Shown here: positions 1 through 64,000 of the stretch, piece after piece
How positions within the stretch are numbered: the stretch's first letter is position 1
Layout of the letters: the number at the start of each line of letters is the position of its first letter
Assembly (NCBI GenBank): GCA_035471805.1
Contig: DATIPS010000040.1
Coordinates: 1-64,000, forward strand
Length of the DNA stretch: 64,000 bases
Origin: Acidimicrobiia bacterium
Lineage (GTDB): Bacteria; Actinomycetota; Acidimicrobiia; Spongiisociales; JAHEDJ01
Reading direction: 5' to 3'
The notes under the pieces: model-generated
What the model was told of the DNA's origin: nothing
What the model saw: only the letters and a program-made list of their open reading frames with translations
The model's database searches: none
Program-made: the position numbers and the translations under genes

Positions 1-1169
1 CGGGTTGAGCGCTTCCACAGGGCCGCGACCAGCGTGGCCAGTCCAAAGGTGATCATCACCCCCCAGAGGCCCGGACCGTATTGGCCGAACCGGTCGACCG
101 ACCAGCCGAACACCGGTGGGCCCACACCCAGGCCGGCGAGGAATCCGAGGAGCACCACTCCGGAGGCCCCTCCGGAGCGCTCGTGACCGGCGAAGACCAT
201 CACGGCCAGCATCCCGACCGCATTCCAGGCGGTGGCGCTTGCCCCCAGTCCCAAAGCGCCGATCCAGAGAAACCAGGCTCCCGCGCTTCGGGATGCCAGG
301 AGCGCACCAACGAACAGAACCGACAAGGCGGATATCTGAGTGAGAGAAGAGATGTAGCTCGATTTCCGCTCGCTGTGGCGAGCCCAGGCGATTCGGGAGA
401 AGAAGGCAACCAGCCCGGCGATGCCGGCAACGGACCCGGCAACCGAGACCGACAATCCGATCGCTTCCTCACCGAACAGAGGTATGTAGGTGTTGACAGC
501 TCCACCGGCCAGGCCCATCAGGAACCCGTAGGCGGATAGCCAGAGAACCGGTTCCGACCAGGAGATCCTGGTAGATACCGTCGACTGGTCCACCCGGCGA
601 GGATCTGCCGGGACGATCATGCCGACGGCTCCCAGGGCGAGAAGTGACATGCCTCCGGCAATGGCAAGTGTCGCTCTCCATCCCCAGGCGAGGGCACCGG
701 CGGGGAGGAGAATCCCTGCCAGGAATACGCCGGCCTGGACTCCCGATTGCTTCAAACCGGTGACGGCGCCGCGGCCGCCGACCGGAATGTGCACCGCAAC
801 CAGCTTGTTCGTCGCGGGGTTTCCCGCTGCTTGCCCTATCCCGGTCAGGATTCCGGTGGCGACCAAGAGGGCATAGGAAGAAGCAACCGAAACTGCCAGC
901 ATTCCCAGTCCGCTCAGGAAGAAGAGTCCGGCGAGAGATCTCCGACCACCGATCCGGTCGGTCATGCTTCCAATCGGGGGCGACGCCACGGCGCCGACCA
1001 CTGAGAACGCAGCCACGACCAGGCCGAACTGGGCCCTGGTCAGGCCGAGGTCATCGATGATGAACCGGGCGAGAACGGCGAAAGCCGGGCCGGCGAACGT
1101 TGCCGCTGCCATTGCGGCTGCCAGGAGGACGGTGAACTGGGCGCGTTTTACGTCGACGGGGCCGGACAT
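1..1169 (-). CDS. MFS transporter (3' end outside window)
   Basis: Major facilitator superfamily permease, substrate unknown, in the cytoplasmic membrane. Reading leftward from the ATG at 1169 gives about 389 codons with no stop before the window edge, so the C-terminus is cut off. The translation shows a run of hydrophobic segments and the diagnostic MFS motif A between helices 2 and 3 (GSMTDRIGGRR). The start is supported by TAAGGT at 1176-1181, read on the minus strand six bases before the ATG, so the mRNA is probably leaderless. It is divergent from the selenoprotein gene at 1238. Likely a small-molecule exporter of the 12-helix type; substrate cannot be judged. Confidence 0.85.
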   Translation of the reverse strand, partial: MSGPVDVKRAQFTVLLAAAMAAATFAGPAFAVLARFIIDDLGLTRAQFGLVVAAFSVVGAVASPPIGSMTDRIGGRRSLAGLFFLSGLGMLAVSVASSYALLVATGILTGIGQAAGNPATNKLVAVHIPVGGRGAVTGLKQSGVQAGVFLAGILLPAGALAWGWRATLAIAGGMSLLALGAVGMIVPADPRRVDQSTVSTRISWSEPVLWLSAYGFLMGLAGGAVNTYIPLFGEEAIGLSVSVAGSVAGIAGLVAFFSRIAWARHSERKSSYISSLTQISALSVLFVGALLASRSAGAWFLWIGALGLGASATAWNAVGMLAVMVFAGHERSGGASGVVLLGFLAGLGVGPPVFGWSVDRFGQYGPGLWGVMITFGLATLVAALWKRST

Positions 1170-1208
1170 GAAAGGACCTTACAAGCGGCGACGGCAACGA
1201 CGCTGCGC

Positions 1209-1214
1209 TATGGT
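1209..1214 (+). promoter_or_regulatory. Candidate -10 box of the selenoprotein gene
   Basis: TATGGT at 1209-1214 would place transcription near 1221 and give a leader of about 17 bases made mostly of the Shine-Dalgarno sequence. No convincing -35 box was found. Confidence 0.4.
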
Positions 1215-1237
1215 GCCCTTCTTCGGGGAGGAGGACC

Positions 1238-1900
1238 ATGCAAGCGCCGGATTTCGCTTTGATCGACCAGTCGGGAGCGGAGTGGGTGCTTTCCAGACAC
1301 CTCGACACCGCCCGGCTCCTGGTATTCCTCCGCGGTGATTGGTGACCCTATTGCAACGGGCAGCTGGTCAGCTTGTCCAACCGATACGGGGAAGTCATGC
1401 AAGCCGGTGGCCGCATCGCGGTGATATCCGTTGATTCACCGGGCCAGAACGCGGCCATGATCGACAAACTGCAGTTGCCGTTCCCGCTGCTCAGCGACCC
1501 GGATCGTACCGGGGCGATCGAACCGTTCGGCGTTTCGGACTCGAATGATCCTCGTGAGCTTGCTCGACCGTCGCTGTTCGTGGTGACACCGGAGTCCGAG
1601 GTCGCCTTCAGAGAGACCAGTCGTGATTTCGCCGATCGCGCTTCCGAGGATGCGGCAATCGCCGCCCTGGCAGGACTCGGTCTGCCTGCCACCGTCGCCG
1701 AAGACGTCGAACTGGGTCCGATCGAGCCCGGCCCGCGCGCGATGCCGTTGCATGCGATGGAGCCCTACTTCCGGGGAGCCAGGTTTGCCGTCACCGCGAT
1801 GAAGATGCGTCACGCCGACGTTGCGGAAGACGCCGCCGTATACATCGCCCAGATGGACCGGTACATCGAACTCGTGAAGGAACTGAGGAGCAAGACGTAG
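1238..1900 (+). CDS. Selenocysteine-containing peroxiredoxin-like protein (UxxC), in-frame TGA at 1343-1345
   Basis: AhpC/TSA-type thioredoxin-fold protein of about 220 residues. Reading from ATG 1238 (strong purine-rich Shine-Dalgarno at 1225-1234) gives MQAPDFALIDQSG, then FLRGDW, a TGA at codon 36, then PYCNGQL, and the frame stays open to 1900. The family motif here is F-Y/L-R-G-x-W-C-P-Y-C, so the TGA falls exactly on the first catalytic cysteine, giving U36-P-Y-C39. Downstream sequence (AVISVDSPGQNAAMIDKL, then FPLLSDPDRTGAIEPFGV) fits the peroxiredoxin fold. C39 is the only cysteine. A hairpin with a GGTC loop lies 20 bases after the TGA. Role inferred: Sec-dependent peroxidase or thiol-disulfide oxidoreductase. 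A standard caller would begin at the internal ATG 1373 and lose the active site. A point mutation of TGC/TGT to TGA is the alternative. Confidence 0.85.
1358..1378 (+). promoter_or_regulatory. Bacterial SECIS-like hairpin
   Basis: Directly after the in-frame TGA, GGGCA (1358-1362) pairs with TGTCC (1374-1378 with one G-T), and GCT (1363-1365) pairs with AGC (1370-1372), with a bulged T at 1373 and a GGTC tetraloop at 1366-1369. From memory, the E. coli fdhF SECIS also has a GGUC loop on a 3-bp stem above a single bulged U, about 18 bases after its UGA. Here the distance is 20 bases. The bulge is on the 3' side rather than the 5' side. Structure is by eye, not computed. Confidence 0.7.
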
Positions 1901-1970
1901 AGGGAACCGCAGCCCGTGCTCCGGGTGCCGGGTCCTGTTGGGTTGCTGACCCGCCGGCGTCGAGTTCTTC

Positions 1971-2003
1971 TCCTCAGAACCTGGGCCTGGGACTCAGAAC
2001 CCT
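1971..2003. repeat. Dispersed GGTTCT-type intergenic repeat, copy 1
   Basis: Contains CTCAGAACC twice in direct orientation. GGACTCAGAACCC at 1990-2002 recurs exactly at 44900-44912. Related GGTTCTAGG units occur between other genes (16931-16954, 48984-48997, 56251-56265). Confidence 0.5.
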
Positions 2004-2029
2004 CGGCCGCCTCGCTAGCCTCCGGCCGG

Positions 2030-2935
2030 ATGCGCGACCTCGTCCCGATCTTCATCGACACTCTGGTCCCGGTGTTCCTAATTGTCGGAACCGGCTACTT
2101 CCTGGGTCCGCGCCTGGAAATCGACGCACGGTCTCTCGCCCGGGCCGCGTACTACGTATTGGCTCCTGCTTTCATCTTCGAAATCCTCTCATCCGCCGAC
2201 CTGCAGGCCGACGTGGTTCTGCGGATGGTCGGTACGCTCACGATCACCACGCTGGTCGGCGGCGTCGTGGCCCTGGCCGTCGGCAGAGCTCTCGGCCGGC
2301 CGGCCAAGGTGACTGCCGCTCTGGTCCTCGTCGCCGTCTACGGCAATGTGGGCAACTTCGGCCTTCCGGTCGTCACGTTCGCGTTCGGGGAGGAGGCACT
2401 TCCTCTCGCCGGCATTGCATTCCTCACCATCAATGCTCTTGCTTTCTTCATCGGTGTCACGGCCGCGACCTGGCACCGGCTGAGTCCGCTACAGGCCATG
2501 GCCAAAGGCCTCCGCACTCCGGCTCTCCTGGTGGCGTTGCCTGCGGTGCTGGTGAATGCGGGCGACGTGAACCTGCCGCTGTTCGCCGACCGGTCGATCG
2601 GTCTGCTGGCCGACGCAATGATCCCGGTGATGCTCATGACGCTTGGAATTCAGCTGGCCGGCATGGGCCGGCCCCAGATCGACCGTGATGTGATGCTGGC
2701 GTCGGGCTTCCGGCTGCTACTGGCGCCGGCCGTTACCGCGCTGCTCGTGGCGGTGTTCGGACTGGACGGGGTGGATGCCGGCGTCACGATCATCCAATCT
2801 GCGATGCCGGCGGCGGTCTTCTGCTCCATCATCGCGATCGAGCACGATCTGGTTCCGGATCTCGTCACCACCACGGTGCTGTTCACGACCCTGGCCAGCG
2901 CCGCCACCCTTACGGTCGCGTTGCTGGTCATCTGA
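2030..2935 (+). CDS. AEC family transporter (auxin efflux carrier / malate permease-like)
   Basis: Membrane permease of about 301 residues, the usual size for the AEC family, with about ten hydrophobic helices. The N-terminus MRDLVPIFIDTLVPVFLIVG and the central NVGNFGLP signature are typical of the family, whose members export or import carboxylates or auxin-like compounds. The substrate here is unknown. The longer frame beginning at 1916 was rejected because its extra 38 residues are basic and non-hydrophobic and overlap an intergenic repeat. A TAGCCT box at 2016-2021 lies eight bases before ATG 2030. It follows the selenoprotein gene by about 130 bases and probably has its own promoter. 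Confidence 0.85.
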   Translation: MRDLVPIFIDTLVPVFLIVGTGYFLGPRLEIDARSLARAAYYVLAPAFIFEILSSADLQADVVLRMVGTLTITTLVGGVVALAVGRALGRPAKVTAALVLVAVYGNVGNFGLPVVTFAFGEEALPLAGIAFLTINALAFFIGVTAATWHRLSPLQAMAKGLRTPALLVALPAVLVNAGDVNLPLFADRSIGLLADAMIPVMLMTLGIQLAGMGRPQIDRDVMLASGFRLLLAPAVTALLVAVFGLDGVDAGVTIIQSAMPAAVFCSIIAIEHDLVPDLVTTTVLFTTLASAATLTVALLVI

Positions 2936-2954
2936 CCGGCCCGGCAAAGCCGGT
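2935..2954 (+). terminator. Candidate terminator hairpin after the AEC gene
   Basis: ACCGGC (2935-2940) pairs with GCCGGT (2949-2954) across an 8-base loop, overlapping the stop of the AEC gene. No T tract follows. Confidence 0.4.
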
Positions 2955-3021
2955 GGCCTCCCGGCAATCCGGATCTGAGGCCGGGTGAGCGAGTCGGGCG
3001 AACCCCTTCTAGGATGCGGAC

Positions 3022-4230
3022 ATGACCTTTGCGATCTCATCCTCACTGTCCGATCTGCTGCGCACGGCACGGGAGTTCATCGACCACGAGGTAATCCCAC
3101 TGGAGCCTGCTTTCCTGACCGGAACTCCCGACGAGCTGATGCCGGGGTTGGCGAAGGCACGGGCCAAGGCCAAAGCGATGGGAATGTGGGCTCCGGCGAT
3201 CCCTGCAGAGGTGGGCGGAGCCGGGATGTCGCTCGTCGAGTTCGCCCACCTGAGCGAGGAGCTGGGCCGCACCCCGCTGGGTCATTTCTCCTGCAACGCG
3301 CAGGCTCCGGACGTAGGCAACATGGAACTCCTGCTGGGGTACGGAAACGACGAGCAGAAGGAGCGATGGCTGAAGCCACTCGTGGCCGGCGACATCCGCA
3401 GCGCGTTCTCGATGACCGAACCGGGCCACGCCGGATCGAACCCGACCTGGATGTCGACTTCGGCGGTTCGTGACGGCGACGAGTATGTGATAAACGGCGA
3501 CAAGTGGTTCTCGAGCAGTGCCGACGGTGCCGCCTTCACGGTCCTTATGGCGGTCACGAATCCGGACGCCCCGCGCTACGGACGGGCGAGCATGATCATC
3601 GTTCCAACCGATACGCCTGGATTCAAGCTCGTGCGGAACACGCCGGTGATGGGCGACGTGGGAAGCGGCTGGTCGAGCCACGCCGAAGTGTCGTTCAACG
3701 ACTGCCGGGTGCCGGTAACCAACAGGATCGCCGGAGAGGGCGAGGGGTTCGTTCTGGCACAGGCACGTCTCGGTCCCGGCCGTATTCATCATACGATGCG
3801 CTGGATAGGCATCTGCGAGCGGTCGATCGAGTTGATGGCACGTCACGCGATCGAGCGAGAGATTGCACCGGGCCGCCCGCTGGCGACACGTCAGGTGGTG
3901 CAGCATTGGATCGCCGACAGCAGGGCAGAAACCAATGCAGCCAGGTTCATGGTGCTCGATGCAGCCCACAAGCTCGAGACGGTCGGGAACAAAGCGGCCA
4001 GAGCCGAGATCTCTGCCATCAAGTTCTTCGTTGCCAACACGCTTCAGCGTGTCGTCGATCGGGCCATTCAGGTGCACGGCGGTTTGGGGATGACGGACTA
4101 CACGCCGCTGGCATCCTGGTACCGGCACGAGCGAGCGGGGCGGATCTACGACGGGGCGGACGAAGTCCATCGCAACGTTGTCGCCCGCACCGAACTGGCC
4201 AAGTACGGAGAGGTCGATCTGCGGGGCTGA
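3022..4230 (+). CDS. Acyl-CoA dehydrogenase
   Basis: FAD-dependent acyl-CoA dehydrogenase of 402 residues, full length for the family; it makes the 2,3-enoyl-CoA in fatty acid or related acyl-CoA breakdown. Visible features: N-terminal helical domain; the middle beta domain with FSMTEPGHAGSNPTWMSTSA (substrate/FAD site) and GDKWFSSSADGA; and the C-terminal helical domain ending in IQVHGGLGMTDYTPL and RIYDGADEVHRNVVAR. The E/D-G-x-x-E region reads YDGADEVH, so the catalytic base may be in a non-standard position as in isovaleryl or long-chain types. TAGGAT at 3010-3015 lies six bases before ATG, so translation is probably leaderless. Substrate chain length is not predictable. Confidence 0.93.
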   Translation: MTFAISSSLSDLLRTAREFIDHEVIPLEPAFLTGTPDELMPGLAKARAKAKAMGMWAPAIPAEVGGAGMSLVEFAHLSEELGRTPLGHFSCNAQAPDVGNMELLLGYGNDEQKERWLKPLVAGDIRSAFSMTEPGHAGSNPTWMSTSAVRDGDEYVINGDKWFSSSADGAAFTVLMAVTNPDAPRYGRASMIIVPTDTPGFKLVRNTPVMGDVGSGWSSHAEVSFNDCRVPVTNRIAGEGEGFVLAQARLGPGRIHHTMRWIGICERSIELMARHAIEREIAPGRPLATRQVVQHWIADSRAETNAARFMVLDAAHKLETVGNKAARAEISAIKFFVANTLQRVVDRAIQVHGGLGMTDYTPLASWYRHERAGRIYDGADEVHRNVVARTELAKYGEVDLRG

Positions 4231-4334
4231 GATTCGACGGCTGCCGGTCTGCAACCGCTCCGGTAATCCGCCATCGCTGCGGTCGGTTCCCTAGAGTCTC
4301 TTCTATTCGATTGGGAGACGAGAGGGAGTAGACA

Positions 4335-4820
4335 GTGCATACAGGCAGGTTGTTCGCCTTGACCGGCGTGATCATCGGGATCGTCGGTCTGTTCTTGAAA
4401 GCGCTTCGCACGGACGGCGAGGGTCTATTGCCGGACCTCAATGCCGCAGATCCGGGGTTCCCCGAGAGTATCCCGACTATCTGGGGCGGTCTCGACACGT
4501 GGGCACAGATCGCGCTCGTGGTCATCATCGTTGCGGTTGTCGGTCTGGCGTTGTACGGCGCACGCGCCTCTGCCATGGACAGGAACTCCTCGATGACGGT
4601 GGCGGTGCTCGGCACAGCGTTGCTCGTCTACGCGGTCGTGAAGATGCTGGACGCCGGCGATGAGGCAGAGACCCTGCAAGGTGGATTCGCCCAGGCCGCC
4701 GCCGGCGGCATGATCCCCGAGGCCTACACGGTGGGGACCGGGATAGGGTTCCTGATTCTGATCGTCGGCACCGTGCTCGTCGTTGCCGGAGGTTTGAGCG
4801 GGTTGCGCAACACCGAGTAG
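4335..4820 (+). CDS. Small four-helix membrane protein, unknown function
   Basis: 161-residue integral membrane protein that I do not recognise. Hydrophobic segments lie near residues 5-22 (LFALTGVIIGIVGLFL), 55-75 (IALVVIIVAVVGLALYG), 88-106 (AVLGTALLVYAVV) and 137-157 (GFLILIVGTVLVVAGGL). The loops between are acidic. It starts with GTG 4335 behind a GAGGGAGT Shine-Dalgarno. It stands alone between the acyl-CoA dehydrogenase and the convergent pncA, with a strong inverted repeat after its stop. Confidence 0.7.
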   Translation: MHTGRLFALTGVIIGIVGLFLKALRTDGEGLLPDLNAADPGFPESIPTIWGGLDTWAQIALVVIIVAVVGLALYGARASAMDRNSSMTVAVLGTALLVYAVVKMLDAGDEAETLQGGFAQAAAGGMIPEAYTVGTGIGFLILIVGTVLVVAGGLSGLRNTE

Positions 4821-4829
4821 CCGAGAAGC

Positions 4830-4876
4830 TTCCGCGCAGTGCCGTGACTCACCTTCGTTCACGGTACTGCGCGGAA
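4830..4876. terminator. Bidirectional terminator-like inverted repeat
   Basis: Two 18-base arms (4830-4847 and 4859-4876) are complementary at 17 of 18 positions around an 11-base loop. It sits between the converging 4335 gene and pncA. There is no flanking T run, so it would be a GC-rich hairpin terminator or act with Rho. Confidence 0.75.
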
Positions 4877-4882
4877 ACCAGC

Positions 4883-5467
4883 TCAGCCGATTTCGACGTT
4901 CTCCCGAGCGAGAGCCTCAACCATGCGGGTTCCGTCGCCGGGGGCCAGATCGACCGCAGCAGTGTGATCCAATGAGATGCGGGTTCGGAAACCGGCCGCC
5001 GCGGCGTCGCGAGCGGTCGCCCCGACGCAGTAGTCCAGTGCCAGGCCGACGACCAGCACGGAAGTGGCTCCATGCTGGTGCAGCAATCCGGCCATCTCGG
5101 TAGGGGACTCCCGACCGCTCGACGGGTCGCGGACCGTGAAGCCCGAGTACCCGTCTTCACCGTTGGAGCCCTTCTTCACGACCGGTCCCGCCACTATCAG
5201 CCGCGGGTGCAGCTCCGCTCCCCAGGAGTCCTCGACGCAGTGAACAGGCCAGATGCCTCCGTCCTTCTCGAAGTGGGGGGTGGATCCGGGATGCCAGTCT
5301 TGCGTGTAGACCACGAATGCCCCCGCCGACGTTGCCCTGATGATCTCCCGATTGACGGGTCCGACGAGTCCGCCGCCGCTCTCAACGTACAGGCTCCCGG
5401 CCGGATCGGCGAAGTCGTTCTGCATGTCTACGACTATCAACACAGAGTGAGGATCGTAGGCGGGCAT
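4883..5467 (-). CDS. pncA: Nicotinamidase (isochorismatase-fold amidohydrolase)
   Basis: Cytoplasmic hydrolase, 194 residues, converting nicotinamide to nicotinate and ammonia in NAD salvage. The catalytic triad is visible: Asp in VVDMQNDF, Lys in VKKGSNGEDGYSGF, and Cys in GLALDYCVGATARDA. Metal-binding residues fit TQDWHPGSTPHF. The VVGLALDYCV block separates nicotinamidases from other isochorismatases. It is divergent from pncB with 33 bases between starts, so the two steps of salvage sit back to back. TAGACT (minus strand, 5474-5479) lies six bases before the ATG and points to a leaderless mRNA. Confidence 0.93.
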   Translation of the reverse strand: MPAYDPHSVLIVVDMQNDFADPAGSLYVESGGGLVGPVNREIIRATSAGAFVVYTQDWHPGSTPHFEKDGGIWPVHCVEDSWGAELHPRLIVAGPVVKKGSNGEDGYSGFTVRDPSSGRESPTEMAGLLHQHGATSVLVVGLALDYCVGATARDAAAAGFRTRISLDHTAAVDLAPGDGTRMVEALARENVEIG

Positions 5468-5500
5468 GTTTGAAGTCTACGTCCGCCGATTACAGTGCGC

Positions 5501-7033
5501 ATGGTGCTGACCACCGGAATCCTCTTCACAGACCACTACCAGCTGACCATGGCCCAGCTCTACTTCCGGAACGGTCTGGGCGAACGTCCGGCGCGCTTCG
5601 AGCACTCGTTCCGTTCCTATCCCGACTATGGAACCCACCAGGCCGGGTACTCGATAGCAGCAGGCCTGGCTCCGTTCGTCGACTGGATGCAGCAATCCAG
5701 GTTCGATGCGCCGGTTGCCGACGCCCTTCGATCTCTGCGCTCCGGGAGCGGGGGAGCCATCTTCGAAGACGACTTCCTCGAATGGATGCAGGAGATAGGC
5801 GGTTTCGGCGATGTCTCTCTGTGGGCTGTTCCCGAGGGTCGGGTTGTGCATCGCAACACTCCCATAGCCATCGTGGAAGCGCCCCTCGTGATAGCCCAAC
5901 TCCTCGAGTCGTCGCTGCTCAACCATCTCAACTATGCGACCTTGATTGCCACCAAAGCATCCCGTGTGGTCGAAGCCGCGCACGGTGGATCGGTTCTCGA
6001 GTTCGGGCTTCGCCGCGCCCATGGATTCGGGGGAATCGGAGCGTCGCGCTCGGCGCTGATCGGCGGCGCCGAGTTCTCATCGAATGTCGGGATATCTCAC
6101 GAGCTCGGTATTCCCTCGAAGGGAACTCACGGCCATTCGATGGTGCAGGTATTCATGGCGATCGCCGGAGGAGAGCTCGAAGCGTTCCGTGCCTACGGGG
6201 AGGCCTATCCCGACGATTGTCTGTTGCTGGTGGACACGATAAACACGCTGGAGTCCGGCGTTCCGAACGCGATCCGCGTCTTCGAGGAGCTGAAGTCCAG
6301 AGGTCACCGTCCGGTGGGCATCCGCCTCGACTCGGGCGATCTTGCGCATCTGGCTGTTCGGTCGGCTGCCCTGTTGAATGCAGCCGGGTTCGCCGACACG
6401 TCGATCGTTCTTTCGAGCCAGCTCGACGAGTTGACCATCTGGCAGATTCGTAACCAGGTCGTCGAGGAGGCTCCCAACTACGGCCTGGATGTCGATCAGA
6501 TGCTCGCCCGGCTCGTCTACGGTGTTGGCTCCCGCATGGCAACCTCCGACGGGGATCCCAGTTTCGACGGCGTGTACAAGGCAGTTGCGGTCAAGGACGG
6601 TGCCGGTTCCTGGCAACCGGCGATCAAGATCTCGGATTCGCCGGACAAGCTGGCTTTGCCGGGAGTGAAGTCTCTGTGGAGGGTCTACGACGAGCGCGGC
6701 ATCGCCACAGCCGATGTCATCGCCCTCGTTGGTGAGGACCTCACCCGGAGGCCTCTGGAGATCCTTCACCCCGCTCGGCCCGGTGTTGGGCGATCGTTGG
6801 AGGCTGCGCAGATTTCGGCCGTGGAAGCGTTGCTAGAGCCGATCGTCACGGAGGGAGAGGTCGTGGCCGGTCTGGGCGACATCTCGGAAGCTCGGAGCCG
6901 GCGCGCCGCGGATCTCGCCCGCCTGGACACCGGCGTTCGCAGGCTGGTCAACCCGCACACCTATCACGTATCCGTAACGAGGCCGCTTCTCGAACTGAAG
7001 CAAACGCTCGTCCAGGCTCATCGGACCGGATAG
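5501..7033 (+). CDS. pncB: Nicotinate phosphoribosyltransferase
   Basis: 510-residue enzyme joining nicotinate and PRPP to nicotinate mononucleotide, the step after nicotinamidase. The N-terminus FTDHYQLTMAQLYFRNG is characteristic (TDxYxxTM), and ASRSALIGGAEFSSNVG, GTHGHSMVQVF (with the conserved catalytic-loop histidine) and RLDSGDL are active-site blocks. ATG 5501 is chosen over the in-frame GTG at 5495, which would add two residues only. It is paired divergently with pncA. A hairpin follows the stop at 7062-7086. Confidence 0.93.
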   Translation: MVLTTGILFTDHYQLTMAQLYFRNGLGERPARFEHSFRSYPDYGTHQAGYSIAAGLAPFVDWMQQSRFDAPVADALRSLRSGSGGAIFEDDFLEWMQEIGGFGDVSLWAVPEGRVVHRNTPIAIVEAPLVIAQLLESSLLNHLNYATLIATKASRVVEAAHGGSVLEFGLRRAHGFGGIGASRSALIGGAEFSSNVGISHELGIPSKGTHGHSMVQVFMAIAGGELEAFRAYGEAYPDDCLLLVDTINTLESGVPNAIRVFEELKSRGHRPVGIRLDSGDLAHLAVRSAALLNAAGFADTSIVLSSQLDELTIWQIRNQVVEEAPNYGLDVDQMLARLVYGVGSRMATSDGDPSFDGVYKAVAVKDGAGSWQPAIKISDSPDKLALPGVKSLWRVYDERGIATADVIALVGEDLTRRPLEILHPARPGVGRSLEAAQISAVEALLEPIVTEGEVVAGLGDISEARSRRAADLARLDTGVRRLVNPHTYHVSVTRPLLELKQTLVQAHRTG

Positions 7034-7061
7034 CTTTCGGGATCCGCCGAGCCGGGCCGCA

Positions 7062-7086
7062 ACAAGAGGCAGATTCTGCCGCTTGT
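7062..7086 (+). terminator. Candidate terminator hairpin after pncB
   Basis: ACAAG(7062-7066)/CTTGT(7082-7086), one mismatch, then GGCAG/CTGCC around an ATT loop: about ten pairs. No T tract. Confidence 0.5.
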
Positions 7087-7160
7087 GCGCCCCCTCAGCA
7101 GACCAATCCGCCTCTCTCGGTGAGAGATTCCCCTTTGACCCCTAGCCAATACCACTCTCC

Positions 7161-9038
7161 GTGGCTAGTCTGATAATAACTCAACCGAAGGGGCTGGTCT
7201 TGGCGGGCACGGTCGCACTCAAAAGGGAACGGCATCGCAGGGCGCGTCTTCGGACGCTCGCCATCATCCTCGGCTTGATCGCCGCCTGGATGTGGTCGCG
7301 GATCTTCAAGGGTGATACCCCGTGGCCGCATATGCCGGAGCTCGGGCCCGACGCCATGTTCTGGCTGCCGGGGGTCCTCATCATCCTGCTGCTCGGCGTA
7401 GTGCTCGTTGCCCCGATGTTGGCCAACGCCCGGTCGCCGCACATCACCTTCCGACCCGAAGAGATCGAGGTTTCGTTCGCAGACGTCCACGGAGCGGACC
7501 GGCTCAAGGAAGAGGTGCGGCACACTCTCGAGGTGCTCCTCGATTACAAGCGGTTCCGCGACGAGATGGGTGGAAGCCCGCGTCGGGGTGTTCTGTTCGA
7601 AGGCCCTCCCGGAACCGGAAAGACCCATATGGCAAAGGCGATGGCCGCCGAGGCGGAGGTGCCGTTCCTGTTTGTTTCGGCCACCGCCTTTCAGAGCATG
7701 TGGTACGGAATGACTGCCCGCAAGATCCGGAAGTTCTTCAAGGACCTTCGCAAGGCTGCCAGAGCGGAGGGCGGCGCGATCGGGTTCATCGAGGAGATCG
7801 ATGCCATCGGGCTCAGTCGTTCCGGAGTGAGTTCTCCGGCAGGGGGGGCGGCACGGATGACCGTCAACCGTTCCGGAGTCAGCCAAGAGACCGGCGGAAC
7901 CGTGAACGAGCTGCTGATTCAGATGCAGAGCTTCGACTCACCGCCCTTTGCCTCCAAGGTCAAGGGAGTTTTCAAAGATTTCCTCAATCGGTATCTGGCC
8001 CCCGGGAATCAGCTGAAGAAGGACGCTCCCGAGTACACCAACATCCTCCTCATCGCCGCCACCAACCGCGCCGCGGCGCTCGACCCGGCCCTGCTGCGGC
8101 CCGGCCGTTTCGACCGTGTTCTCCACTTCGATCTCCCGGGTCGCAGTGCCCGTTTGGCGTTGATCGAGTACTTCCTGTCCAAGAAGGCCCACGACGGGGA
8201 TCTCGCCGACGAGAGCGCCAGAGACGACCTCGCCGCCGCCACCCTGGGGTACACGCCGGCGTCACTCGAGCGACTCTTCGATGAGGCTCTGCTGCTCGCG
8301 TTGAGGGACGGTCGCTCGGCGCTCACGATCGCCGACCTCTGGCAGGCGCGGATGGAGATCGAGATCGGCCTGCCCGAACCGCTCGACCTTCCGGAGAGCG
8401 ACCGCCGCACGATCGCCACCCATGAGGCGGGGCATGCGACCGCCGCCTACCTGGTCGGAAAGGGGCGCAAGCTCGAGATGCTGTCGATCATCAAGCGCAA
8501 AGAAGCCCTCGGGTTTCTCGCTCATCGACTCCTCGAGGAGCGCCATACACAGCAACGAAGCGAGATGCTTGCGTCGATTCAGATTTCACTCGCCGGCATG
8601 GTCGCCGAGGAGTTGTTCTTCGATGAGTCCGGAAGCGGTCCGGCCGGTGACCTGGCGGCGGCAACGACGATCGCCGTCGAGATGGTCGGATCAATGGGCC
8701 TCGGGGGATCACTCATCTCCTTCAGAGCCCTCGACGGCGGTCCGCTGTCTGGCAATCTGGCGGCTGCGGTCCTCGCCGACGATCAGGCCCGGAGGGCGGT
8801 CGACGAGTTACTGGCTGCTCAGAAGCAGGAGGTAACAGCGCTTCTCTCGGGCAACCGCCACATCGTCGAGGCATTGCGTGATCAACTGCTTCTGCGCAAC
8901 GAACTGGTGGACGACGAGATAATCGATGTGATCGAAGGTGCCCTCGCCGTTGATGGAGGGAAGATCCGAACGATCATCGACCTGCGCGACGAGGACCTGG
9001 TCATTCACCGTCATCCGGACGATCCCGGGTTCGTCTGA
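7161..9038 (+). CDS. FtsH-like membrane AAA+ zinc metalloprotease
   Basis: 625-residue membrane protease of the FtsH/M41 type. Two hydrophobic segments (about residues 33-47 and 66-88) precede the AAA module: Walker A FEGPPGTGKTHMAKAM, pore-loop SMWYGMT, a Walker B variant GFIEEIDAIG (first acidic residue Glu rather than Asp), and RPGRFDR. The zinc site is THEAGHATAAY (HExxH) with the third ligand in GPAGDLAAAT. Between Walker B and the NILLIAATNR strand there is an extra segment of about 40 residues with two RSGVS repeats and FASKVKGVFKDFLNRYLAPG. The periplasmic loop is short. So it is a divergent FtsH paralog, probably not the housekeeping copy. Starts with GTG. Confidence 0.9.
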   Translation: MASLIITQPKGLVLAGTVALKRERHRRARLRTLAIILGLIAAWMWSRIFKGDTPWPHMPELGPDAMFWLPGVLIILLLGVVLVAPMLANARSPHITFRPEEIEVSFADVHGADRLKEEVRHTLEVLLDYKRFRDEMGGSPRRGVLFEGPPGTGKTHMAKAMAAEAEVPFLFVSATAFQSMWYGMTARKIRKFFKDLRKAARAEGGAIGFIEEIDAIGLSRSGVSSPAGGAARMTVNRSGVSQETGGTVNELLIQMQSFDSPPFASKVKGVFKDFLNRYLAPGNQLKKDAPEYTNILLIAATNRAAALDPALLRPGRFDRVLHFDLPGRSARLALIEYFLSKKAHDGDLADESARDDLAAATLGYTPASLERLFDEALLLALRDGRSALTIADLWQARMEIEIGLPEPLDLPESDRRTIATHEAGHATAAYLVGKGRKLEMLSIIKRKEALGFLAHRLLEERHTQQRSEMLASIQISLAGMVAEELFFDESGSGPAGDLAAATTIAVEMVGSMGLGGSLISFRALDGGPLSGNLAAAVLADDQARRAVDELLAAQKQEVTALLSGNRHIVEALRDQLLLRNELVDDEIIDVIEGALAVDGGKIRTIIDLRDEDLVIHRHPDDPGFV

Positions 9039-9060
9039 GACAGAGAACGTACTCTCGCTC

Positions 9061-9429
9061 ATGTTCGACTTCATAACCGGCTATGTGATGGGATCGCGAC
9101 AGGCAGGCAAGGCGGCCGGTGCGGCTGCCTCGGCCGGAACGTTCGCGTCCGCCGATACGTCCAGGATCCACGACGTCAACGACCGCCTCGACCGCCTCGT
9201 GATCGTGACAGAAGCGATGTGGTCGTTGCTCGCGGAGTCCGGATACACCCGGGAGCAACTGGAGGAGCGAATCCTCGCCATGGATTCAGCCGACGGTGTC
9301 GCCGACGGGCGCGTATACCGTCAGAAGCTCCGCTGCCCGAACTGCGATTCGGTTGTCCTGGAGGGAATCGGGCGATGTCAGATCTGCGGGACCGAAGTTG
9401 GTGGGGAGAGTCCGTTCGCGGGGATCTGA
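9061..9429 (+). CDS. Small zinc-ribbon protein, unknown function
   Basis: 122-residue protein starting at ATG 9061, 22 bases after the FtsH-like gene. The N-terminus is a short Gly/Ala-rich segment (MFDFITGYVMGSRQAGKAAG), the middle is helical and charged (VNDRLDRLVIVTEAMWSLL), and the C-terminus holds a treble-clef or ribbon with CPNC at about residue 94 and CQIC at about 109. The longer frame from 8938 overlaps the protease and was rejected. Position suggests co-transcription with the protease, for instance as an accessory factor, but that is inference. Confidence 0.7.
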   Translation: MFDFITGYVMGSRQAGKAAGAAASAGTFASADTSRIHDVNDRLDRLVIVTEAMWSLLAESGYTREQLEERILAMDSADGVADGRVYRQKLRCPNCDSVVLEGIGRCQICGTEVGGESPFAGI

Positions 9430-9484
9430 GCACAGGATTCCGGCCGGACCTGAGGACCGATCCAACCTGTGGAACAATGGGGAT

Positions 9485-10120
9485 ATGAAGGAACCCTCGC
9501 CGCTCGGGGCGGGTGCGGATCATTGGAACACGGTTCACGAGGCCCGGCCGCCCGAGATGCTCACCTGGTATCAGCCGAACCCCCAGAACTCGCTGGACCT
9601 CATCGGTCTGGCCGGGTTGTCGGCGTCGCAGCGGATCGTCGATGTCGGCGGGGGGTCGTCGCTGCTGTGCGACCGGTTGATCGAGATCGGGTACCGGGAC
9701 GTGACCGTAATCGACGTCTCGGCGGCCGCGATAGCTCATGTCCGGTCTCGCATCGGCCCGGTGGCGGGTCCACCGACGCTCGTAGAGGGCGATATCGGGG
9801 GCTACCGGAGCGAGAGGAACTTCGATTTGTGGCACGATCGCGCCGTGTTCCACTTTCTGACGGATGCGGAGGAGCGTCGGGTGTATCTCGATTCTCTCGC
9901 GGCGAACCTCACGGAGCGGGGTCATGTCGTACTCGCAACCTTCGGACTCCGGGGGCCGGACACGTGCAGCGGACTCCCGGTGCGAAAATACGGGCCGGAC
10001 GACCTGGAGGATGCGCTGGGTGACCAGTTCGAGCCGCTCGCGTTCCGGGAGGAAGCCCACACCACACCGACCGGCGGGACCCAGCACTTTCTCTACGGTT
10101 TGTTCAGGCGAAGCGGCTAG
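9485..10120 (+). CDS. Class I SAM-dependent methyltransferase
   Basis: 211-residue Rossmann-fold methyltransferase. Motif I reads IVDVGGGSSLLCDRL, the acidic end of beta 2 is VTVIDVS, motif II/III is LVEGDI, and the strand after is FDLWHDRAVFHFL. This arrangement, including D-R-A-V-F-H-F-L, is typical of TehB/UbiE-related small-molecule methyltransferases. The substrate is not evident. It starts at ATG 9485; the longer frame from 9296 overlaps the previous gene and has no family-like N-terminus. Confidence 0.85.
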   Translation: MKEPSPLGAGADHWNTVHEARPPEMLTWYQPNPQNSLDLIGLAGLSASQRIVDVGGGSSLLCDRLIEIGYRDVTVIDVSAAAIAHVRSRIGPVAGPPTLVEGDIGGYRSERNFDLWHDRAVFHFLTDAEERRVYLDSLAANLTERGHVVLATFGLRGPDTCSGLPVRKYGPDDLEDALGDQFEPLAFREEAHTTPTGGTQHFLYGLFRRSG

Positions 10121-10124
10121 ATCG

Positions 10125-10141
10125 CGGGCCGGCGCGGCCCG
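10125..10141. terminator. Terminator-like hairpin between convergent genes
   Basis: CGGGCC (10125-10130) and GGCCCG (10136-10141) pair perfectly around GGCGC, just after the methyltransferase stop and before the convergent beta-propeller gene ends. Confidence 0.5.
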
Positions 10142-10207
10142 TGTGGTGGAGCAACAACGCCGATGCCCCATCGCCCCCGGCCGGGTGGCAGACGGTCCGG
10201 CTCCACT

Positions 10208-11557
10208 TCACTCGCCTGCGATTGAGATGATCTCCTGGGCGGTGGTGACGAAGATGCCGTTGGTGGTGACTATTGGACCTCCAAAGATCGGTTCGCCGAC
10301 CTCGAACCGCCAGAGGGCCTCGCCGGTTGCTGCATCGACTGCGTGGACGGTGCCTCCCTGGGTGCCCACATAGACGACGCCCTCGGCGACGGTGGGAGCG
10401 GTGGTAATGCGGTCGCCGGCGTCGAAGGGCAGGTCCCAGACGGTGTCTGCCAGGGTCTCCAGGTCCCAGGCGAGAAGGTAGGAGTTCTCGACCGAGTAGA
10501 CGACCGAGTCGGCATAGGCGGGGGAGAGGGGCAGGTCGACCTGGTCGAGAATCAAGCGCGGCGCTGCGTTGCACCGGTCGGTGGGCATGACGAGAATCGA
10601 ACCGTCGGAGGGAATCAGCACCTGATCCTCGGCGATCAGAGGATGGCTCGACGGGCGGGCGCCCATCGCGATAGGCGCGCAGACCGCCGTTCCGGTCTCG
10701 AGATCGATCTCGTGGAGCCGCCCTGCCTCGTCCGGAGCGTAGATGATTCCGTTGGAGATGGCGGGAGTGTGCGCAAAGGCAGACGAGTAGGTGTTTGGAA
10801 CCGGGTACCGCCACACCACTTCGGAGTCGATGGAAACGGCAATCACCGAACCTCCCTCCGTTGCGATGATGACCTTGTCATCCGCGATCAACGGCGCCGC
10901 AGAGACATCGACGCCGAGCTGCATCTGCCAGTGGCTCGAGCTTCCTCCGCCGAGGGCATTCCTCGAGTAGACAGTCCCGTCCTCGCTCACGGCGATGAGG
11001 CGGGTGGCCGTTTCCGAGTTGCCCTCCGGGCCCGTGCTGTAGGTGAACTGGCCTACCGCGGGAGCGCTCTGCATTCGTCCGTTCGTTTGCATGCTGAAGC
11101 TGATGACTCCGCTTGTTTGGTCGACGGCGTACACGACGTCGTGGGTGGCGCTCACGACATATAGGAAGCGGCCGTAGGCAATGGGGTCGGCTCCGAAGAA
11201 GCCGCCCGGCTGGACCGGCTTCCAGTAGCTGCCGAGGAGCTGTCGAAAGCCCCCATCGGTCTCACCCGTGAGCGCCAGATTGCCCCGGAAATCGTGTCGG
11301 CCGAAGACACCGAGATCGGGGGGATCGACGATGGGCAGAGAGGAGGGAACGACCGTGGACGGGGTGTCGGGCGATGGCGGGACTGTGGCCGGCGTCGTGG
11401 GTTCCGGGTCTTCGGAGTAGAGGAGATACCAGGCAAGTGCGTTGGTACCGAGGAGGATGATGATGGCGGCGGACGCCAGGAGAGGCCAGAGTGGAACCGG
11501 CGGCTTGAAGCCCGGCGGCGAACTGCGCCGCCGGTTGACCGTGGGCGGACTCACCAT
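10208..11557 (-). CDS. Membrane-anchored PQQ-like beta-propeller protein
   Basis: 449-residue protein. A basic N-terminus, one helix at about residues 22-44 (LWPLLASAAIIILLGTNALAW) and a Pro/Thr/Ser linker (EPTTPATVPPSPDTPSTVV) precede an extracytoplasmic domain with about six to seven blade repeats such as VYAVDQTSGVISF and VHAVDAATGEALWRFEVG. These are the YVTN/PQQ-like WD repeats of the BamB/PknD sensor type, so it probably acts as a scaffold or sensor at the cell surface rather than as a quinoprotein dehydrogenase. ATG 11557 has a GGGAAGAG Shine-Dalgarno; the frame continues upstream to 12103 but without family-like sequence. Confidence 0.8.
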   Translation of the reverse strand: MVSPPTVNRRRSSPPGFKPPVPLWPLLASAAIIILLGTNALAWYLLYSEDPEPTTPATVPPSPDTPSTVVPSSLPIVDPPDLGVFGRHDFRGNLALTGETDGGFRQLLGSYWKPVQPGGFFGADPIAYGRFLYVVSATHDVVYAVDQTSGVISFSMQTNGRMQSAPAVGQFTYSTGPEGNSETATRLIAVSEDGTVYSRNALGGGSSSHWQMQLGVDVSAAPLIADDKVIIATEGGSVIAVSIDSEVVWRYPVPNTYSSAFAHTPAISNGIIYAPDEAGRLHEIDLETGTAVCAPIAMGARPSSHPLIAEDQVLIPSDGSILVMPTDRCNAAPRLILDQVDLPLSPAYADSVVYSVENSYLLAWDLETLADTVWDLPFDAGDRITTAPTVAEGVVYVGTQGGTVHAVDAATGEALWRFEVGEPIFGGPIVTTNGIFVTTAQEIISIAGE

Positions 11558-11712
11558 TTGGCTCTTCCCGACGGCGGGCGCGCTGATTGCAACAAAGACC
11601 CCCTGAGTTGCCTCAACATTACGCCACCCGGAAGGCCGAGTGATGATCATTCCCGCGCCGGAAACCACCCTCCTGGCGGCGAGCCCGACCCGAAAACGAA
11701 CTGGATGCCCGG

Positions 11713-11961
11713 TCAGCCGGCCAGCCAGGAGTCGTGGATCTCGACTGTTTGTACTGCTCCCGGTACGTTCATCCACGAGTCGTGAATCTCGGCTGGTTCC
11801 GTGTCGATAAACACCATCGCCACCAGCACTGCCGCGGTAATAGCGAGAACGGCCATCAAGAGAATGGCCAGACTCCGCAGCGGAGAGGGTACTTGGGTTG
11901 GTGGGATCGTTTCCCGAACCGGTGCCGACGTCTCGGCAGGAGCATGATGCAGGAGCGTCAT
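11713..11961 (-). CDS. Small single-helix protein with two C-terminal EIHDSW repeats
   Basis: 82-residue protein starting at an ATG with a strong GGAAGGAGGG Shine-Dalgarno (minus strand). A Pro-rich N-terminus of about 28 residues precedes one membrane helix (LAILLMAVLAITAAVLVAMVF), then a short exported tail containing EIHDSW twice (residues about 56-61 and 74-79). I do not recognise a family. It lies upstream of, and in line with, the beta-propeller gene (155 bases away) and may be transcribed with it. Confidence 0.6.
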   Translation of the reverse strand: MTLLHHAPAETSAPVRETIPPTQVPSPLRSLAILLMAVLAITAAVLVAMVFIDTEPAEIHDSWMNVPGAVQTVEIHDSWLAG

Positions 11962-12158
11962 GACGCCCTCCTTCCGACCTGTTCCGAAGGCGGAGAGAAC
12001 ACTTGGCCGAGCTCCATCTGGCAACTTCCGCGTGCGGAACGGGCCTAGATCCAGCATCGCGCCGCTGCGATGAGAGGGCAATCGTTTTCACGCCATCGGG
12101 CAAGGATCAACGCGACCACCCCCGGTGCGCTCGATCCGGGGGTGGCGGGGGAGTCGGC

Positions 12159-12329
12159 TCAGAGTGGGCCTATGAGCAAGTCGCGCCGGGCGGGCCGCAG
12201 GTGGATCTGCCGCCGCAACGTTGCTCGGGACATGCGGTGGGGGTGTTCGCCCTGCATTTCCAGCGTTGTCTCCGAGACATAGAACTGTTCCTGGAGCGCC
12301 CTCATCTGGGTGGTGGTCAGGGGATACAT
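12159..12329 (-). CDS. Possible small protein of 56 residues
   Basis: Reading from ATG 12329 (GGAG seven bases upstream on the minus strand) gives MYPLTTTQMRALQEQFYV and a basic C-terminus rich in Arg. Third-position GC is high, as in neighbouring genes, and the composition is protein-like, but it has no recognised domain. The rest of 11962-12426 shows no other convincing gene. Confidence 0.4.
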   Translation of the reverse strand: MYPLTTTQMRALQEQFYVSETTLEMQGEHPHRMSRATLRRQIHLRPARRDLLIGPL

Positions 12330-12426
12330 CAGAGTCTCCGTGGTTCGTAGCTTCACTCATGCAACGTACGGCCGACCCGGAGTTTGCGCATCGGGCGTGG
12401 CTCCCCATCTTGTCCGGATTCGCTCC

Positions 12427-15003
12427 CTATGTTGGGAAGATCTCCAGACGCCTGGCTTGATCGGCGGCCTCTCGCCTGGACGTAACACCCAACTTCGAGA
12501 GAATCGCCGAAACGTGATGTCCGACCGTCTTCGCCGACACGAAGAGTCGCTCGGCGATTTCAGCATCAGTCAGGTCCTCGACGATCAGGCTCAACACTTC
12601 TACCTGCCGGTCGGTGAGGCCGGCCGGGTTCGCGCGGGTCGTCGATCTGGGGCCACGCGGGATTGCCCTGGCACCGACTCTCTTCAGCTTTCGCCGCACC
12701 AGGGAAGCAGCGGGGATGCCGCCCAGCCGGTCGAGGATCACGAGGGCTCGGCGCAGGGGTTCCTCCCTATCGGAATCAGCCAGCGCCATCGCTTCCTCGT
12801 ACGGGCATCCGAGCCTTGCCCAGGCGGCAGCCGCACGATCGGGATGACCGCCGATCTGGAGCGCGAACGGCTCGACCGTCTCCGGGACGGTCTCGAGCCC
12901 TCCGCTGCGCCACATCCAGTAGATCGCCTCGTCGCCCACCCACGGTTGCCTGAGTTCCAGGGCGAGTTCAAAGGCGGGCTCGATCGCGGCGCGAACCTCG
13001 TCGAGGTTCCCGGCCAGGTACGCCAGTTCGGCTCGGCCGACCGCAACAGGGCCGAGTCGCTGGAACTCGTCGGCTCCCTTGGCAAGTTCCCAGGCTTCGG
13101 CCAGCGTTTCGGATGCCGCCGGGTCGCCTCGGCGGGTTTGAACGCGCCCGAGCAGCGTGAGCGCCGGCAGGGTGGTGATACCGGGCGCCTGTGGGCGGCT
13201 CATGACCCAGCGGGCATCGGACTCTGCTCCTTCCCAATCGCCGCGCTCGAATCTCATCCTGCCTCGTTGCGCCACCATGTAGTAGTCGTAACCGTGCAAC
13301 TCGTGATCGACCGAGAAGTTGATTCCCTGTCGGAGATAATCGGCCGCCAGCCCGTACTCCCGATAGTCGAGGGCCACCCACGAGAAGTTGCTGTATGCCC
13401 TGGCGGCATGTTCGTCCAGGCCCTCTCGAAGGGCCACATTCAGGCTCTCGAGTAGGAGTTGCCGGCCGCCGAGATCGCCTGCCCGGACCCGGGCGGACCC
13501 GAGGTTGTTCAACGCGTGTGCCAGGACGCTCTTGTCGCCGACCGCTTCGGCCGTTTCGATGGCCTTCGTGGCCCAGAGTACGGCAGGATCGAGGCGCTGC
13601 GAGAGCATGTGTAATTGGGCGAGGTTGGAGTACGCCATGGCGAGATCCCCGCCCGGTTCCAGAGCCTCGAGGACTGATATGGCCTCCGCTGCTGCCGCTT
13701 CGGAACCTTCGCGATCGCCGAGCCACCAGCGCACCCGTGACAACCAGCGCAGCATTCTCCCTTCGGCCGGCTGATCGCCCAGCTCCCGGTATCCCGCCAG
13801 GGCCTGCTCGGCCGCGTCCAGCGCATCTTGCTGGTCGTCGGTGTAGTAGCACTCGGTCGTGTACTCCCCGAGGAGCTCCGCGCGTTCCGCCGGCGGCATG
13901 AGTTCGAGATGGGGTAGGACGCGACGGTAATGAGAGACGGCCTCACGGTGTGCGCCGGCGGTCCGTGCCTGGCGAGCGGCAACGGGCGCGAACCGAACAA
14001 CCGCCTCGGTCAGGCCGCCAAGTTCGGCATGGTGCACGATCCTGGCCGGATCGAGGTCGAGGTCGCTCAGCCGATGGGCAACAGACTTGTGCAACTCGAA
14101 TCGGCGCCTGGCCGGCATCGCCGACTCCACTGCCCTTCTGGCCAGCTCGTGGCGGAACCAGATGGCGTGCTGGTCGAACTCCAGGAGGCCGCGCTCGTGT
14201 CCTTCCGTGACGGCAGGCTCGATATCAGCGTCGTCCAGCAACCGCCGATCGCATCTTCCGGGGATGATGGCAACCAGGTCGGCGATCGATCGGGCGGCTG
14301 GCGAAAGTCGACGCAGCCGTGCCGTAACCGCATCTACCACATTGCGCGACACTCTCGACCCGCCGGCCGACAGTAGCTCGGTGACTAGGAACGGGTTCCC
14401 GCCGGTCAACTCGTACACATCTTCGGGCACGCTCGTCTGATCGGTCAGTCTCTCGACCGCTTCTCTCGAGAGCGGCGCAAGCGATAGCCGGCGCACCGTG
14501 TCCGGTTTGAACTCTCCGAGGACGAAGCGGAGTGGGTGTCCCGAATGGAGTTCGTCGTCTCTGAAGGTCACGATTAGAACCACCGGGATTCGCTCGATTC
14601 GACGGCCCACATACTTGAGCACGTCCAGGCTGGCGGCATCCGCCCAATGGGCATCCTCGATAAGGACTACGGTCGACCGGTGTCCACCGTCGAAAGCGTC
14701 GAGCATCACGCCGTAGACGTCTCCGAGGGGCGGGTTGGAGTCGAGCAGTGCTGCGACAGCCCCTCCGAGCTGGCCGCAGATGTCGCGGAACGGGCCGAGA
14801 ATACGGGGTGTTATCAGGTCGTCGCAGGCGCCCCACAGGAAACGCGCTGTGTCTGGCAGGTTCCCCGTGAACTCGTTCACCAGCCGGGTTTTGCCCATGC
14901 CTGCCTCGGCTCCGATCAGCACGACGGACCCGCGGCCGGTTGCCGCAGCATCGAGCGCGGCCTTCAACTCCTCGATTTCGTGATTCCTCTCGAGGAACTC
15001 CAT
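12427..15003 (-). CDS. LuxR-family ATP-binding transcriptional regulator (LAL/MalT-like)
   Basis: 858-residue regulator. An N-terminal STAND-type ATPase starts almost at once (MEFLERNHEIEELKAAL) with Walker A GAEAGMGKTRL and Walker B VVLIEDAHWAD. The middle of about 450 residues is helical repeats of TPR type (for example EGSEAAAAEAISVLEALEPG). The C-terminal LuxR helix-turn-helix reads GLTDRQVEVLSLIVEDL, then DAEIAERLFVSAKTVGHHVS. TACGAT (minus strand, 15010-15015) lies six bases before the ATG, suggesting a leaderless mRNA. It is divergent from an enoyl-CoA hydratase 70 bases away, which is a reasonable but untested target. LAL regulators bind a small effector in the helical region. Confidence 0.92.
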   Translation of the reverse strand: MEFLERNHEIEELKAALDAAATGRGSVVLIGAEAGMGKTRLVNEFTGNLPDTARFLWGACDDLITPRILGPFRDICGQLGGAVAALLDSNPPLGDVYGVMLDAFDGGHRSTVVLIEDAHWADAASLDVLKYVGRRIERIPVVLIVTFRDDELHSGHPLRFVLGEFKPDTVRRLSLAPLSREAVERLTDQTSVPEDVYELTGGNPFLVTELLSAGGSRVSRNVVDAVTARLRRLSPAARSIADLVAIIPGRCDRRLLDDADIEPAVTEGHERGLLEFDQHAIWFRHELARRAVESAMPARRRFELHKSVAHRLSDLDLDPARIVHHAELGGLTEAVVRFAPVAARQARTAGAHREAVSHYRRVLPHLELMPPAERAELLGEYTTECYYTDDQQDALDAAEQALAGYRELGDQPAEGRMLRWLSRVRWWLGDREGSEAAAAEAISVLEALEPGGDLAMAYSNLAQLHMLSQRLDPAVLWATKAIETAEAVGDKSVLAHALNNLGSARVRAGDLGGRQLLLESLNVALREGLDEHAARAYSNFSWVALDYREYGLAADYLRQGINFSVDHELHGYDYYMVAQRGRMRFERGDWEGAESDARWVMSRPQAPGITTLPALTLLGRVQTRRGDPAASETLAEAWELAKGADEFQRLGPVAVGRAELAYLAGNLDEVRAAIEPAFELALELRQPWVGDEAIYWMWRSGGLETVPETVEPFALQIGGHPDRAAAAWARLGCPYEEAMALADSDREEPLRRALVILDRLGGIPAASLVRRKLKRVGARAIPRGPRSTTRANPAGLTDRQVEVLSLIVEDLTDAEIAERLFVSAKTVGHHVSAILSKLGVTSRREAADQARRLEIFPT

Positions 15004-15073
15004 GTGCCGATCGTACCGTTGGGCGGAGACTCATGCCGGACGGCCGTGCGAGGATGGCCCCGAGGAGGTGAGT

Positions 15074-15814
15074 ATGCCTGTTAGCTACGAACGGCGAGAG
15101 CGGGTCGCGCTGATCACTCTCGAGCGGCCGGACCGACGGAACGCGGTGAACAAGGAAGCCGCCGACGGATTGCGGGAAGCCTGGCGGCTCTTCGATTCCG
15201 ACGGTGGGGCTGATGTGGCGGTCTTCAGTGGAGCCGGTGGAGTTTTTTCTGCCGGAGCGGATCTCAAGGACTTCGACCTGGTCGATCATCCGGATGGATT
15301 CCTCGGGTTCACCCGGATGGTCGTTTCGAAACCGACCATCGCGGCGGTCGAGGGGTACTGCGTCGCCGGGGGGCTCGAGATGGCTCTGTGGTGTGATCTG
15401 CGGGTGGCGGGTGACGGTGCCGTGTTCGGGTGTTTCGAGCGACGGTTCGGCGTGCCTCTGGTCGACGGGGGCACGCAGCGCCTTCCGCGACTGATCGGAA
15501 CGTCGCGCGCTCTCGACATGATCCTGACCGGCCGGTCTGTCGACGCAGCGGAAGCACATCGGATCGGACTCGCCGATCGGGTGGTTCCTGCCGGCTCGGC
15601 GGTAACGGCTGCGATCGAGATCGCCGCGGCGATTGCCTCGTTTCAGCAGGAGACCGTTCGCTCAGACCGGATGGCGCTGCTCGAGGGGCTCGGGCGACCG
15701 ATAGCTGAAGGGCTCGAGGTCGAGCGTCGCTACGGGTTGGGTGTCCTGAACGTGGCGTCCGAAGGCGCCGCCCGTTTCGCCGGTGGAGCAGGGCGGGGAG
15801 GCGCCGGAACCTGA
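15074..15814 (+). CDS. Enoyl-CoA hydratase/isomerase family protein
   Basis: 246-residue crotonase-fold protein with GAGGAGGTG Shine-Dalgarno before ATG 15074. The oxyanion-hole blocks are FSGAGGVFSAGADLKDF and AAVEGYCVAGGLEMALWCDLRVA. The usual first catalytic Glu position falls in FGCFERRFGVPLVDGGTQRL, where the Glu after CF is present. Probable role: hydration of 2-enoyl-CoA in beta-oxidation or a related acyl-CoA step; the exact substrate is unknown. The C-terminus (GGAGRGGAGT) is Gly-rich. Ends eight bases from the convergent fabH. Confidence 0.88.
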   Translation: MPVSYERRERVALITLERPDRRNAVNKEAADGLREAWRLFDSDGGADVAVFSGAGGVFSAGADLKDFDLVDHPDGFLGFTRMVVSKPTIAAVEGYCVAGGLEMALWCDLRVAGDGAVFGCFERRFGVPLVDGGTQRLPRLIGTSRALDMILTGRSVDAAEAHRIGLADRVVPAGSAVTAAIEIAAAIASFQQETVRSDRMALLEGLGRPIAEGLEVERRYGLGVLNVASEGAARFAGGAGRGGAGT

Positions 15815-15821
15815 CGGATCA

Positions 15822-16832
15822 TCACCAGCGGACGAGCATCGATCCCCAGGTGAACCCGCTCCCGAAAGCGGCGCACGCCACCAGCATTCCCGGCTGCAAG
15901 GTTCCGTCCTCCACGGCCTCTTTCATCCCGAGCGGGATCGTAGCCGCCGTGGTGTTCCCAAATTTCTGGATGGTGTTGTACACCTTCCCCTCTGGAATCT
16001 GGAGGCGCTGGGCCACAGCTTCGTTGATGCGCAAGTTGGCCTGGTGGAAGAAGAACAGGTCGACGTCGTCGATCGTCACGTCGTTGGCGGCGAGGGCGTC
16101 GTCTATGCCCTCGCTCATCCGTTTCACGGCATTGACGTAGACCGCTCTGCCGTTCATCTTGGGGTACTGGTCCCCGCGCTCGAGGTGTTCATGGGTGACG
16201 AGTCCGTCCGGATGTGCCATGCCGGGGGAGGAGAGCCACAACGCGTTCGCTCCCGAGCCGTCTGCGTGGAGGTGAGTCGAGAAGACCTGGGAGTCGTCGG
16301 TGCTCTCGACATCGGTTGCCTCCATCACTATTGCGCCGGCACCGTCCCCGAACAGCACGGTAACGTCGCGACCCGCATCGGTCTTGTCGAGTCCTTTGGA
16401 ATGGATTTCCGATCCGATGACCAGCACCTTCTCGTACATGCCGGTGCGGATGAACTGGTCGGCGATCGAGGTTCCGTATATGAAGCCCGTGCACTGCTGG
16501 CGAATGTCGAGGGCCGGGATTTCGCTGATTCCCATCTTGGCCTGGAGGAAGCACGCTGTGCCGGGAAAGAAGTGGTCCGGACTGAGGGTGGCAACGAGAA
16601 GGAGGTCGATGTCCTCCTTGGCGACATCCGCAGCGGCGAGCGCTGCGTTGGCCGCCTCGAGAGCAAAGCCGGAGGGCGAATCGCCCGGGGCGGCCCAATG
16701 GCGCTGGCGAATCCCCGTTCGCTCGACGATCCAGTCGTCGGAAGTATCCATCATTTTGGCGAGATCGTGGTTCGTGACGACCCGCGGTGGAACGAATCCG
16801 CCGACTCCCGTGATCCTGGATCGAATCGCCAT
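15822..16832 (-). CDS. fabH: 3-oxoacyl-ACP synthase III (KAS III)
   Basis: 336-residue condensing enzyme starting fatty acid synthesis from an acyl-CoA and malonyl-ACP. The triad is visible: Cys in IRQQCTGFIYG (about residue 115), His in FFFHQANLRI, Asn in KFGNTTAATIPLG. TSDDWIVERTGIRQR is the standard N-terminal block. Length and motifs fit ordinary FabH. It is not in a fab cluster here; the convergent neighbour is a crotonase. A GGAGG Shine-Dalgarno and a TACTAT -10 box (minus strand, 16863-16868) indicate its own promoter with a leader of about 25 bases. A second, more divergent KAS III-like gene lies at 31414. Confidence 0.93.
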   Translation of the reverse strand: MAIRSRITGVGGFVPPRVVTNHDLAKMMDTSDDWIVERTGIRQRHWAAPGDSPSGFALEAANAALAAADVAKEDIDLLLVATLSPDHFFPGTACFLQAKMGISEIPALDIRQQCTGFIYGTSIADQFIRTGMYEKVLVIGSEIHSKGLDKTDAGRDVTVLFGDGAGAIVMEATDVESTDDSQVFSTHLHADGSGANALWLSSPGMAHPDGLVTHEHLERGDQYPKMNGRAVYVNAVKRMSEGIDDALAANDVTIDDVDLFFFHQANLRINEAVAQRLQIPEGKVYNTIQKFGNTTAATIPLGMKEAVEDGTLQPGMLVACAAFGSGFTWGSMLVRW

Positions 16833-16930
16833 CGTGTTCCTCCGAGTGTGGGGGTGTGGGCCATAGTAGGGCGAAGCGGGCGACCCCAGTGGAACGGTTG
16901 GCCTGCGGCAGTGATTCCGCTCACTCTCGA

Positions 16931-16970
16931 GTTCTAGGTTATGGGTTCTAGGTTTTGGGTGCTGGGGCGT
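16931..16970. repeat. Dispersed GGTTCT-type intergenic repeat, copy 2
   Basis: GTTCTAGGTT and GGGTTCTAGGTT follow each other in direct orientation (16931-16954) and then decay into GGGTGCTGGGG. No gene is visible in 16833-17014. Confidence 0.5.
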
Positions 16971-17014
16971 GGCGCGCCGCCCAGGATTACTCGATACCCA
17001 AGACCTGTCTACTT

Positions 17015-18202
17015 CTACCGGCCGGCTGCCTTCCAGGCATCGCGCAGTCTCACTTTGGCGCCGATCTTGAGTATGGAGCCCTTGTAGATACGGCCGCCGA
17101 GCCTGACGAGGAGGTAGGTGGCGATCACGACCAAACCGATGGAAACCAGCATCTCCCAGATCGGTACGTCGGTCACCGCGGCCCTGATCGGCATCACCAA
17201 GGGCGACAGCGGAGGGACGATCGAGGCGATCGTTGATAACGCGCCGTCCGGATGCTCGGGCGTCGTGAGTGCGATGAAGTAGCCGGGCAGCAGCAGCATG
17301 GCAGGCAGCATTGCAACGCTCTGTGCATCTTCCTGCCTCGAAACCGTTGCCCCGAGCGCTGCGTAGACGACCGAGAAGAACGAGAATCCGATCAGGTACC
17401 AGAAGACTATGGACAGGAGGACCCGAAGGCTCAAGGCGCCGAGATTGACGTCCGCGATATCGAACAGGCTGACGGTGAAGAGGGCGGCAGCGCCCAGTAT
17501 GAGGAGCTGCGCCAGCCCGAGGGTTCCGATTCCCAACACCTTGCCTGCGAGGAGTTCGTGCGGGCGCACACGGGAGAGCACCACTTCAACGACGCGAGAC
17601 GACTTCTCTTCCATAACCCCCATCATCACGAACTGTCCGAACATCAGAATCGAGATATAGAGGACGATCGAGCCGGCGAATGCGGCGATCTGTTTGGGGC
17701 CCGCCTCCGGATCGGGGTCGTTGAGCATGCGGGAACCGGGTGGTGACGGGTTGAGGAGCGAGGCGGCTTCTCCTGCGGTGAGGCCGAGATCGGCGATTAC
17801 TTGCCGGCGGTCGATTCCTTGCACGGCGGCGGTGATTATCGAAGCGAGCTGCAAGGACGGTTCCTCGTTCCAAACGAGCTCTGCACCGTCGACGATCAGA
17901 ACATCGGCCCTCCCCGACTCAACTGCAGCCTCTCCCTCTTCGAGAGAGACATAGGAGGTGACCTCGACCGACCGATCGAATGCTCCGGCGGACGCAGCCA
18001 GCGCTCCGGAGAGCCCTTCCGGCTGCGAACCGAGCGTCCCGATGTCGTAGGGTGCCGGATCGCGCATCTCGAACGCCAGGAGTGGGCCGACTGCGGCAAG
18101 CAGGCCGATTATCACAACTATCGAGATGAGGAACGCCCGGCTCTTGGCTCGCTGCATGAAGTCTCTATAGGCGACCAGAAGGATGTGACGGAGCGAGTTC
18201 AT
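17015..18202 (-). CDS. ABC-2 type export permease (NatB-like)
   Basis: 395-residue membrane subunit. One N-terminal helix (AFLISIVVIIGLLAAVGPLLA), an extracytoplasmic domain of about 130 residues, then about five to six helices. MMGVMEEKSSRVVEVVLSRVRPHELLAGKVLG is the diagnostic cytoplasmic block of NatB/YhaP proteins, which export sodium ions or antibiotics-like compounds. The ATG overlaps the stop of the ATPase gene (ATGA at 18199-18202), so the two form one transporter. A frame extends upstream to 18385 but lies inside the ATPase gene. Confidence 0.88.
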   Translation of the reverse strand: MNSLRHILLVAYRDFMQRAKSRAFLISIVVIIGLLAAVGPLLAFEMRDPAPYDIGTLGSQPEGLSGALAASAGAFDRSVEVTSYVSLEEGEAAVESGRADVLIVDGAELVWNEEPSLQLASIITAAVQGIDRRQVIADLGLTAGEAASLLNPSPPGSRMLNDPDPEAGPKQIAAFAGSIVLYISILMFGQFVMMGVMEEKSSRVVEVVLSRVRPHELLAGKVLGIGTLGLAQLLILGAAALFTVSLFDIADVNLGALSLRVLLSIVFWYLIGFSFFSVVYAALGATVSRQEDAQSVAMLPAMLLLPGYFIALTTPEHPDGALSTIASIVPPLSPLVMPIRAAVTDVPIWEMLVSIGLVVIATYLLVRLGGRIYKGSILKIGAKVRLRDAWKAAGR

Positions 18203-19089
18203 CGGCTCACCGCCTCTCGGAAGATGTCCGACAGTCGGGGAGGTTCGACGGAGAACCGGGTCACCGTCCCATCCGCCTGTGCCCGCTCGAGGAGTTGCCG
18301 GAGATCGACGTCCCGATCGACCAGGTAGCGGTTCTTTTGCCGCCCGTTGCCGGCAAATACCGCGCCGGAGATCTGGGGATCCCACTCGCGCCCGTCGACG
18401 GTCACTTCGAGGTGGAGGTGTTCGGACTTGGCCTTCAGCTCTTCGAGGGTCCCGGACACCATTACCCGGCCGTTATCGATTATGACGACGTCCTGGCAGA
18501 CGTCTTCAACGAGATCGAGCTGGTGGCTGGAGAACACGACTCCCATGCCGGAGTCTGCGAGGTTGCGGAGGATGCCCGCCATCGCTTCGACACCGAGCGG
18601 GTCCAGGCCGGCGAACGGCTCATCGAGCACCGCCAGCCGGGGTTTGTGGACGAGAGAGGCGGCCAGCTGCACTCGCTGCTGGTTGCCGTGCGAGAGCTCC
18701 TCCAGCTTGGAGAGGGAACGTTCCGCCAAGCCGAGCTGACCGAGCCAGGTGGCCGCCTCCGACGCGGCCTCGGCTCTTCCCAGCCCGGACAGGCGCCCGA
18801 AATAGGCGAGTTGCTCGCCGATTTTCATCTTGGGGTAGAGCCCGCGTTCTTCCGGCATGTATCCGAAGCCGGTGCGGTCGATGTGATCGACCGGCTTGCC
18901 GTTCCATGTGACGGTCCCGGAATCCGGGTTGACCAGTCCGAATACGCAACGCATGGCAGTCGTCTTGCCCGCGCCGTTCGGGCCGAGGAATCCGACGATT
19001 CGTCCGGGTTGGACGTTGAAACCGGCGCCGTCGAGAGCGACCACGTCTCCGAAGCTCTTGTGAAGGTTCACGAGCGAAAGCAACACCAC
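18199..19089 (-). CDS. ABC transporter ATP-binding protein (NatA-like)
   Basis: 296-residue ATPase partner of the 17015 permease. Walker A GPNGAGKTTAMR, signature LSHGNQQRVQLAASL (LSHGN rather than LSGGQ), Walker B LAVLDEPFAGLDP, switch His in SSHQLDLVED. The C-terminal extension of about 80 residues (LHLEVTVDGREWD) is usual for NatA-type exporter ATPases. The start is ambiguous: GTG GTG TTG codons follow a GGAGG very closely, so TTG may be used. It is divergent from a second ABC operon with about 150 bases between. Confidence 0.9.
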   Translation of the reverse strand: MVLLSLVNLHKSFGDVVALDGAGFNVQPGRIVGFLGPNGAGKTTAMRCVFGLVNPDSGTVTWNGKPVDHIDRTGFGYMPEERGLYPKMKIGEQLAYFGRLSGLGRAEAASEAATWLGQLGLAERSLSKLEELSHGNQQRVQLAASLVHKPRLAVLDEPFAGLDPLGVEAMAGILRNLADSGMGVVFSSHQLDLVEDVCQDVVIIDNGRVMVSGTLEELKAKSEHLHLEVTVDGREWDPQISGAVFAGNGRQKNRYLVDRDVDLRQLLERAQADGTVTRFSVEPPRLSDIFREAVSR

Positions 19090-19225
19090 CTCCGGTCACT
19101 CAACCAGGCAACTGTGGCACATCCCCGCTCTTCGACCCAGAGTCGGCGGGGCTGTTCCGGATGCCGAACGGCCCTACGGCGGAGGTGTAGGTTCGGGAAC
19201 AGGGCTTGACCACCCGCCGTCTATG

Positions 19226-19255
19226 TGACATCATAATGACATCATGATAATGTCT
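19226..19255 (+). promoter_or_regulatory. Promoter with TGACATCAT direct repeat and GACAT/ATGTC inverted repeat
   Basis: TGACATCAT occurs at 19226-19234 and 19237-19245, exactly 11 bases (about one helical turn) apart. GACAT (19238-19242) and ATGTC (19250-19254) form an inverted repeat. CATAAT at 19232-19237 is a good -10 box six bases before ATG 19244; TTGACC at 19206-19211 is a possible -35 with a long 20-base spacer. A regulator binding here would block a leaderless start. The regulator is not identified. Confidence 0.5.
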
Positions 19256-20215
19256 CCTTCGCCCGACACTACAGCTCGCTCCGACTGGGCGTTTCGAGCT
19301 GAGAACGTGACCAAGACCTACGACGGCGAGGTATTCGCCAACGATGCGATCACCATTGAGGTGGAGCCGGGAGAGGTCTACGGATTACTCGGTCCGAATG
19401 GCGCAGGCAAGACCACATTCGTGAAGCAGGTCATCGGCCTCCTCAAACCCACCTCCGGATCCATCAGGGTCGGCCCGTACGACCTGGTGGAGGATCCAGA
19501 TGTTGCCCGCCAGCTCTGTTCGTACCTTCCGCAGGCACAGATGCCGATCCAGTCTTTCAAGATGCACGAGGCGGTACACATCACCGGACTCATTCGCGGC
19601 GGTCCGTCGGATGCGGTTCGGGAGCGTGGCGACGCTTTGATCGAAGCGCTGGATCTCACCGAGTGGCGGGATACCCTGGGGCACAAGCTCTCCGGCGGTG
19701 TCCGGCGGCTGGTCGGTTTCATCATGACGACGGTGTGGCCGGGCAAGGTCGTGATTCTCGATGAACCAACCAACGACGTAGATCCGCGCCGGCGCCGGTT
19801 GCTTTGGGAACAGATCCGGCTGCTGGGCAGCGGGGGAGCTGCGGTCTTCCTCGTGACACACAACGTCCTGGAGGCAGAGAAGGCGGTCGATCGTCTTGCG
19901 ATCATCAACGAGGGAAGGCTGATCGCCCAGGGCACACCATCATCTCTGAAGTCGGACGATCGAGGCAGGCTGCGCCTGCAGCTGATGCTCCGCCCCGGCA
20001 ACGGAATCCCCGAACTCCCAACTCTGGTTCATCATCACGCCAGGGTCGGGAACAACCTGATGATGGTCATCGACGAGGCCGCCGCCGGTGCCGGAATCGC
20101 CTGGGCGCAGCAGATGATGGAGGCTGAGATCGCCGAAGAGTATGCGCTCGGGGCGACAACCTTGGAGGACGTCTACATCAGGCTGACGGGCCACACGTCG
20201 CAGGGCGATTCATGA
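19244..20215 (+). CDS. ABC transporter ATP-binding protein
   Basis: 323-residue ATPase of an ABC-2 exporter. Walker A GLLGPNGAGKTTFVKQV, Q-loop region SYLPQAQMP, signature LSGGVRRLVGF (LSGGV), Walker B KVVILDEPTNDVDP, switch His in LVTHNVLEAE. About 90 residues follow the ATPase core. ATG 19244 and ATG 19250 are both possible; the -10 box favours 19244 as leaderless. It heads a three-gene operon with the two following permeases (ATGA overlap at 20212-20215). Probably exports a lipid or drug-like compound; substrate unknown. Confidence 0.9.
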   Translation: MIMSPSPDTTARSDWAFRAENVTKTYDGEVFANDAITIEVEPGEVYGLLGPNGAGKTTFVKQVIGLLKPTSGSIRVGPYDLVEDPDVARQLCSYLPQAQMPIQSFKMHEAVHITGLIRGGPSDAVRERGDALIEALDLTEWRDTLGHKLSGGVRRLVGFIMTTVWPGKVVILDEPTNDVDPRRRRLLWEQIRLLGSGGAAVFLVTHNVLEAEKAVDRLAIINEGRLIAQGTPSSLKSDDRGRLRLQLMLRPGNGIPELPTLVHHHARVGNNLMMVIDEAAAGAGIAWAQQMMEAEIAEEYALGATTLEDVYIRLTGHTSQGDS

Positions 20216-20997
20216 TCGCCGCTCCGGCGTCGACGCTCCCCGGCAAACGGGCAGGGATTGCCCACTGGTTGCGCAGCTACACGGCCATGCTGCGCTGGCA
20301 GCTGACCGACATGCGGCTGCTGCTCCCGCTGACCGTAATGGTTCAGCTTCTCTCCGGAGTAGGGCTCGTCCTCGGATTCGGATTGTTGATCGACGACGTG
20401 TCGGAGCGCGTCGCCCTCTTTCTGTCGACCGGCGCGGTCGTCGTCACACTCGTCGTCGTCGGTGTCATCATGGGCCCACAGCTGATCGCCCAGCAGAAGA
20501 GCGCCGGATCCTACGACTTCATGTGGTCGTTGCCGGTTCCACGATCATCTGCGTCGGCGGCCTGGGTCACTCTCAATGTCTTCATTGCCGTGCCTGCCAT
20601 GTTCGGGGCGCTATTCGCAGCCATCTGGCGCTACGGCGTCTCGTTCGAACCATCCCTGATGATCGTCCCGGCCGTCGGGCTCACGCTCGTGACCGGCACT
20701 CTCCTCGGATATGCCCTGGCCCACGGGATTCCTCGACCTGATATCACCCAGCTGATCTCGCAGCTGCTCATCTTCGTGATCTTCGGATTCGCACCGATCA
20801 GCTACCCGATAGAGAACCTCCCAGGATGGCTGGCCGAGGTGAACCGGTATCTGCCTTTCTATCCCATGGCCAACGCAGTTCGCGACTCGCTGACCGAGGG
20901 TATCGTCACCGATGTCGGGCGGTCTTATGTCGTGCTGGCCGTTTGGGCGACTCTGTCCATCGGGATCGTCGGCATCGTCTTGAGGAGGCGAAAGTGA
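20212..20997 (+). CDS. ABC-2 type permease, first of a paralogous pair
   Basis: 261-residue membrane protein with about six helices. The block GSYDFMWSLPVPRSSASAAW and the end LPFYPMANAVRDSLTEGIV are closely matched in the next gene (DTYDFVWSLPVPRTTSAAAT and LPFYHMAQVLRDSLSNGLV), so the two arose by tandem duplication and probably form a heterodimeric channel driven by the 19244 ATPase. Overlaps both neighbours by four bases. Confidence 0.87.
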   Translation: MIAAPASTLPGKRAGIAHWLRSYTAMLRWQLTDMRLLLPLTVMVQLLSGVGLVLGFGLLIDDVSERVALFLSTGAVVVTLVVVGVIMGPQLIAQQKSAGSYDFMWSLPVPRSSASAAWVTLNVFIAVPAMFGALFAAIWRYGVSFEPSLMIVPAVGLTLVTGTLLGYALAHGIPRPDITQLISQLLIFVIFGFAPISYPIENLPGWLAEVNRYLPFYPMANAVRDSLTEGIVTDVGRSYVVLAVWATLSIGIVGIVLRRRK

Positions 20998-21773
20998 ACA
21001 CGCTGGTCGACGCCCCCGTCGTTCGCACCGGTCCCTCGTACTGGGTCAACAGCTACCTGGCCATGGTTCGTTTCGAGCTGATCAATCTGCGAACCTTCCT
21101 GGCGCTGGCGTTCGTCATTCAGATCATGACCGGTGCCGGTATGGCCTTCCTGTACGGTTTCTACCTGGGCGACGTCCCGGAGGTCGCCCGGTTGTTCATC
21201 GTGACCGGGATTCCCGCACTGGCATTGGTGCCAATCGGGCTCGTGATGGTTCCGAACTCGATAATGATTCACAAGATCAGCGACACCTATGATTTCGTGT
21301 GGTCCCTTCCGGTACCGAGAACGACCTCGGCGGCCGCCACATTCACGGTGTTCACGGGTCTGGCCGTGCCGGGGACGCTGATCGCGCTTCTCGTGGCCGA
21401 CGGTTACTACGGCGTGGACTTGGCGTGGTCCCCGCTCCTGGTCCCTGCCGTCCTGCTGACATCTCTGATGGCGACCTCCGTGGGTTTTGCGATAGCGCAC
21501 GCCATCCCGGAGCCGCGGTTCACCAACCTGCTCACGAACATCATCATGTTCCTGGCGATTCTGTTTGCTCCGATCGTCGTTCCCATTGCCCAGTTCCCTG
21601 AGTGGTGGGCTTCGGTGCACCGGGTGTTGCCCTTCTATCACATGGCGCAGGTGTTGCGCGACTCGCTGTCGAACGGTCTCGTCGAATCGGCCGGCATCTC
21701 CTGGATGATTCTCGGAGCTTGGACGATCGGCGCCTGGTTCCTGGCAGCATGGGTGGTGGGTCGCAGGAAGTAG
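20994..21773 (+). CDS. ABC-2 type permease, second of a paralogous pair
   Basis: 259-residue membrane protein with about six helices. GTG 20994 overlaps the stop of the previous permease (GTGA) and has GAGGAGG five to six bases upstream; the frame open from 20826 was rejected for this reason. It shares the WSLPVPR and RDSL blocks with its paralog and ends in a short basic tail (VGRRK), as does its paralog (LRRRK). Third gene of the exporter operon. Confidence 0.88.
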   Translation: MNTLVDAPVVRTGPSYWVNSYLAMVRFELINLRTFLALAFVIQIMTGAGMAFLYGFYLGDVPEVARLFIVTGIPALALVPIGLVMVPNSIMIHKISDTYDFVWSLPVPRTTSAAATFTVFTGLAVPGTLIALLVADGYYGVDLAWSPLLVPAVLLTSLMATSVGFAIAHAIPEPRFTNLLTNIIMFLAILFAPIVVPIAQFPEWWASVHRVLPFYHMAQVLRDSLSNGLVESAGISWMILGAWTIGAWFLAAWVVGRRK

Positions 21774-21801
21774 CCGCCCGTTGACCGTTACCTGTTGCGC
21801 C

Positions 21802-21807
21802 TAGTCT
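21802..21807 (+). promoter_or_regulatory. -10 box of the MMPL transporter gene
   Basis: TAGTCT, seven bases before ATG 21815, so probably leaderless. TTGACC at 21781-21786 is a -35 candidate with a short 15-base spacer. Confidence 0.55.
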
Positions 21808-21814
21808 GCGTTGC

Positions 21815-23947
21815 ATGGATCGCGTGGCTCGCATCATCGTCCGACATTCCAAACGCATTCTGGTGGGCACCGGTCTGGTGACGGTTCTGGCGCTGTTGAT
21901 GTTGTTCCGGATGGACTTCAACGCCGATGTCTCCTCTTTCATTCTCGAAGGCAGCGAGGTCGGCCGTGAGTTCAGCGAGCTCCAGAGCAAGTACGCCACC
22001 TTGGATCCCATCAACGTGGTCGTCTCGCTCCCGGAAGGCCGGTCGTTCGCCGACAGGCAGTCGTTGTTGTCGCTGGTCACGATACGGGACGAGCTCTCCC
22101 GGGTTTCCGGTGTCACCTCGGTCGCGTCGCTCATTCCGGAGGTCAACCCCCTAACGGGCATGCCGATCACTGCTGCCATGCTCGAGCTGATACCGGACGC
22201 CCAGTTGTCGGGCGTCCTCGATGCGAACCCGCTGACCGAGCTCCTGCTGAGCGAAGACGGCCGGCATTCGATGCTGATGGTTGTGCCTGCCGATGATGGC
22301 CTGGACGTTGCGCAGGAACTCTCCGACTATCAACCGCCCGGCGATATCGACCTCGTGTTGTCCGGCAATCCGGTTGTCTTCGCCAAAGTGCTCGACATCC
22401 TGTCCTGGTTTCTCTTGATCATCCCCCCGGTCATCGTGATGCTCCTGATCGGCACGTTCTACGCGACGATCGGTGACCGGCGTTTGAGCATCCTGGCGTT
22501 GATCCCTGCGCTGCTCGGTGCGATCTGGACTTTCGGTTTCATTTTCGCCCTCGGGCGTGAGATAGACGTGGTGACCGTGATAGTCCCCATTTTCGTGATC
22601 GTGATGGGTTCGGCCGACGGTCTCCATTTCGTGACCCACTACCAGGAGGTCGCAGAACGAACCGGGGACACGGTGGAAAGAGTCCGGTCGACGCTGCGGC
22701 ACGTCGGAATCCCGATGATCCTGACCACGATCTCTACCGCGGCCGGATTCCTCTCCCTGACTTTCACGGACGTCCGGCCCATCCGGCAGATGGGAGCGTT
22801 CGCCGCGACCGGTATCGTCTTCGCCGGCATCATCTCGTTCTTCTCGCTCCCGGCGTTGCTGAGCCGGATCACCGTGGAGGCGAAGCATCACACTGCGCTC
22901 CTGGGTCCCCGATTGACGGCGGGATTGAAGCGGCTCGTGTTGACCAGAGTTCCGGCAATCGTGCTGACCCTCGGCCTTCTGGCTTTCGTCGCGTTCACCG
23001 TCCCGCAACTCACCGTGAACTCGGACCAGCTGTTCTTCTTCAAGAGCGACGACCCCGTTCGCGAGGCTTTCAACAGGACGGAAGAGCTCTTCGGCGGAGC
23101 GACTCCTCTGACCGGCGAGTTCGCCTTCGACCCCGCGCAGGGCGTTGGCGGGCTGGCGGTCGTCGCCGCCCTGTCGCAGGAGATGGAGGCTCTGCCGGGG
23201 GTCCGCAAAGTGTTCTCGGTTGCCGACATCGCCGTTGCGTTGCCACCCGAACAGCTCCAGGCAGCCCTCAGTGGGGATCTCGATCTGCGGGTCGGCAATC
23301 TGGTGTCGGACGACGGCTTGCGGTTCACGCTCCTGCCTTCCGATTTCACCAACGAGGACCTTCAAGGCTGGCTCGACTTCGTCGAGGAGAACGACGGAGT
23401 TCGTCTGCTGACGGGTATGCCGATCATCTGGGATGAGATTGCCAGAATGGTTCTGCGCGCCCAGGTCGTGTCGCTGGCCGTCGCGTTCGTTCTCGTGTTC
23501 ATCATGCTGATGGCCGCCTATCGCCGCTTCAGGGAGACGGTTGTCTCGCTGGTGCCCGTGGCGCTGACGATCGCCACGTTGCTCGGGTTCATTGCAGTCT
23601 CAGGGATACAGCTCAATCTCCTGACGGCCATCATCTCCAGCATCGTGCTGGGGGTCGGAATCGACTATTCGATTCACTTCGTTGCTGCGATAGACAACGC
23701 CCGGAGCGAGGGTGACGGCTACGTGCTCCGCGCCATCGATCGAGCCGGCCGGCCCATCGTCGCCAACGCGCTGGGCATTGCCATCGCGCTGAGCGCTCTC
23801 TGGTTGTCGCCGCTTGCGATTCATCCGCAGGTATCGATGATGATGTGGGTGTCGATGATCACCGCAGCTCTGGCGGCGTTGACGGTCATACCGGCGATGC
23901 TGCCCCGGGACGGTGTCCGTTTGACCGAGCCGCCTGAGGCCGGCTAG
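21815..23947 (+). CDS. MMPL/RND superfamily transporter
   Basis: 710-residue export permease with two homologous halves, each with one helix, a large extracytoplasmic loop and five clustered helices (first cluster about residues 190-350, second about 550-700). Conserved charged motifs inside the helices, MGSADGLHFVTHY and GVGIDYSIHFVAAI, match the proton-relay GxxxDY/F element of MMPL and patched-like sterol-sensing transporters. In actinobacteria such proteins export lipids or hopanoid-like molecules; the cargo here is unknown. It follows an ABC exporter operon but has its own promoter. Its stop overlaps by four bases the stop of the convergent receiver gene. Confidence 0.9.
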   Translation: MDRVARIIVRHSKRILVGTGLVTVLALLMLFRMDFNADVSSFILEGSEVGREFSELQSKYATLDPINVVVSLPEGRSFADRQSLLSLVTIRDELSRVSGVTSVASLIPEVNPLTGMPITAAMLELIPDAQLSGVLDANPLTELLLSEDGRHSMLMVVPADDGLDVAQELSDYQPPGDIDLVLSGNPVVFAKVLDILSWFLLIIPPVIVMLLIGTFYATIGDRRLSILALIPALLGAIWTFGFIFALGREIDVVTVIVPIFVIVMGSADGLHFVTHYQEVAERTGDTVERVRSTLRHVGIPMILTTISTAAGFLSLTFTDVRPIRQMGAFAATGIVFAGIISFFSLPALLSRITVEAKHHTALLGPRLTAGLKRLVLTRVPAIVLTLGLLAFVAFTVPQLTVNSDQLFFFKSDDPVREAFNRTEELFGGATPLTGEFAFDPAQGVGGLAVVAALSQEMEALPGVRKVFSVADIAVALPPEQLQAALSGDLDLRVGNLVSDDGLRFTLLPSDFTNEDLQGWLDFVEENDGVRLLTGMPIIWDEIARMVLRAQVVSLAVAFVLVFIMLMAAYRRFRETVVSLVPVALTIATLLGFIAVSGIQLNLLTAIISSIVLGVGIDYSIHFVAAIDNARSEGDGYVLRAIDRAGRPIVANALGIAIALSALWLSPLAIHPQVSMMMWVSMITAALAALTVIPAMLPRDGVRLTEPPEAG

Positions 23948-24315
23948 TCGTCGTCGAGGATTCGCCGTATTCGTTGGCGAAGGTGCTCGGGAGCGAACGG
24001 CTTGGCGATAAAACCCGATGCCTCCGTCAGGTCCGCCCTGCCGCGGATTTCGTCCGAGTCATGCGCCGACATCATCATCACCGGAACGGAGGCCGTTTGC
24101 TCGTTGTCGCGGAGTCTGGCAAGGACCTCCCAACCGTCGATGTCGGGAAGGGCTATATCGAGGATTATCAGATCCGGAGTCTGTTCGAAGCTCGACACGA
24201 GGCCCGATTCACCGTTCTGCTCGGTCACCACTTCGTAGCCTTCCCGTCCGAGCGCGACCTGAAGAAGCCGCAGAGTGGGTTCAGCGTCGTCGATGACCAG
24301 GATGCGTTTTGCCAC
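23944..24315 (-). CDS. Stand-alone response regulator receiver protein
   Basis: 123-residue CheY-like receiver with no output domain. Acidic pocket DDAEP (residues about 9-13), phosphoacceptor Asp in LIILDIALPDIDGWEVL (about 53), conserved Ser/Thr position in MMSAHDSDE and Lys in FIAKPFAP. GTG start with GAGGGATA upstream. No histidine kinase is adjacent, so it is an orphan regulator working by protein-protein contact. Confidence 0.92.
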   Translation of the reverse strand: MAKRILVIDDAEPTLRLLQVALGREGYEVVTEQNGESGLVSSFEQTPDLIILDIALPDIDGWEVLARLRDNEQTASVPVMMMSAHDSDEIRGRADLTEASGFIAKPFAPEHLRQRIRRILDDD

Positions 24316-24425
24316 TATCCCTCACATGTGTCCGCGTCAAGACGGATTCTGGCACGAGAGCCGGTCGATGTCGCAACCCGGTCCGGGTCATGGTCCGCTC
24401 TGCCGTTGGCTATGGTGAACGATCC

Positions 24426-24956
24426 ATGCATGCCTCCGTCTACGTCGCCACCAGCCTGGACGGCTTCCTTGCCGGGGATGACGGAGATCTCGAGTGGCTG
24501 ACCGGAGCGGACCCGGGTGACGCCGACTACGGCTTCGCCGAGTTTCTGGCTTCAGTCGATGCTCTGGTGATGGGCCGGAACACATTCGACTCAGTCCTGG
24601 CCACCGGGAAATGGGCATACGGAGCAAAGCCGGTACTCGTGCTCAGCCATCGCCCCCTCGACCTCCCCAACGGCTTCTCCGGTCGAGCGGAAGTCGTGAA
24701 TCTCTCACCCCGGGCCGTGGCGGCCGAATGCGACCGGCGAGGCTTCGACCATGTGTACGTGGACGGCGGTGAGACTATTCGGAGCTTCCTGGGCGCCGGA
24801 TTGGTCCGGCGAATGATCATCACCCGACTGCCCGTTCTCCTCGGCTCGGGTATCCCCTTGTTCGGGCCCGTCCCCGCCGATATCGATCTCGCCCTGGTCG
24901 GGTCGACGTCGTACGAGAACGGATGGATTCAAGATGAGTATGAGGTGGTGTCATAG
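24426..24956 (+). CDS. Dihydrofolate reductase family protein (RibD C-terminal type)
   Basis: 176-residue NADPH-binding protein of the DHFR-like/RibD C-terminal group. MHASVYVATSLDGFLAG, ALVMGRNTFDSVL and DHVYVDGGETIRSFLGAGL are typical of the YyaP/YwjB proteins, whose substrates are usually unknown. The final block LPVLLGSGIPLF is also standard. It starts at ATG 24426; a TATGGT box nine bases upstream suggests a very short leader. Ends six bases inside the convergent next gene. Confidence 0.88.
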   Translation: MHASVYVATSLDGFLAGDDGDLEWLTGADPGDADYGFAEFLASVDALVMGRNTFDSVLATGKWAYGAKPVLVLSHRPLDLPNGFSGRAEVVNLSPRAVAAECDRRGFDHVYVDGGETIRSFLGAGLVRRMIITRLPVLLGSGIPLFGPVPADIDLALVGSTSYENGWIQDEYEVVS

Positions 24957-25214
24957 ATAGGGAGTCGGAGGGTCGTCCGCCTCTGTCTTCGTGAAGCGGC
25001 GTCCGGCGAAAACCGCCAGGCTGCCTCCGGCGGCGAGAGCGCCGCCTCCGATGAACACGATCGGGAGGCCCCAGAAGAGCATCGACCTGTCGGGCTCTCC
25101 GGCCTGCCTGATGGCGATGTCCCATATGTACCACTTCACGGCGGCGACCCCGATTGCCAGCGAGATTGTCGCGGCGGAGGCGGCGAGTATCGCCCGCCAT
25201 CGGGTTCTCAGCAT
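24951..25214 (-). CDS. Two-helix membrane protein, unknown function
   Basis: 87 residues with helices at about 9-26 (ILAASAATISLAIGVAAV) and 47-69 (WGLPIVFIGGGALAAGGSLAVF) and a short basic tail. Good Shine-Dalgarno GGAGGT before ATG 25214. No family recognised. Its 3' end overlaps the DHFR-like gene by six bases. Confidence 0.6.
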   Translation of the reverse strand: MLRTRWRAILAASAATISLAIGVAAVKWYIWDIAIRQAGEPDRSMLFWGLPIVFIGGGALAAGGSLAVFAGRRFTKTEADDPPTPYL

Positions 25215-25257
25215 TGGGTACCTCCACCGGTCATCCCGGGGAATCTACCCGACCGGG

Positions 25258-25479
25258 TCAGGCGGCCGCCGGCTGGATAGATGTGACGTAGTTGAGGGTG
25301 ATTGACTCGGTTCCGGCCGCGTTGCGAAGAAGAATCGCCCGCTCACCGTATGGGGATGCCATACCCAGGTACTCCCCGATGACGACTCGGAAGCGGGTGG
25401 TTGCCTCGTATACGGCTCCTCTTTGAAGTTGATTGAACTGCCAGGGTGCGCTGGCGCGCGAGGTGGTTGGTGCCATCAT
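25258..25479 (-). CDS. Small protein downstream of the RNA helicase
   Basis: 73-residue soluble protein with no recognised family. Predicted beta-rich core (GAVYEATTRFRVVIGEYLGM and ERAILLRNAAGTESITLNYV) resembling a small RNA-binding or SH3-like barrel, but that is only an impression. AAAGGAG lies five bases before ATG 25479. It follows the DEAD-box helicase by 64 bases on the same strand and is probably co-transcribed with it. Confidence 0.6.
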   Translation of the reverse strand: MMAPTTSRASAPWQFNQLQRGAVYEATTRFRVVIGEYLGMASPYGERAILLRNAAGTESITLNYVTSIQPAAA

Positions 25480-25543
25480 CGGCACTCCTTTCGTTGCGGG
25501 CCGTGCAGGCCCGACGTGCTGAGGTAGTTGTTGAGTTCGCCGG

Positions 25544-27103
25544 TCAGTCGCGGCCGGGCTTGGGGTGGGCGAGCCGAACGGTGAGATCCCTACCGCCCAA
25601 CATCGATCCGTTCAGGGCTTCAACGGCATCGTTGGCGGCGCGTTGCGGCATATCTACGAATGCGAAGCCCTTCGATCGGCCCGTTCGACGATTCAGGACG
25701 ACGGTCGTCTTCTCGACTTTACCGAACCGTCCGAACAGGGCCTGAACATCTTCTCCGGTGGCTCCCCAAGGCAGGTTGCCGACGTAGACGCTCTGCTCGC
25801 CGGTCGTCTGACGGTGGGGTTGAGTCCGATCTCGTGTTCCGGACTGCCGGCGAGGGCTTGACTCGCGGCGCTCCTCCGGGCGGGTGTCGTCGCGTCTCTC
25901 CCGCCGGGCGTCTGCCCGCTTTGGAGCAGGGTTGTGCTCTCGCTGCTTGGCGGCAGGGACGGGAACCGGGTGTCCATCATGATTCAGCGCTTCGATTCGG
26001 GGTGCTTCGATCGGCACGTGCAGGTCGAGTTCCTTCTGCATCTTGCGGACGGCTCGCTGCTGCTCGCCGGTGACCAGGCTGACGATGGTTCCTGTAGCTC
26101 CGGCACGCGCCGTCCGGCCCGATCGGTGGAGGTAATCCTTGTGGTCCGCCGGGGGATCGAAGTGAATCACGGAGGCAACTGCTTCTATGTGGATGCCTCT
26201 CGCAGCTACATCGGTGGCTATGAGCGCCTGGGCTCGGCCAGACGAGAACGCTTGGAGTGCTCTGGATCGCTGAGCCTGGGATCGACCGCCGTGCATTGCT
26301 ACTGCTCGGACGCCCACCCGGTCGAGTTGCTTGGCGAGGCGATCGGCGCCGTGGCGGGTGCGTGTGAACACAATCGAGCGGCTCGCCGCTCTCACCAGAT
26401 CGGCAGTGTGTTGAACGCGATCGTGGTGCTGCACGAGCCAGAAGTGGTGTCGCGCATCGATGGTCTCCGGCTCCACAGACCCTGTCTCGTGGCGCACGGG
26501 ATCATGCTGGTAGTCACGGCTGAGCACGGCGATGTCACCGTCGAGCGTCGCCGAAAAGAGAAGTGTCTGACGTTTCCGAGCAGTGTGGTCGAGGATCCGC
26601 CTGACCGCCGGCATGAATCCCATGTCTGCCATGCGGTCGGCTTCGTCGACGACGACGATGTCCACCTGGCCGAGGTTCACCGACCCCTGCTCTATCAAGT
26701 CCTCGAGTCGCCCGGGGGTTGCCACCAGAACGTCGACGCCCTTCCTGAGCGCACTCTTCTGGGGGCCGTAGCTGACACCGCCGTATACGGCCGACACGTA
26801 GCGATCGACTGCCCTGGCGAGCGGGGCCAGTTCCTCCTTGATCTGCTCGGCGAGCTCACGAGTGGGGGCCAGGATCAGTGCTCTGGGACGCTGTGATTTG
26901 GCGATCTCGACCCTGGCGAGCAGGGGAAGTCCAAAAGCGAGGGTCTTGCCGGAGCCGGTCGGTGCCTTGCCGGACACGTCGCGGCCGGCCAGTGCATCGG
27001 GGATCGTGGCTTCTTGAACGGGAAAGGATTCGACGATGCTTCGTTTGGACAGGGCATCGACGAGCGAATCGGGCAGCCCGAGGTGGGCGAACTTGGTAGA
27101 CAT
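25544..27103 (-). CDS. DEAD-box RNA helicase with C-terminal RRM
   Basis: 519-residue ATP-dependent RNA helicase. Order of motifs: Q-motif SFPVQEATIP, motif I APTGSGKT, Ia PTRELAEQ, II VVDEADRMADMG, III SATLDG, then the second RecA lobe with IVFTRTRHGADR, TDVAARGIH and HRSGRTARAG. A basic Arg/Gln-rich linker (about residues 375-430) leads to an RNA-recognition motif with RNP2 VYVGNLPW and RNP1 KGFAFVDM. ATG 27103 has an AGGAGT Shine-Dalgarno; a longer frame upstream lacks homology. The bacterial RRM is of the glycine-rich cold-shock RNA-binding type, so a role in cold or RNA-structure remodelling is likely. Confidence 0.93.
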   Translation of the reverse strand: MSTKFAHLGLPDSLVDALSKRSIVESFPVQEATIPDALAGRDVSGKAPTGSGKTLAFGLPLLARVEIAKSQRPRALILAPTRELAEQIKEELAPLARAVDRYVSAVYGGVSYGPQKSALRKGVDVLVATPGRLEDLIEQGSVNLGQVDIVVVDEADRMADMGFMPAVRRILDHTARKRQTLLFSATLDGDIAVLSRDYQHDPVRHETGSVEPETIDARHHFWLVQHHDRVQHTADLVRAASRSIVFTRTRHGADRLAKQLDRVGVRAVAMHGGRSQAQRSRALQAFSSGRAQALIATDVAARGIHIEAVASVIHFDPPADHKDYLHRSGRTARAGATGTIVSLVTGEQQRAVRKMQKELDLHVPIEAPRIEALNHDGHPVPVPAAKQREHNPAPKRADARRERRDDTRPEERRESSPRRQSGTRDRTQPHRQTTGEQSVYVGNLPWGATGEDVQALFGRFGKVEKTTVVLNRRTGRSKGFAFVDMPQRAANDAVEALNGSMLGGRDLTVRLAHPKPGRD

Positions 27104-27390
27104 GGTGACTCCTGGTCCCGGTGGGGACGTAGTTGGACTTTCGGTCTCGCTCTCGATCACGCTGCGTCTATCGCTCGACGGATCGAGAATCGGCCGAAGA
27201 GGCGGTCCAACCGGGTGAGAAACTGAGCCGTTGATCCACCGGGGAAGCGACAGAGCGCTGGCCTCCACCCGGTGCGGCCTGCGGAACGATAGCAGGTATT
27301 CCGGACTTGGGAAGCAACTCTGAGTGATTGTACCGCTGCGATGGGCGCGAGGCCCGGCATCCCGGATGGCCCACGGCATAGGATGCCTGT

Positions 27391-29076
27391 ATGGCAATCC
27401 ACGATGGAGGCTCGAACTCAGCCTCCGGACGCCGACCGAGAGACATGAGATACGGCGCCGCCGTAGCGGCCGGCATCGGAGTAGCTCTCTTCTTGAGCGT
27501 GATGCCGCTCATCCCGCCACAGCCCCTGGCGGTCGACGCCGACCCGGTTGAGTACTCGGCAGAGCGGGCGATAGAGCACGTGCGGGTCGTTGCACGTGAG
27601 TCCCATCCGATGGGGAGCAAAGCCTCCGCCGGCGTTCGCAGCTACATCGTCGAGGTCCTTTCGGACATGGGTTTGGACCCCGAACTGCAGTCCGTTGTGG
27701 CTGCGGACTACTTCGGGGATCCGGGCAACACGGTGGATGTGATCAACTTGATGGCGCGTATTCCGGGAACTGATTCAACGGGTGCCGTCTTGCTGATGGG
27801 CCACTACGACACGGAGCCGGGGAGCCCTGGAGCCAACGACAACGCAACGGCAGTGGCGACGCTGCTCGAGACTGCCCGGGCGCTGCTGGCCGGAGAGGAC
27901 CTGCGGAACGACGTCATCTTGCTGTTCACCGATGGAGAGGAACCTGCACCCCGCTACGGGTCCGTTGCCTTCGTATCCGGCCACCCGTGGATGGACGACG
28001 TCGGCTTCGTGCTCAACTTCGAGGCAATCGGTGGTTCCGGACCTTCGGTGATGATCGAGTTGAGCGGCCCCGCTCGATCGATGATCGACCGGTACGCTGC
28101 GGTGGTCCCCAGTCCTGCCGCCTATTCCCTGATCACCGAGGTGAACCGGGTCATCGGCGGGTCCAACACCGATTTCTCCAAGTTCCGCGATGCGGGTGTC
28201 GCCGGTTTCGACTTCGCCTACATCCACGGCTCACCCATCTACCACACCCCTGCCGACGACGTTGAGAGCGTGAGCTTGCGAAGTCTGCAACACCATGGTT
28301 CGAACGCCCTGTCTCTCTCGCGCCATTTCGGCGCTTTGGATCTCGCCGGGCCAACCGACGACGGCGAGGTGGTCTTCTTCACCGCTGCCGGGTCGTGGGT
28401 AGTCCGCTATCCGGCGTCCTGGGCGCTGCCGTTCGCCATCCTGATAGCGATCGGGTTTGTGGCCGCGGCCGGTCGCCGACCGGTCCGCCGGTTGCTGTCC
28501 GGCGCAGGGATCGTGCTATCGGCAGTCCTGGCCGGTACGGTCGTTTCCAGCGTGATCTGGTGGTTGCTGACCGGTGTGCGACGCACGCCCGGCATGTGGG
28601 AGAGCTACCTATACCTGGCGGTTCTGCTGACCGTGGGGGCCTCTGTTCTCGTCTTCCTGATGCGACGATCGGGCCGGCGGTCCGGGCGTGCCGACCCGGC
28701 CGGAGGTGCGGTCCTGATCTGGGTCGGTCTGGCAGTTCTCACCGGTGCAACGCTGCCGGGCGCCGGCTACCTGTTCGCATTGCCTGCGCTGGCCGGCGTG
28801 GTTGTGCTCGGGACTCCGGCCGACGGAGCAGTCCGGCCGTTCGGTTTGTTCCGGACGCTGGCCGTTGCGGTTCCGACGCTCGTCGTGCTGGTTCCCACCA
28901 TGGACTTCTTCTTCCAGTTCGCGCAACCGAGACCCGGGAATCTGGATTCCGAGGTGATCTCCCTGATATCGATCACGCTTTTCCTCGGACTCCTCGCCGG
29001 AGCGTTGTTCAGGCCACTGTGGACTGCTTCTGACGCGTCGGGCGCAGCCGGCGTTCGACTCTCCGTCTCCGAATGA
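27391..29076 (+). CDS. M28 family metallopeptidase with C-terminal membrane domain
   Basis: 561-residue membrane zinc aminopeptidase. One N-terminal helix (YGAAVAAGIGVALFLSV), then the extracytoplasmic M28 domain with the zinc ligands and catalytic residues in order: His-Asp in MGHYDTEPGS, Asp in GANDNATAV, Glu-Glu in TDGEEPAP, Glu/Asp in LNFEAIGGSG and His in YHTPADD. About six helices follow from residue 335 to 550. This layout resembles the endoplasmic-reticulum aminopeptidase/Fxna-type M28 proteins and some actinobacterial homologs. TAGGAT at 27379-27384 is six bases before ATG (leaderless). The 27104-27390 gap is the divergent promoter region with the helicase; nothing else is visible there. 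Confidence 0.9.
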   Translation: MAIHDGGSNSASGRRPRDMRYGAAVAAGIGVALFLSVMPLIPPQPLAVDADPVEYSAERAIEHVRVVARESHPMGSKASAGVRSYIVEVLSDMGLDPELQSVVAADYFGDPGNTVDVINLMARIPGTDSTGAVLLMGHYDTEPGSPGANDNATAVATLLETARALLAGEDLRNDVILLFTDGEEPAPRYGSVAFVSGHPWMDDVGFVLNFEAIGGSGPSVMIELSGPARSMIDRYAAVVPSPAAYSLITEVNRVIGGSNTDFSKFRDAGVAGFDFAYIHGSPIYHTPADDVESVSLRSLQHHGSNALSLSRHFGALDLAGPTDDGEVVFFTAAGSWVVRYPASWALPFAILIAIGFVAAAGRRPVRRLLSGAGIVLSAVLAGTVVSSVIWWLLTGVRRTPGMWESYLYLAVLLTVGASVLVFLMRRSGRRSGRADPAGGAVLIWVGLAVLTGATLPGAGYLFALPALAGVVVLGTPADGAVRPFGLFRTLAVAVPTLVVLVPTMDFFFQFAQPRPGNLDSEVISLISITLFLGLLAGALFRPLWTASDASGAAGVRLSVSE

Positions 29077-29115
29077 TCCACACGAAATCGGATTGAACGC
29101 CGCTAACTTTCCGGC

Positions 29116-29814
29116 ATGAGTAGACCGATTGTTCTGGTTCCCGGTTTCTGGCTGGGCGCGTGGGCGTGGGACGAGGTTACCGCCGCCTTGCGTGCCGACG
29201 GGCACGATGTCACGGCAGTGACGCTGCCCGGTCTCGAATCGGCCGACGCCGACCGGTCGAATATCACCCTCACCGATCACATCGACGCCATCTGCCGGGC
29301 GGTGTCTACTGCGGGGCCTCCGGTGGTGCTCGCAGTGCACAGCGGCGCCGGGGCCCCCGGGTATGCGACAACCGACCGGATTCCGGAGCAGATCGCGGCG
29401 ATGGTCTACGTCGATTCCGGCCCGGCAAAGGGCCCCCTCGACCCCGACCTCACCTCGATCGAGGTGCCGCTGCCTTCTCGGGAGGAACTCGAGGAGGAGG
29501 AAAACCTAGACGGTCTCAGCGAGGAGCAACTCGATACCTTTCGGCGGAGGGCCGTTCCGGAGCCGGGCGCCGCCCTGCGCGAGTCGGCGGAGCTGACCAA
29601 CGAAGCCCGGCTCGACGTGCCCTCCGTCGTCGTGTGCACGGGGTTTTCCTCGGCACAGATCAAGGCCGCGGTCACGGAGGGTTACACGTGGCTCGGCGGC
29701 CTGGCCGAACTGCGCGACGTTGCCTACGTCGACCTGCCCACCAGCCATTGGCCGATGTGGTCGCGACCGCGCGAGCTGGCGGCCATCATCGGAGGAATCG
29801 CCCGCCGTGCTTGA
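29116..29814 (+). CDS. Alpha/beta hydrolase
   Basis: 232-residue alpha/beta hydrolase of the short RsbQ/methylesterase-like type. It starts with IVLVPGFWLGAWAW (oxyanion-hole strand), the nucleophile elbow is AVHSGAGAPG (HSGAG, Ser about residue 77), and the catalytic His is in LPTSHWPMWSRP. The C-terminal Asp is in DVAYVDLPTSH or the preceding strand. Substrate unknown. TAACTT at 29104-29109 lies six bases before ATG, consistent with a leaderless mRNA. Confidence 0.85.
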   Translation: MSRPIVLVPGFWLGAWAWDEVTAALRADGHDVTAVTLPGLESADADRSNITLTDHIDAICRAVSTAGPPVVLAVHSGAGAPGYATTDRIPEQIAAMVYVDSGPAKGPLDPDLTSIEVPLPSREELEEEENLDGLSEEQLDTFRRRAVPEPGAALRESAELTNEARLDVPSVVVCTGFSSAQIKAAVTEGYTWLGGLAELRDVAYVDLPTSHWPMWSRPRELAAIIGGIARRA

Positions 29815-29869
29815 GGACATCTCGGTTCGGGGCGGGTTGTGGCGGTGGGGTGGTTGGAAATCGAGCCGC

Positions 29870-29885
29870 GCCGCCGGCCGGCGGC
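29870..29885. terminator. GC-rich palindrome between convergent genes
   Basis: GCCGCCGGCCGGCGGC is a perfect 16-base palindrome between the hydrolase (stop 29814) and the convergent acyl-CoA ligase (stop 29919); AGCCGC/GCGGCT flanks extend it. Possible terminator. Confidence 0.35.
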
Positions 29886-29918
29886 TGCCGGCTGTGGTCC
29901 GGTGGATCGTGCGCGGGT

Positions 29919-31409
29919 TCAGCCCAGTTCTTCTCGCAGCTGTCGTTTGAGGATCTTGCCGGCGGCGTTCCTGGGCAACTCGTCCACAGCCACGGCCCGC
30001 TTCGGTATCTTGTAGCGGGCGAGTTTGCCGTCGCAGAAGTGGATTATGTCGGAGGCGTCGAACATCTCCGGATCGCGCGGCACCACCACGGCCAGCCCGG
30101 ACTCTCCCCACCGCTCATCGGGCACCCCGATCACTGCCACGTCGAGCACGTTGTCGTGCCTGAACAGCAGCTGTTCGACCTCGGCCGGGTATACGTTCTC
30201 GCCGCCGGAGATGAACATGTCCTTCCACCGATCCACGATGTAGACGTACCCGTCCTCATCGACGCGGGCTGCGTCGCCGGTATGCAGCCAACCGTCGGTG
30301 AACGATTCGGCGTTCGCGTCCGGTCGCTCCCAATAGCCGGGAGTGACATTGGGTCCCTTGGCCCAGAGTTCGCCGATGGCTCCAACGGGGAGATCGTTAC
30401 CCTCCTCGTCGACGATGCGAATCGAGGTGTGGAGGACGGGTTTTCCGACAGAGCCGGCTTTGGTCAGAGCGTGCTCCTCGTCTGTAAGGAACAAGGTCGG
30501 GCTGGTTTCGGTCAGTCCCATTCCCTGCCTGATGTAGATACCCCTGCCGGCATAGCGCTCCAGCAAAGTCACAGGCATGGCCGACCCGCCGCACGCCCAC
30601 GACTGGACTCTGGACAGGTCGGTGGACTCCCAGCCGTCGTACTCTGCCAGGAACTGATAGACGGCCGGTACCCCGAAGAAGTGGGTGATCTCCCCGGACC
30701 CCAACCAGTGCAGCAGCCTCTCCGGGTCGAACTCCCTGAGGTTGACGGACGATGCACCGAGCCGCAGACAGGGCGTTGTGTAGAGGTTCAATCCTCCGGT
30801 GTGGAAGGTCGGCAACACGTTCAGGTTGCGCGACTTGTAAGTGAGTCCGACGGCATCGCCGATGTTGATCGCGTTGTAGAAGAACATCCGGTGGGTGATT
30901 AGTGCACCCTTGGGATGGCCGGTCGTGCCGGAGGTGTACATGATGGCCAGCGGGTCGTCGTGGGTGGCCGTGACGGAGGGAGCAGCATCAGGGTCTGCTC
31001 CGGCGAGGGCAGCTTCGTAGGCGTCGCCGAGGCTCAGGCAGGAGGGCGCCACGAGCTGGTCGACCGCCTGCCGGAACTGCTCTTCGTAGATCAGCACGGT
31101 CGGGCGGCTGTCTCCGACGATGAACTGCAGTTCGGGTACCGCCAGTCGCCAGTTGAGCGGGACGATGATCGCCTTCAGGTGTGCACAGGCGAACAGCACT
31201 TCGAAGATGTCGATCGTGTTTTCCGACAGGAAAGCCACCCGGTCACCCTCGCCGACGCCCTTTCCGGCCAGCCATGCGGCCATCCGGCGCACCCGATCGT
31301 CGAGTTCGGCGTAGGTGTGAGTCTTGCCCGAGTAATCGTCTATCAGAGCCACGGAATCCGGACGGATATCCGCATGGAAACCGATCCAATCGTATGCCGG
31401 TACTGCCAT
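29919..31409 (-). CDS. AMP-dependent acyl-CoA synthetase/ligase, second in operon
   Basis: 496-residue ANL-family ligase that activates a carboxylic acid with ATP and CoA. Core motifs: P-loop MYTSGTTGHPKGALI, aromatic-site block QGMGLTETSP, hinge TGDAARVDEDGYVYIVDR, GGENVYPAEVEQLL, and the catalytic Lys in NAAGKILKRQL near the C-terminus. It is similar in layout to the FadD13/feruloyl-CoA ligase subgroup rather than to acetyl-CoA synthetases. It is the last gene of the 12 kb operon, four bases after the KAS III-like gene. Confidence 0.9.
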   Translation of the reverse strand: MAVPAYDWIGFHADIRPDSVALIDDYSGKTHTYAELDDRVRRMAAWLAGKGVGEGDRVAFLSENTIDIFEVLFACAHLKAIIVPLNWRLAVPELQFIVGDSRPTVLIYEEQFRQAVDQLVAPSCLSLGDAYEAALAGADPDAAPSVTATHDDPLAIMYTSGTTGHPKGALITHRMFFYNAINIGDAVGLTYKSRNLNVLPTFHTGGLNLYTTPCLRLGASSVNLREFDPERLLHWLGSGEITHFFGVPAVYQFLAEYDGWESTDLSRVQSWACGGSAMPVTLLERYAGRGIYIRQGMGLTETSPTLFLTDEEHALTKAGSVGKPVLHTSIRIVDEEGNDLPVGAIGELWAKGPNVTPGYWERPDANAESFTDGWLHTGDAARVDEDGYVYIVDRWKDMFISGGENVYPAEVEQLLFRHDNVLDVAVIGVPDERWGESGLAVVVPRDPEMFDASDIIHFCDGKLARYKIPKRAVAVDELPRNAAGKILKRQLREELG

Positions 31410-31413
31410 CTCG

Positions 31414-32412
31414 CTACCACCTCACCACATTTGCCGCCCACGTGTAGCCGGTTCCAGCCGAGATCAAGAGCACATAGTCGCCGGGACGGAGGTCCTCACG
31501 CCGCTGCGCCAGGCCGACGATTGGATCGATGCCCGACATGTGTCCCGTCGTGTTGAGGTAGACGGTTTTCTCCTCGGGAAGGTCGAGTTCCTCGAGGACC
31601 CAGTTGAAGAACGATCGTTTGAAGTGAAGCGGCACCATCAGGGCGAGATCACCGGAGGTGATGCCTGCACGTTCGAGCGCCTGCCGGGCCACTTTGATGA
31701 AGTTCGGTCCCGAGACCGGGTCGAGGCGCTCCTTCATCGAAGCAGGATCTCCGACATCCAGATAGTGCATGCCCGTTTCGACGGTCTCGTGACTGGCAGG
31801 ATGTTTGCTGCCGCCGGCATAGACGGCCACATCATCGGCAAACCGGCCGTCGGTGATGATCGCCGAAGAGACGATCTCGTGACCGGGGCGCGACTTCGAC
31901 AAGACCGCCGCTGCTCCACCGTCGCCGAAGTTGAACATGAAGCGCGATCGTTGGTTGGAGTAGTCCAGGAGGTGCGACTCCCTGCTGGCCCCGACGAGCA
32001 GCAGCGTGTCGACGTCGGCGGCGCCGCGTAGAAAGTCGGATGCCACCTTCAGTGCCACCGGTGCCCCACACGACACGTTGGCCATCTCCAGCGCCCAGGC
32101 ATTCGTCGCCCCGACCAGTTGCATGATCTTCGGGCTGACCGACCAGACCTCGTAATCCCGCCACATCGATCCGAAGTAGGCGACCACGTCCACCTCTCCG
32201 GCCTCCACACCGGCCCGTTCGAGCGCCAGCAGACCGGCCCGGGCGCTCATGTCTGAGTTGTGATCCTCTGGGCCGGCGATGTGCTTTCCTTCGAGACCGA
32301 AACGTTCGACGATGATTCGTTCCTCGATCCCGGAACGTTCCCCGATCTCCGCGGCGGTCATCCAATGCTCGGGCAGCCAGGACGCCACGTCGACGATATT
32401 GACGGCGGTCAT
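31414..32412 (-). CDS. KAS III-like beta-ketoacyl synthase
   Basis: 332-residue thiolase-fold condensing enzyme, divergent from FabH. The nucleophile Cys is in MANVSCGAPVALKVA (about residue 115), a His in VPLHFKRSFFNW occupies the FabH His position, and the FabH Asn block reads LNTTGHMSGIDP. A FabH-like C-terminus LLISAGTGYTWAANVVRW is kept. It could use acyl-CoA rather than malonyl-ACP, like the OleA/CerJ/PqsB-related group; the true reaction is unknown. Its ATG overlaps the stop of the upstream hydrolase (32409-32412) and it precedes an acyl-CoA ligase, so it works in an acyl-CoA pathway. Confidence 0.85.
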   Translation of the reverse strand: MTAVNIVDVASWLPEHWMTAAEIGERSGIEERIIVERFGLEGKHIAGPEDHNSDMSARAGLLALERAGVEAGEVDVVAYFGSMWRDYEVWSVSPKIMQLVGATNAWALEMANVSCGAPVALKVASDFLRGAADVDTLLLVGASRESHLLDYSNQRSRFMFNFGDGGAAAVLSKSRPGHEIVSSAIITDGRFADDVAVYAGGSKHPASHETVETGMHYLDVGDPASMKERLDPVSGPNFIKVARQALERAGITSGDLALMVPLHFKRSFFNWVLEELDLPEEKTVYLNTTGHMSGIDPIVGLAQRREDLRPGDYVLLISAGTGYTWAANVVRW

Positions 32413-33257
32413 GCAGTCTCCATGAACCTGTGGATTGCGGCGACAACGAGTGGTGCACTCGATCCGAACAGGAACGTTAGGTGGTTGCCCGGAAACGATT
32501 CGAGGTGGCTGTTCCTGATGCGTTCGACCGTCGCCTCGCCCTGGTCTTCTGGAACGATCGGAGGGGCTCCCGGAGGGCCGAATGAGCCCGAAGCCCGCAG
32601 AAAGAGGGTGGGCCGGTCGATCGTTGCGACCAGGGTGGGCCAGTCCACTGCGAGCGTTCCTTCACTGGCCTGGCGGATGTGGTCCGGGAACGACCTGGCC
32701 TGCACGGTTCCGTCCGGGTTCTCCTCGACGTCGGCCCGGTAGAAGCTCTCGATGACGGGATCCCACCAACCGTCGAAATACGGCAGAGCCCGGATGTACT
32801 GCAGATAGGCCTCCCATGAAGGCAGCACGACTTCGAGGCGATCGAGGGACGGCTTGATCTGATCCAGGATTCCCTCATGCACTTCGGCCGGGGCATCGAT
32901 GACGACACAGCGGTCCACTCGGTCGGGATGGTTGGCCGCCATGTAATACGTGAGGAGTCCGCCGAACGAATGACCGCCGAGGGCCACCGACCCGAGACCC
33001 AGGGCATCGAAGAGTCCGAGCAAGTCGGCGGCGTGGTCGGCCATCGTATAGCCGGACTCCGGCTTGTCGCTCTCACCGCGGCCCCGTAGATCGATCGCGA
33101 GAACCCGCAGGCCGCTCGCCAGCCCGGCCGCGATCAGCCCATCGAACGAGTGGGCGTTGGCGGTGAGCCCATGGGTCAGCACCAGGGTTTGTCGTCCCGT
33201 GCCGTGCTCGATGTAGTGCAGCCGGATGCCGTTGGTGCCAACGTAGCGGTCCGTCAC
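32409..33257 (-). CDS. Alpha/beta hydrolase in the Liv/ligase operon
   Basis: 282-residue alpha/beta hydrolase. Oxyanion strand [26 protein letters not shown], nucleophile elbow [14 protein letters not shown] (Ser about 96), catalytic His near the end in [13 protein letters not shown]. It resembles meta-cleavage hydrolases, epoxide/haloalkane hydrolases and OleB. GTG 33257 overlaps the stop of the upstream ligase (GTGA); the frame further upstream is inside that gene. Confidence 0.85.
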
Positions 33258-34780
33258 GGGGTCTCCTCGACGTAATCTTGTTTGATGATCCTGCGCAGTG
33301 TCTTGCCGGCGACGCTGCGTGGGAAGGAATCGAGGACGAGCACTTCGCTCACCTTCTGGAATCTTGCCGAAACCCTGGCGTTGACCCAGTCGCGCACCCC
33401 GTCGCCGTCGATGCTCGACCCCGGCTTGAGGACGACTGCCGCGATCGGCGTTTCGCCCCACCTCGGATGGGACACGCCGAACACGGCTACGTCGGTCACG
33501 TCGGGATGCTGGATGATGATCTCTTCGATGTCGCGCGGGTAGACGTTGACTCCTCCGGAGATGATGAGGTCTTTCTTGCGATCGACCAGGAAGAGGAATC
33601 CGTCCTCATCGACGTATCCGAGATCACCTGAGTAGAGCCAGCCCTCTTTGATCGCCTCGGCGGTCAGGTCCCGGCGCTTGTAGTAGCCGGGCATCGTGAT
33701 AGGGCCTCTCCCGATGATCTCACCAACCTCCCCGGGGGGAAGGTCGTTGCCGTGATCGTCCACGATTCGCATTTCGTAGAGCGGGGGAGGAACGCCGACC
33801 GATCCCGGCTTGGCCTCGTAGTCGTCACGATCGAGGATCGTCACGAAGCCTTCGGTCAGGCCGTACAACTCGGAGAACCGGTTGGGTAGCCGGCGGGCCA
33901 GGTCCTGTTTGTGTTCGAGCAGCAGCGGCGCCCCTACCGATCCGATCATCTCGAGGCTCGGGAGGTGCTCCTCGTTGAAGTCGTCGTGCTGGAGCAGGTC
34001 GATGATCTGGGAGGGAACCAGCATCACGTGAGTCACCCGCTCGGCCGCCATCGAGTCGATCATGCGGCGGGCGTCGAACGACGGGTGGAGAACGTATGTG
34101 CAGCCCAGGTAGAAGGCGGGCATCAACGTGAGGAACGCCCCGTTGAACACGAGCGACCCGGAATGCAGGATCACGCTTTCAGGCTTGATCCTGTAGGACG
34201 AGGCGAAGCCGGTGCAGTAGGCCTCGCGGATCTCGTGCGTGTGGACGATGCCCTTCGGCTGGCCGGTCGTCCCGGAGCTGTAGATGATGTTGAAGGTGTC
34301 GTCCCGGTCGATGGCGACCGCGGGGGGTTCGGAATCCGGGGCGGTTCCGGTCAGATCCGGGTAGAACCGGAATCCGGGTAGGTCGGCATCGGTGAGTATG
34401 AATCGATCGTCGGCGACGGCGGTGAGGCGTTCTCGCACCTCGCGGATGTGTGGAGCCATGTCGGCCTGGCTGATAACTGCAATCGACTCTGAGTCGGTGA
34501 TCAGATTCGCCAGCCCTTCGCCGCGCAGCAGCGGGCTCAGCGGCACAACGACTATTCCGGTCTTCGCCACGGCCTGGTAGATCTCCAACACCTCGAGCGA
34601 GTTGCCGAGGATGGTTGCCACCTTGTCGCCCTTGCCGATCCCCAACCCCAGCAGGGCGTTGGCCAGCCGGTTGACCCTCTTGTTGAACTCGGAGAATGTG
34701 AGCCGGTGATCTTCGAACACGACGGCCAGCTTGCCCGGGTAGTAACGGGAGTGGCGAGACAACAGTGTGTTGATGGGCAT
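33254..34780 (-). CDS. AMP-dependent acyl-CoA synthetase/ligase, first in operon
   Basis: 508-residue ANL ligase starting at ATG 34780 with AGGAGGG upstream. P-loop [61 protein letters not shown] and the catalytic Lys in [12 protein letters not shown]. It is about 50 percent like its operon partner at 29919 in motif layout but clearly a different subfamily (long-chain/3-hydroxyacyl-like). Eight bases follow the LivM gene, and the next gene overlaps by four bases, so transport and activation are coupled. Confidence 0.92.
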
Positions 34781-34788
34781 CGACCCTC

Positions 34789-35868
34789 CTATGGCCGAAA
34801 GAGCGCTAGCAGCCGTTTGCGGCCGTCGGCGATCTGCGGCCGCTTGACCCTCCATGTGCCGACGATCCCGTAGGGCAGGTATAGGACGAGGACGACGTAG
34901 GCGGCTCCGATGAGCAGATCGGAAGAACCACCGAACCAGCGGTCCAGGTAGTACTGGAGCAGCCGGAAGACGGCGGCACCGACGACGGCCCCACTGATTG
35001 TTCCGACGCCGCCGATCAGGATCACCAGCAGAGCGGTGACTGTGTAGCCGAGGCCGGCAACGTTCGGCGTCACGATCGGCTGGTGGATCGTGTGAATCGT
35101 GCCGGCCAGTGCGGCCGTGACCGATGCGATGACCAGCACAACCAGCTTGAACCAAAACGTATTGAACCCGAGCATCAATGCCCGATCCTCGTTGTCCCGG
35201 ATGGCGTTGGCGACCTTCCCGAGCGGGGAGTCGGCGATCCTGGTGTACAGCATGTAGACCGCGACCAGGATGGCGAGGGTGATCAGATAGAAGACGAACC
35301 GCTCGTTCGTGCTGTCGAGGAAGCGCGCCGGAGCAGGAATGCCCTGCAACCCGATCTCGGCGCCGGCGAAGTCCGCCAGGTCACTGGACTGGATCACGAT
35401 CCAGAACATCGATGCTATGCCAAGGGTGATCAGTGCGAATGCAATGCCCCTGACGCGCGGTAGCACGACGCCGAACAGCAGAGCCTGCAAGATCGCCGCC
35501 GCCAGGACCACCAGCAGCGCGGTAGGCCATGCCAGTTCGGCGGTCTTGAGCATGATGCCGAAGGTATACGCCCCAACTGCGAAGAACATCGCATGGCCGA
35601 ACGACAGCAATCCTGTCACTCCGAGGATCAGGTCGTAGCTCAGGGCGTACAGCGCGAGAATGAAGATCTCGATGGCGAGACCCTGGAGGAACCTGGCATT
35701 GCCTTCGTCATTGGCGAACACGGCGCCGACGCCCTGACCGTCCACGACCAGTGACACGACGAACGGGAACAGCACCATCAAGCCCGTCGCGATGAGGAGG
35801 CCGCGCCGGTGGATCAACCAGCGGCGTACGATCGACTGCAGGCTCCCGTCATTCCGTGAAGCCGTCAT
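34789..35868 (-). CDS. livM: Branched-chain amino acid-type ABC permease (LivM)
   Basis: 359-residue membrane subunit of a HAAT/Liv importer, with about ten helices. [27 protein letters not shown] is the LivM signature, and [24 protein letters not shown] is the EAA-like loop that contacts the ATPases. Overlaps livH by four bases. In this context with acyl-CoA ligases it probably imports an organic acid rather than leucine. Confidence 0.9.
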
Positions 35869-37442
35869 CGTTCGGTCCTTCCGAACAAACCCGCCGGCAA
35901 GACCAGCAGTACGACGATCATCAGCAGTATCGCGGCTGCCGGAACGAGTGTGGGGGACGGCTTGAACGGCTCATCGAGGAAAGGCAGGTTGATGCCCGAC
36001 TGCCCGTAGCGAATGATTATCTGTTGAAGGAGGCCGACCAGCACGGCACCCGCCGCCGCCCCCGGGAAACTCGTCAGCCCGCCGATGGCCAGTGCCACGA
36101 TCGCCGAGAGGAGGAACACGGCCCCCATGCCGGTGCCCAGTCCGATGGACGGGGCCGCCAGTACACCACCGAAGGCGGCCAGTCCGGATCCAAGGGCAAA
36201 GACCAGGGTGAAGACCCGGCGAACGTTGATGCCGAGCGCTTCGACCATCTCGGGATCCTGAACACCTGCCCGGATGATCATTCCGATCCGGGTGCGTTTG
36301 AGTAGGAGGGTCACGCCGATCAGCACCACAATCCCGGCCAGGATCACGAACCCCTCGTTGTAGACCCGGAGGCGGCTCCCGAAGGCCTCGAGGGTCGAAC
36401 AACCGCTGAAGAACCCGCCCAGCCCTTCTCCGGGACAGCCGGGGCCGGTACCGTTGAAGGCTGCCGGTCTGCTCATCGTGAACTCCGGGCGGCCCCACAC
36501 CTCGCGGACTAGTTCGATCAGGATGAACCCGACTCCAAGCGTCACCATCAGTTGATAGATCGGACGGTCGTAGAGGGGGCGAATGAGGGCGACTTCGATC
36601 AGTGCCCCCGCCGCCGAACCAACCGCCACCGATACGACCATCGCCAGGAAGAAGCGCCAGGTAGTGCTGAGTCCGAAGACCCACTCGTTCAGGGGTTCCT
36701 TGACTGCCAGCAGGACGGTTGCGGCGATGATCAGAGACCCGAATCCGAGCAGATGTCTGCGAGTAACGATGCTTCGTTCGTCGACCTGAGCGCGGAGCAC
36801 GTTGAACCCCAGCGCCAGGAGGGACCCTCCGGCCAGAGTCGCCAGGACGGCGATCGCCGCCGGCCAGCCGAATGTATCCGGTGGGAGGGGAGCGAGCGTG
36901 CCCAGGTCGATTTGAACCGAGAAGTTGCTGGGGCTCATCGCGAAATTGCCCGGATCCCAGATGACCAGAGGGAAGCGAGTCACGGAAACGAACGTCGTTG
37001 TGGCACCTGCGGCGAGCAATCCCAGACCCGCCCAGCGGCGGCGAAGCGGGTTCGACCCGATGGCGGCGGCGAGGCTGCGCCACAGCGGCAGCAGCGTGAA
37101 TGGGGCAGACAAGATGAGGAGGGGAACGAGTATGTCGACCACCGTGTCGAACCTCGTGTAGACGGTCCAGCCGACGTACGCGCCGAGCATGAACAGCTCT
37201 CCGTGCGCGAGGTTGAGGACGTCCATCAGGCCGAAGATGAGGGAGAGGCCGGAGGCCACGAGGAAGGTGATGGCACCGACCGACAACCCCTGCATGATCG
37301 TTGAGAACCAGTCTTCCCGCTCCACCCCCGACAGCGCGGCGAGGAGCAAGAAGACGAGGATCGCCAGCGTGGCGAACCGATTGCGGTTCTCTTTGAACCA
37401 ATCAGAACGCCGGCGTGCAGGGGAGGAGGTTGCGGTGGTCAC
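35865..37442 (-). CDS. livH: Branched-chain amino acid-type ABC permease (LivH), enlarged
   Basis: 525-residue membrane subunit; typical LivH is about 290-300. The standard parts are GLSVGAITFLVASGLSLIFGLMDVLNLAHGELFMLGAY (split by the insertion after) and IRPLYDRPIYQLMVTLGVG, and LLLKRTRIGMIIRAGVQDPEMVEALGINV is the ATPase-contact loop. Between residues about 105 and 260 there is an extra segment with four or so hydrophobic helices not present in ordinary LivH. GTG 37442 is chosen because of GGGGGG upstream; an N-terminal extension reading to 37613 looks untranslated. A gap of 127 bases separates it from livF. Confidence 0.87.
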   Translation of the reverse strand: MTTATSSPARRRSDWFKENRNRFATLAILVFLLLAALSGVEREDWFSTIMQGLSVGAITFLVASGLSLIFGLMDVLNLAHGELFMLGAYVGWTVYTRFDTVVDILVPLLILSAPFTLLPLWRSLAAAIGSNPLRRRWAGLGLLAAGATTTFVSVTRFPLVIWDPGNFAMSPSNFSVQIDLGTLAPLPPDTFGWPAAIAVLATLAGGSLLALGFNVLRAQVDERSIVTRRHLLGFGSLIIAATVLLAVKEPLNEWVFGLSTTWRFFLAMVVSVAVGSAAGALIEVALIRPLYDRPIYQLMVTLGVGFILIELVREVWGRPEFTMSRPAAFNGTGPGCPGEGLGGFFSGCSTLEAFGSRLRVYNEGFVILAGIVVLIGVTLLLKRTRIGMIIRAGVQDPEMVEALGINVRRVFTLVFALGSGLAAFGGVLAAPSIGLGTGMGAVFLLSAIVALAIGGLTSFPGAAAGAVLVGLLQQIIIRYGQSGINLPFLDEPFKPSPTLVPAAAILLMIVVLLVLPAGLFGRTER

Positions 37443-37569
37443 CGCTGTGCCCCCCTTGCCTCGAGAGCCCGGGACTCCCCCCACGTGGCACGGTGGGAGA
37501 GTGCCTCTGGTCCGTTCACGGACGCGTGCGGCCAACGGCCGACGGCTGCTGGCCGACGGTTGCGAGCTT

Positions 37570-38271
37570 TCATGCCGCCCCCAGGTATCTCTTGATCGTC
37601 TCTTCGTCGTCAACCAGATCGGCCATCGAGCCCGCCTTGACCGACTTGCCCTCTTCGATGATCACGTAGTGCTGGGCGAGCCGGCTGGCGACGATGAAGT
37701 TCTGCTCCACGAGAAGGACCGTCGAGTGTTCCGACAACCGGGTGATGGCGTCCATCATCTGCTCGATGATCACGGGCGCCAGGCCCTCACTCGGCTCGTC
37801 GATCAGGAGTAGCCGGTTGTCCGCGACCAGTGCCCGGGCGACGGCCAGCATCTGTTGCTGTCCGCCGGAGAGGTTGGTTCCCGGCAAGCGAATCAAGCGT
37901 TTGAGGTCGGGGAAGAGGCCAAAGATGAGGTCTGCGCGTGCAGCGAGATCGCCCTTGTTGCGCTCGGCGATACGCAGGTTCTCCTCGACGCTGAGCTCGG
38001 CAAAGATCGCCCGGTGCTCGGGCACGTAGCCGATGCCCATATTGGTGATGTCGAAGCTGCGGCGCAGCGTGATGTCCCGGCCATCCAGTTGGATCGTCCC
38101 TCTCCGGGCGGGAGTCAGTCCGAGGATGGTTTTGAGGGTGGTGGTCTTGCCGGCTCCATTGCGGCCCAGCAGCGCGACGATGTCTCCGGCAGGGACGTCC
38201 AGCGATACTCCTTCGAGTATGTGGTATTGACCGATGAAGGTATGGACCTCGTCCAAGCGGAGCAGGCTCAT
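37570..38271 (-). CDS. livF: Liv-type ABC ATPase (LivF)
   Basis: 233-residue ATPase. Walker A ALLGRNGAGKTTTLKT, signature NLSGGQQQMLAVARAL, Walker B LLLIDEPSEGLAP, His in LLVEQNF position. The size and the EGLAP motif identify LivF rather than LivG. ATG overlaps the stop of livG. Confidence 0.93.
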   Translation of the reverse strand: MSLLRLDEVHTFIGQYHILEGVSLDVPAGDIVALLGRNGAGKTTTLKTILGLTPARRGTIQLDGRDITLRRSFDITNMGIGYVPEHRAIFAELSVEENLRIAERNKGDLAARADLIFGLFPDLKRLIRLPGTNLSGGQQQMLAVARALVADNRLLLIDEPSEGLAPVIIEQMMDAITRLSEHSTVLLVEQNFIVASRLAQHYVIIEEGKSVKAGSMADLVDDEETIKRYLGAA

Positions 38272-39044
38272 CGGTCACCCTGGGGGTCTTTGTAGAGCTC
38301 GCCGAGGTAGGCGGTCTGCACTCGTTCATCGGCCGATATCGCAGCCGGACTGCCTTCGGCGAGCAGGGCTCCCTGGTGCATGACGGTTATTCGATCGGAT
38401 ACCGACATGACGACGTTCATGTTGTGCTCGACCAGGACGACGGTCTTGTCTCCGGACTCCTGAATCGACTGGACGAGGCGCATCAGCTCCGGCACCTGTT
38501 CGGAAGCCATACCTGCCGTGGGCTCATCCAGCATGAGCACCTCCGGATCCGGGGCGAGGATCATGCCCAGTTCGAGCTTCCGTTGATCACCGTGCGGAAG
38601 TGTTCCGGCCAACTGTGCGGCTTTGTCGGTCAGGCCGACCTGATCGAGCACATCCATGGCCCGATCGAAGTATTGACCGAAGCGTCGGTGCGAACGGAAG
38701 AACCGGAGGCTATCGCCGCCCATGGCCTGCGCGGCGAGGCGAACGTTCTCCAGTACGGTCAGATTCGGGAAGAGGTTGGTGATCTGAAACGATCTACCGA
38801 TACCCCTGTGGATGGTCCTGTGCACCGGTAGCTGAGTGATGTCGTCGCCTTTGAAGAAGACGCGACCACCGGTCGGCCGCAGCGTCCCGCTCACCAGATT
38901 GAAGAAGGTGGTCTTGCCGGCTCCGTTTGGGCCGATTATCGAGTGCAGTGAGCCGGCTTCGATAGAGACCGAGACGTCATCCACGGCGACGAGCGCACCG
39001 AATTCTCTGGTCAGGTTGCGGGTTTCGAGGATGACGTTGCTCAT
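38268..39044 (-). CDS. livG: Liv-type ABC ATPase (LivG)
   Basis: 258-residue ATPase of the same importer. Walker A IIGPNGAGKTTFFNLVSG, the LivG motif RTIHRGIGRSFQITNLFPNLTV, Walker B PEVLMLDEPTAGMA, VLVEHNMNVVMSVSD. The signature region reads LPHGDQRKLELGMIL. It lies 54 bases after the binding protein gene, with a perfect 12-bp hairpin in the gap. Confidence 0.93.
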   Translation of the reverse strand: MSNVILETRNLTREFGALVAVDDVSVSIEAGSLHSIIGPNGAGKTTFFNLVSGTLRPTGGRVFFKGDDITQLPVHRTIHRGIGRSFQITNLFPNLTVLENVRLAAQAMGGDSLRFFRSHRRFGQYFDRAMDVLDQVGLTDKAAQLAGTLPHGDQRKLELGMILAPDPEVLMLDEPTAGMASEQVPELMRLVQSIQESGDKTVVLVEHNMNVVMSVSDRITVMHQGALLAEGSPAAISADERVQTAYLGELYKDPQGDR

Positions 39045-39062
39045 CGCCTCACCATGTGTGAG

Positions 39063-39090
39063 GGGTGGGGCGGCCGGAGCCGCCCCACCC
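39063..39090 (-). terminator. Strong hairpin between livK-like and livG
   Basis: GGGTGGGGCGGC (39063-39074) and its complement (39079-39090) pair at all 12 positions around a CGGA loop. There is no T run. In Liv/Opp-type operons such hairpins act as partial terminators or 3' stabilisers that raise binding-protein expression over the membrane parts. Confidence 0.7.
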
Positions 39091-39098
39091 GATCGTGT

Positions 39099-40493
39099 CT
39101 AGCTTCCGCTCAGGCTGCCGGTGGGCAGGTTGCCACAACGGGCGGTGAAATCGCCTTCGAGCAGGCAGGGCGGCTCCGGACGGACCGTTCCGACGTACTC
39201 GTAGTACTTGAACTCGGGATCGTCGACGTTCAAGAGTTTGACGATATACATGTCCTGTATGGCGACGTGATCCTCTGCGCGGATCTCGATCGTGCCCTTG
39301 GGACCTTCAAAGGACATCCCTTCGAGTGCCGCCCGCAACGAGTCGGCGTCCACGGCCCCGTTCGTGGCCCTGATGGCCTCGACGACCATGATCGCCGCGT
39401 TCATGCCGTCGGCATCGAACAGATCCGGGAAGGCTCCGAGTTCGGCGTCCTTCTCGATCAGGTAATCGTTGATGGCATTGTCGGCAGCCGTGTAGTGATA
39501 GATGATCGAGGCTGTCGAACCGATCGCATTTGCGAAGAATGCCGGCATGACGATGTTGTCCACGAACGGGGAACCGAGAACGGTGTCCTCGTCCACGACA
39601 CCGAGGTCGAGGGCGCCCTGGAGCAGCGGCACGAAGCCTCCGCCTGCCCAGGTCACCAGGAAGGCATCCGCGTCGGTGTCCGCCAGCGGCTCGAGGTAGG
39701 AAGTGAAGTCCGTTGTGTCGGCCGGCGCGAACACGTCGTCTGCGATGAACTCGCCGCCTGCAAACGTGCAGGCGTCTTTGTAACCGGCCGCTCCGCCGTA
39801 ACCGAAGGAGTAGTCGGGCGCGATCTGGACGAAGGTCTTGTACCCGTCGCCGTTGACGAACTGTTCACAGATCGCCATTGCATCCTGATAGTTGTTCCTG
39901 CTGGCCCGGAAGGTGTTCTCGTTGAAATCCTTGCCGGTGATGTCGGTGGCAGCGGCCGGTGCTGCAATCAGAATGATGTTGTTCTCGATTGCCAGGCTCT
40001 GCAGGCTGGCTGTTGCTCCCGAGCTGACGGTGCCGATGATGATGTCGGCTCCCTCGATCTCGATGAGCTCCCGTCCCGCCGTGGCGGTCAGCTCCGGATT
40101 GCTCTGGTCGTCTTTGAAGATCACCCGGATCTCGCAGTCGTCGACCATGTAGCTCTGCTCGAGGCCCGAGCCGACCTCGCCGCCCGTGGCGTAGGCGAAT
40201 CCGATCGGTACACCACGGTTGATGTGGGCGCCGTAGATGGCCAGCGGCCCCGTCAGGTCGGTGACCACACCGACCGTGACGGGTTCGTCGCAGGTCAGGC
40301 CGGTCATCTCGGCCAGGGTCGTTGTTGTTGTCTCCTCGGCGGTCGTTGTTTCCGTGACCGTGTCGGCTGCAGTCGTCTCGGTGGTCGCGTCCGCCACCGT
40401 GGTCGTCGTGTCGTCGCTGTCACCGCCGCATGCGGCGAGGATCAGCGCCAATACGAGCAGTAGCGCCGGGATGCGCCGGGTTGTTCGTCTCAT
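39099..40493 (-). CDS. Liv-type substrate-binding lipoprotein
   Basis: 464-residue extracellular binding protein (periplasmic-binding type I, Leu/Ile/Val family). Signal peptide LLVLALILAAC ends in a lipobox with Cys at about 21, followed by a Thr-rich linker (DDTTTTVADATTETTAAD and more, to about residue 60) before the domain VTVGVVTDLTGPLAIYGAHINRG. Two lobes follow, with FAPADTTDFTSYLEPLADTDADAFLVTWAG a typical hinge block. Ligand unknown; the operon suggests a hydrophobic carboxylate or amino acid-like compound. ATG overlaps the stop of the upstream hydrolase. Confidence 0.92.
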   Translation of the reverse strand: MRRTTRRIPALLLVLALILAACGGDSDDTTTTVADATTETTAADTVTETTTAEETTTTTLAEMTGLTCDEPVTVGVVTDLTGPLAIYGAHINRGVPIGFAYATGGEVGSGLEQSYMVDDCEIRVIFKDDQSNPELTATAGRELIEIEGADIIIGTVSSGATASLQSLAIENNIILIAAPAAATDITGKDFNENTFRASRNNYQDAMAICEQFVNGDGYKTFVQIAPDYSFGYGGAAGYKDACTFAGGEFIADDVFAPADTTDFTSYLEPLADTDADAFLVTWAGGGFVPLLQGALDLGVVDEDTVLGSPFVDNIVMPAFFANAIGSTASIIYHYTAADNAINDYLIEKDAELGAFPDLFDADGMNAAIMVVEAIRATNGAVDADSLRAALEGMSFEGPKGTIEIRAEDHVAIQDMYIVKLLNVDDPEFKYYEYVGTVRPEPPCLLEGDFTARCGNLPTGSLSGS

Positions 40494-41569
40494 TCTCGGT
40501 TTCCTCCTGGTTTCTCGATGTGTGCATGGAACACACGATCGAACTCTGTCGGTTCTTCGATGAAGGGAACGTGGGCCGTCGCGGCGATGATGGTCTCGGA
40601 GAATTCTCCACCCATCTCGGCATAGCGTTCCAAGATGCGCCGGGTTTGGCCGAGCATGGGTTGCGAAGGATAGGTCTCCGCGCCCGGCCAGTCGGGGATG
40701 AGGCCGAATGCTCCGAGGGTGCCGGGATCGCCGGCCGCCTGATCGGAGACAACTCTGTCGAGTTCGCCGCGCACCCAGGCGATCGGAGGTTTCGGGTTTG
40801 CCGCCAGGAGTCGATCCACCAGCCCGGATGTGTATTTGGGAGACAAAGCGTTGTTGACACCCATCGTGCCGGGGGCCACGAACGGCCAGTTGGCACTCGG
40901 GGTCATGTCGCCGGGGTAGTCCTGTTCGCCGAGGTGCGTCGACAGCATCGCGGCGACCAGGCCGTCCTCGTTCTCCGGCACCGAACCGGGTACCACTATG
41001 AGCGAGCGGAGGGCGTTGCGGGGAGAGAAGGGGCTTTCAATACCGTCGTCGCCCGCTCGAAGCCGCTCGACCACTTGCGCGTTGATGAGCCCGCCGCCGG
41101 ATCCGGCGAAATCATCCCAGCAAGGGCGGCCGTCGACGTCTCTGGTGCCGCCGAACCCGAACGGCGAGCCCGGCGCGACCTGGGTCGCCGTGATGATTCG
41201 CTCCGGAGCATCTGCGATCAGTCGCCATACGACGCTGCCGCCCATCGAGTTGCCCACGAGGTGGACCCGTTCGATGTCGAGTTCATCGAGCAGTGCCAGT
41301 GCGTCACCGGCCGGGTCGCCGAGGCCGTTGGTAGCGTCGATCTTCTTTTCCGAATCCGCCTCTCCGAATCCCCTCTGGTCCGGCGCAACGCCTTGGAAAC
41401 CGGCGGGGAGCCGCAACATGGTCGTTTCCCACCAGGTCGCGCACGAGAGGTTCCCGTGGAGGAAGAGCACCGGAGCGCCGGTGGTCGGTCCGCTGAAGAG
41501 CACACGGGTGGTGATGCGCGAGGTTGTGACGGTCTCGGTGCGAATCCCGGGGAGTGTGGGGACGCTCAT
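40490..41569 (-). CDS. Alpha/beta hydrolase, first enzyme of the TetR operon
   Basis: 359-residue alpha/beta hydrolase. LFLHGNLSCATWW, PDQRGFGEADSE, nucleophile elbow VGNSMGGSVVWRL (Ser about residue 110), late His in ATAHVPFIEEP. It is longer than usual, with a lid insertion of about 80 residues. The start ATG 41569 overlaps the tetR stop (ATGA), and its stop overlaps the binding protein start, so it is co-transcribed with both. Perhaps acts on the imported compound or on an ester form. Confidence 0.85.
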   Translation of the reverse strand: MSVPTLPGIRTETVTTSRITTRVLFSGPTTGAPVLFLHGNLSCATWWETTMLRLPAGFQGVAPDQRGFGEADSEKKIDATNGLGDPAGDALALLDELDIERVHLVGNSMGGSVVWRLIADAPERIITATQVAPGSPFGFGGTRDVDGRPCWDDFAGSGGGLINAQVVERLRAGDDGIESPFSPRNALRSLIVVPGSVPENEDGLVAAMLSTHLGEQDYPGDMTPSANWPFVAPGTMGVNNALSPKYTSGLVDRLLAANPKPPIAWVRGELDRVVSDQAAGDPGTLGAFGLIPDWPGAETYPSQPMLGQTRRILERYAEMGGEFSETIIAATAHVPFIEEPTEFDRVFHAHIEKPGGNRE

Positions 41570-42198
41570 GGAGCGACGCCGTTCTGGTAATTGATACCGC
41601 GATCCACGAAGGCCATCACCTGTTCGAACACTTCGTCCGAGAGTTCTGCCTCTTCGCGGAGCACATATCTGCCGCCCATGAACTCGGCGATTCCCATCAG
41701 GAGGTGAGCAATCGTCGCCGAATCCAGGTCGTGCGGCAACTGCCCGGCCTGCTTGGCGCGCTCGAGGCCGGTCGAGTATCCGATGGCGAGTGTTTCGTAG
41801 TGCCACCTGTAGATCACCGGATCGACGAATTCTGCTTCGCGAACGACCTTGTACAGAGCCCGATGATCGCGGACGTAGTCGAAGAAGGTGCGAAACCCGA
41901 CACGTTCGATCTCTCTTCGATCGCTCAAGCCGTCGACGGCCCGTGCGATCGTTTCGCGCAGGGAATGGTTCAGGTGGCGCACGAGTTCGGCGAAGGCGGC
42001 CTTCTTGTCGGGGAAGTAGACATAGAAGGTGCCTTGTGCCACGCCGGCGCGCCGGGTTATCTCAGACACCGATGCCCGTTCGAAAGCAACTTCGCCGAAT
42101 ACCGATTCGGCGGCGTCGAGCAGGGCCTGTCTGGTCGCCCGACCGCGCGCGGTCGGAGGGGCGGTGACCGCTGCCTTCAGAGTTGACGCCTGAGTCAC
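41566..42198 (-). CDS. TetR family regulator of the Liv/ligase operon
   Basis: 210-residue repressor. N-terminal helix-turn-helix: RQALLDAAESVFGEVAFERASVSEITRRAGVAQGTFYVYFPDK (here broken only to show its blocks), with TFYVYFPDK the standard recognition end. The effector domain is alpha-helical with C-terminal ERAKQAGQLPHDLDSATIAHLLMG. GTG 42198, seven bases after a CATAAT -10 box. A CTGAG-N6-CTCAG inverted repeat overlaps the start and is its likely operator, so it probably represses its own operon until an acyl-CoA or similar ligand binds. Confidence 0.92.
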   Translation of the reverse strand: MTQASTLKAAVTAPPTARGRATRQALLDAAESVFGEVAFERASVSEITRRAGVAQGTFYVYFPDKKAAFAELVRHLNHSLRETIARAVDGLSDRREIERVGFRTFFDYVRDHRALYKVVREAEFVDPVIYRWHYETLAIGYSTGLERAKQAGQLPHDLDSATIAHLLMGIAEFMGGRYVLREEAELSDEVFEQVMAFVDRGINYQNGVAP

Positions 42199-42211
42199 GT
42201 CTCAGATTATG
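42190..42211 (-). promoter_or_regulatory. TetR operon promoter with CTGAG/CTCAG operator
   Basis: On the minus strand, CATAAT (42206-42211) is a -10 box seven bases before GTG 42198. CTGAG (42190-42194) and CTCAG (42201-42205) form a perfect inverted repeat covering the start codon. Leaderless start inferred. Confidence 0.55.
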
Positions 42212-42325
42212 GGCGATTGTCTCCAAGGATACGAACCGGATCTAAGAAAAGATTTCGCGAACTGAAAGGTCGGGAGTGCCGGGCCGCTGGCCGGGAATGC
42301 TCGCCGGCAAGTAGCGTGGGGGGTC

Positions 42326-43474
42326 ATGTCCCTCGTCGTGTTCCCGTTCCGGACCGAAGATCCGAAGGTCGTCGAGTTCAATCTCCGGGTTGCTGCATCG
42401 CATCCGGCGGTTGAGCGAGTTCTCGCCGTGGGAGCCGAAGTGGAGTCGACCTATCGGGCCGTCGAGTCGTTCGGGCCTGAGCTCGCCTCGACAACCGGTA
42501 CTCCCGTGGATCTCATTCTTCAGGACCGGATAGGTTCGAAGCGGCCGGGCAAGGGGGACGGCATGAACACGGGACTCCGCTATTTCCTCAATGAGACGGA
42601 CGCAGGGCGAATCCACTTCTACGACGCAGACATCACGAGCTTCGGGCCCGATTGGATCACCCAGGCCGAGAGGGCGGCCGACCGCGGATACGACGTTGTG
42701 CGGCACTTCTTTCCGCGCCCCAGCACCGACGCCATGATCACCTGGATGATCACCCGGACGGGCTTTGCCCTCCTCTGGCCCCACACCGAACTGCCGCGCA
42801 TCGAGCAACCGCTCGGAGGCGAGTTGCTCTTCACCCGCCCGGTCGTCGAGGCGCTGGTCGCAGACGCGCGTGTCCGCGACCAGAGCGACTGGGGCATAGA
42901 CACCCTCTACACCTTCTCCACGGTCCAGGCAGGGTTCTCCGTATATGAGACCTACGTTCCGCAGGGCAAACAACATGCACTGTACGGTGGTTTGACCGAC
43001 CTTCGGACGATGCTCGTGGAGTGCTTTTCGGCTATTCAAAGCCTCACCGGCGAGGTTGTTGGCCCGGGCGCGACCCACCAGATCGAGGCAGCGGCTCCGG
43101 TCCCGTCATCCATCACCGAGAAGGTCGGATACAACCTCGAAGCCACCCTGCATCTACTCAGCGCGGATTGGACCCCCCGGCAGGCCGAGTTGCTCGGGCA
43201 CTTCCCGACGGGCGTGGAGGAAGGGATGCTCGCCAATCGATCGGCGCCGACCTTCCTGTTCCTGGACGAAGATGCATGGTTCCTCTCATTTCGAACGCTG
43301 CTCGAAGCCTTCGTGCCCGGTGATCCCGACTGGGAGGCGGTGCTGTTCCGGCTCTGGGTGGCGCGCGTGATCAGCTACACGGCAACCCGGGCGCTGCGCG
43401 GCTATGAGCATTCCCAGCGGTACCTGGCGGAAATGGTGGACGGATACCGTCGTCGGGCCGAACTCGACTCGTGA
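42326..43474 (+). CDS. mgs: Mannosylglycerate synthase (GT78)
   Basis: 382-residue glycosyltransferase making 2-alpha-mannosylglycerate from GDP-mannose and D-glycerate in one step, giving a compatible solute. It is very close by eye to the Rhodothermus marinus enzyme: MSLVVFPFRTEDPKV, LQDRIGSKRPGKGDGMNT, the metal-binding DAD in IHFYDADITSFGPDWI, DAMITWMITRTGFALLWPHT, ELPRIEQPLGGELL, SDWGIDTLYTF, and KQHALYGGLTDLRTML are recognised blocks. Full length. A TAGCGT box eight bases before ATG 42326 suggests a very short leader. It overlaps a glycerate kinase gene by four bases. Confidence 0.93.
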   Translation: MSLVVFPFRTEDPKVVEFNLRVAASHPAVERVLAVGAEVESTYRAVESFGPELASTTGTPVDLILQDRIGSKRPGKGDGMNTGLRYFLNETDAGRIHFYDADITSFGPDWITQAERAADRGYDVVRHFFPRPSTDAMITWMITRTGFALLWPHTELPRIEQPLGGELLFTRPVVEALVADARVRDQSDWGIDTLYTFSTVQAGFSVYETYVPQGKQHALYGGLTDLRTMLVECFSAIQSLTGEVVGPGATHQIEAAAPVPSSITEKVGYNLEATLHLLSADWTPRQAELLGHFPTGVEEGMLANRSAPTFLFLDEDAWFLSFRTLLEAFVPGDPDWEAVLFRLWVARVISYTATRALRGYEHSQRYLAEMVDGYRRRAELDS

Positions 43475-44808
43475 CCGGGCCGACTGTGGATCATGCCGCG
43501 CTGGCCAACGATCCCGGAAGGCGGGGGAGTCTGGCCCGCGTGTTCCAATCTGCCCTCCGTGCGGTAGACCCCGGCGTGGCGGTCGGGGCGGCTCTGCGGC
43601 GGGATGGCAGATTCCTGTTCGCCGGTAGGCGGGCGATAGACCTCGAGGAGATCGACCGCGTCCTGGTGCTCGCATTCGGCAAGGCATCGGTGCCGATGGC
43701 CGGTGCCATAGTCTCGATTCTCGGCGACTTGCCGATCGATGGGGTCGTCGTTTCGAACGACCCGAGGGACGTGCCCTATCTGGACGTTCTGCGGGCTGCC
43801 CACCCGGTACCCGATGAGACGAGCGTGTCCGCAGCCCGGAGACTGACGGAGGCGGCTGCAACCGCAGGCCCGCGTGATGTCGTCCTCGTTGCGATCTCCG
43901 GTGGAGGTTCGGCGTTGCTGACCCTGCCTGCAGCCGGCGTGTCGCTCGCCGACCTCGCAACCACGACCTCGCTACTGCTGCGTTGCGGGGCGTCGATTCA
44001 GGAGCTGAATACCGTTCGCAAACATCTGTCGGCCGTCAAAGGGGGGCGCCTCGCCGCGACCGTTTCGGGTGCCGCCGCGGTAGTGACTCTCGTGATTTCC
44101 GATGTCGTGGGTGACGACCTGACGGTGATCGCGTCGGGCCCGATGGTCCCGGACCTCTCGACCTTTGCCGACGCCCTCGCCGTTCTCGACCGATTCGATC
44201 TCCGGCGGACCGTTCCGGGGCGGGTCGTCGAGCACCTCGAAGCCGGAGCCGACGGCCGCGTTCCGGAAACGGTAAAGGACGAGGGCGTCTTCGCGACGCA
44301 GTCAATCGAGCTGGTAGCTACGGCGAGGAGGGCTGCTGAGGGGGCGGTGCACCGAGCCCGGGCGCTCGGCTGGGAGGCAGCGGTGGCAGCTGTGGACGTG
44401 ACCGGCGAAGCGCGCGAGGTAGCGGGCCGCATCGTTGCATCGGCATCTCACCTGCGGCCGGGGGAAATGCTCGTCTACGCGGGCGAAACCACGGTGACCG
44501 TCGACGGCGACGGAAGAGGGGGGCGCAATCAGGAATTGGCGCTGGCGGCTGCGCTCGGTCTGGCCGGTGACGGTGGCGTTGTCCTCTTGGCCGCCGGCAC
44601 GGACGGCATCGACGGGTCGACAGAGGTAGCGGGGGCTTTCGCCGATGGCGGATCCGTGGCGCGCGGGAAGGAACTCGGGCTCGATGCCGCCGATTACCTG
44701 AGGAGACACGATTCATACTCGTATCTCTCCGCTGTAGGCGACGTGATCGTGACAGGCCCCACGGGTACAAACGTCGGGGACCTGATCCTGGTAGCACGCA
44801 GCGGGTGA
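43471..44808 (+). CDS. Glycerate 2-kinase (class II, MOFRL type)
   Basis: 445-residue glycerate kinase, phosphorylating D-glycerate with ATP to 2-phosphoglycerate. Family blocks: LVLAFGKASVPMAGAI, VVVSNDP, AISGGGSALLTLPA, ELNTVRKHLSAVKGGRLA, VISDVVGDDLTVIASGP, and the MOFRL end with GGRNQELALAAAL and TDGIDGSTEVAGAF. GTG 43471 overlaps the mgs stop (GTGA), so the two are translationally coupled. D-Glycerate is the substrate of both, so this enzyme could recycle glycerate when the solute is broken down, or limit it for solute synthesis. Confidence 0.9.
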   Translation: MTGPTVDHAALANDPGRRGSLARVFQSALRAVDPGVAVGAALRRDGRFLFAGRRAIDLEEIDRVLVLAFGKASVPMAGAIVSILGDLPIDGVVVSNDPRDVPYLDVLRAAHPVPDETSVSAARRLTEAAATAGPRDVVLVAISGGGSALLTLPAAGVSLADLATTTSLLLRCGASIQELNTVRKHLSAVKGGRLAATVSGAAAVVTLVISDVVGDDLTVIASGPMVPDLSTFADALAVLDRFDLRRTVPGRVVEHLEAGADGRVPETVKDEGVFATQSIELVATARRAAEGAVHRARALGWEAAVAAVDVTGEAREVAGRIVASASHLRPGEMLVYAGETTVTVDGDGRGGRNQELALAAALGLAGDGGVVLLAAGTDGIDGSTEVAGAFADGGSVARGKELGLDAADYLRRHDSYSYLSAVGDVIVTGPTGTNVGDLILVARSG

Positions 44809-44895
44809 GAGGCCGTGGCAGCTGGCGATTGGCATTCTGCTCCGGATTGACCCACGGCTAATGACCCGACCGCCGGGGGCGTGATGGGCCGGGAG

Positions 44896-44942
44896 CTCAG
44901 GACTCAGAACCCGTAACCTGCCGGTTCTGTTACCTGCTTCCT
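44896..44942. repeat. Dispersed GGTTCT-type intergenic repeat, copy 3
   Basis: CTCAGGACTCAGAACCC, then AACCTGCCGGTTCTGTTACCT, overlap the 3' end of the histidine kinase. GGACTCAGAACCC at 44900-44912 matches copy 1 exactly. Confidence 0.45.
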
Positions 44943-46330
44943 ACTTCTTCCGCCCCGGGTAGTACGAATCCGACAACGGCTCCGCCGTCGGAGGCATTCG
45001 TGGCTGAAACGGATCCTCCATGCTCTTCGGCGATCTGGCGCACGATGGCCAGACCGAGCCCGGATCCCGGCATGTTGCGCGCGTTCGTTGCACGGTAGAA
45101 CCGATCGAAGACCCGATCATGATCTCCTGCCTGGATACCGGGTCCGTGATCGCGAACCGTCACCTCTCCCCGACGCTGGGCAACCTCGATCGGCCGGCCG
45201 GGTGGGCCCCACTTGATCGCGTTGTCCAGGAGATTTGCGACCGCGCGTTCAATTGCGCCGGCGCGGGCGTACACCACCACCGGCTCCGTATCGACCCTCA
45301 CCTGCCGGCCCGATCGTCGCTGCGCCCGGTTGGCGACCGATGCGACCAGCTGATCCAGCCTGATGTCGGCGGATGGCTCCTCCACGGATCGGTCGGTGGC
45401 GAGATCGACCAGCTCGGCCACCAGTTCGGATAGATGCTGGAGTTCGGTCGTCGCATCGTCCATCAACTCCCGCCGCTGGTCCTCGGGCAGAGTATCGGCT
45501 CGCGCCAGGAGTTCTATGTTCGTGCGCAGGCTCGTCAGGGGGGTCCTGAGTTCGTGGCCGGCATCTGCCACCAGTTGTTGCTGCTGGCGTTTCGAGTCTG
45601 CCAGGGCGGCCAGCATTGCGTTGAATGAGCTCGCCAGGCGGCCGACTTCATCGTTTTGTGCGACGTCGATCGGTGAGTCGAGATCCTGGGTCGTTGCCAC
45701 GTGTTCGGCTGCCGCCGTCAGTTCTCCGACCGGTCGCAGGGCTCTACCTGCGATGAGCCAGCCGGCCAACGCCGCCAGTGCCACACCGATGCCGCCGGTG
45801 GAGAGCATTCGAGCTTTCATGCCGTCGAGGACGGAGGTTGCTTCGGTGAGGGATCGGGCTACCTGAACGGCTCCGAGCGGGTGGCCGCTGAGAGCCGGAA
45901 GGTTGAAGGGAGCGGTGATGACACGGTATTGCTCGCCGTCGACGTCGATCGTGTGGATCGTGGCCGGCCTCTCGCCCCCGGCTACTTCCAGATCCAATTC
46001 GTCAACGGGCAACGGGCCCGAAGTGGCAAAGACCGTTCCGTCCGTTGTGAGGATCTGAACTATGGAGTCTGGTTGAACGAAACGTGAGCCACGTCCGCCG
46101 ATTCCCATTCCCATCCCCATGATGGGATCCTCGCCGAGGTGGAAAGGGTCATCCCCGCTGCCGGGGAAGAGGGAGAATGCACCGAGGAATCCGATTCGCT
46201 GCTCCAGAAAGAGGTCGACTTCGTCGTATACCTCATTGGCGGCAAAGATGTATCCGGCGGTCGATACCGCGGCAACCGCGACGGCTGCGGCTCCGGCCAC
46301 GAATAGGGTGAGACGAAGCCTGAGGCTCAT
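44930..46330 (-). CDS. Sensor histidine kinase (MprB/BaeS-like)
   Basis: 466-residue membrane kinase. Helix 1 (residues 5-30, [20 protein letters not shown]), an exported sensor region with Met/Gly-rich MGMGMGIGG, helix 2 (about 180-200), HAMP ([15 protein letters not shown]), dimerisation H-box [15 protein letters not shown] (His about 267), N-box [16 protein letters not shown]1 [12 protein letters not shown]2 [12 protein letters not shown]. Co-transcribed with the regulator: its ATG overlaps the regulator stop (46327-46330). Senses an unknown envelope signal. Confidence 0.92.
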
Positions 46331-46998
46331 GGTGCGCGGAGGACGTATCCGACGCCCCGGACGGTTTGAATGAGCCGCGGCTCGCCCTTCGGCTCGGTCT
46401 TTCTGCGCAGGTAGCCGATGTACACGTCGAGTGAGTTCGAAGATGTCCCGAAGTCGAATCCCCAGATTCGTTCGTAGATCGTCTCGCGGGTCAACACGAT
46501 CCCCTGGTTCAACATCAGGAGTTCGAGCAGCTGGAACTCGGTCTTGGTGAGCTCGATCGGGCTGTCGCCCCTGCGGACCTCGCGGGTTGGCGGGTCGAGA
46601 GTCAGGTCGCCGACGCGCATGAGATCGCCGGTCTCCGGTTCAGATCGGCGAAGGAGGGCGCGCAGTCGTGCCAGCAGTTCCTCGAGCGCGAACGGCTTGA
46701 CCAGGTAATCGTCCGCTCCGGCGTCGAGTCCTGCCACTCGATCCGACACCTCATGGCGAGCGGTGAGCATGAGAACGGGTGTTGTGTCGCCGCGTGCTCG
46801 CAAGCGGCGAGTGGCTTCGAGCCCGTCCACATGCGGCATCATCACATCCAGAATGATGACATCGGGAGATGTCGATAGAACCCGTTCGAGTCCCTCCGCT
46901 CCATCGTGGGCCGTCTCTACCTCATAGCCCTCGAAGTTCAGAGCGCGGGACAGCGCCGTGCGGACCTGGTCGTCGTCTTCCACGATGAGCACACGCAT
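46327..46998 (-). CDS. OmpR-family response regulator
   Basis: 223-residue regulator. Receiver: [10 protein letters not shown], phospho-Asp in [17 protein letters not shown] (about 51), [15 protein letters not shown]. Winged-helix effector: [32 protein letters not shown] and [13 protein letters not shown] and [10 protein letters not shown] (only blocks shown). MprA/MtrA-like. ATG 46998 is preferred over the frame start at 47037 because CATACT (minus strand, 47005-47010) lies six bases upstream. It is divergent from a lipoprotein gene that may be its target. Confidence 0.92.
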
Positions 46999-47073
46999 CC
47001 CGCCAGTATGGCCGGTTCCTGAATCCATGACGTTCACCGTACGATGCTCCTGTATGAGGAGGTTGAGAGCAAC

Positions 47074-47102
47074 ATGAGAAACGCATGAATGGTGCTTCTC
47101 AT
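47074..47102. promoter_or_regulatory. ATGAGAA/TTCTCAT inverted repeat in divergent region
   Basis: Seven-base perfect inverted repeat (47074-47080 and 47096-47102) with a 15-base spacer, in the gap between the regulator and the lipoprotein. Further TGAG units lie at 47054 and 47064. A candidate binding site for the 46327 regulator. Confidence 0.45.
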
Positions 47103-47179
47103 CGTTTACTCATCCCGGTTTCACCTTCGACTTAGGGCGTTTGGTCATGATCCGACCGATACAAGGAGTGTGAATCTCG

Positions 47180-47764
47180 ATGCGACGTCCGCTACTGCCC
47201 GTCCTTGCGCTTTCCCTGCTGGTCGCCGCCTGTTCTCCAGGAGCAGATGAGAGTGGGGTTGCTTCGCTCACCGCCGCCGAGGACGACCTCGTGGCACCGG
47301 CCGCCGAGGAAGTCGATCGTGAGGCGGCTCTCTTGTCTTTCGCCGAGTGTCTCCGCGCAGAGGGTGTGGAGGTGGACGATCCGGAAGTAGGGCAGGACGG
47401 TCAGCTGCGACTTCCGCGACCGAACTCCGAACCAGACCGCGAGGCTATGCAAGCGGCCCGGGCTGCCTGCTCCGAGCACCTCGAGGGCGTGACTATCGGC
47501 TTCGAGGATCGGGACACAACCGAGTTCCAGGACATGCTTCTCGAGTTTGCGGCCTGCATGCGAGACAACGGCTACGACATGCCCGACCCGGATCTGAGCG
47601 CTTTCCAACCGGGTTCCGGGCCGGGCGGCGGAGGCGGAGGCGGCATCTTCGGAGGGCTCGAGGACAGGGACGATCCGACCTTCATCGCAGCCGGCGAGAT
47701 CTGCCGGCCCATCTTCGGAGACTCCCGGATTGGCCGGGGGTTCGGAGGCGGTGGTGGCGGGTAG
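47180..47764 (+). CDS. Lipoprotein with two CxxxxG-type repeats, unknown function
   Basis: 194-residue lipoprotein: LALSLLVAAC signal with lipobox Cys at about 18. Two related segments, FAECLRAEGVEVDDPE and FAACMRDNGYDMPDPD, each with one Cys, and extra Cys later (AACSEHLEG, EICRPIFG), suggesting disulfides. The C-terminus is a Gly-rich tail (GPGGGGGGGIFGG, RGFGGGGGG). I know proteins with CMRxxGxxMPDP segments only as actinobacterial hypotheticals near envelope two-component systems, which fits here. Function unknown. Confidence 0.75.
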   Translation: MRRPLLPVLALSLLVAACSPGADESGVASLTAAEDDLVAPAAEEVDREAALLSFAECLRAEGVEVDDPEVGQDGQLRLPRPNSEPDREAMQAARAACSEHLEGVTIGFEDRDTTEFQDMLLEFAACMRDNGYDMPDPDLSAFQPGSGPGGGGGGGIFGGLEDRDDPTFIAAGEICRPIFGDSRIGRGFGGGGGG

Positions 47765-47836
47765 GCCGCAAGCTCTGGAGACATAAGCCGGTGCCGGCCG
47801 TATTGTTGTCCACTTCGTCGTTGGGGAGGATCCCGA

Positions 47837-48577
47837 ATGAGCAAACGTTGGATGGCACTTGGCGGTGTCGTGATTGTCGTTCTGGCCGCGCTGTGGTTCT
47901 TCTTCCTTCGTTCGGACAATCCGGAGCGTGTGTCGCTTGATGACGCCGTTGCCGCGGCAAGTGTTCCGGCGGATGAAGCTGCCCCGGTGCAGTCCCTTCC
48001 TGGTGGCGCCGACGACGCTGCTAACGACGAATCGGTAGAGGCCGGATTGGATGGGACCTGGTCGGTTCTGGCCGATGGCAGCTCATTCGCGGGATATCGC
48101 GTTGGCGAGGAGCTTGCCGGCATAGGGGTGACCGAGGCCGTCGGCAGGACCAGCGCCGTTTCCGGGTATCTCGAGCTGGAGGGTGCGACGCTGACCGAGG
48201 TGCTTATCGAGGTCGACATGACCTCTCTCCGATCCGATGACAGTCGCCGGGACGGGGCGATGGGTCGCCAGGCCCTGGAGACCGGCGCGTTCCCGACCGC
48301 CTCATTCGTTCTGGCCGGACCGATCGATCTCGGGGCGATCCCGGAAGAAGGAGTGGCCATCTCCGTGGTGGCCACAGGCGACCTCACATTGCACGGCGTC
48401 ACGAAAAGGCTGGAGTTCCCGCTCGAAGCGCAACTAGTCGGCGACAAGATCGTCGTCGTCGGAAGCGTCGACGTCGTCTACGGCGACTTCGGTATAGCGC
48501 TTCCCACCGCGCCGATCCTGGTGGGCGTGAACGACCACGGCTTGATCGAACTGCAGCTGTCCTTCGTGCGCGGCTAG
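47837..48577 (+). CDS. YceI family lipid-binding-like protein
   Basis: 246-residue exported protein: one N-terminal helix (WMALGGVVIVVLAALWFFFL), an acidic linker of about 50 residues, then the YceI lipocalin-like barrel. DGTWSVLADGSSFAGYRV, VEVDMTSLRSDDSRRDGAM, and GDLTLHGVTKRLEFPLEA are the usual blocks. YceI proteins bind isoprenoid or fatty lipids and some relate to stress or osmotic control. GGGGAGGAT Shine-Dalgarno before ATG. Confidence 0.85.
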   Translation: MSKRWMALGGVVIVVLAALWFFFLRSDNPERVSLDDAVAAASVPADEAAPVQSLPGGADDAANDESVEAGLDGTWSVLADGSSFAGYRVGEELAGIGVTEAVGRTSAVSGYLELEGATLTEVLIEVDMTSLRSDDSRRDGAMGRQALETGAFPTASFVLAGPIDLGAIPEEGVAISVVATGDLTLHGVTKRLEFPLEAQLVGDKIVVVGSVDVVYGDFGIALPTAPILVGVNDHGLIELQLSFVRG

Positions 48578-48734
48578 GCCGCTCCGGCGGGTCCCTGGGT
48601 CGCCGGTCCCGAGTGGTTTTCCCGGGACGGGACATGACCCGTAGCCTGCAACGCGTCACGCTCCTCGAGGAGTGGACGGGTCGACTCCGACTTCGTTCTC
48701 GGCACTTCACCAGGTACCCTTGCTTGGTTGTCTG

Positions 48735-48740
48735 TAGATT
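48735..48740 (+). promoter_or_regulatory. -10 box of infA
   Basis: TAGATT at 48735-48740, followed by AAGGAG five bases before GTG 48753. This gives a very short leader with a Shine-Dalgarno. Confidence 0.45.
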
Positions 48741-48752
48741 CAAGGAGCCTGA

Positions 48753-48977
48753 GTGGCCAAGCAGGATGATGTGATCCGGGTGCAGGGAGTCGTCGTCGAG
48801 ACCCTCCCGAATGCGACGTTCCGGGTCGAGGTCGATGGCGGTCTCGAGGTTCTCGCCCGCGCCGCAGGAAAGATGCGGCGGGGTCGGTACATTCGTATCC
48901 TGCCCGGAGATCGTGTCGACCTAGAGCTCTCTGCCTACGATCCGACTCGCGGCCGGATCGTCTGGCGGTATAAGTGA
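48753..48977 (+). CDS. infA: Translation initiation factor IF-1, solitary copy
   Basis: 74-residue S1/OB-fold factor that binds the 30S A site. Recognised blocks: [44 protein letters not shown]. Two departures from the usual sequence: HISGKMR reads RAAGKMR, and there is one extra residue in MRRGRYIR. Most bacteria keep infA among ribosomal protein genes; this copy is alone and has a GTG start. It may be the only copy or a paralog. Confidence 0.9.
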
Positions 48978-48983
48978 GCCGCA

Positions 48984-48997
48984 GGTTCTAGGTTCTG
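48984..48997. repeat. Dispersed GGTTCT-type intergenic repeat, copy 4
   Basis: GGTTCTAGGTTCTG directly after infA, matching the unit at 16931-16954. Confidence 0.45.
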
Positions 48998-49001
48998 CCA
49001 G

Positions 49002-49027
49002 TGGTCGACGGTTCGCCCGGTCGACCA
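49002..49027. terminator. Terminator-like hairpin between infA and GNAT
   Basis: TGGTCGAC (49002-49009) pairs with GTCGACCA (49020-49027), loop of ten. Two bases before the convergent GNAT stop. Confidence 0.55.
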
Positions 49028-49028
49028 T

Positions 49029-49517
49029 TCATACGCCTACGGTCTTGCTTCTGCGTTCGAGCAGCGTCACATCGCGCCAGGTTCCGTTCATCTCGCCGAG
49101 GCGCTCGCGGGTACCGATCACCCTGAATCCCGCCGCGCGATGCAGGGCGATCGAGGGTTCGTTCTCGGGGAAGATACCCGCCTGAAGAGTCCAGATTCCG
49201 GCCGTTTCCGAGGATTTTATGATCTCGCTCAGAAGCGCCCTGCCGATGCCGCGCCCCCTTGCTCCTGCCCCAACGTAGACGCTCACCTCGGCGACGCCTC
49301 CATAGGCACATCTGTCGGAGACCGGGCTCAGCGCGGCCCAGCCGGCGACCGTGCCGGCTTCTTTGGCGACCAGCCGGCAGTCCGGCAGATGCTCGGCATC
49401 CCAGTCCGGCCAGTCGGGAACGTGCGTTTCGAAGGTAGCGTCACCGGTGGCGATTCCATCGGCGTAGATGGCGGCCACAGCCGCCCAATCCCCCTGGGTC
49501 ATGGGAACGATGATCAC
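49029..49517 (-). CDS. GNAT family N-acetyltransferase (phosphinothricin acetyltransferase-like)
   Basis: 162-residue acetyl-CoA-dependent transferase. AAIYADGIATGDATFETHVP is the Pat/YncA-type N-terminal block, VSVYVGAGARGRGIGRALL is the acetyl-CoA site (RGRGIG), and LHRAAGFRVIGTRERLG is the usual end. Such enzymes acetylate amino acid-like substrates such as methionine sulfone or phosphinothricin. GTG 49517 is favoured because TACTCT (minus strand, 49524-49529) lies six bases upstream. Back-to-back with the DNA methyltransferase promoter. Confidence 0.88.
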   Translation of the reverse strand: MIIVPMTQGDWAAVAAIYADGIATGDATFETHVPDWPDWDAEHLPDCRLVAKEAGTVAGWAALSPVSDRCAYGGVAEVSVYVGAGARGRGIGRALLSEIIKSSETAGIWTLQAGIFPENEPSIALHRAAGFRVIGTRERLGEMNGTWRDVTLLERRSKTVGV

Positions 49518-49523
49518 GAGAGC

Positions 49524-49542
49524 AGAGTAGCCCTGGGATAAT
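49524..49542. promoter_or_regulatory. Back-to-back leaderless promoters
   Basis: Minus strand TACTCT (49524-49529) serves GTG 49517 and plus strand GATAAT (49537-49542) serves ATG 49550, six and seven bases away respectively. Confidence 0.55.
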
Positions 49543-49549
49543 CGCTTCG

Positions 49550-50353
49550 ATGTCACGTTTGGAATGCGCCGACAATCTCGAAGTGTTGCGGAATCTGCCG
49601 GATGGGTCGGTCGATCTCATCTACACCGATCCTCCGTTCGGAACCGGGAAGCGCCGGCGCCTCGACACGATTCGCACAGGAAACGGTGACGGGATTCGTC
49701 GGGGTTTCGGAGGTCGCGAGTATCCGTTCGAGGTAGTCGGCTCGATGGAGTATCGAGACGACCTTCCCTTCGAGCAGTACCTCGGCTTCATCGAGGCACG
49801 ACTCCGTGAAATGCATCGTGTGCTCAAACCCGATGGGTCGTTGTATCTGCACCTCGACCATCACGCAGTGCATTACGTGAGGGTGATGCTCGATGTCATC
49901 TTCGGCGCCGACCGATTTCTAAACGAGGTCATCTGGGCGTACGACTACGGCGGACGGCATCGGGATCGCTGGCCGCGCAAGCACGACACGATTCTCTGGT
50001 ACGCCAAAGGAGACCGCTGGACGTTCAATCGCGACGACATCGACAGGATTCCCTACATGGCTCCCGGCCTCGTCGGACCGGAGAAGGCGGCGAGAGGGAA
50101 GCTGCCCACCGACGTGTGGTGGATGACGATCGTTCCTACCAGCGGTGCCGAGCGAACCGGATATCCCACCCAGAAGCCCCTGGCGCTGGCGAGGCGGATC
50201 ATCGCTGCGTCGTCGAACGCGGGCGACCTCGTCGCCGACTTCTTCTGCGGGTCCGGGACGGTCGGTGTGGCCGCCCGGGAACTCGGGCGCGAGTACCTGC
50301 TCGTCGACATCAACCCGGAGGCGATCGAGATCGCGGCCCGCCGTCTCGTTTGA
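49550..50353 (+). CDS. Orphan DNA methyltransferase (beta class N6-adenine/N4-cytosine)
   Basis: 267-residue amino-methyltransferase. Motif IV comes first (VDLIYTDPPFGTGK), then a target-recognition part with NEVIWAYDYGGRHRDRWPRKH, then the AdoMet motif I near the C-terminus (VADFFCGSGTVGVAA). This order and DPPF mark the beta class, which includes CcrM-like enzymes. TQKPLALARRIIAAS is also standard. No restriction gene lies nearby, so it is solitary. It may have a regulatory or protective role. Confidence 0.9.
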   Translation: MSRLECADNLEVLRNLPDGSVDLIYTDPPFGTGKRRRLDTIRTGNGDGIRRGFGGREYPFEVVGSMEYRDDLPFEQYLGFIEARLREMHRVLKPDGSLYLHLDHHAVHYVRVMLDVIFGADRFLNEVIWAYDYGGRHRDRWPRKHDTILWYAKGDRWTFNRDDIDRIPYMAPGLVGPEKAARGKLPTDVWWMTIVPTSGAERTGYPTQKPLALARRIIAASSNAGDLVADFFCGSGTVGVAARELGREYLLVDINPEAIEIAARRLV

Positions 50354-50416
50354 GTCCGGTTCGGGTGGCCCCTGAGTCCGACCGGTGAGAGCCCGGCGTG
50401 CATCTAGGATGCAGAC

Positions 50417-50449
50417 GTGACTCCGAGCCGGCATTCGCGGAAGACCTGA
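50417..50449 (+). CDS. Ten-codon leaderless upstream ORF coupled to the DUF885 gene
   Basis: TAGGAT at 50405-50410 is six bases before GTG 50417. Reading gives MTPSRHSRKT then TGA at 50447-50449, whose last base is the first base of the DUF885 ATG (TGATG). This layout would let ribosomes loaded on a leaderless start reinitiate at 50449. Coding is plausible but unproven. Confidence 0.4.
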   Translation: MTPSRHSRKT

Positions 50450-52113
50450 TGTCCATTCTCGAACTGAGCGACCGGCTCGTCGACGACATTGCCTCGCTCT
50501 CGCCGATCGCCGCCACCTTGATGGGCATCCCCGGATACGACCATCTTTGGCAGGACTTCAGCCCGGAGGGAGTTCAACGCGCCGCCGACATGCTGCGCAC
50601 GTATGAGGCGGCGGCGCTCCGACTAGACGATTCGGGAGATGATTGGGAGAGACTCGCCAGGAGAGTCCTCCTCGACTTCGTCGGCCGGTCCCTTTCGGAG
50701 ATAGAGAGCGGCGATCACTTGCGCGACGTGAACAACAGTGCTTCGCCGTTGCAGATGGTCGTCCAGGTGTTCGACATGATGGATGCGCAGTCGGCGGAAG
50801 GGTGTTCGAACATCGTCCGGCGGCTGTCATCCATGGAGCAGGTCCTCGGTTCCTACCGGGATGCATTGGAAGAGGGTGTCGTACGTAACCTTCTTGCAGC
50901 TCGCCGTCAGGTCGCGTCTGCCGTCGAGGAGTGCCGGTCGCATGCAGGGCACGGATCGTTCCTCGAGAACCTGGCGAGTCGCGTGACCGCCTGCGAGGAG
51001 GCCGACGTTGCATCCCTCTCCACGGCCGTCGAGGCCGCCCGTAAGGCCTTCGGCAGCCTGGCCGACTATCTGGAGCAGGAGTATCTACCCGTTGCCCCCA
51101 TCGAGGATGCGGTGGGCGAAGCGAGGTACGTACGGGCTGCACGGCATTTCCTCGGGGCCGACATCGACACTCTCGACACCTATGCCTGGGGATGGTCCGA
51201 GGTTCGGACACTCTGGGACCGCATGGAGAGGGTGGCCGGAGAGATCGCTCCCGGCCGATCCGTGGCGGATGTGCTCCGGCTGCTCAAAACGGATCCCGAC
51301 AGGTGTGTGCCCGACGAAGGTGCTTTTCTCGACTTCATCCGGAATCGACAGGTGGATGCTGTTGAACGTTTGTCGGGAAGTCACTTCGAGATACCGGACA
51401 AGATGCGTCATGTCGACGTGAAGCTCGCCCCGGCCGGCAGCGCCCTCGGCGCCTACTACATGCAGCCCTCGGAGGACTTCTCCAGGCCTGGCGCCGTGTT
51501 CTACGCATTGCCGGACCGGAGGCCGATATCGATCTACGACGAGGTCTCGACCGCATATCACGAGGGCTACCCGGGCCACCACCTTCAGATCGGTATCCAG
51601 GTTGGTCTTGCCGACAACCTCAGCCGGCTGCACCGGATGGTGGTCTGGTATCCGGGATACGGTGAAGGATGGGCGCTGTACGTCGAGGAACTCATGGATG
51701 AACTCGGGTTCTACGACAGGCCCGACTACGTGATGGGGCTGCTGGTCAATCAGATGCATCGGGCGTGCCGGGTGGTCATCGACATCGGCTGTCATGTCGG
51801 ATATGCGATTCCGGACGATGCCGGATTCCATCCGGGCGAGGTGTGGTCCTACGACCTGGCGGTCGAACTCCTCGAGCAGCGTGCATTCCTCGACCCGTCG
51901 TATGCCCGTTCAGAAGTGACCAGGTATCTCGGGTGGCCCGGGCAGGCGATCTCCTACAAAGTGGGGGAGCGTGTCATCCGGGAGATCAGGGCCGGCCTGG
52001 AGCAGCGGTACGGTGATAGCTTCGATGTGAAGAAGTTCCACTCCGACCTACTGGGTTGCGGCCCGTTGGGCCTCGACCACCTGCGCGAAGTGATGCTCGG
52101 AGAAAGCCGGTAG
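50449..52113 (+). CDS. DUF885 family protein (putative metallo-carboxypeptidase)
   Basis: 554-residue protein of the DUF885 group, predicted zinc peptidases related to M32-like folds. The motif STAYHEGYPGHHLQIG at about residue 368 supplies the HExxxHH-like zinc site (here H-E-G-Y-P-G-H-H), and GEGWALYVEELMDELGFY carries the third acidic ligand. N-terminal region (residues 1-300) is helical. Substrate unknown. ATG 50449 is taken in preference to 50398, which reads through a non-homologous stretch. Confidence 0.87.
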   Translation: MSILELSDRLVDDIASLSPIAATLMGIPGYDHLWQDFSPEGVQRAADMLRTYEAAALRLDDSGDDWERLARRVLLDFVGRSLSEIESGDHLRDVNNSASPLQMVVQVFDMMDAQSAEGCSNIVRRLSSMEQVLGSYRDALEEGVVRNLLAARRQVASAVEECRSHAGHGSFLENLASRVTACEEADVASLSTAVEAARKAFGSLADYLEQEYLPVAPIEDAVGEARYVRAARHFLGADIDTLDTYAWGWSEVRTLWDRMERVAGEIAPGRSVADVLRLLKTDPDRCVPDEGAFLDFIRNRQVDAVERLSGSHFEIPDKMRHVDVKLAPAGSALGAYYMQPSEDFSRPGAVFYALPDRRPISIYDEVSTAYHEGYPGHHLQIGIQVGLADNLSRLHRMVVWYPGYGEGWALYVEELMDELGFYDRPDYVMGLLVNQMHRACRVVIDIGCHVGYAIPDDAGFHPGEVWSYDLAVELLEQRAFLDPSYARSEVTRYLGWPGQAISYKVGERVIREIRAGLEQRYGDSFDVKKFHSDLLGCGPLGLDHLREVMLGESR

Positions 52114-52127
52114 ACGGCGACCGGCGG

Positions 52128-53075
52128 CTACTTACACACGTCCTCCAGGTAGGGGTACGGGTTCACTGCCGGACCGTCGTCCGGATGGATCTCGAAATGA
52201 ATGTGCGGCCGCGAACCAACCGCGTTGCCGGAGTCCCCGACCGTGCCGATTGCCGTTCCGGCGGCAACGTATCCGGAGGCCCCGAAACTGTCCATGTGGG
52301 AGCCGATGTAGGTCGCGCCGTCGTCGCCGTACAGATTGAACTGCATTCCTCCGATGGAGCCGATCTTGAACTCCACCCGTCCCGAGACGGGCGCCACTAC
52401 CTCGGTACCGCCGGCGGCGAAGAGGTCGATCCCCTCGTGGAAGCGCCCTCCCGATCTCGGGAACCCGTAGTCGTTGAAGAAGGTGCCTCCCGGAACCGGA
52501 CAGATGAAGCTGCCGCCCGGGACTACCAGGACCTGCCCGACTCTGATCAGGTCGGGGTTCGTCAGACTGTTGAGTTCCACCAGGGTGTCGACGGTCGTGC
52601 CGTAGGCGGCGGCGATCTTGCCGAGAGTCTCCCCGGAGGCGACGGTGTGCGATCCGGCTGATCCTGATCCCGGCGTGAAATCGATCGTTTCGCCGGACAG
52701 GCTCAGTCGTGTGCCGATGTAGATCACGTTGGTGTTGGTTATCCCGTTGGCTCGCGCCAGCTCTTCGGTGGTCATTCCGTACTTGGCTGCAATGGTTGAC
52801 AGGCTCTCACCCGATTTGACGGTATGAGTCGATGAGGAAGCCGCTCCTGCCGAGGTCGCTGCTCCCGGTATCAACAGCTGCTGGCCGACGTAGATACGGT
52901 CGGGGTTGGAAAGGTTGTTCTCTCGCGCCAGGGCGGTCGCGGTCGTGCCGTTCTTGTTGGCAATGCCGGACAGCGTGTCGCCGGGTTGTACGGTGTAGGT
53001 CGCCCCGGCCGCAAACACGAACAGGGCAACCGCCGTTGCAGCGATCGAGCGGCGTGTCGATGATGGCACGAGCAT
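52128..53075 (-). CDS. LysM and M23 peptidase domain cell-wall hydrolase
   Basis: 315-residue exported protein. Signal helix (SIAATAVALFVFAAGA), three LysM modules (YTVQPGDTLSGIANKNG, HTVKSGESLSTIAAKYG, HTVASGETLGKIAAAYG), then an M23 endopeptidase with zinc residues in RFHEGIDLFAAGG and HIHFEIHPDDG. The usual first His-x-x-x-Asp is HEGID. Expected to cleave peptidoglycan cross-bridges. GGAGG before ATG 53075. The upstream 110 bases contain no recognised riboswitch. Confidence 0.92.
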   Translation of the reverse strand: MLVPSSTRRSIAATAVALFVFAAGATYTVQPGDTLSGIANKNGTTATALARENNLSNPDRIYVGQQLLIPGAATSAGAASSSTHTVKSGESLSTIAAKYGMTTEELARANGITNTNVIYIGTRLSLSGETIDFTPGSGSAGSHTVASGETLGKIAAAYGTTVDTLVELNSLTNPDLIRVGQVLVVPGGSFICPVPGGTFFNDYGFPRSGGRFHEGIDLFAAGGTEVVAPVSGRVEFKIGSIGGMQFNLYGDDGATYIGSHMDSFGASGYVAAGTAIGTVGDSGNAVGSRPHIHFEIHPDDGPAVNPYPYLEDVCK

Positions 53076-53185
53076 CCGTCCTCCAAATGCTCCGCCCGTC
53101 GAATCCCGCAACTACTTCGTTGGTGGCCTTTTCAACCCCAGCGCGGGAGCCACGATCAAGAAATCGGAAATCCCATGCTACCGCT

Positions 53186-54238
53186 TTAGGAGTTCCGCAA
53201 ACGGATTTCCGGCGGGGCGGCCTGGCCGACCCGGAGTTGCCCGCATGCGGCGTCGATATCGGCACCGCGGGTGTCCCTGACCGTCACATTGACATCTGAT
53301 GCGCGGAGGTGGCCGACGAATGCCTGGATCCGGGATCGGCGCGACGGCTGATCCTGGCTGAGCGGCGTGGCGTTGAGGGGGATCACATTGACATGAGCGC
53401 CGAGACGGCGAGCGATTCTGGACAACCTGGTGGCCTGCTCGACGGTGTCGTTCACGCCGTCGATCAGCGTCCACTCGATGGAGACGCGCCGTCCCTTGCG
53501 TTCGAAGTAGTTGGCGGCGGCCGCCTCGACCTCGGCGAGGGGATACCTCTTGTTGATCGGGACCAGCGTGTTGCGGAGTTCATCATCGGCGGCGTGCAGG
53601 CTGACTGCGAGGTTCACCGGCCACGGTTCTTCGGCGAGCCGGAGCATGCCGGGTACCAATCCGACCGTGGAGACCGTCAACCGGCGCGGCGACATATCCA
53701 TGTCCTCCACGATCCGCCGGGTCGCCTCCCGGACTCGATCGTAGTTGGCGAGCGGTTCGCCCATTCCCATGAACACGATGTTGGTGAGCTGGTTGGGTCC
53801 CACCGGCAGGCCGACGTCTCGCAGATACGCTCGGGCGTACGCGACCTGGGCAACGATCTCGCCGGCCTGCAGATGCCGTTCGAAACCGAACTGTCCGGTA
53901 GCGCAGAACGAACAGGCGAGGGCGCAACCCACCTGACTCGAGATACACAGGGTCGTGCGCTCCGGGTAACCCATCAGCACAGCCTCTATGGCCGCACCAT
54001 CCGGGGCTCTGAACAGCCATTTGATGGTGGACCCGCCGTCCGCGTTCTGCTCGACCTCAACGTCGAACGGCCACAGACTCTCTTCGAGGGCCTCTCTCAT
54101 CGAGGGCGGGAGGTCTGTCATGGAACTCGGAGCCAGGGCCGGCTTGCGGTACAGCCATTGGTACAGCTGCTTGGCGCGATATGGGTTCTCGTCGGGGAAG
54201 AGGCCGGCAAGCTCTGCGGGATGGGTCAGATAGGGCAC
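53186..54238 (-). CDS. rlmN: 23S rRNA (adenine-2503-C2)-methyltransferase
   Basis: 350-residue radical SAM enzyme methylating A2503 of 23S rRNA and tRNA A37. The cluster motif is CALACSFCATGQFGF (CxxxCxxC), FMGMGEPLANYD and TVSTVGLVPGMLRL follow, and the second catalytic Cys is in AACGQLRV near the C-terminus. RAKQLYQWLYRK is the N-terminal accessory block. GTG 54238 is chosen over ATG 54310 because TACCCT (minus strand, 54245-54250) lies six bases upstream. Confidence 0.92.
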   Translation of the reverse strand: MPYLTHPAELAGLFPDENPYRAKQLYQWLYRKPALAPSSMTDLPPSMREALEESLWPFDVEVEQNADGGSTIKWLFRAPDGAAIEAVLMGYPERTTLCISSQVGCALACSFCATGQFGFERHLQAGEIVAQVAYARAYLRDVGLPVGPNQLTNIVFMGMGEPLANYDRVREATRRIVEDMDMSPRRLTVSTVGLVPGMLRLAEEPWPVNLAVSLHAADDELRNTLVPINKRYPLAEVEAAAANYFERKGRRVSIEWTLIDGVNDTVEQATRLSRIARRLGAHVNVIPLNATPLSQDQPSRRSRIQAFVGHLRASDVNVTVRDTRGADIDAACGQLRVGQAAPPEIRLRNS

Positions 54239-54244
54239 AGAGAC

Positions 54245-54250
54245 AGGGTA
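54245..54250 (-). promoter_or_regulatory. -10 box of rlmN
   Basis: TACCCT on the minus strand, six bases before GTG 54238, deciding the start codon. Confidence 0.5.
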
Positions 54251-54384
54251 ACCGGTATCCGGCTGCCGGCCGGCCGGGCGATAGGGCCGTTCGCAACCGG
54301 CGATCGGCACCCGGTGACGGCCGGTGGCGGGACCCGGCGCACCTGCCGGCCCGGTCCCGGACTCGATCTCCTAGAATCGACGCC

Positions 54385-54756
54385 ATGAAACGGTTGGTTC
54401 GCCTCATGTCCTTCGCCGCAGCTGTTGCAGCCATCATCTGGGCCATGAGGGATCGGTTCATCTCTCTGGCTCTGCCTCGCGAACCCGAACCGCCGGTGCT
54501 CCGCCATCCGGAGGACCATCCACGGGTTCCCCATAGACCGCACCAGGCTGCGCATGAGGATCTCGAGCCGCTGGTGAAGGACGACCTGCAGGAGATCAAA
54601 GGCATCGGGCCGGTGTTTGCCGCCAAGTTGGCCGACCTGGGGATTACTTCGTTCGCCGACCTCGCCGCCGGTTCGATTGATGAGCTCGCATCCGGATTGG
54701 ACACCACCGAGACGCGCATATCCGATTGGATGGCTCAGGCACGGCAGCGAATCTGA
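54385..54756 (+). CDS. Membrane-anchored helix-hairpin-helix protein
   Basis: 123-residue protein: an N-terminal hydrophobic segment (RLMSFAAAVAAIIWAM) that looks like a membrane anchor or signal, a Pro/His-rich linker of about 35 residues, and a C-terminal helix-hairpin-helix LQEIKGIGPVFAAKLADLGI then FADLAAGSIDELASGLD. This last part resembles the DNA-binding or partner-binding HhH of DUF4332-like proteins. Function unknown. TAGAAT at 54372-54377 lies seven bases before ATG. Confidence 0.75.
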   Translation: MKRLVRLMSFAAAVAAIIWAMRDRFISLALPREPEPPVLRHPEDHPRVPHRPHQAAHEDLEPLVKDDLQEIKGIGPVFAAKLADLGITSFADLAAGSIDELASGLDTTETRISDWMAQARQRI

Positions 54757-54781
54757 GACTCCTCCAGGGAGCTCTCCGGAG

Positions 54782-56185
54782 CTAGACCCTCAGCCTCGAT
54801 ACGACTTCCGGCTCGCGGATCTTCCAGCGTCCGAGGCCCGCATAGAGCAGGAAGCTCAGCGTCATGGAGATCATTATCGGGGGAAGGCCGACGGACTCGG
54901 CGATCGAGGCTTCGCCGGGAATCCAGGACTCGAGCAAAGCAACCCAGCTCTCAGGGCCGACCGGCCGGATTACCGCAGCCGACGCGAACCCCGCCACGAC
55001 GGCGATCAGCCCGTACAGATTCACACCCGAGTGGATGCCCTTCCTGCGATAGAGGTCGTCGGTTTCGTAGTGCCGGCGGCGCACCACGTAGTAATCCGCA
55101 AGGAGAACCGACAGCAGCTGCGCGATGAGCACGACCACCAGATCGGTGATTTCCCTGATGATCCCGGTAGGAACCATCAGAGCGGCCAGCGTGCCGATTC
55201 CAACGAGCATGATTGCCTGAATCCGGCCGGCGAAACGGTCGTTGAGGGTTGAAAGGGCCGTCCCGCTGCTGAATGCAAGGAGAAACGGCTGGTCCATCCC
55301 GGCAACGATGAACCAAGCCACTACGACTATCGCTCCGAAGGTGGATACCCCATCGAGGAGGAGGGACGTCGGGTCGTCGCTGGGGAGGCCGATAGACGCC
55401 GTCCGCATGCCTCCGATGAGCACGAGGATCAGCGCCGCGACGCTGAATCCGGTCCCGGCGCCCGAGGCGGCCGCCGGGGCGGCAACGGCGAACCGGGCGG
55501 TGTCTGCCACCACGGGAAACCAGATGATGCCGAGCACCATGATTCCATCGACCCCCAACCAGAAGTTGCCGGCTTCGGGAGTGGCTTCGAGCAACGGCGC
55601 CAGATCCACCACGGAGAGATATCTCCAGGCAAGCACGACCGTCAATATCAGGGCGGCCCAGAAGGCGAAGCGATAGAGCCAGATCTGAGTCACCCAGGCA
55701 AGGCCGGCGACGAGCAGGGCAATCGCGGCGAGAGCGAGTCCGGCGATCGCCACGTTTTCGTGGATTTCCCCGAGATCCAGGGCCTTCAAACCGCCGACGA
55801 TGGCGGAGCCGCCGAACTCGAGTTCGAGGGCAATCCAGGCAACCAGGAACGTGACCTGCAGAATCATGGCCGCCCAGGAGCCGGCGACCCCCAGCGCCGG
55901 CCGTAGAAGTAGGCCCGTCGGCACCCCGTTTTCGGAAGCCAGCCACGCGACCAGGGACACCAGGGCGGCGGCGATGACGATACCGAGCGGCGCCGCCAGA
56001 ATCAGTTGTGAGACGGTCAGGCCGAGGCCGGGATCGAATCCGAGCAACTCGATGCTCGCCATCAGCGCCGGCGCGCCGAAGGCCAGAGAGGCAACCAGCA
56101 CCGCAAACTCGGATGAGCCGAATACCCGTTCGGACATTCCAATCGGATAGCTGGAGGAAATCGGCAACCATGCACGTTTTGCCAC
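54782..56185 (-). CDS. NCS1-like purine/cytosine permease family transporter
   Basis: 467-residue membrane protein with about twelve helices. The early FGSSEFAVLVASLAFGAPALMAS and GVPTGLLLRPALGVAGSWAA, and LADYYVVRRRHYETDDLY near the end, are typical of the cytosine permease/NCS1 group. Substrate may be a nucleobase, hydantoin or related compound. GTG 56185 lies six bases after TAGACT (minus strand, 56192-56197). Confidence 0.87.
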   Translation of the reverse strand: MAKRAWLPISSSYPIGMSERVFGSSEFAVLVASLAFGAPALMASIELLGFDPGLGLTVSQLILAAPLGIVIAAALVSLVAWLASENGVPTGLLLRPALGVAGSWAAMILQVTFLVAWIALELEFGGSAIVGGLKALDLGEIHENVAIAGLALAAIALLVAGLAWVTQIWLYRFAFWAALILTVVLAWRYLSVVDLAPLLEATPEAGNFWLGVDGIMVLGIIWFPVVADTARFAVAAPAAASGAGTGFSVAALILVLIGGMRTASIGLPSDDPTSLLLDGVSTFGAIVVVAWFIVAGMDQPFLLAFSSGTALSTLNDRFAGRIQAIMLVGIGTLAALMVPTGIIREITDLVVVLIAQLLSVLLADYYVVRRRHYETDDLYRRKGIHSGVNLYGLIAVVAGFASAAVIRPVGPESWVALLESWIPGEASIAESVGLPPIMISMTLSFLLYAGLGRWKIREPEVVSRLRV

Positions 56186-56356
56186 GGCGGAAGTCTAGAG
56201 GCGAAGCGATCCCGCGTGGCAGGTAGGAGGACCTGCTGGGTCAGGGTCGTGGGTTCCGGGTTCTATCCCAACCGTTCCCGGCGCTTGGATCATCGGCGGC
56301 GAGATCCGGGTGCCGACTGCGGACGGCCAATGGATCACGGCCCGGGGATTGCGGAC
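56186..56356. other. Intergenic region with GGTTCT repeat
   Basis: 171 bases between two minus-strand genes. Contains the NCS1 promoter and a short repeat GGGTTCCGGGTTCTA (56251-56265). No gene seen. Confidence 0.5.
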
Positions 56357-57127
56357 CTAGAGGGCGCCGTACTTCGCCTGCAGGCGGGCCAGGCCGTTGG
56401 TGTCGAACGCCATTGTGAGCGAGACCCTGATAACACCTGCTTCGGTTCCGCCGAGAGCCTCCATCGCAGCCCTCGAGAGGTCGATGCAACGGGTGCTGTG
56501 TCGTGTCTTGAGGTCCGGCATGTAGGGGCCGCGATCGTTGATGCGCACCTGAACCGATGCGCCGGTGTCGAGGCGAGTCACGGTGACGATCGTGTTGAAG
56601 TCGACGAAGTGCGTGGCGGCGGTCATCGAGTTCGGATCGAATATCTCACCGTTCGAAGTCGTTCGTCCGGCGAAAGCATCGCCGTAGTAGGAAGCCTTGC
56701 AAGGACCGACGCCGCCCAGTGACAGTACCTCACCGTCTTCGGTGATCGTCGTGGTGGTGGTCGCCGGCGGAGAAGTCGTGGTGGTCGTAGGGGGGACCGT
56801 CGTCGTTGTTGTCGGGGGGACGGTGGTAGTCGTCGTCGGAATGCTCTGCGGCGGTACCAGGCGAGCGTACAACTCGAGCTCCGCCGCCTCCGAGAACTCG
56901 GCGACCCCGGGTTCCGAGCCGACGAGTTGCAGCTCGGAGAAGGCCTGGGCGGCGACGAGTCCGGCTGCTCCTCCGCGCACGTCAGAAACCCCCGCCACGC
57001 CGTCCGACGTTGCAGCCTGAACGGCTGGGTTGTCGGTGGTGTCGGGGGAGAAAGCTGCAAACCCGGCTACTGCCAGGAGGGCTACGCCGGCCCATGCAAC
57101 TAACGCGATCAAACGAACGAGTCGCAT
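56357..57127 (-). CDS. RlpA-like double-psi beta-barrel protein
   Basis: 256-residue exported protein. Signal helix (LIALVAWAGVALLAVAGFAAF), a region of low similarity, a long Thr/Pro linker (TTTTTVPPTTTTTVPP and onward), and a C-terminal RlpA-like barrel: CKASYYGDAFAGRTTSNGE, FNTIVTVTRLDTG, VRINDRGPYM, and RCIDLSRAAMEAL. The conserved Asp of the catalytic RlpA proteins lies in NDRGPY. Probably a cell-wall lytic transglycosylase or binding protein. ATG 57127 or GTG 57139 may be the start. Confidence 0.87.
   Translation of the reverse strand: MRLVRLIALVAWAGVALLAVAGFAAFSPDTTDNPAVQAATSDGVAGVSDVRGGAAGLVAAQAFSELQLVGSEPGVAEFSEAAELELYARLVPPQSIPTTTTTVPPTTTTTVPPTTTTTSPPATTTTTITEDGEVLSLGGVGPCKASYYGDAFAGRTTSNGEIFDPNSMTAATHFVDFNTIVTVTRLDTGASVQVRINDRGPYMPDLKTRHSTRCIDLSRAAMEALGGTEAGVIRVSLTMAFDTNGLARLQAKYGAL
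56744..56840 (-). repeat. Thr/Pro-rich coding repeat
   Basis: Codes for TTTTT-VPP type units repeated about four times in the RlpA-like protein. It is a low-complexity linker, not a CRISPR. Confidence 0.7.
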
Positions 57128-57261
57128 CCGAATATCCACTCCGCCTTCTGTGTCCCGCGAGTCAGCATGCTCGTGATAATGGGAACAAGCGCAGGCTAGG
57201 TCCGGCGTCAAATGAGCGCAAGCTCGATCATGGAAGATAATGGGGAAGGTTCAGGCGCGGA

Positions 57262-57909
57262 TCATCCGAAAAACGGGGTGTCGGGGTGGCGCAAGAGTCC
57301 GGCCAGGTGGCCGACGTCGTTGTAGCCGAGCAGCCGGACCTCAGGCAGTGAAATGGTGCTGATGCCGGTGTTGGCCATGGCACCCATCGGACCCGTGTAG
57401 ACGTGCGTGTCGTGCGGTAGCCCGGTTGCCCATCGAAGGATCTGGGCGATCGGGCCTCCGTGTGTGAACACTGCGATCATGCGGTCCCCGGTGTCCGCCA
57501 GGCTCTGCACGGCGGCAACGGCTCTCCGTCCGACGTCTGCCCACGATTCGCCCCCGGGCCTCGACACGTCCTCACCGGCTCCGTAGCGTTTCCAAAGGTC
57601 GGGCCATCTCGCCTCGACTTCGGTAGGCATGCGACCCTCCCACTCACCGTTGGCGATCTCCCTGAGCCCGGGCTCCGGCTCGATATCCAGCTGCAGCAGG
57701 CCGGCCAGCGGTGCTGCCGTCTGCATCGTCCGTGGAAGATCGCTCGAGATGATTCGGGTTATCGGGAGTGTGGACAGGCGCGCGCCGACGGCGGCAGCCT
57801 GGCGGTGGCCGAGGTCGGAGAGAGGCGCGTTGGTCTGGCCTATGAGCCGGCCCTCACGGTTGCCTTCCGCCTCGCCGTGCCTTATGAGAAGAGCAAACGT
57901 GGTGCTCAC
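57262..57909 (-). CDS. Histidine phosphatase superfamily protein
   Basis: 215-residue phosphoglycerate mutase-like phosphatase. The RHG motif is in LIRHGEAEGN (His 10), the second Arg in DLPRTMQTA, Glu in NGEWEGRM, and the second His in VFTHGGPIAQIL. The phosphatase subgroup (CobC/PhoE-like) fits better than true mutase, since size is small. It overlaps the gamma-glutamyltransferase gene by four bases. Confidence 0.9.
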   Translation of the reverse strand: MSTTFALLIRHGEAEGNREGRLIGQTNAPLSDLGHRQAAAVGARLSTLPITRIISSDLPRTMQTAAPLAGLLQLDIEPEPGLREIANGEWEGRMPTEVEARWPDLWKRYGAGEDVSRPGGESWADVGRRAVAAVQSLADTGDRMIAVFTHGGPIAQILRWATGLPHDTHVYTGPMGAMANTGISTISLPEVRLLGYNDVGHLAGLLRHPDTPFFG

Positions 57910-59474
57910 CGGACACCCACCGATGCTGTGTCGACCCGGGGATCCGGCGCTCCGGTTCGCAGGCCGTCGGAGTCAACGGCGATAACAGAAACCGGTCCCC
58001 AACCGCCCTCCATGTCGCTCGCAACCTCGACATCGTGTCCGCGCCGCACCAGATCCTCGCAAACCGATTCTGCCATCCGAGCTTCCACTCTTATCTTTGA
58101 ACTCCCGGACAGTTGTGCGGTCGTCCAGCGAGGCCGGGCTTGCGCCGCTCCCGGCGCGTCGCCTGCATGGAACAGATGGGCCGCCACCTGGGCGAGCAGC
58201 TGCGGCTGCAGGTGGCCGCCGCGCGTTCCGAGAATCAGATCGAGTGCTCCGTCCTTCGTCCACATCGACGGGGACAGAGTGTGGAGCGGCCGCTTGCCCG
58301 GCCGTAGTTCGTTCGGGTGCCCGGGCTCGACATTGAATCCTGCCCCTCGATTGTGCAGGAAGAAACCTTGATCGCCGGCGGCGATGCCGTTGCCGATTCC
58401 CATGAAGTTCGATTGGATCAGTGAGACACCCAGACCGTTCCGGTCGAGTACGCACAGGTAGGTGGTCCCGCCCGGGGGCATCGTTTCCGTGGGCCACGAT
58501 ACGGCGCGGTCGGTGATCAGCCGGCTCCTCGCTCTCAGTCTGTCGGAGGAAACGAGAGCCGGAGGGAGTAGAGGAGCGAAGTCGGGATCGGCGACCAGAT
58601 CGTCCCGCTCCCAGGCAATCGACCTGTATGCCTCTATGAGAGCATGAAAGTAGCCGGGCTCGAGCGGGTCACGCGGCGGATCGAGGTGCTCGAAGATCCA
58701 CGCACCGGCGAGTGTCAGATATCCCTGCGAGTTGGGAGGGATGGTCCAGGCAGTGCGACCGAACACCTCCAGAGCCAGAGGTTCGACCCAGTCGGCTTGA
58801 CTGGTCTCGAGATCGTGCGCAGTTATCAGAGAGCCCGTTGCGGCGGTGATCGCCCTGCCGGGTGAGCCCGAATAGAAGGCACTGCGCCCGCCGTTCGCAA
58901 TGCTCGTCAGAGTCCTGCCCAGGTCCCGGCGCCGGATGCGCCGGCCGCGTTCGGGCTCGCCGCCCTCGTAGAGCGACCTGGCGGAGGGCTGCTCTCGAAA
59001 GGAGGTTTCCTTGCGCCGCAGGGCGGAGGCCAGTTCTGTCGAAGCCGGGAACCCGTTCTCAGCAAGCGAGATGGCAGGGGCGAGCACTGCCGCAAGAGGC
59101 ATCGAGCCGAACCGTCCGGACAGGGACTCCCAACCGTCGACGCAGCCCGGGATCGTGGCGGTGAGTGGATGGTCCCACGGGATCTCCGTGCCTCCGTCCC
59201 GCCTGATGATGTCGGGATCCGCGCCGGATCCGGCCCTCCCCGACGCGTTCAGGGCCAGCGGCCCTGCAGACCCGGGCTCAAGGATGAGGGCGAAGAGGTC
59301 TCCGCCGATCCCACAGGTGTGCGGCTCACAGACACCGAGCACCGCATTGGCTGCGATGGCGGCGTCGACGGCGTTGCCTCCCGCCGAGAGGATTTCCATG
59401 GCCGCCTGAGTGCCCAGGCCGTGGGCCGTGACGACCACATCACCGAATGTCTGTGCTTCGGTCGCGCGATGCAT
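57906..59474 (-). CDS. Gamma-glutamyltransferase family protein
   Basis: 522-residue Ntn-hydrolase proenzyme. The nucleophile Thr begins the small subunit at PGGTTYLCVLDRNG (about residue 343), followed by SLIQSNFMGIGNGIAAGDQG. The N-terminal large-subunit blocks are GGNAVDAAIAANAVLGV and HTCGIGGDLFALI. No clear signal peptide, so it may be cytoplasmic. Role: transfer or hydrolysis of gamma-glutamyl groups, for example glutathione-like thiols; the actinobacterial substrate is unknown. Starts two bases before the stop of the upstream hypothetical gene. Confidence 0.9.
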   Translation of the reverse strand: MHRATEAQTFGDVVVTAHGLGTQAAMEILSAGGNAVDAAIAANAVLGVCEPHTCGIGGDLFALILEPGSAGPLALNASGRAGSGADPDIIRRDGGTEIPWDHPLTATIPGCVDGWESLSGRFGSMPLAAVLAPAISLAENGFPASTELASALRRKETSFREQPSARSLYEGGEPERGRRIRRRDLGRTLTSIANGGRSAFYSGSPGRAITAATGSLITAHDLETSQADWVEPLALEVFGRTAWTIPPNSQGYLTLAGAWIFEHLDPPRDPLEPGYFHALIEAYRSIAWERDDLVADPDFAPLLPPALVSSDRLRARSRLITDRAVSWPTETMPPGGTTYLCVLDRNGLGVSLIQSNFMGIGNGIAAGDQGFFLHNRGAGFNVEPGHPNELRPGKRPLHTLSPSMWTKDGALDLILGTRGGHLQPQLLAQVAAHLFHAGDAPGAAQARPRWTTAQLSGSSKIRVEARMAESVCEDLVRRGHDVEVASDMEGGWGPVSVIAVDSDGLRTGAPDPRVDTASVGVR

Positions 59475-59476
59475 TC

Positions 59477-60094
59477 CTAGCGGCGGAAGCTGGGCACGAT
59501 ACGGTTGACGGCATCCAGCACGGCGCGTACGGCGGCCTGCGCCTCATTGGCTCCGACCAGCGCCGACCCGACCAGGACACGTTCCTCGCCGCCCGACACG
59601 ATGACGATCTGCGCTACGGCGACCTGTCTTGTACCGATGGTCGGGGTCTCGAGCGCCGCCAGTGCCACCGCAGCGTCGTCTCCGATGGCATGTTCCAGGG
59701 CCGCCACGGTGGCCTCACCGACGGAGCGAAGGCGCGTCGTTGCGGCGCTGGGGCCGCTGGCAACACCGGTAATCATCTCGTTTCGCCAGGCCAGAGTCAC
59801 AGTCACGGTGAGTTTGGATCCGACGGGTTCCTCGAGGATGTCGACGATGGCAGGGCGATCGCCCCGGCCGATTTCCTCGTTCTCGATCTGCACGACGGAG
59901 ATCACCCGGCGGTCGACTGTGAGCCCGAACCGGGCCATGGCCAGGGACTGCACGTCGCGCACGACCTGCTTTGGGGTCTTGCCGGGTGAGCCCAAGATGT
60001 GGATCTCGCTGATGGTGCCGTTCTCGCCGACGACCCTGGCGGCGTCGACCGTAGGCAGGCGACAGAGGGTTTCTTCGAGTTCCTGGTAGCGCAT
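59477..60094 (-). CDS. Conserved-looking protein of unknown function
   Basis: 205-residue soluble protein. N-terminal segment RLPTVDAARVVGENGTISEIHILGS then SPGKTPKQVVRDVQSLAMARFGL, which resembles small alpha/beta proteins seen near biotin or fatty-acid genes in Firmicutes and actinobacteria. The C-terminal half is a repeated beta-alpha pattern (TRQVAVAQIVIVSGGEERVLVG). I do not assign a family. First gene of a three-gene operon with ggt and the histidine phosphatase. Confidence 0.65.
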   Translation of the reverse strand: MRYQELEETLCRLPTVDAARVVGENGTISEIHILGSPGKTPKQVVRDVQSLAMARFGLTVDRRVISVVQIENEEIGRGDRPAIVDILEEPVGSKLTVTVTLAWRNEMITGVASGPSAATTRLRSVGEATVAALEHAIGDDAAVALAALETPTIGTRQVAVAQIVIVSGGEERVLVGSALVGANEAQAAVRAVLDAVNRIVPSFRR

Positions 60095-60189
60095 CACTGC
60101 ACAATGTAGCGTGCTTGGGTTCGTGCGAAAGTTATTGAGATGCGAACCGGTGCGCTGTTAGTCTCCGTGCATCGCTTCTGCGATAGATG

Positions 60190-60398
60190 GCGTACCGGGC
60201 GTGCTGGTTCGGTTCGCCACGACGGGGCTGGGCAACTCGGGAGCCTCTTCAACTGAGATTTGGAGGTCCAACCGGCAAGAGCCGGACGGAAGGAGGGTGC
60301 CCGGACAGAGCGATCAACCTGGAACTACCCGAGCGAAGCGGATCTTTGTTGTGGCTTTAGCGGCCGCGATAAATCATCCCCGAAGGTGATAGCTCCTT
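60190..60398 (+). ncRNA. Putative structured leader RNA upstream of a short ORF and HD protein genes
   Basis: CCGGGC (60195-60200) can pair with GCCCGG (60299-60304) and enclose a hairpin CCGGC/GCCGG with an AAGA loop (60272-60285) and CCTC/GAGG (60244-60266). AAGGAG (60290-60295) is complementary to CTCCTT (60393-60398), which ends right at the ATG of the short ORF. So an upstream element could mask or expose that start. I could not match it to a known riboswitch class. The region is over 400 bases without a normal gene. Confidence 0.35.
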
Positions 60399-60488
60399 AT
60401 GAAGGCCAAAGTGGCCCGCTTCATTGCAATTGCGAGCAGTCTGTCGGCGTTGATCGTTGCCGGTGCTGCTTCATTCAAAGTTGGTTGA
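60399..60488 (+). CDS. Possible 29-residue hydrophobic peptide
   Basis: Open frame ATG 60399 to TGA 60488: MKAKVARFIAIASS, then LSALIVAGAASFKVG. It is basic at the start and hydrophobic after, like a short signal or membrane peptide. The bases before the ATG are an anti-Shine-Dalgarno-like AGCTCCTT, so translation would need refolding or a weak AAGG 12 bases upstream. It lies 36 bases before the HD-domain gene. Function unknown. Confidence 0.4.
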   Translation: MKAKVARFIAIASSLSALIVAGAASFKVG

Positions 60489-60524
60489 TCGCCCTGCCGG
60501 GCATTCCTCAATAAAGGGGCGAAC

Positions 60525-61868
60525 TTGAGCACCCAGCGGCGTGTACGAATACGACTTGCCATCGCCTACGTGGCGGCCGGCGTCGCGGTGCTCACCCTGC
60601 TGGCGGTTACCCAGCCGTTCCCCAATTTCCTGCTGTGGTTTGCTTTCGCCCTGCCCTTCATCTACCTCGAATGGCGGGCCGTCGAGATCAACGATCAGTT
60701 GATGGCCAGTTCAACGATCATGGTCGCCCTCACCGGCGGCACGATCTTTGCCATCGAGGGGAGCAGCGCAGCATTGGGGATGGCGGCCATCGCGGCAGTC
60801 GGGCCGTTGGTCCCGCGCGACTTCCGGGAGCGTCGATGGTTCCAGCCCGCCGTCAATTTCGGGCAACTGGTCATTAGCGCCGGTTTCGCCGGCCTCGCTC
60901 TCGACCTGCTGATCCCCACCGGTATCGACCCGTCTGCCGCCGGGAATATCGCCCGTGTTGTCGGCGCAGCTTCGGTGGCCGCCGTTGCATACGCGATCCT
61001 GAACTACGGTCAGGTGCGGTCGATCGTCAAGGCCGCTTTCGGAAGACGCGATATCCGGCCGTGGTCGGGCATGGCCATGATCCTCCCCGCCTACTTCGTC
61101 ATGGGGGTGCTCGGCGGGTTCCTCGGCATCGTATACGCGACCGTCGGATTCTCGGTGCTGCCGCTCATCCTCGTGGTCTTCGTCGCCGGCCATTACACCT
61201 TCGCCTCCTACGGCGAACTGCGCGAGGCGCACGAGGCGACGTTGCGCGGCTTCATCAAGGCGCTCGAGGCCAAGGACCTGTATACGCGCGGCCACACCGA
61301 GCGAGTCGCATATTTCGCCCAACTGGTCGGCGAAGACCTCGGATTCCGCGGCTCCCGTCTCGAACGAGTGCGGGTTGCCGCCCTGATACACGACGTCGGC
61401 AAGCTCGCCGTCCCCCGCGACCTGATTCGCAAGCGCGGCCGGTTGACGGAGGAGGAGTACGAAAACCTCCAATCACACGCGCACGTGGTTGAGGAGATCC
61501 TGGCGGAAGTGGAGTTCCTTCGACCGATGGTGGAGATTGCTTCCGGCCATCATTCTCAATTCGACGGAAGCGGATACGGCGGCAGCGGCCACCAGCTCGG
61601 CAAGCGCCCGTCCATGGAAGCTCGCATTCTCGCCGTCGCCGACGCCTTCGATGCCATGACCAGCACACGTTCATACCGGATGGCGCTGAGTCAGGAGTAT
61701 GCCTTTGAAGAGCTGCGCCGCAATGCCGGCACACAGTTCGATCCTGCGATAGTCGAGTCACTCGTGCGGGCCCTCACCCGCACCGGTGAGCGGTATGGAT
61801 CTCCGGGGCTGGTCGACGAGGAGCAGGCTCGCCGGATGGCGGAAGGGAGAACAAGTGGCCAGGTCTGA
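60525..61868 (+). CDS. Membrane HD-GYP-like domain protein 1
   Basis: 447-residue protein with about seven or eight helices (residues 10-230) and a C-terminal HD-GYP-like phosphohydrolase domain. Metal-site blocks: TRGHTERVAYFAQLVGEDL, VAALIHDVGKLAVPR, and ASGHHSQFDGSGYGGSGHQLG, where the GYP motif reads GYG. ILAVADAFDAMTSTRSYR is standard for the family. Probable role: hydrolysis of cyclic di-GMP or a related nucleotide after sensing at the membrane. TTG 60525 start with AAAGGGG upstream. The next gene is a paralog overlapping by 14 bases. Confidence 0.9.
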   Translation: MSTQRRVRIRLAIAYVAAGVAVLTLLAVTQPFPNFLLWFAFALPFIYLEWRAVEINDQLMASSTIMVALTGGTIFAIEGSSAALGMAAIAAVGPLVPRDFRERRWFQPAVNFGQLVISAGFAGLALDLLIPTGIDPSAAGNIARVVGAASVAAVAYAILNYGQVRSIVKAAFGRRDIRPWSGMAMILPAYFVMGVLGGFLGIVYATVGFSVLPLILVVFVAGHYTFASYGELREAHEATLRGFIKALEAKDLYTRGHTERVAYFAQLVGEDLGFRGSRLERVRVAALIHDVGKLAVPRDLIRKRGRLTEEEYENLQSHAHVVEEILAEVEFLRPMVEIASGHHSQFDGSGYGGSGHQLGKRPSMEARILAVADAFDAMTSTRSYRMALSQEYAFEELRRNAGTQFDPAIVESLVRALTRTGERYGSPGLVDEEQARRMAEGRTSGQV

Positions 61869-63090
61869 CCCGGCGCGTCGCTCCCCGATCATGAACGTGA
61901 TGTGGGCACTCGCCTTCGCGGCACTGTTCTTGGTGCTGGCGATAGAGGCGTCCGACCGGCTGTTCGAGATTCTCGTCGCCGTGTTACTCCTCGCTGGAGC
62001 GTCGCAGATAGTGGTTCCGGCAACGAGTGGCAACTCCCTCTCGCTCGGCTTCGCGGTTGCGGCGGCAGTTCCCCTCGTCCTTCACGCTCCGGGTGGAGAA
62101 GTAGATCTGGTGGCATCCACATCCGTGTTCGTCGGCGGGGGACTGATCGCCTGGGTAACCGCCGTCCTCCGCGGCCAGGATGCGGTTGTTTCGCTGGCCT
62201 CTGCCATGCGCCGGGCCGTCGGTGCAGGCGTCTACGCGGTGATCGTCCGCTACGTGACGCCGCTCGCCGAAGATCTGCTCGGGGTCGATCCGGACGCGGC
62301 TCGGCTGATCGGATTCGCAGCCGGGTCGGCAGTGTGGTTCACGCTCGAGGTATTCCTATGGGCCTTCGTCACTTTCGGCCGTCGCCGCATCAGCCGGCGG
62401 TACCTCTGGTTGCTGGCCGTCAAGGACTGGATGGTGGCGTTGAGCCTGCTGGCCACCGGGGCCCTGTTCGGCTTCGTATACGGAGACATTGATCTATGGG
62501 CTGCGGTCGTCGTCGTGGGTGTTCCCTATGCCTTCGCTCACCTGGCCTTTCACCGCTACCAGGACTCTCGTGCCACCTACTGGCAGACCATTCGGGCGTT
62601 GTCGCGTATTCCCGAGGTGGCGGGTCTCTCGCCGGACGGTCACGGCGACCGAACGTCGGAAATGGCTGTGCAGGTCGGCCAGCGCCTGGGGCTTTCACCC
62701 GATGAAGTCGAAGACATTCGCTTCGCGGCGATGATGCACGACATAGGCAGAGTCACTTTGAACGAGCCGAACGTCATCAAGATGGGGTTTACCGAAGAGG
62801 ACATTGCCAGGTGGGGATCGGAAATCATCGGTGAATCGGCATACCTCGAACGAATCGCCCACCTCGTCCGGCAGCAGCATCATCCCTACCGGCGCCCGGG
62901 CGAGTACAAGGACCTCGAACTGCCGATGGCTTCCAAGGTCATCAAAGCAACCAGCGCCTACGACCACGCAACGACCGAACTCGGCTTCTCCCAGCTCGAG
63001 GCGCTCGAGGTTCTGCATCGCGGTGCCGCTTACGATTACGACCCCGACGTCGTGGAAGCTCTCCGGGAGATCGTCGACGCCGGAAGGTAG
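61855..63090 (+). CDS. Membrane HD domain protein 2, divergent paralog
   Basis: 411-residue protein, similar layout: about seven helices (residues 14-240) and a C-terminal HD domain with GHGDRTSEMAVQVGQRLGLS and FAAMMHDIGRVTLNEP. The GYP region is degenerate: HHPYRRPGEYKDLELP. GTG 61855 has GGGAG five bases upstream and overlaps the previous gene by 14 bases. The two may form a pair in which one partner has lost part of the active site. Confidence 0.87.
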   Translation: MARSDPARRSPIMNVMWALAFAALFLVLAIEASDRLFEILVAVLLLAGASQIVVPATSGNSLSLGFAVAAAVPLVLHAPGGEVDLVASTSVFVGGGLIAWVTAVLRGQDAVVSLASAMRRAVGAGVYAVIVRYVTPLAEDLLGVDPDAARLIGFAAGSAVWFTLEVFLWAFVTFGRRRISRRYLWLLAVKDWMVALSLLATGALFGFVYGDIDLWAAVVVVGVPYAFAHLAFHRYQDSRATYWQTIRALSRIPEVAGLSPDGHGDRTSEMAVQVGQRLGLSPDEVEDIRFAAMMHDIGRVTLNEPNVIKMGFTEEDIARWGSEIIGESAYLERIAHLVRQQHHPYRRPGEYKDLELPMASKVIKATSAYDHATTELGFSQLEALEVLHRGAAYDYDPDVVEALREIVDAGR

Positions 63091-63093
63091 CTT

Positions 63094-63684
63094 CTAGGTG
63101 CGGCGGGCCGAACCCGCTTCGGCCTGGGCGCCGTGCTTGAACCATCGAACCGGGCGCCGCAGTTCGTGCTCGAGGAACCGTCCAAGGCCTACGGCGAGCA
63201 GGACGTCGCCGAGCGAGATCACCTGCCCCTGGCCGATCAACCGCAGGGGAATCACATCGGCAAGGAAGGCGAGACGGGTGCTCTCGTCGAGAACCAGGTG
63301 CTTGTAGTTGCCTGTGATGTCCACCGATTCGGGGAATCCGCCGGCGACTATCGCCGCCCCTTCGAGGACCGGCATTCCGCCGTTGGCAGCAATGACCGAG
63401 AAGTTCATCAGGATGCCCAGACCGGCCAGCCACATCCCCGGCCTGTCGCGGTTGACGATAACCATCACGAGCAAGGGCACGTAGGAGAGGAGTATCAGGG
63501 TGATTCCGGTGGGTCTCGCCCAGTCGGATTCCTGTGGGAAGAAACTGGTAGCCGTTTGCATCCCGAAGCCCAATATGAGCAGCCACCACATTCTCAGCCG
63601 AACGTCCGACAGGTTGCGCAATCTGCCCCCGCGGACGACAGCGATGGAGGCGGCTAAAAAGAGCACGAGCGCCAACCAGACCAT
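63094..63684 (-). CDS. DUF5317 family membrane protein
   Basis: 196-residue membrane protein with about four to five helices. NGGMPVLEGAAIVAGGF and NYKHLVLDESTRLAFLADVIPL are the blocks I associate with DUF5317. Function unknown. TACGGT (minus strand, 63691-63696) lies six bases before ATG. Stops four bases from the convergent HD gene. Confidence 0.8.
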   Translation of the reverse strand: MVWLALVLFLAASIAVVRGGRLRNLSDVRLRMWWLLILGFGMQTATSFFPQESDWARPTGITLILLSYVPLLVMVIVNRDRPGMWLAGLGILMNFSVIAANGGMPVLEGAAIVAGGFPESVDITGNYKHLVLDESTRLAFLADVIPLRLIGQGQVISLGDVLLAVGLGRFLEHELRRPVRWFKHGAQAEAGSARRT

Positions 63685-63766
63685 GACCGAACCGTACCAC
63701 CGTTGCCGCCCTAGAACGCACTATCAGACGGCCCACCGGCTAGTTTGGCCGGGTTGGAAGGACACA

Positions 63767-64000
63767 ATGCTCACATACGACGTTGCAGTTCCCAGAGCCA
63801 CGATCACTCTCGATGATCCCGATCGCAGAAACCCGATGTCGATCGAGGTGATGCAGGCGATACTTGAAAGGTTGCGAGAGGCGATCGCCGCACCGGATGT
63901 CAAGGTGATCGTGATCACCGGCGCAGGCGATCGGGCTTTCTCCGCAGGCGGAGACCTCTCGGGTGGGTTCGTAGATGAGCCCGTGGCCCTCCATCGAGCT
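63767..64000 (+). CDS. Enoyl-CoA hydratase/isomerase family protein (partial, runs off window)
   Basis: The first 78 codons of a crotonase-fold protein: MLTYDVAVPRATITLDDPDRR and ITGAGDRAFSAGGDLSGGF (oxyanion-hole block). The end lies beyond 64000. GGAAGGA Shine-Dalgarno before ATG 63767. Likely another acyl-CoA pathway enzyme. Confidence 0.88.
   Translation, partial: MLTYDVAVPRATITLDDPDRRNPMSIEVMQAILERLREAIAAPDVKVIVITGAGDRAFSAGGDLSGGFVDEPVALHRA

Follow-up and report, generated by a model that had tools for sequence, protein, structure and literature searches.

The locus described here, which lies in a stretch of 64,000 nt from an Acidimicrobiia contig (the window), raises the question of whether an in-frame TGA ends a gene or is read as selenocysteine (Sec), and of what kind of redox protein would result. 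The initial annotation had proposed an open frame crossing a single TGA, with both flanks belonging to one protein, and its coordinates proved exact: between the ATG at 1238 and the TAG at 1898-1900, codon 36 is the one interruption and there is no frameshift (Table 1). Read-through gives RGDW-U-PYC, with the TGA at the place of the motif's first Cys as had been suggested, and homologues in another family of the phylum, f71, have TGC there. The Shine-Dalgarno-like run expected before the start is present, and its GGGAGGA is kept in three genomes of the same genus. The mechanical ORF list holds 1373-1900 alone (TTG start, 175 aa), the shortened call that had been foreseen, and since this ORF starts at TTG 1373 the active site around codon 36 is lost from it. 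We consider it about 96% probable that the locus encodes a selenoprotein, in which SelB and tRNA-Sec would decode the UGA to yield a thioredoxin-fold UxxC product; judged from its sequence, this product is almost certainly a redox enzyme whose active site contains selenium.

Table 1. Features of the predicted selenoprotein locus (window coordinates)
Feature	Position	Strand	Remark
Predicted selenoprotein gene	1238-1900	+	220 aa; Sec encoded at codon 36
In-frame TGA read as Sec, U36 of RGDW-U-PYC (predicted)	1343-1345	+	
Cys39 codon, putative partner (resolving) Cys of UxxC	1352-1354	+	Sole Cys codon in the gene
Shine-Dalgarno-like run GGGGAGGAGG	1225-1234	+	Precedes ATG 1238
Bacterial SECIS hairpin GGGCAGCU-GGUC-AGCUUGUCC	1358-1378	+	Apical loop GGUC at 1366-1369

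The gene is present in three of the four other genomes of the genus, at 72, 73 and 90% identity, and all three have TGA at codon 36; the fourth genome, without the gene, is 56% complete. A scan of contigs returned one relative only, apparently the same contig as in one of these genomes (G001), and a tblastn search of plasmids gave matches at 26-30% only. In the class as a whole the family occurs in 41 of 395 genomes, and alignment around codon 36 showed TGA in 41 of the 41 homologues whose active-site codon is readable, a count that leaves out two further gene pieces beginning after that codon. Neither TGC nor TGT stands at this codon in any of them, and such uniformity is far beyond chance. 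The family also goes with the Sec machinery, selB being found in 39 of the 41 family-bearing genomes as opposed to 181 of the 354 others (matches above the curated cut-off; Fisher p 5e-9), and the two family-bearing genomes without selB are 75% and 84% complete. No conserved gene neighbourhood was seen, the flanking ORFs in common being mostly antisense shadows of the selenoprotein gene. Compared with the 90% relative, dS and dN are 0.40 and 0.036 downstream of the TGA, and 0.39 and 0.086 upstream of it. The sequence is therefore coding on both sides and under purifying selection, with a dN/dS of about 0.1 downstream, where a true stop would have been followed by degraded sequence. One genome of the genus holds another TGA-containing Prx-like gene (L029, G003:C72:14782-15045, minus strand) with the motif HFG-U-LTCRE, which probably represents a second selenoprotein family.

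A SECIS-like hairpin had been noted after the TGA, and we compared it with the bacterial SECIS model, which has an apical loop of 3-9 nt with a G within its first two positions, an upper stem of 4-16 bp, a distance of 16-37 nt from the UGA and an MFE of -7.5 kcal/mol or lower (PMC13188914). All of these features are found in the present hairpin, which starts 12 nt and has its GGUC loop 20 nt after the UGA, with a stem of about 7-8 bp containing a bulge and a core MFE of -9.6 kcal/mol. In an alignment of 38 class genes, 96% of the cells are paired, a value reached by none of 500 shuffles. Helix covariation is limited, one of the 7 pairs having changed on both sides among compensatory types (C-G/A-U/G-U). 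Nowhere in the gene are synonymous sites more constrained than in the hairpin codons, 40-46 (p 1.5e-5). Core folding energies average -8.5 kcal/mol among 69 Sec genes, compared with -5.2 kcal/mol among 14 non-Sec homologues (p 2.6e-6, a generous value given that the sequences are related and not independent). Two subgroups, GDF-U-TYC and UPYCC, have a rearranged or modified upper stem.

The source genome (2.85 Mb, 70 contigs, 97% complete) was expected to carry selA, selB, selC and selD, and we recovered all of this machinery: selA (431 bits, NCBIfam cut-off 268) adjoining selB (341 bits, cut-off 242), a tRNA-Sec with UCA anticodon (75 bits), and selD (401 bits) with a Sec site of its own, GSGUACK. 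The remark that selenoproteins are uncommon in most actinobacteria does not extend to the sampled class, where SelB exceeds the curated cut-off in 220 of 395 genomes. The selD gene (L017:1441-2547, on G000:C31 at about 62469-63575) thus appears to be a selenoprotein gene too, with YSHGSG-U-ACK at the N-terminus. A search for fdh-type selenoproteins turned up a formate-dehydrogenase-alpha-like gene (L119, G000:C23:79093-80961, minus strand) with a TGA in DSCNRT-U-HAPS and a GGUC-containing stretch downstream of it. Together with the Prx-like gene, at least three Sec genes are therefore predicted in this genome. A LysR regulator (L009:508-1485) adjoins the tRNA-Sec gene; among NCBIfam models it matches the selenium-metabolism-associated LysR best, at 210 bits and below the cut-off of 250. 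Within the window a tRNA search found no tRNA genes, and a GC3-based scan for TGA read-through gave one weak further candidate, a minus-strand TGA at 15662 with coding-like GC3 on both sides, which probably lies just upstream of a gene start.

Could the TGA nevertheless be something other than a Sec codon? One in-frame stop, an assembly in many pieces and an ORF caller that finds a shortened gene are what one would expect of a sequencing error or of a decaying Prx-like gene with 1373-1900 as its remnant. Yet 69 genes sampled from the phylum have the identical TGA at the active-site codon and intact downstream frames, and the low dN/dS and the Sec machinery of the genome also speak against decay; the conservation of the TGA refutes this reading, to which we give practically no chance. 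UGA is reassigned to Trp in other bacteria, and the codon might be read as another residue through suppression (as Trp or Cys) or a change of the code across the genome. We found no support for such a reading, and TGA serves as the stop of other genes in this genome, among them one that ends at 2935 and selD, which terminates at its second TGA, while the non-Sec homologues usually have Cys, not Trp, at this position. With TGA a working stop elsewhere and tRNA-Sec, SelA, SelB and SelD all present, the code-change reading was rejected as highly improbable.

A further alternative accepts Sec and makes the protein a genuine selenocysteine peroxiredoxin (PrxU-like), which would reduce peroxides through a standard Prx active site. 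The best Pfam matches, AhpC-TSA and Redoxin, are in keeping with it, the former (PF00578) reaching 78.8 bits on the read-through product against a gathering score of 26 (E 4e-22) over residues 2-123 and so spanning the TGA, a score that equally places the protein among Prx-like thiol:disulfide oxidoreductases. The AlphaFold model (mean pLDDT 95) has ResA, Bcp/PrxQ and AhpE as its nearest solved folds in Foldseek. However, the residue aligned with U36 is the leading Cys of CPHC in a ResA variant and a Ser in Aeropyrum PrxQ, C39 aligns with the peroxidatic Cys of this PrxQ, and the nearly invariant Pro111 aligns with a Pro in ResA and an Arg in PrxQ; these PrxQ residues (Ser, Cys and Arg) are the established catalytic ones of the family. 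A peroxiredoxin proper has Thr/Ser-x-x-Cys(P) and a catalytic Arg, whereas here Sec sits at the Thr/Ser position, so that TxxC is missing, and Pro111 fills the Arg column, an alignment that points to the site of a UxxC thiol oxidoreductase and not of a peroxiredoxin. The PrxU model NF040737 scored 19.7 bits against a cut-off of 270, and known Sec-peroxiredoxins have TxxU (PMC13188914). A true peroxiredoxin is thus unlikely, and the name selenocysteine peroxiredoxin given by the initial annotation holds for the Sec and the Prx-like thioredoxin fold, although not for the peroxiredoxin active site. The most fitting name is Prx-like UxxC thiol:disulfide oxidoreductase, the catalytic step being proposed from motif and fold and a peroxidase activity being possible.

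As such an oxidoreductase, the protein would arise when SelB and Sec-tRNA(UCA), guided by the hairpin, decode the UGA as Sec, giving a 220-residue thioredoxin-fold protein of the AhpC/TSA superfamily with U36-P-Y-C39 at a helix N-terminus. The U36 selenolate may attack a disulfide or peroxide and C39 may then resolve it as a selenenylsulfide, a likely intermediate given that C39 is the only Cys of the protein, and recycling could proceed through a thioredoxin- or mycoredoxin-type reductant. U36 and C39 are invariant in the 35 aligned sequences, and so are R32, G33, D34, Y38, Q42, L43, D130, A132, R134, Y177 and R191. The protein ends in a two-helix extension (about residues 171-219) and starts with MQAPDF, with no signal or anchor segment seen.

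In the wider sample of the phylum a second group, family f71, contains genes with TGA, genes with TGC and a small number in which Ser or Asp stands at one or both of the two active-site positions. The Sec of the class genes and the TGC (Cys) of f71 homologues, aligned across the in-frame TGA, form a classical Sec/Cys pair of the kind expected for a bacterial selenoprotein. The Ser/Asp homologues L107, L110, L112 and L113 (SPFC, DPYC, CAYD and SAYD, respectively) are possibly redox-dead or altered paralogues. Another homologue, L115, reads RGDWUPDWUPDCNGQLV, a duplicated active-site unit, with a TAG in the match besides, and perhaps reflects an assembly error. On the tree the Sec/non-Sec label takes 5 changes, which give no direction as the tree is unrooted and which were counted with one UPYC gene (L086) scored as non-Sec, undercounting the Sec rows by one; the f71 non-Sec genes form mostly one group beside the Sec groups. 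We tentatively suggest, at somewhat less than even odds, an unnamed actinobacterial selenoprotein subfamily with Sec as its ancestral and effectively obligatory state, the Cys, Ser and Asp forms of f71 having come later with loss of the SECIS hairpin. Within f71 one codon is variously Sec, Cys, Ser or Asp, a natural series in which to ask what Sec adds to catalysis and to study SECIS decay following Sec loss. Standard gene callers break such genes off at the active site, so that in this little-cultured class of actinobacteria a conserved family of selenoproteins is liable to stay unannotated; the alignments and the SECIS hairpin are enough for building an annotation model.

With regard to known systems, no NCBIfam model reached its cut-off on the protein. 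The best was the SelL-related redox protein NF040769 (E 3e-11 over the thioredoxin-fold half), of which it is not a member, its score of 43.3 bits falling short of the curated cut-off of 120; SelL typically has UxxU. ResA/TlpA gives the top Foldseek match (2h1b), with the CPHC of the ResA variant on UPYC and a Pro at the same pre-strand place, but the present protein has Sec for the first Cys, additional C-terminal helices and none of the signal or anchor segment. PrxU shares the fold superfamily and the use of Sec, although its Sec is at the second (peroxidatic) position after Thr (TxxU), while here Sec comes first and Cys second. A search among the papers available found no selenoprotein work on Acidimicrobiia. 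As the initial annotation recognised, Sec in UxxC thiol oxidoreductases is established for other bacteria: Prx-like thiol:disulfide oxidoreductase selenoproteins with UxxC and PF00578, named mainly from marine metagenomes and deltaproteobacteria (PMC13188914, PMC2398784, PMC5029168), have been known since 2005-2008, and the protein is not new as a kind. Their UxxC/UxxU forms, represented by WP_010940744.1 and by 'Prx-like 1' of the GOS selenoproteome, were compared through their published description, and like the present protein they are bacterial, belong to the same Pfam superfamily, have Sec first in UxxC and have Cys homologues. The subfamily described here differs in RGD[WF]UxYC, in SRD(F/Y)ADR and in the C-terminal two-helix extension, and its genes in the sampled class are without a Cys alternative; what is new, as judged from these sequences, is thus a subfamily that has no NCBIfam model and is Sec-only in that class.
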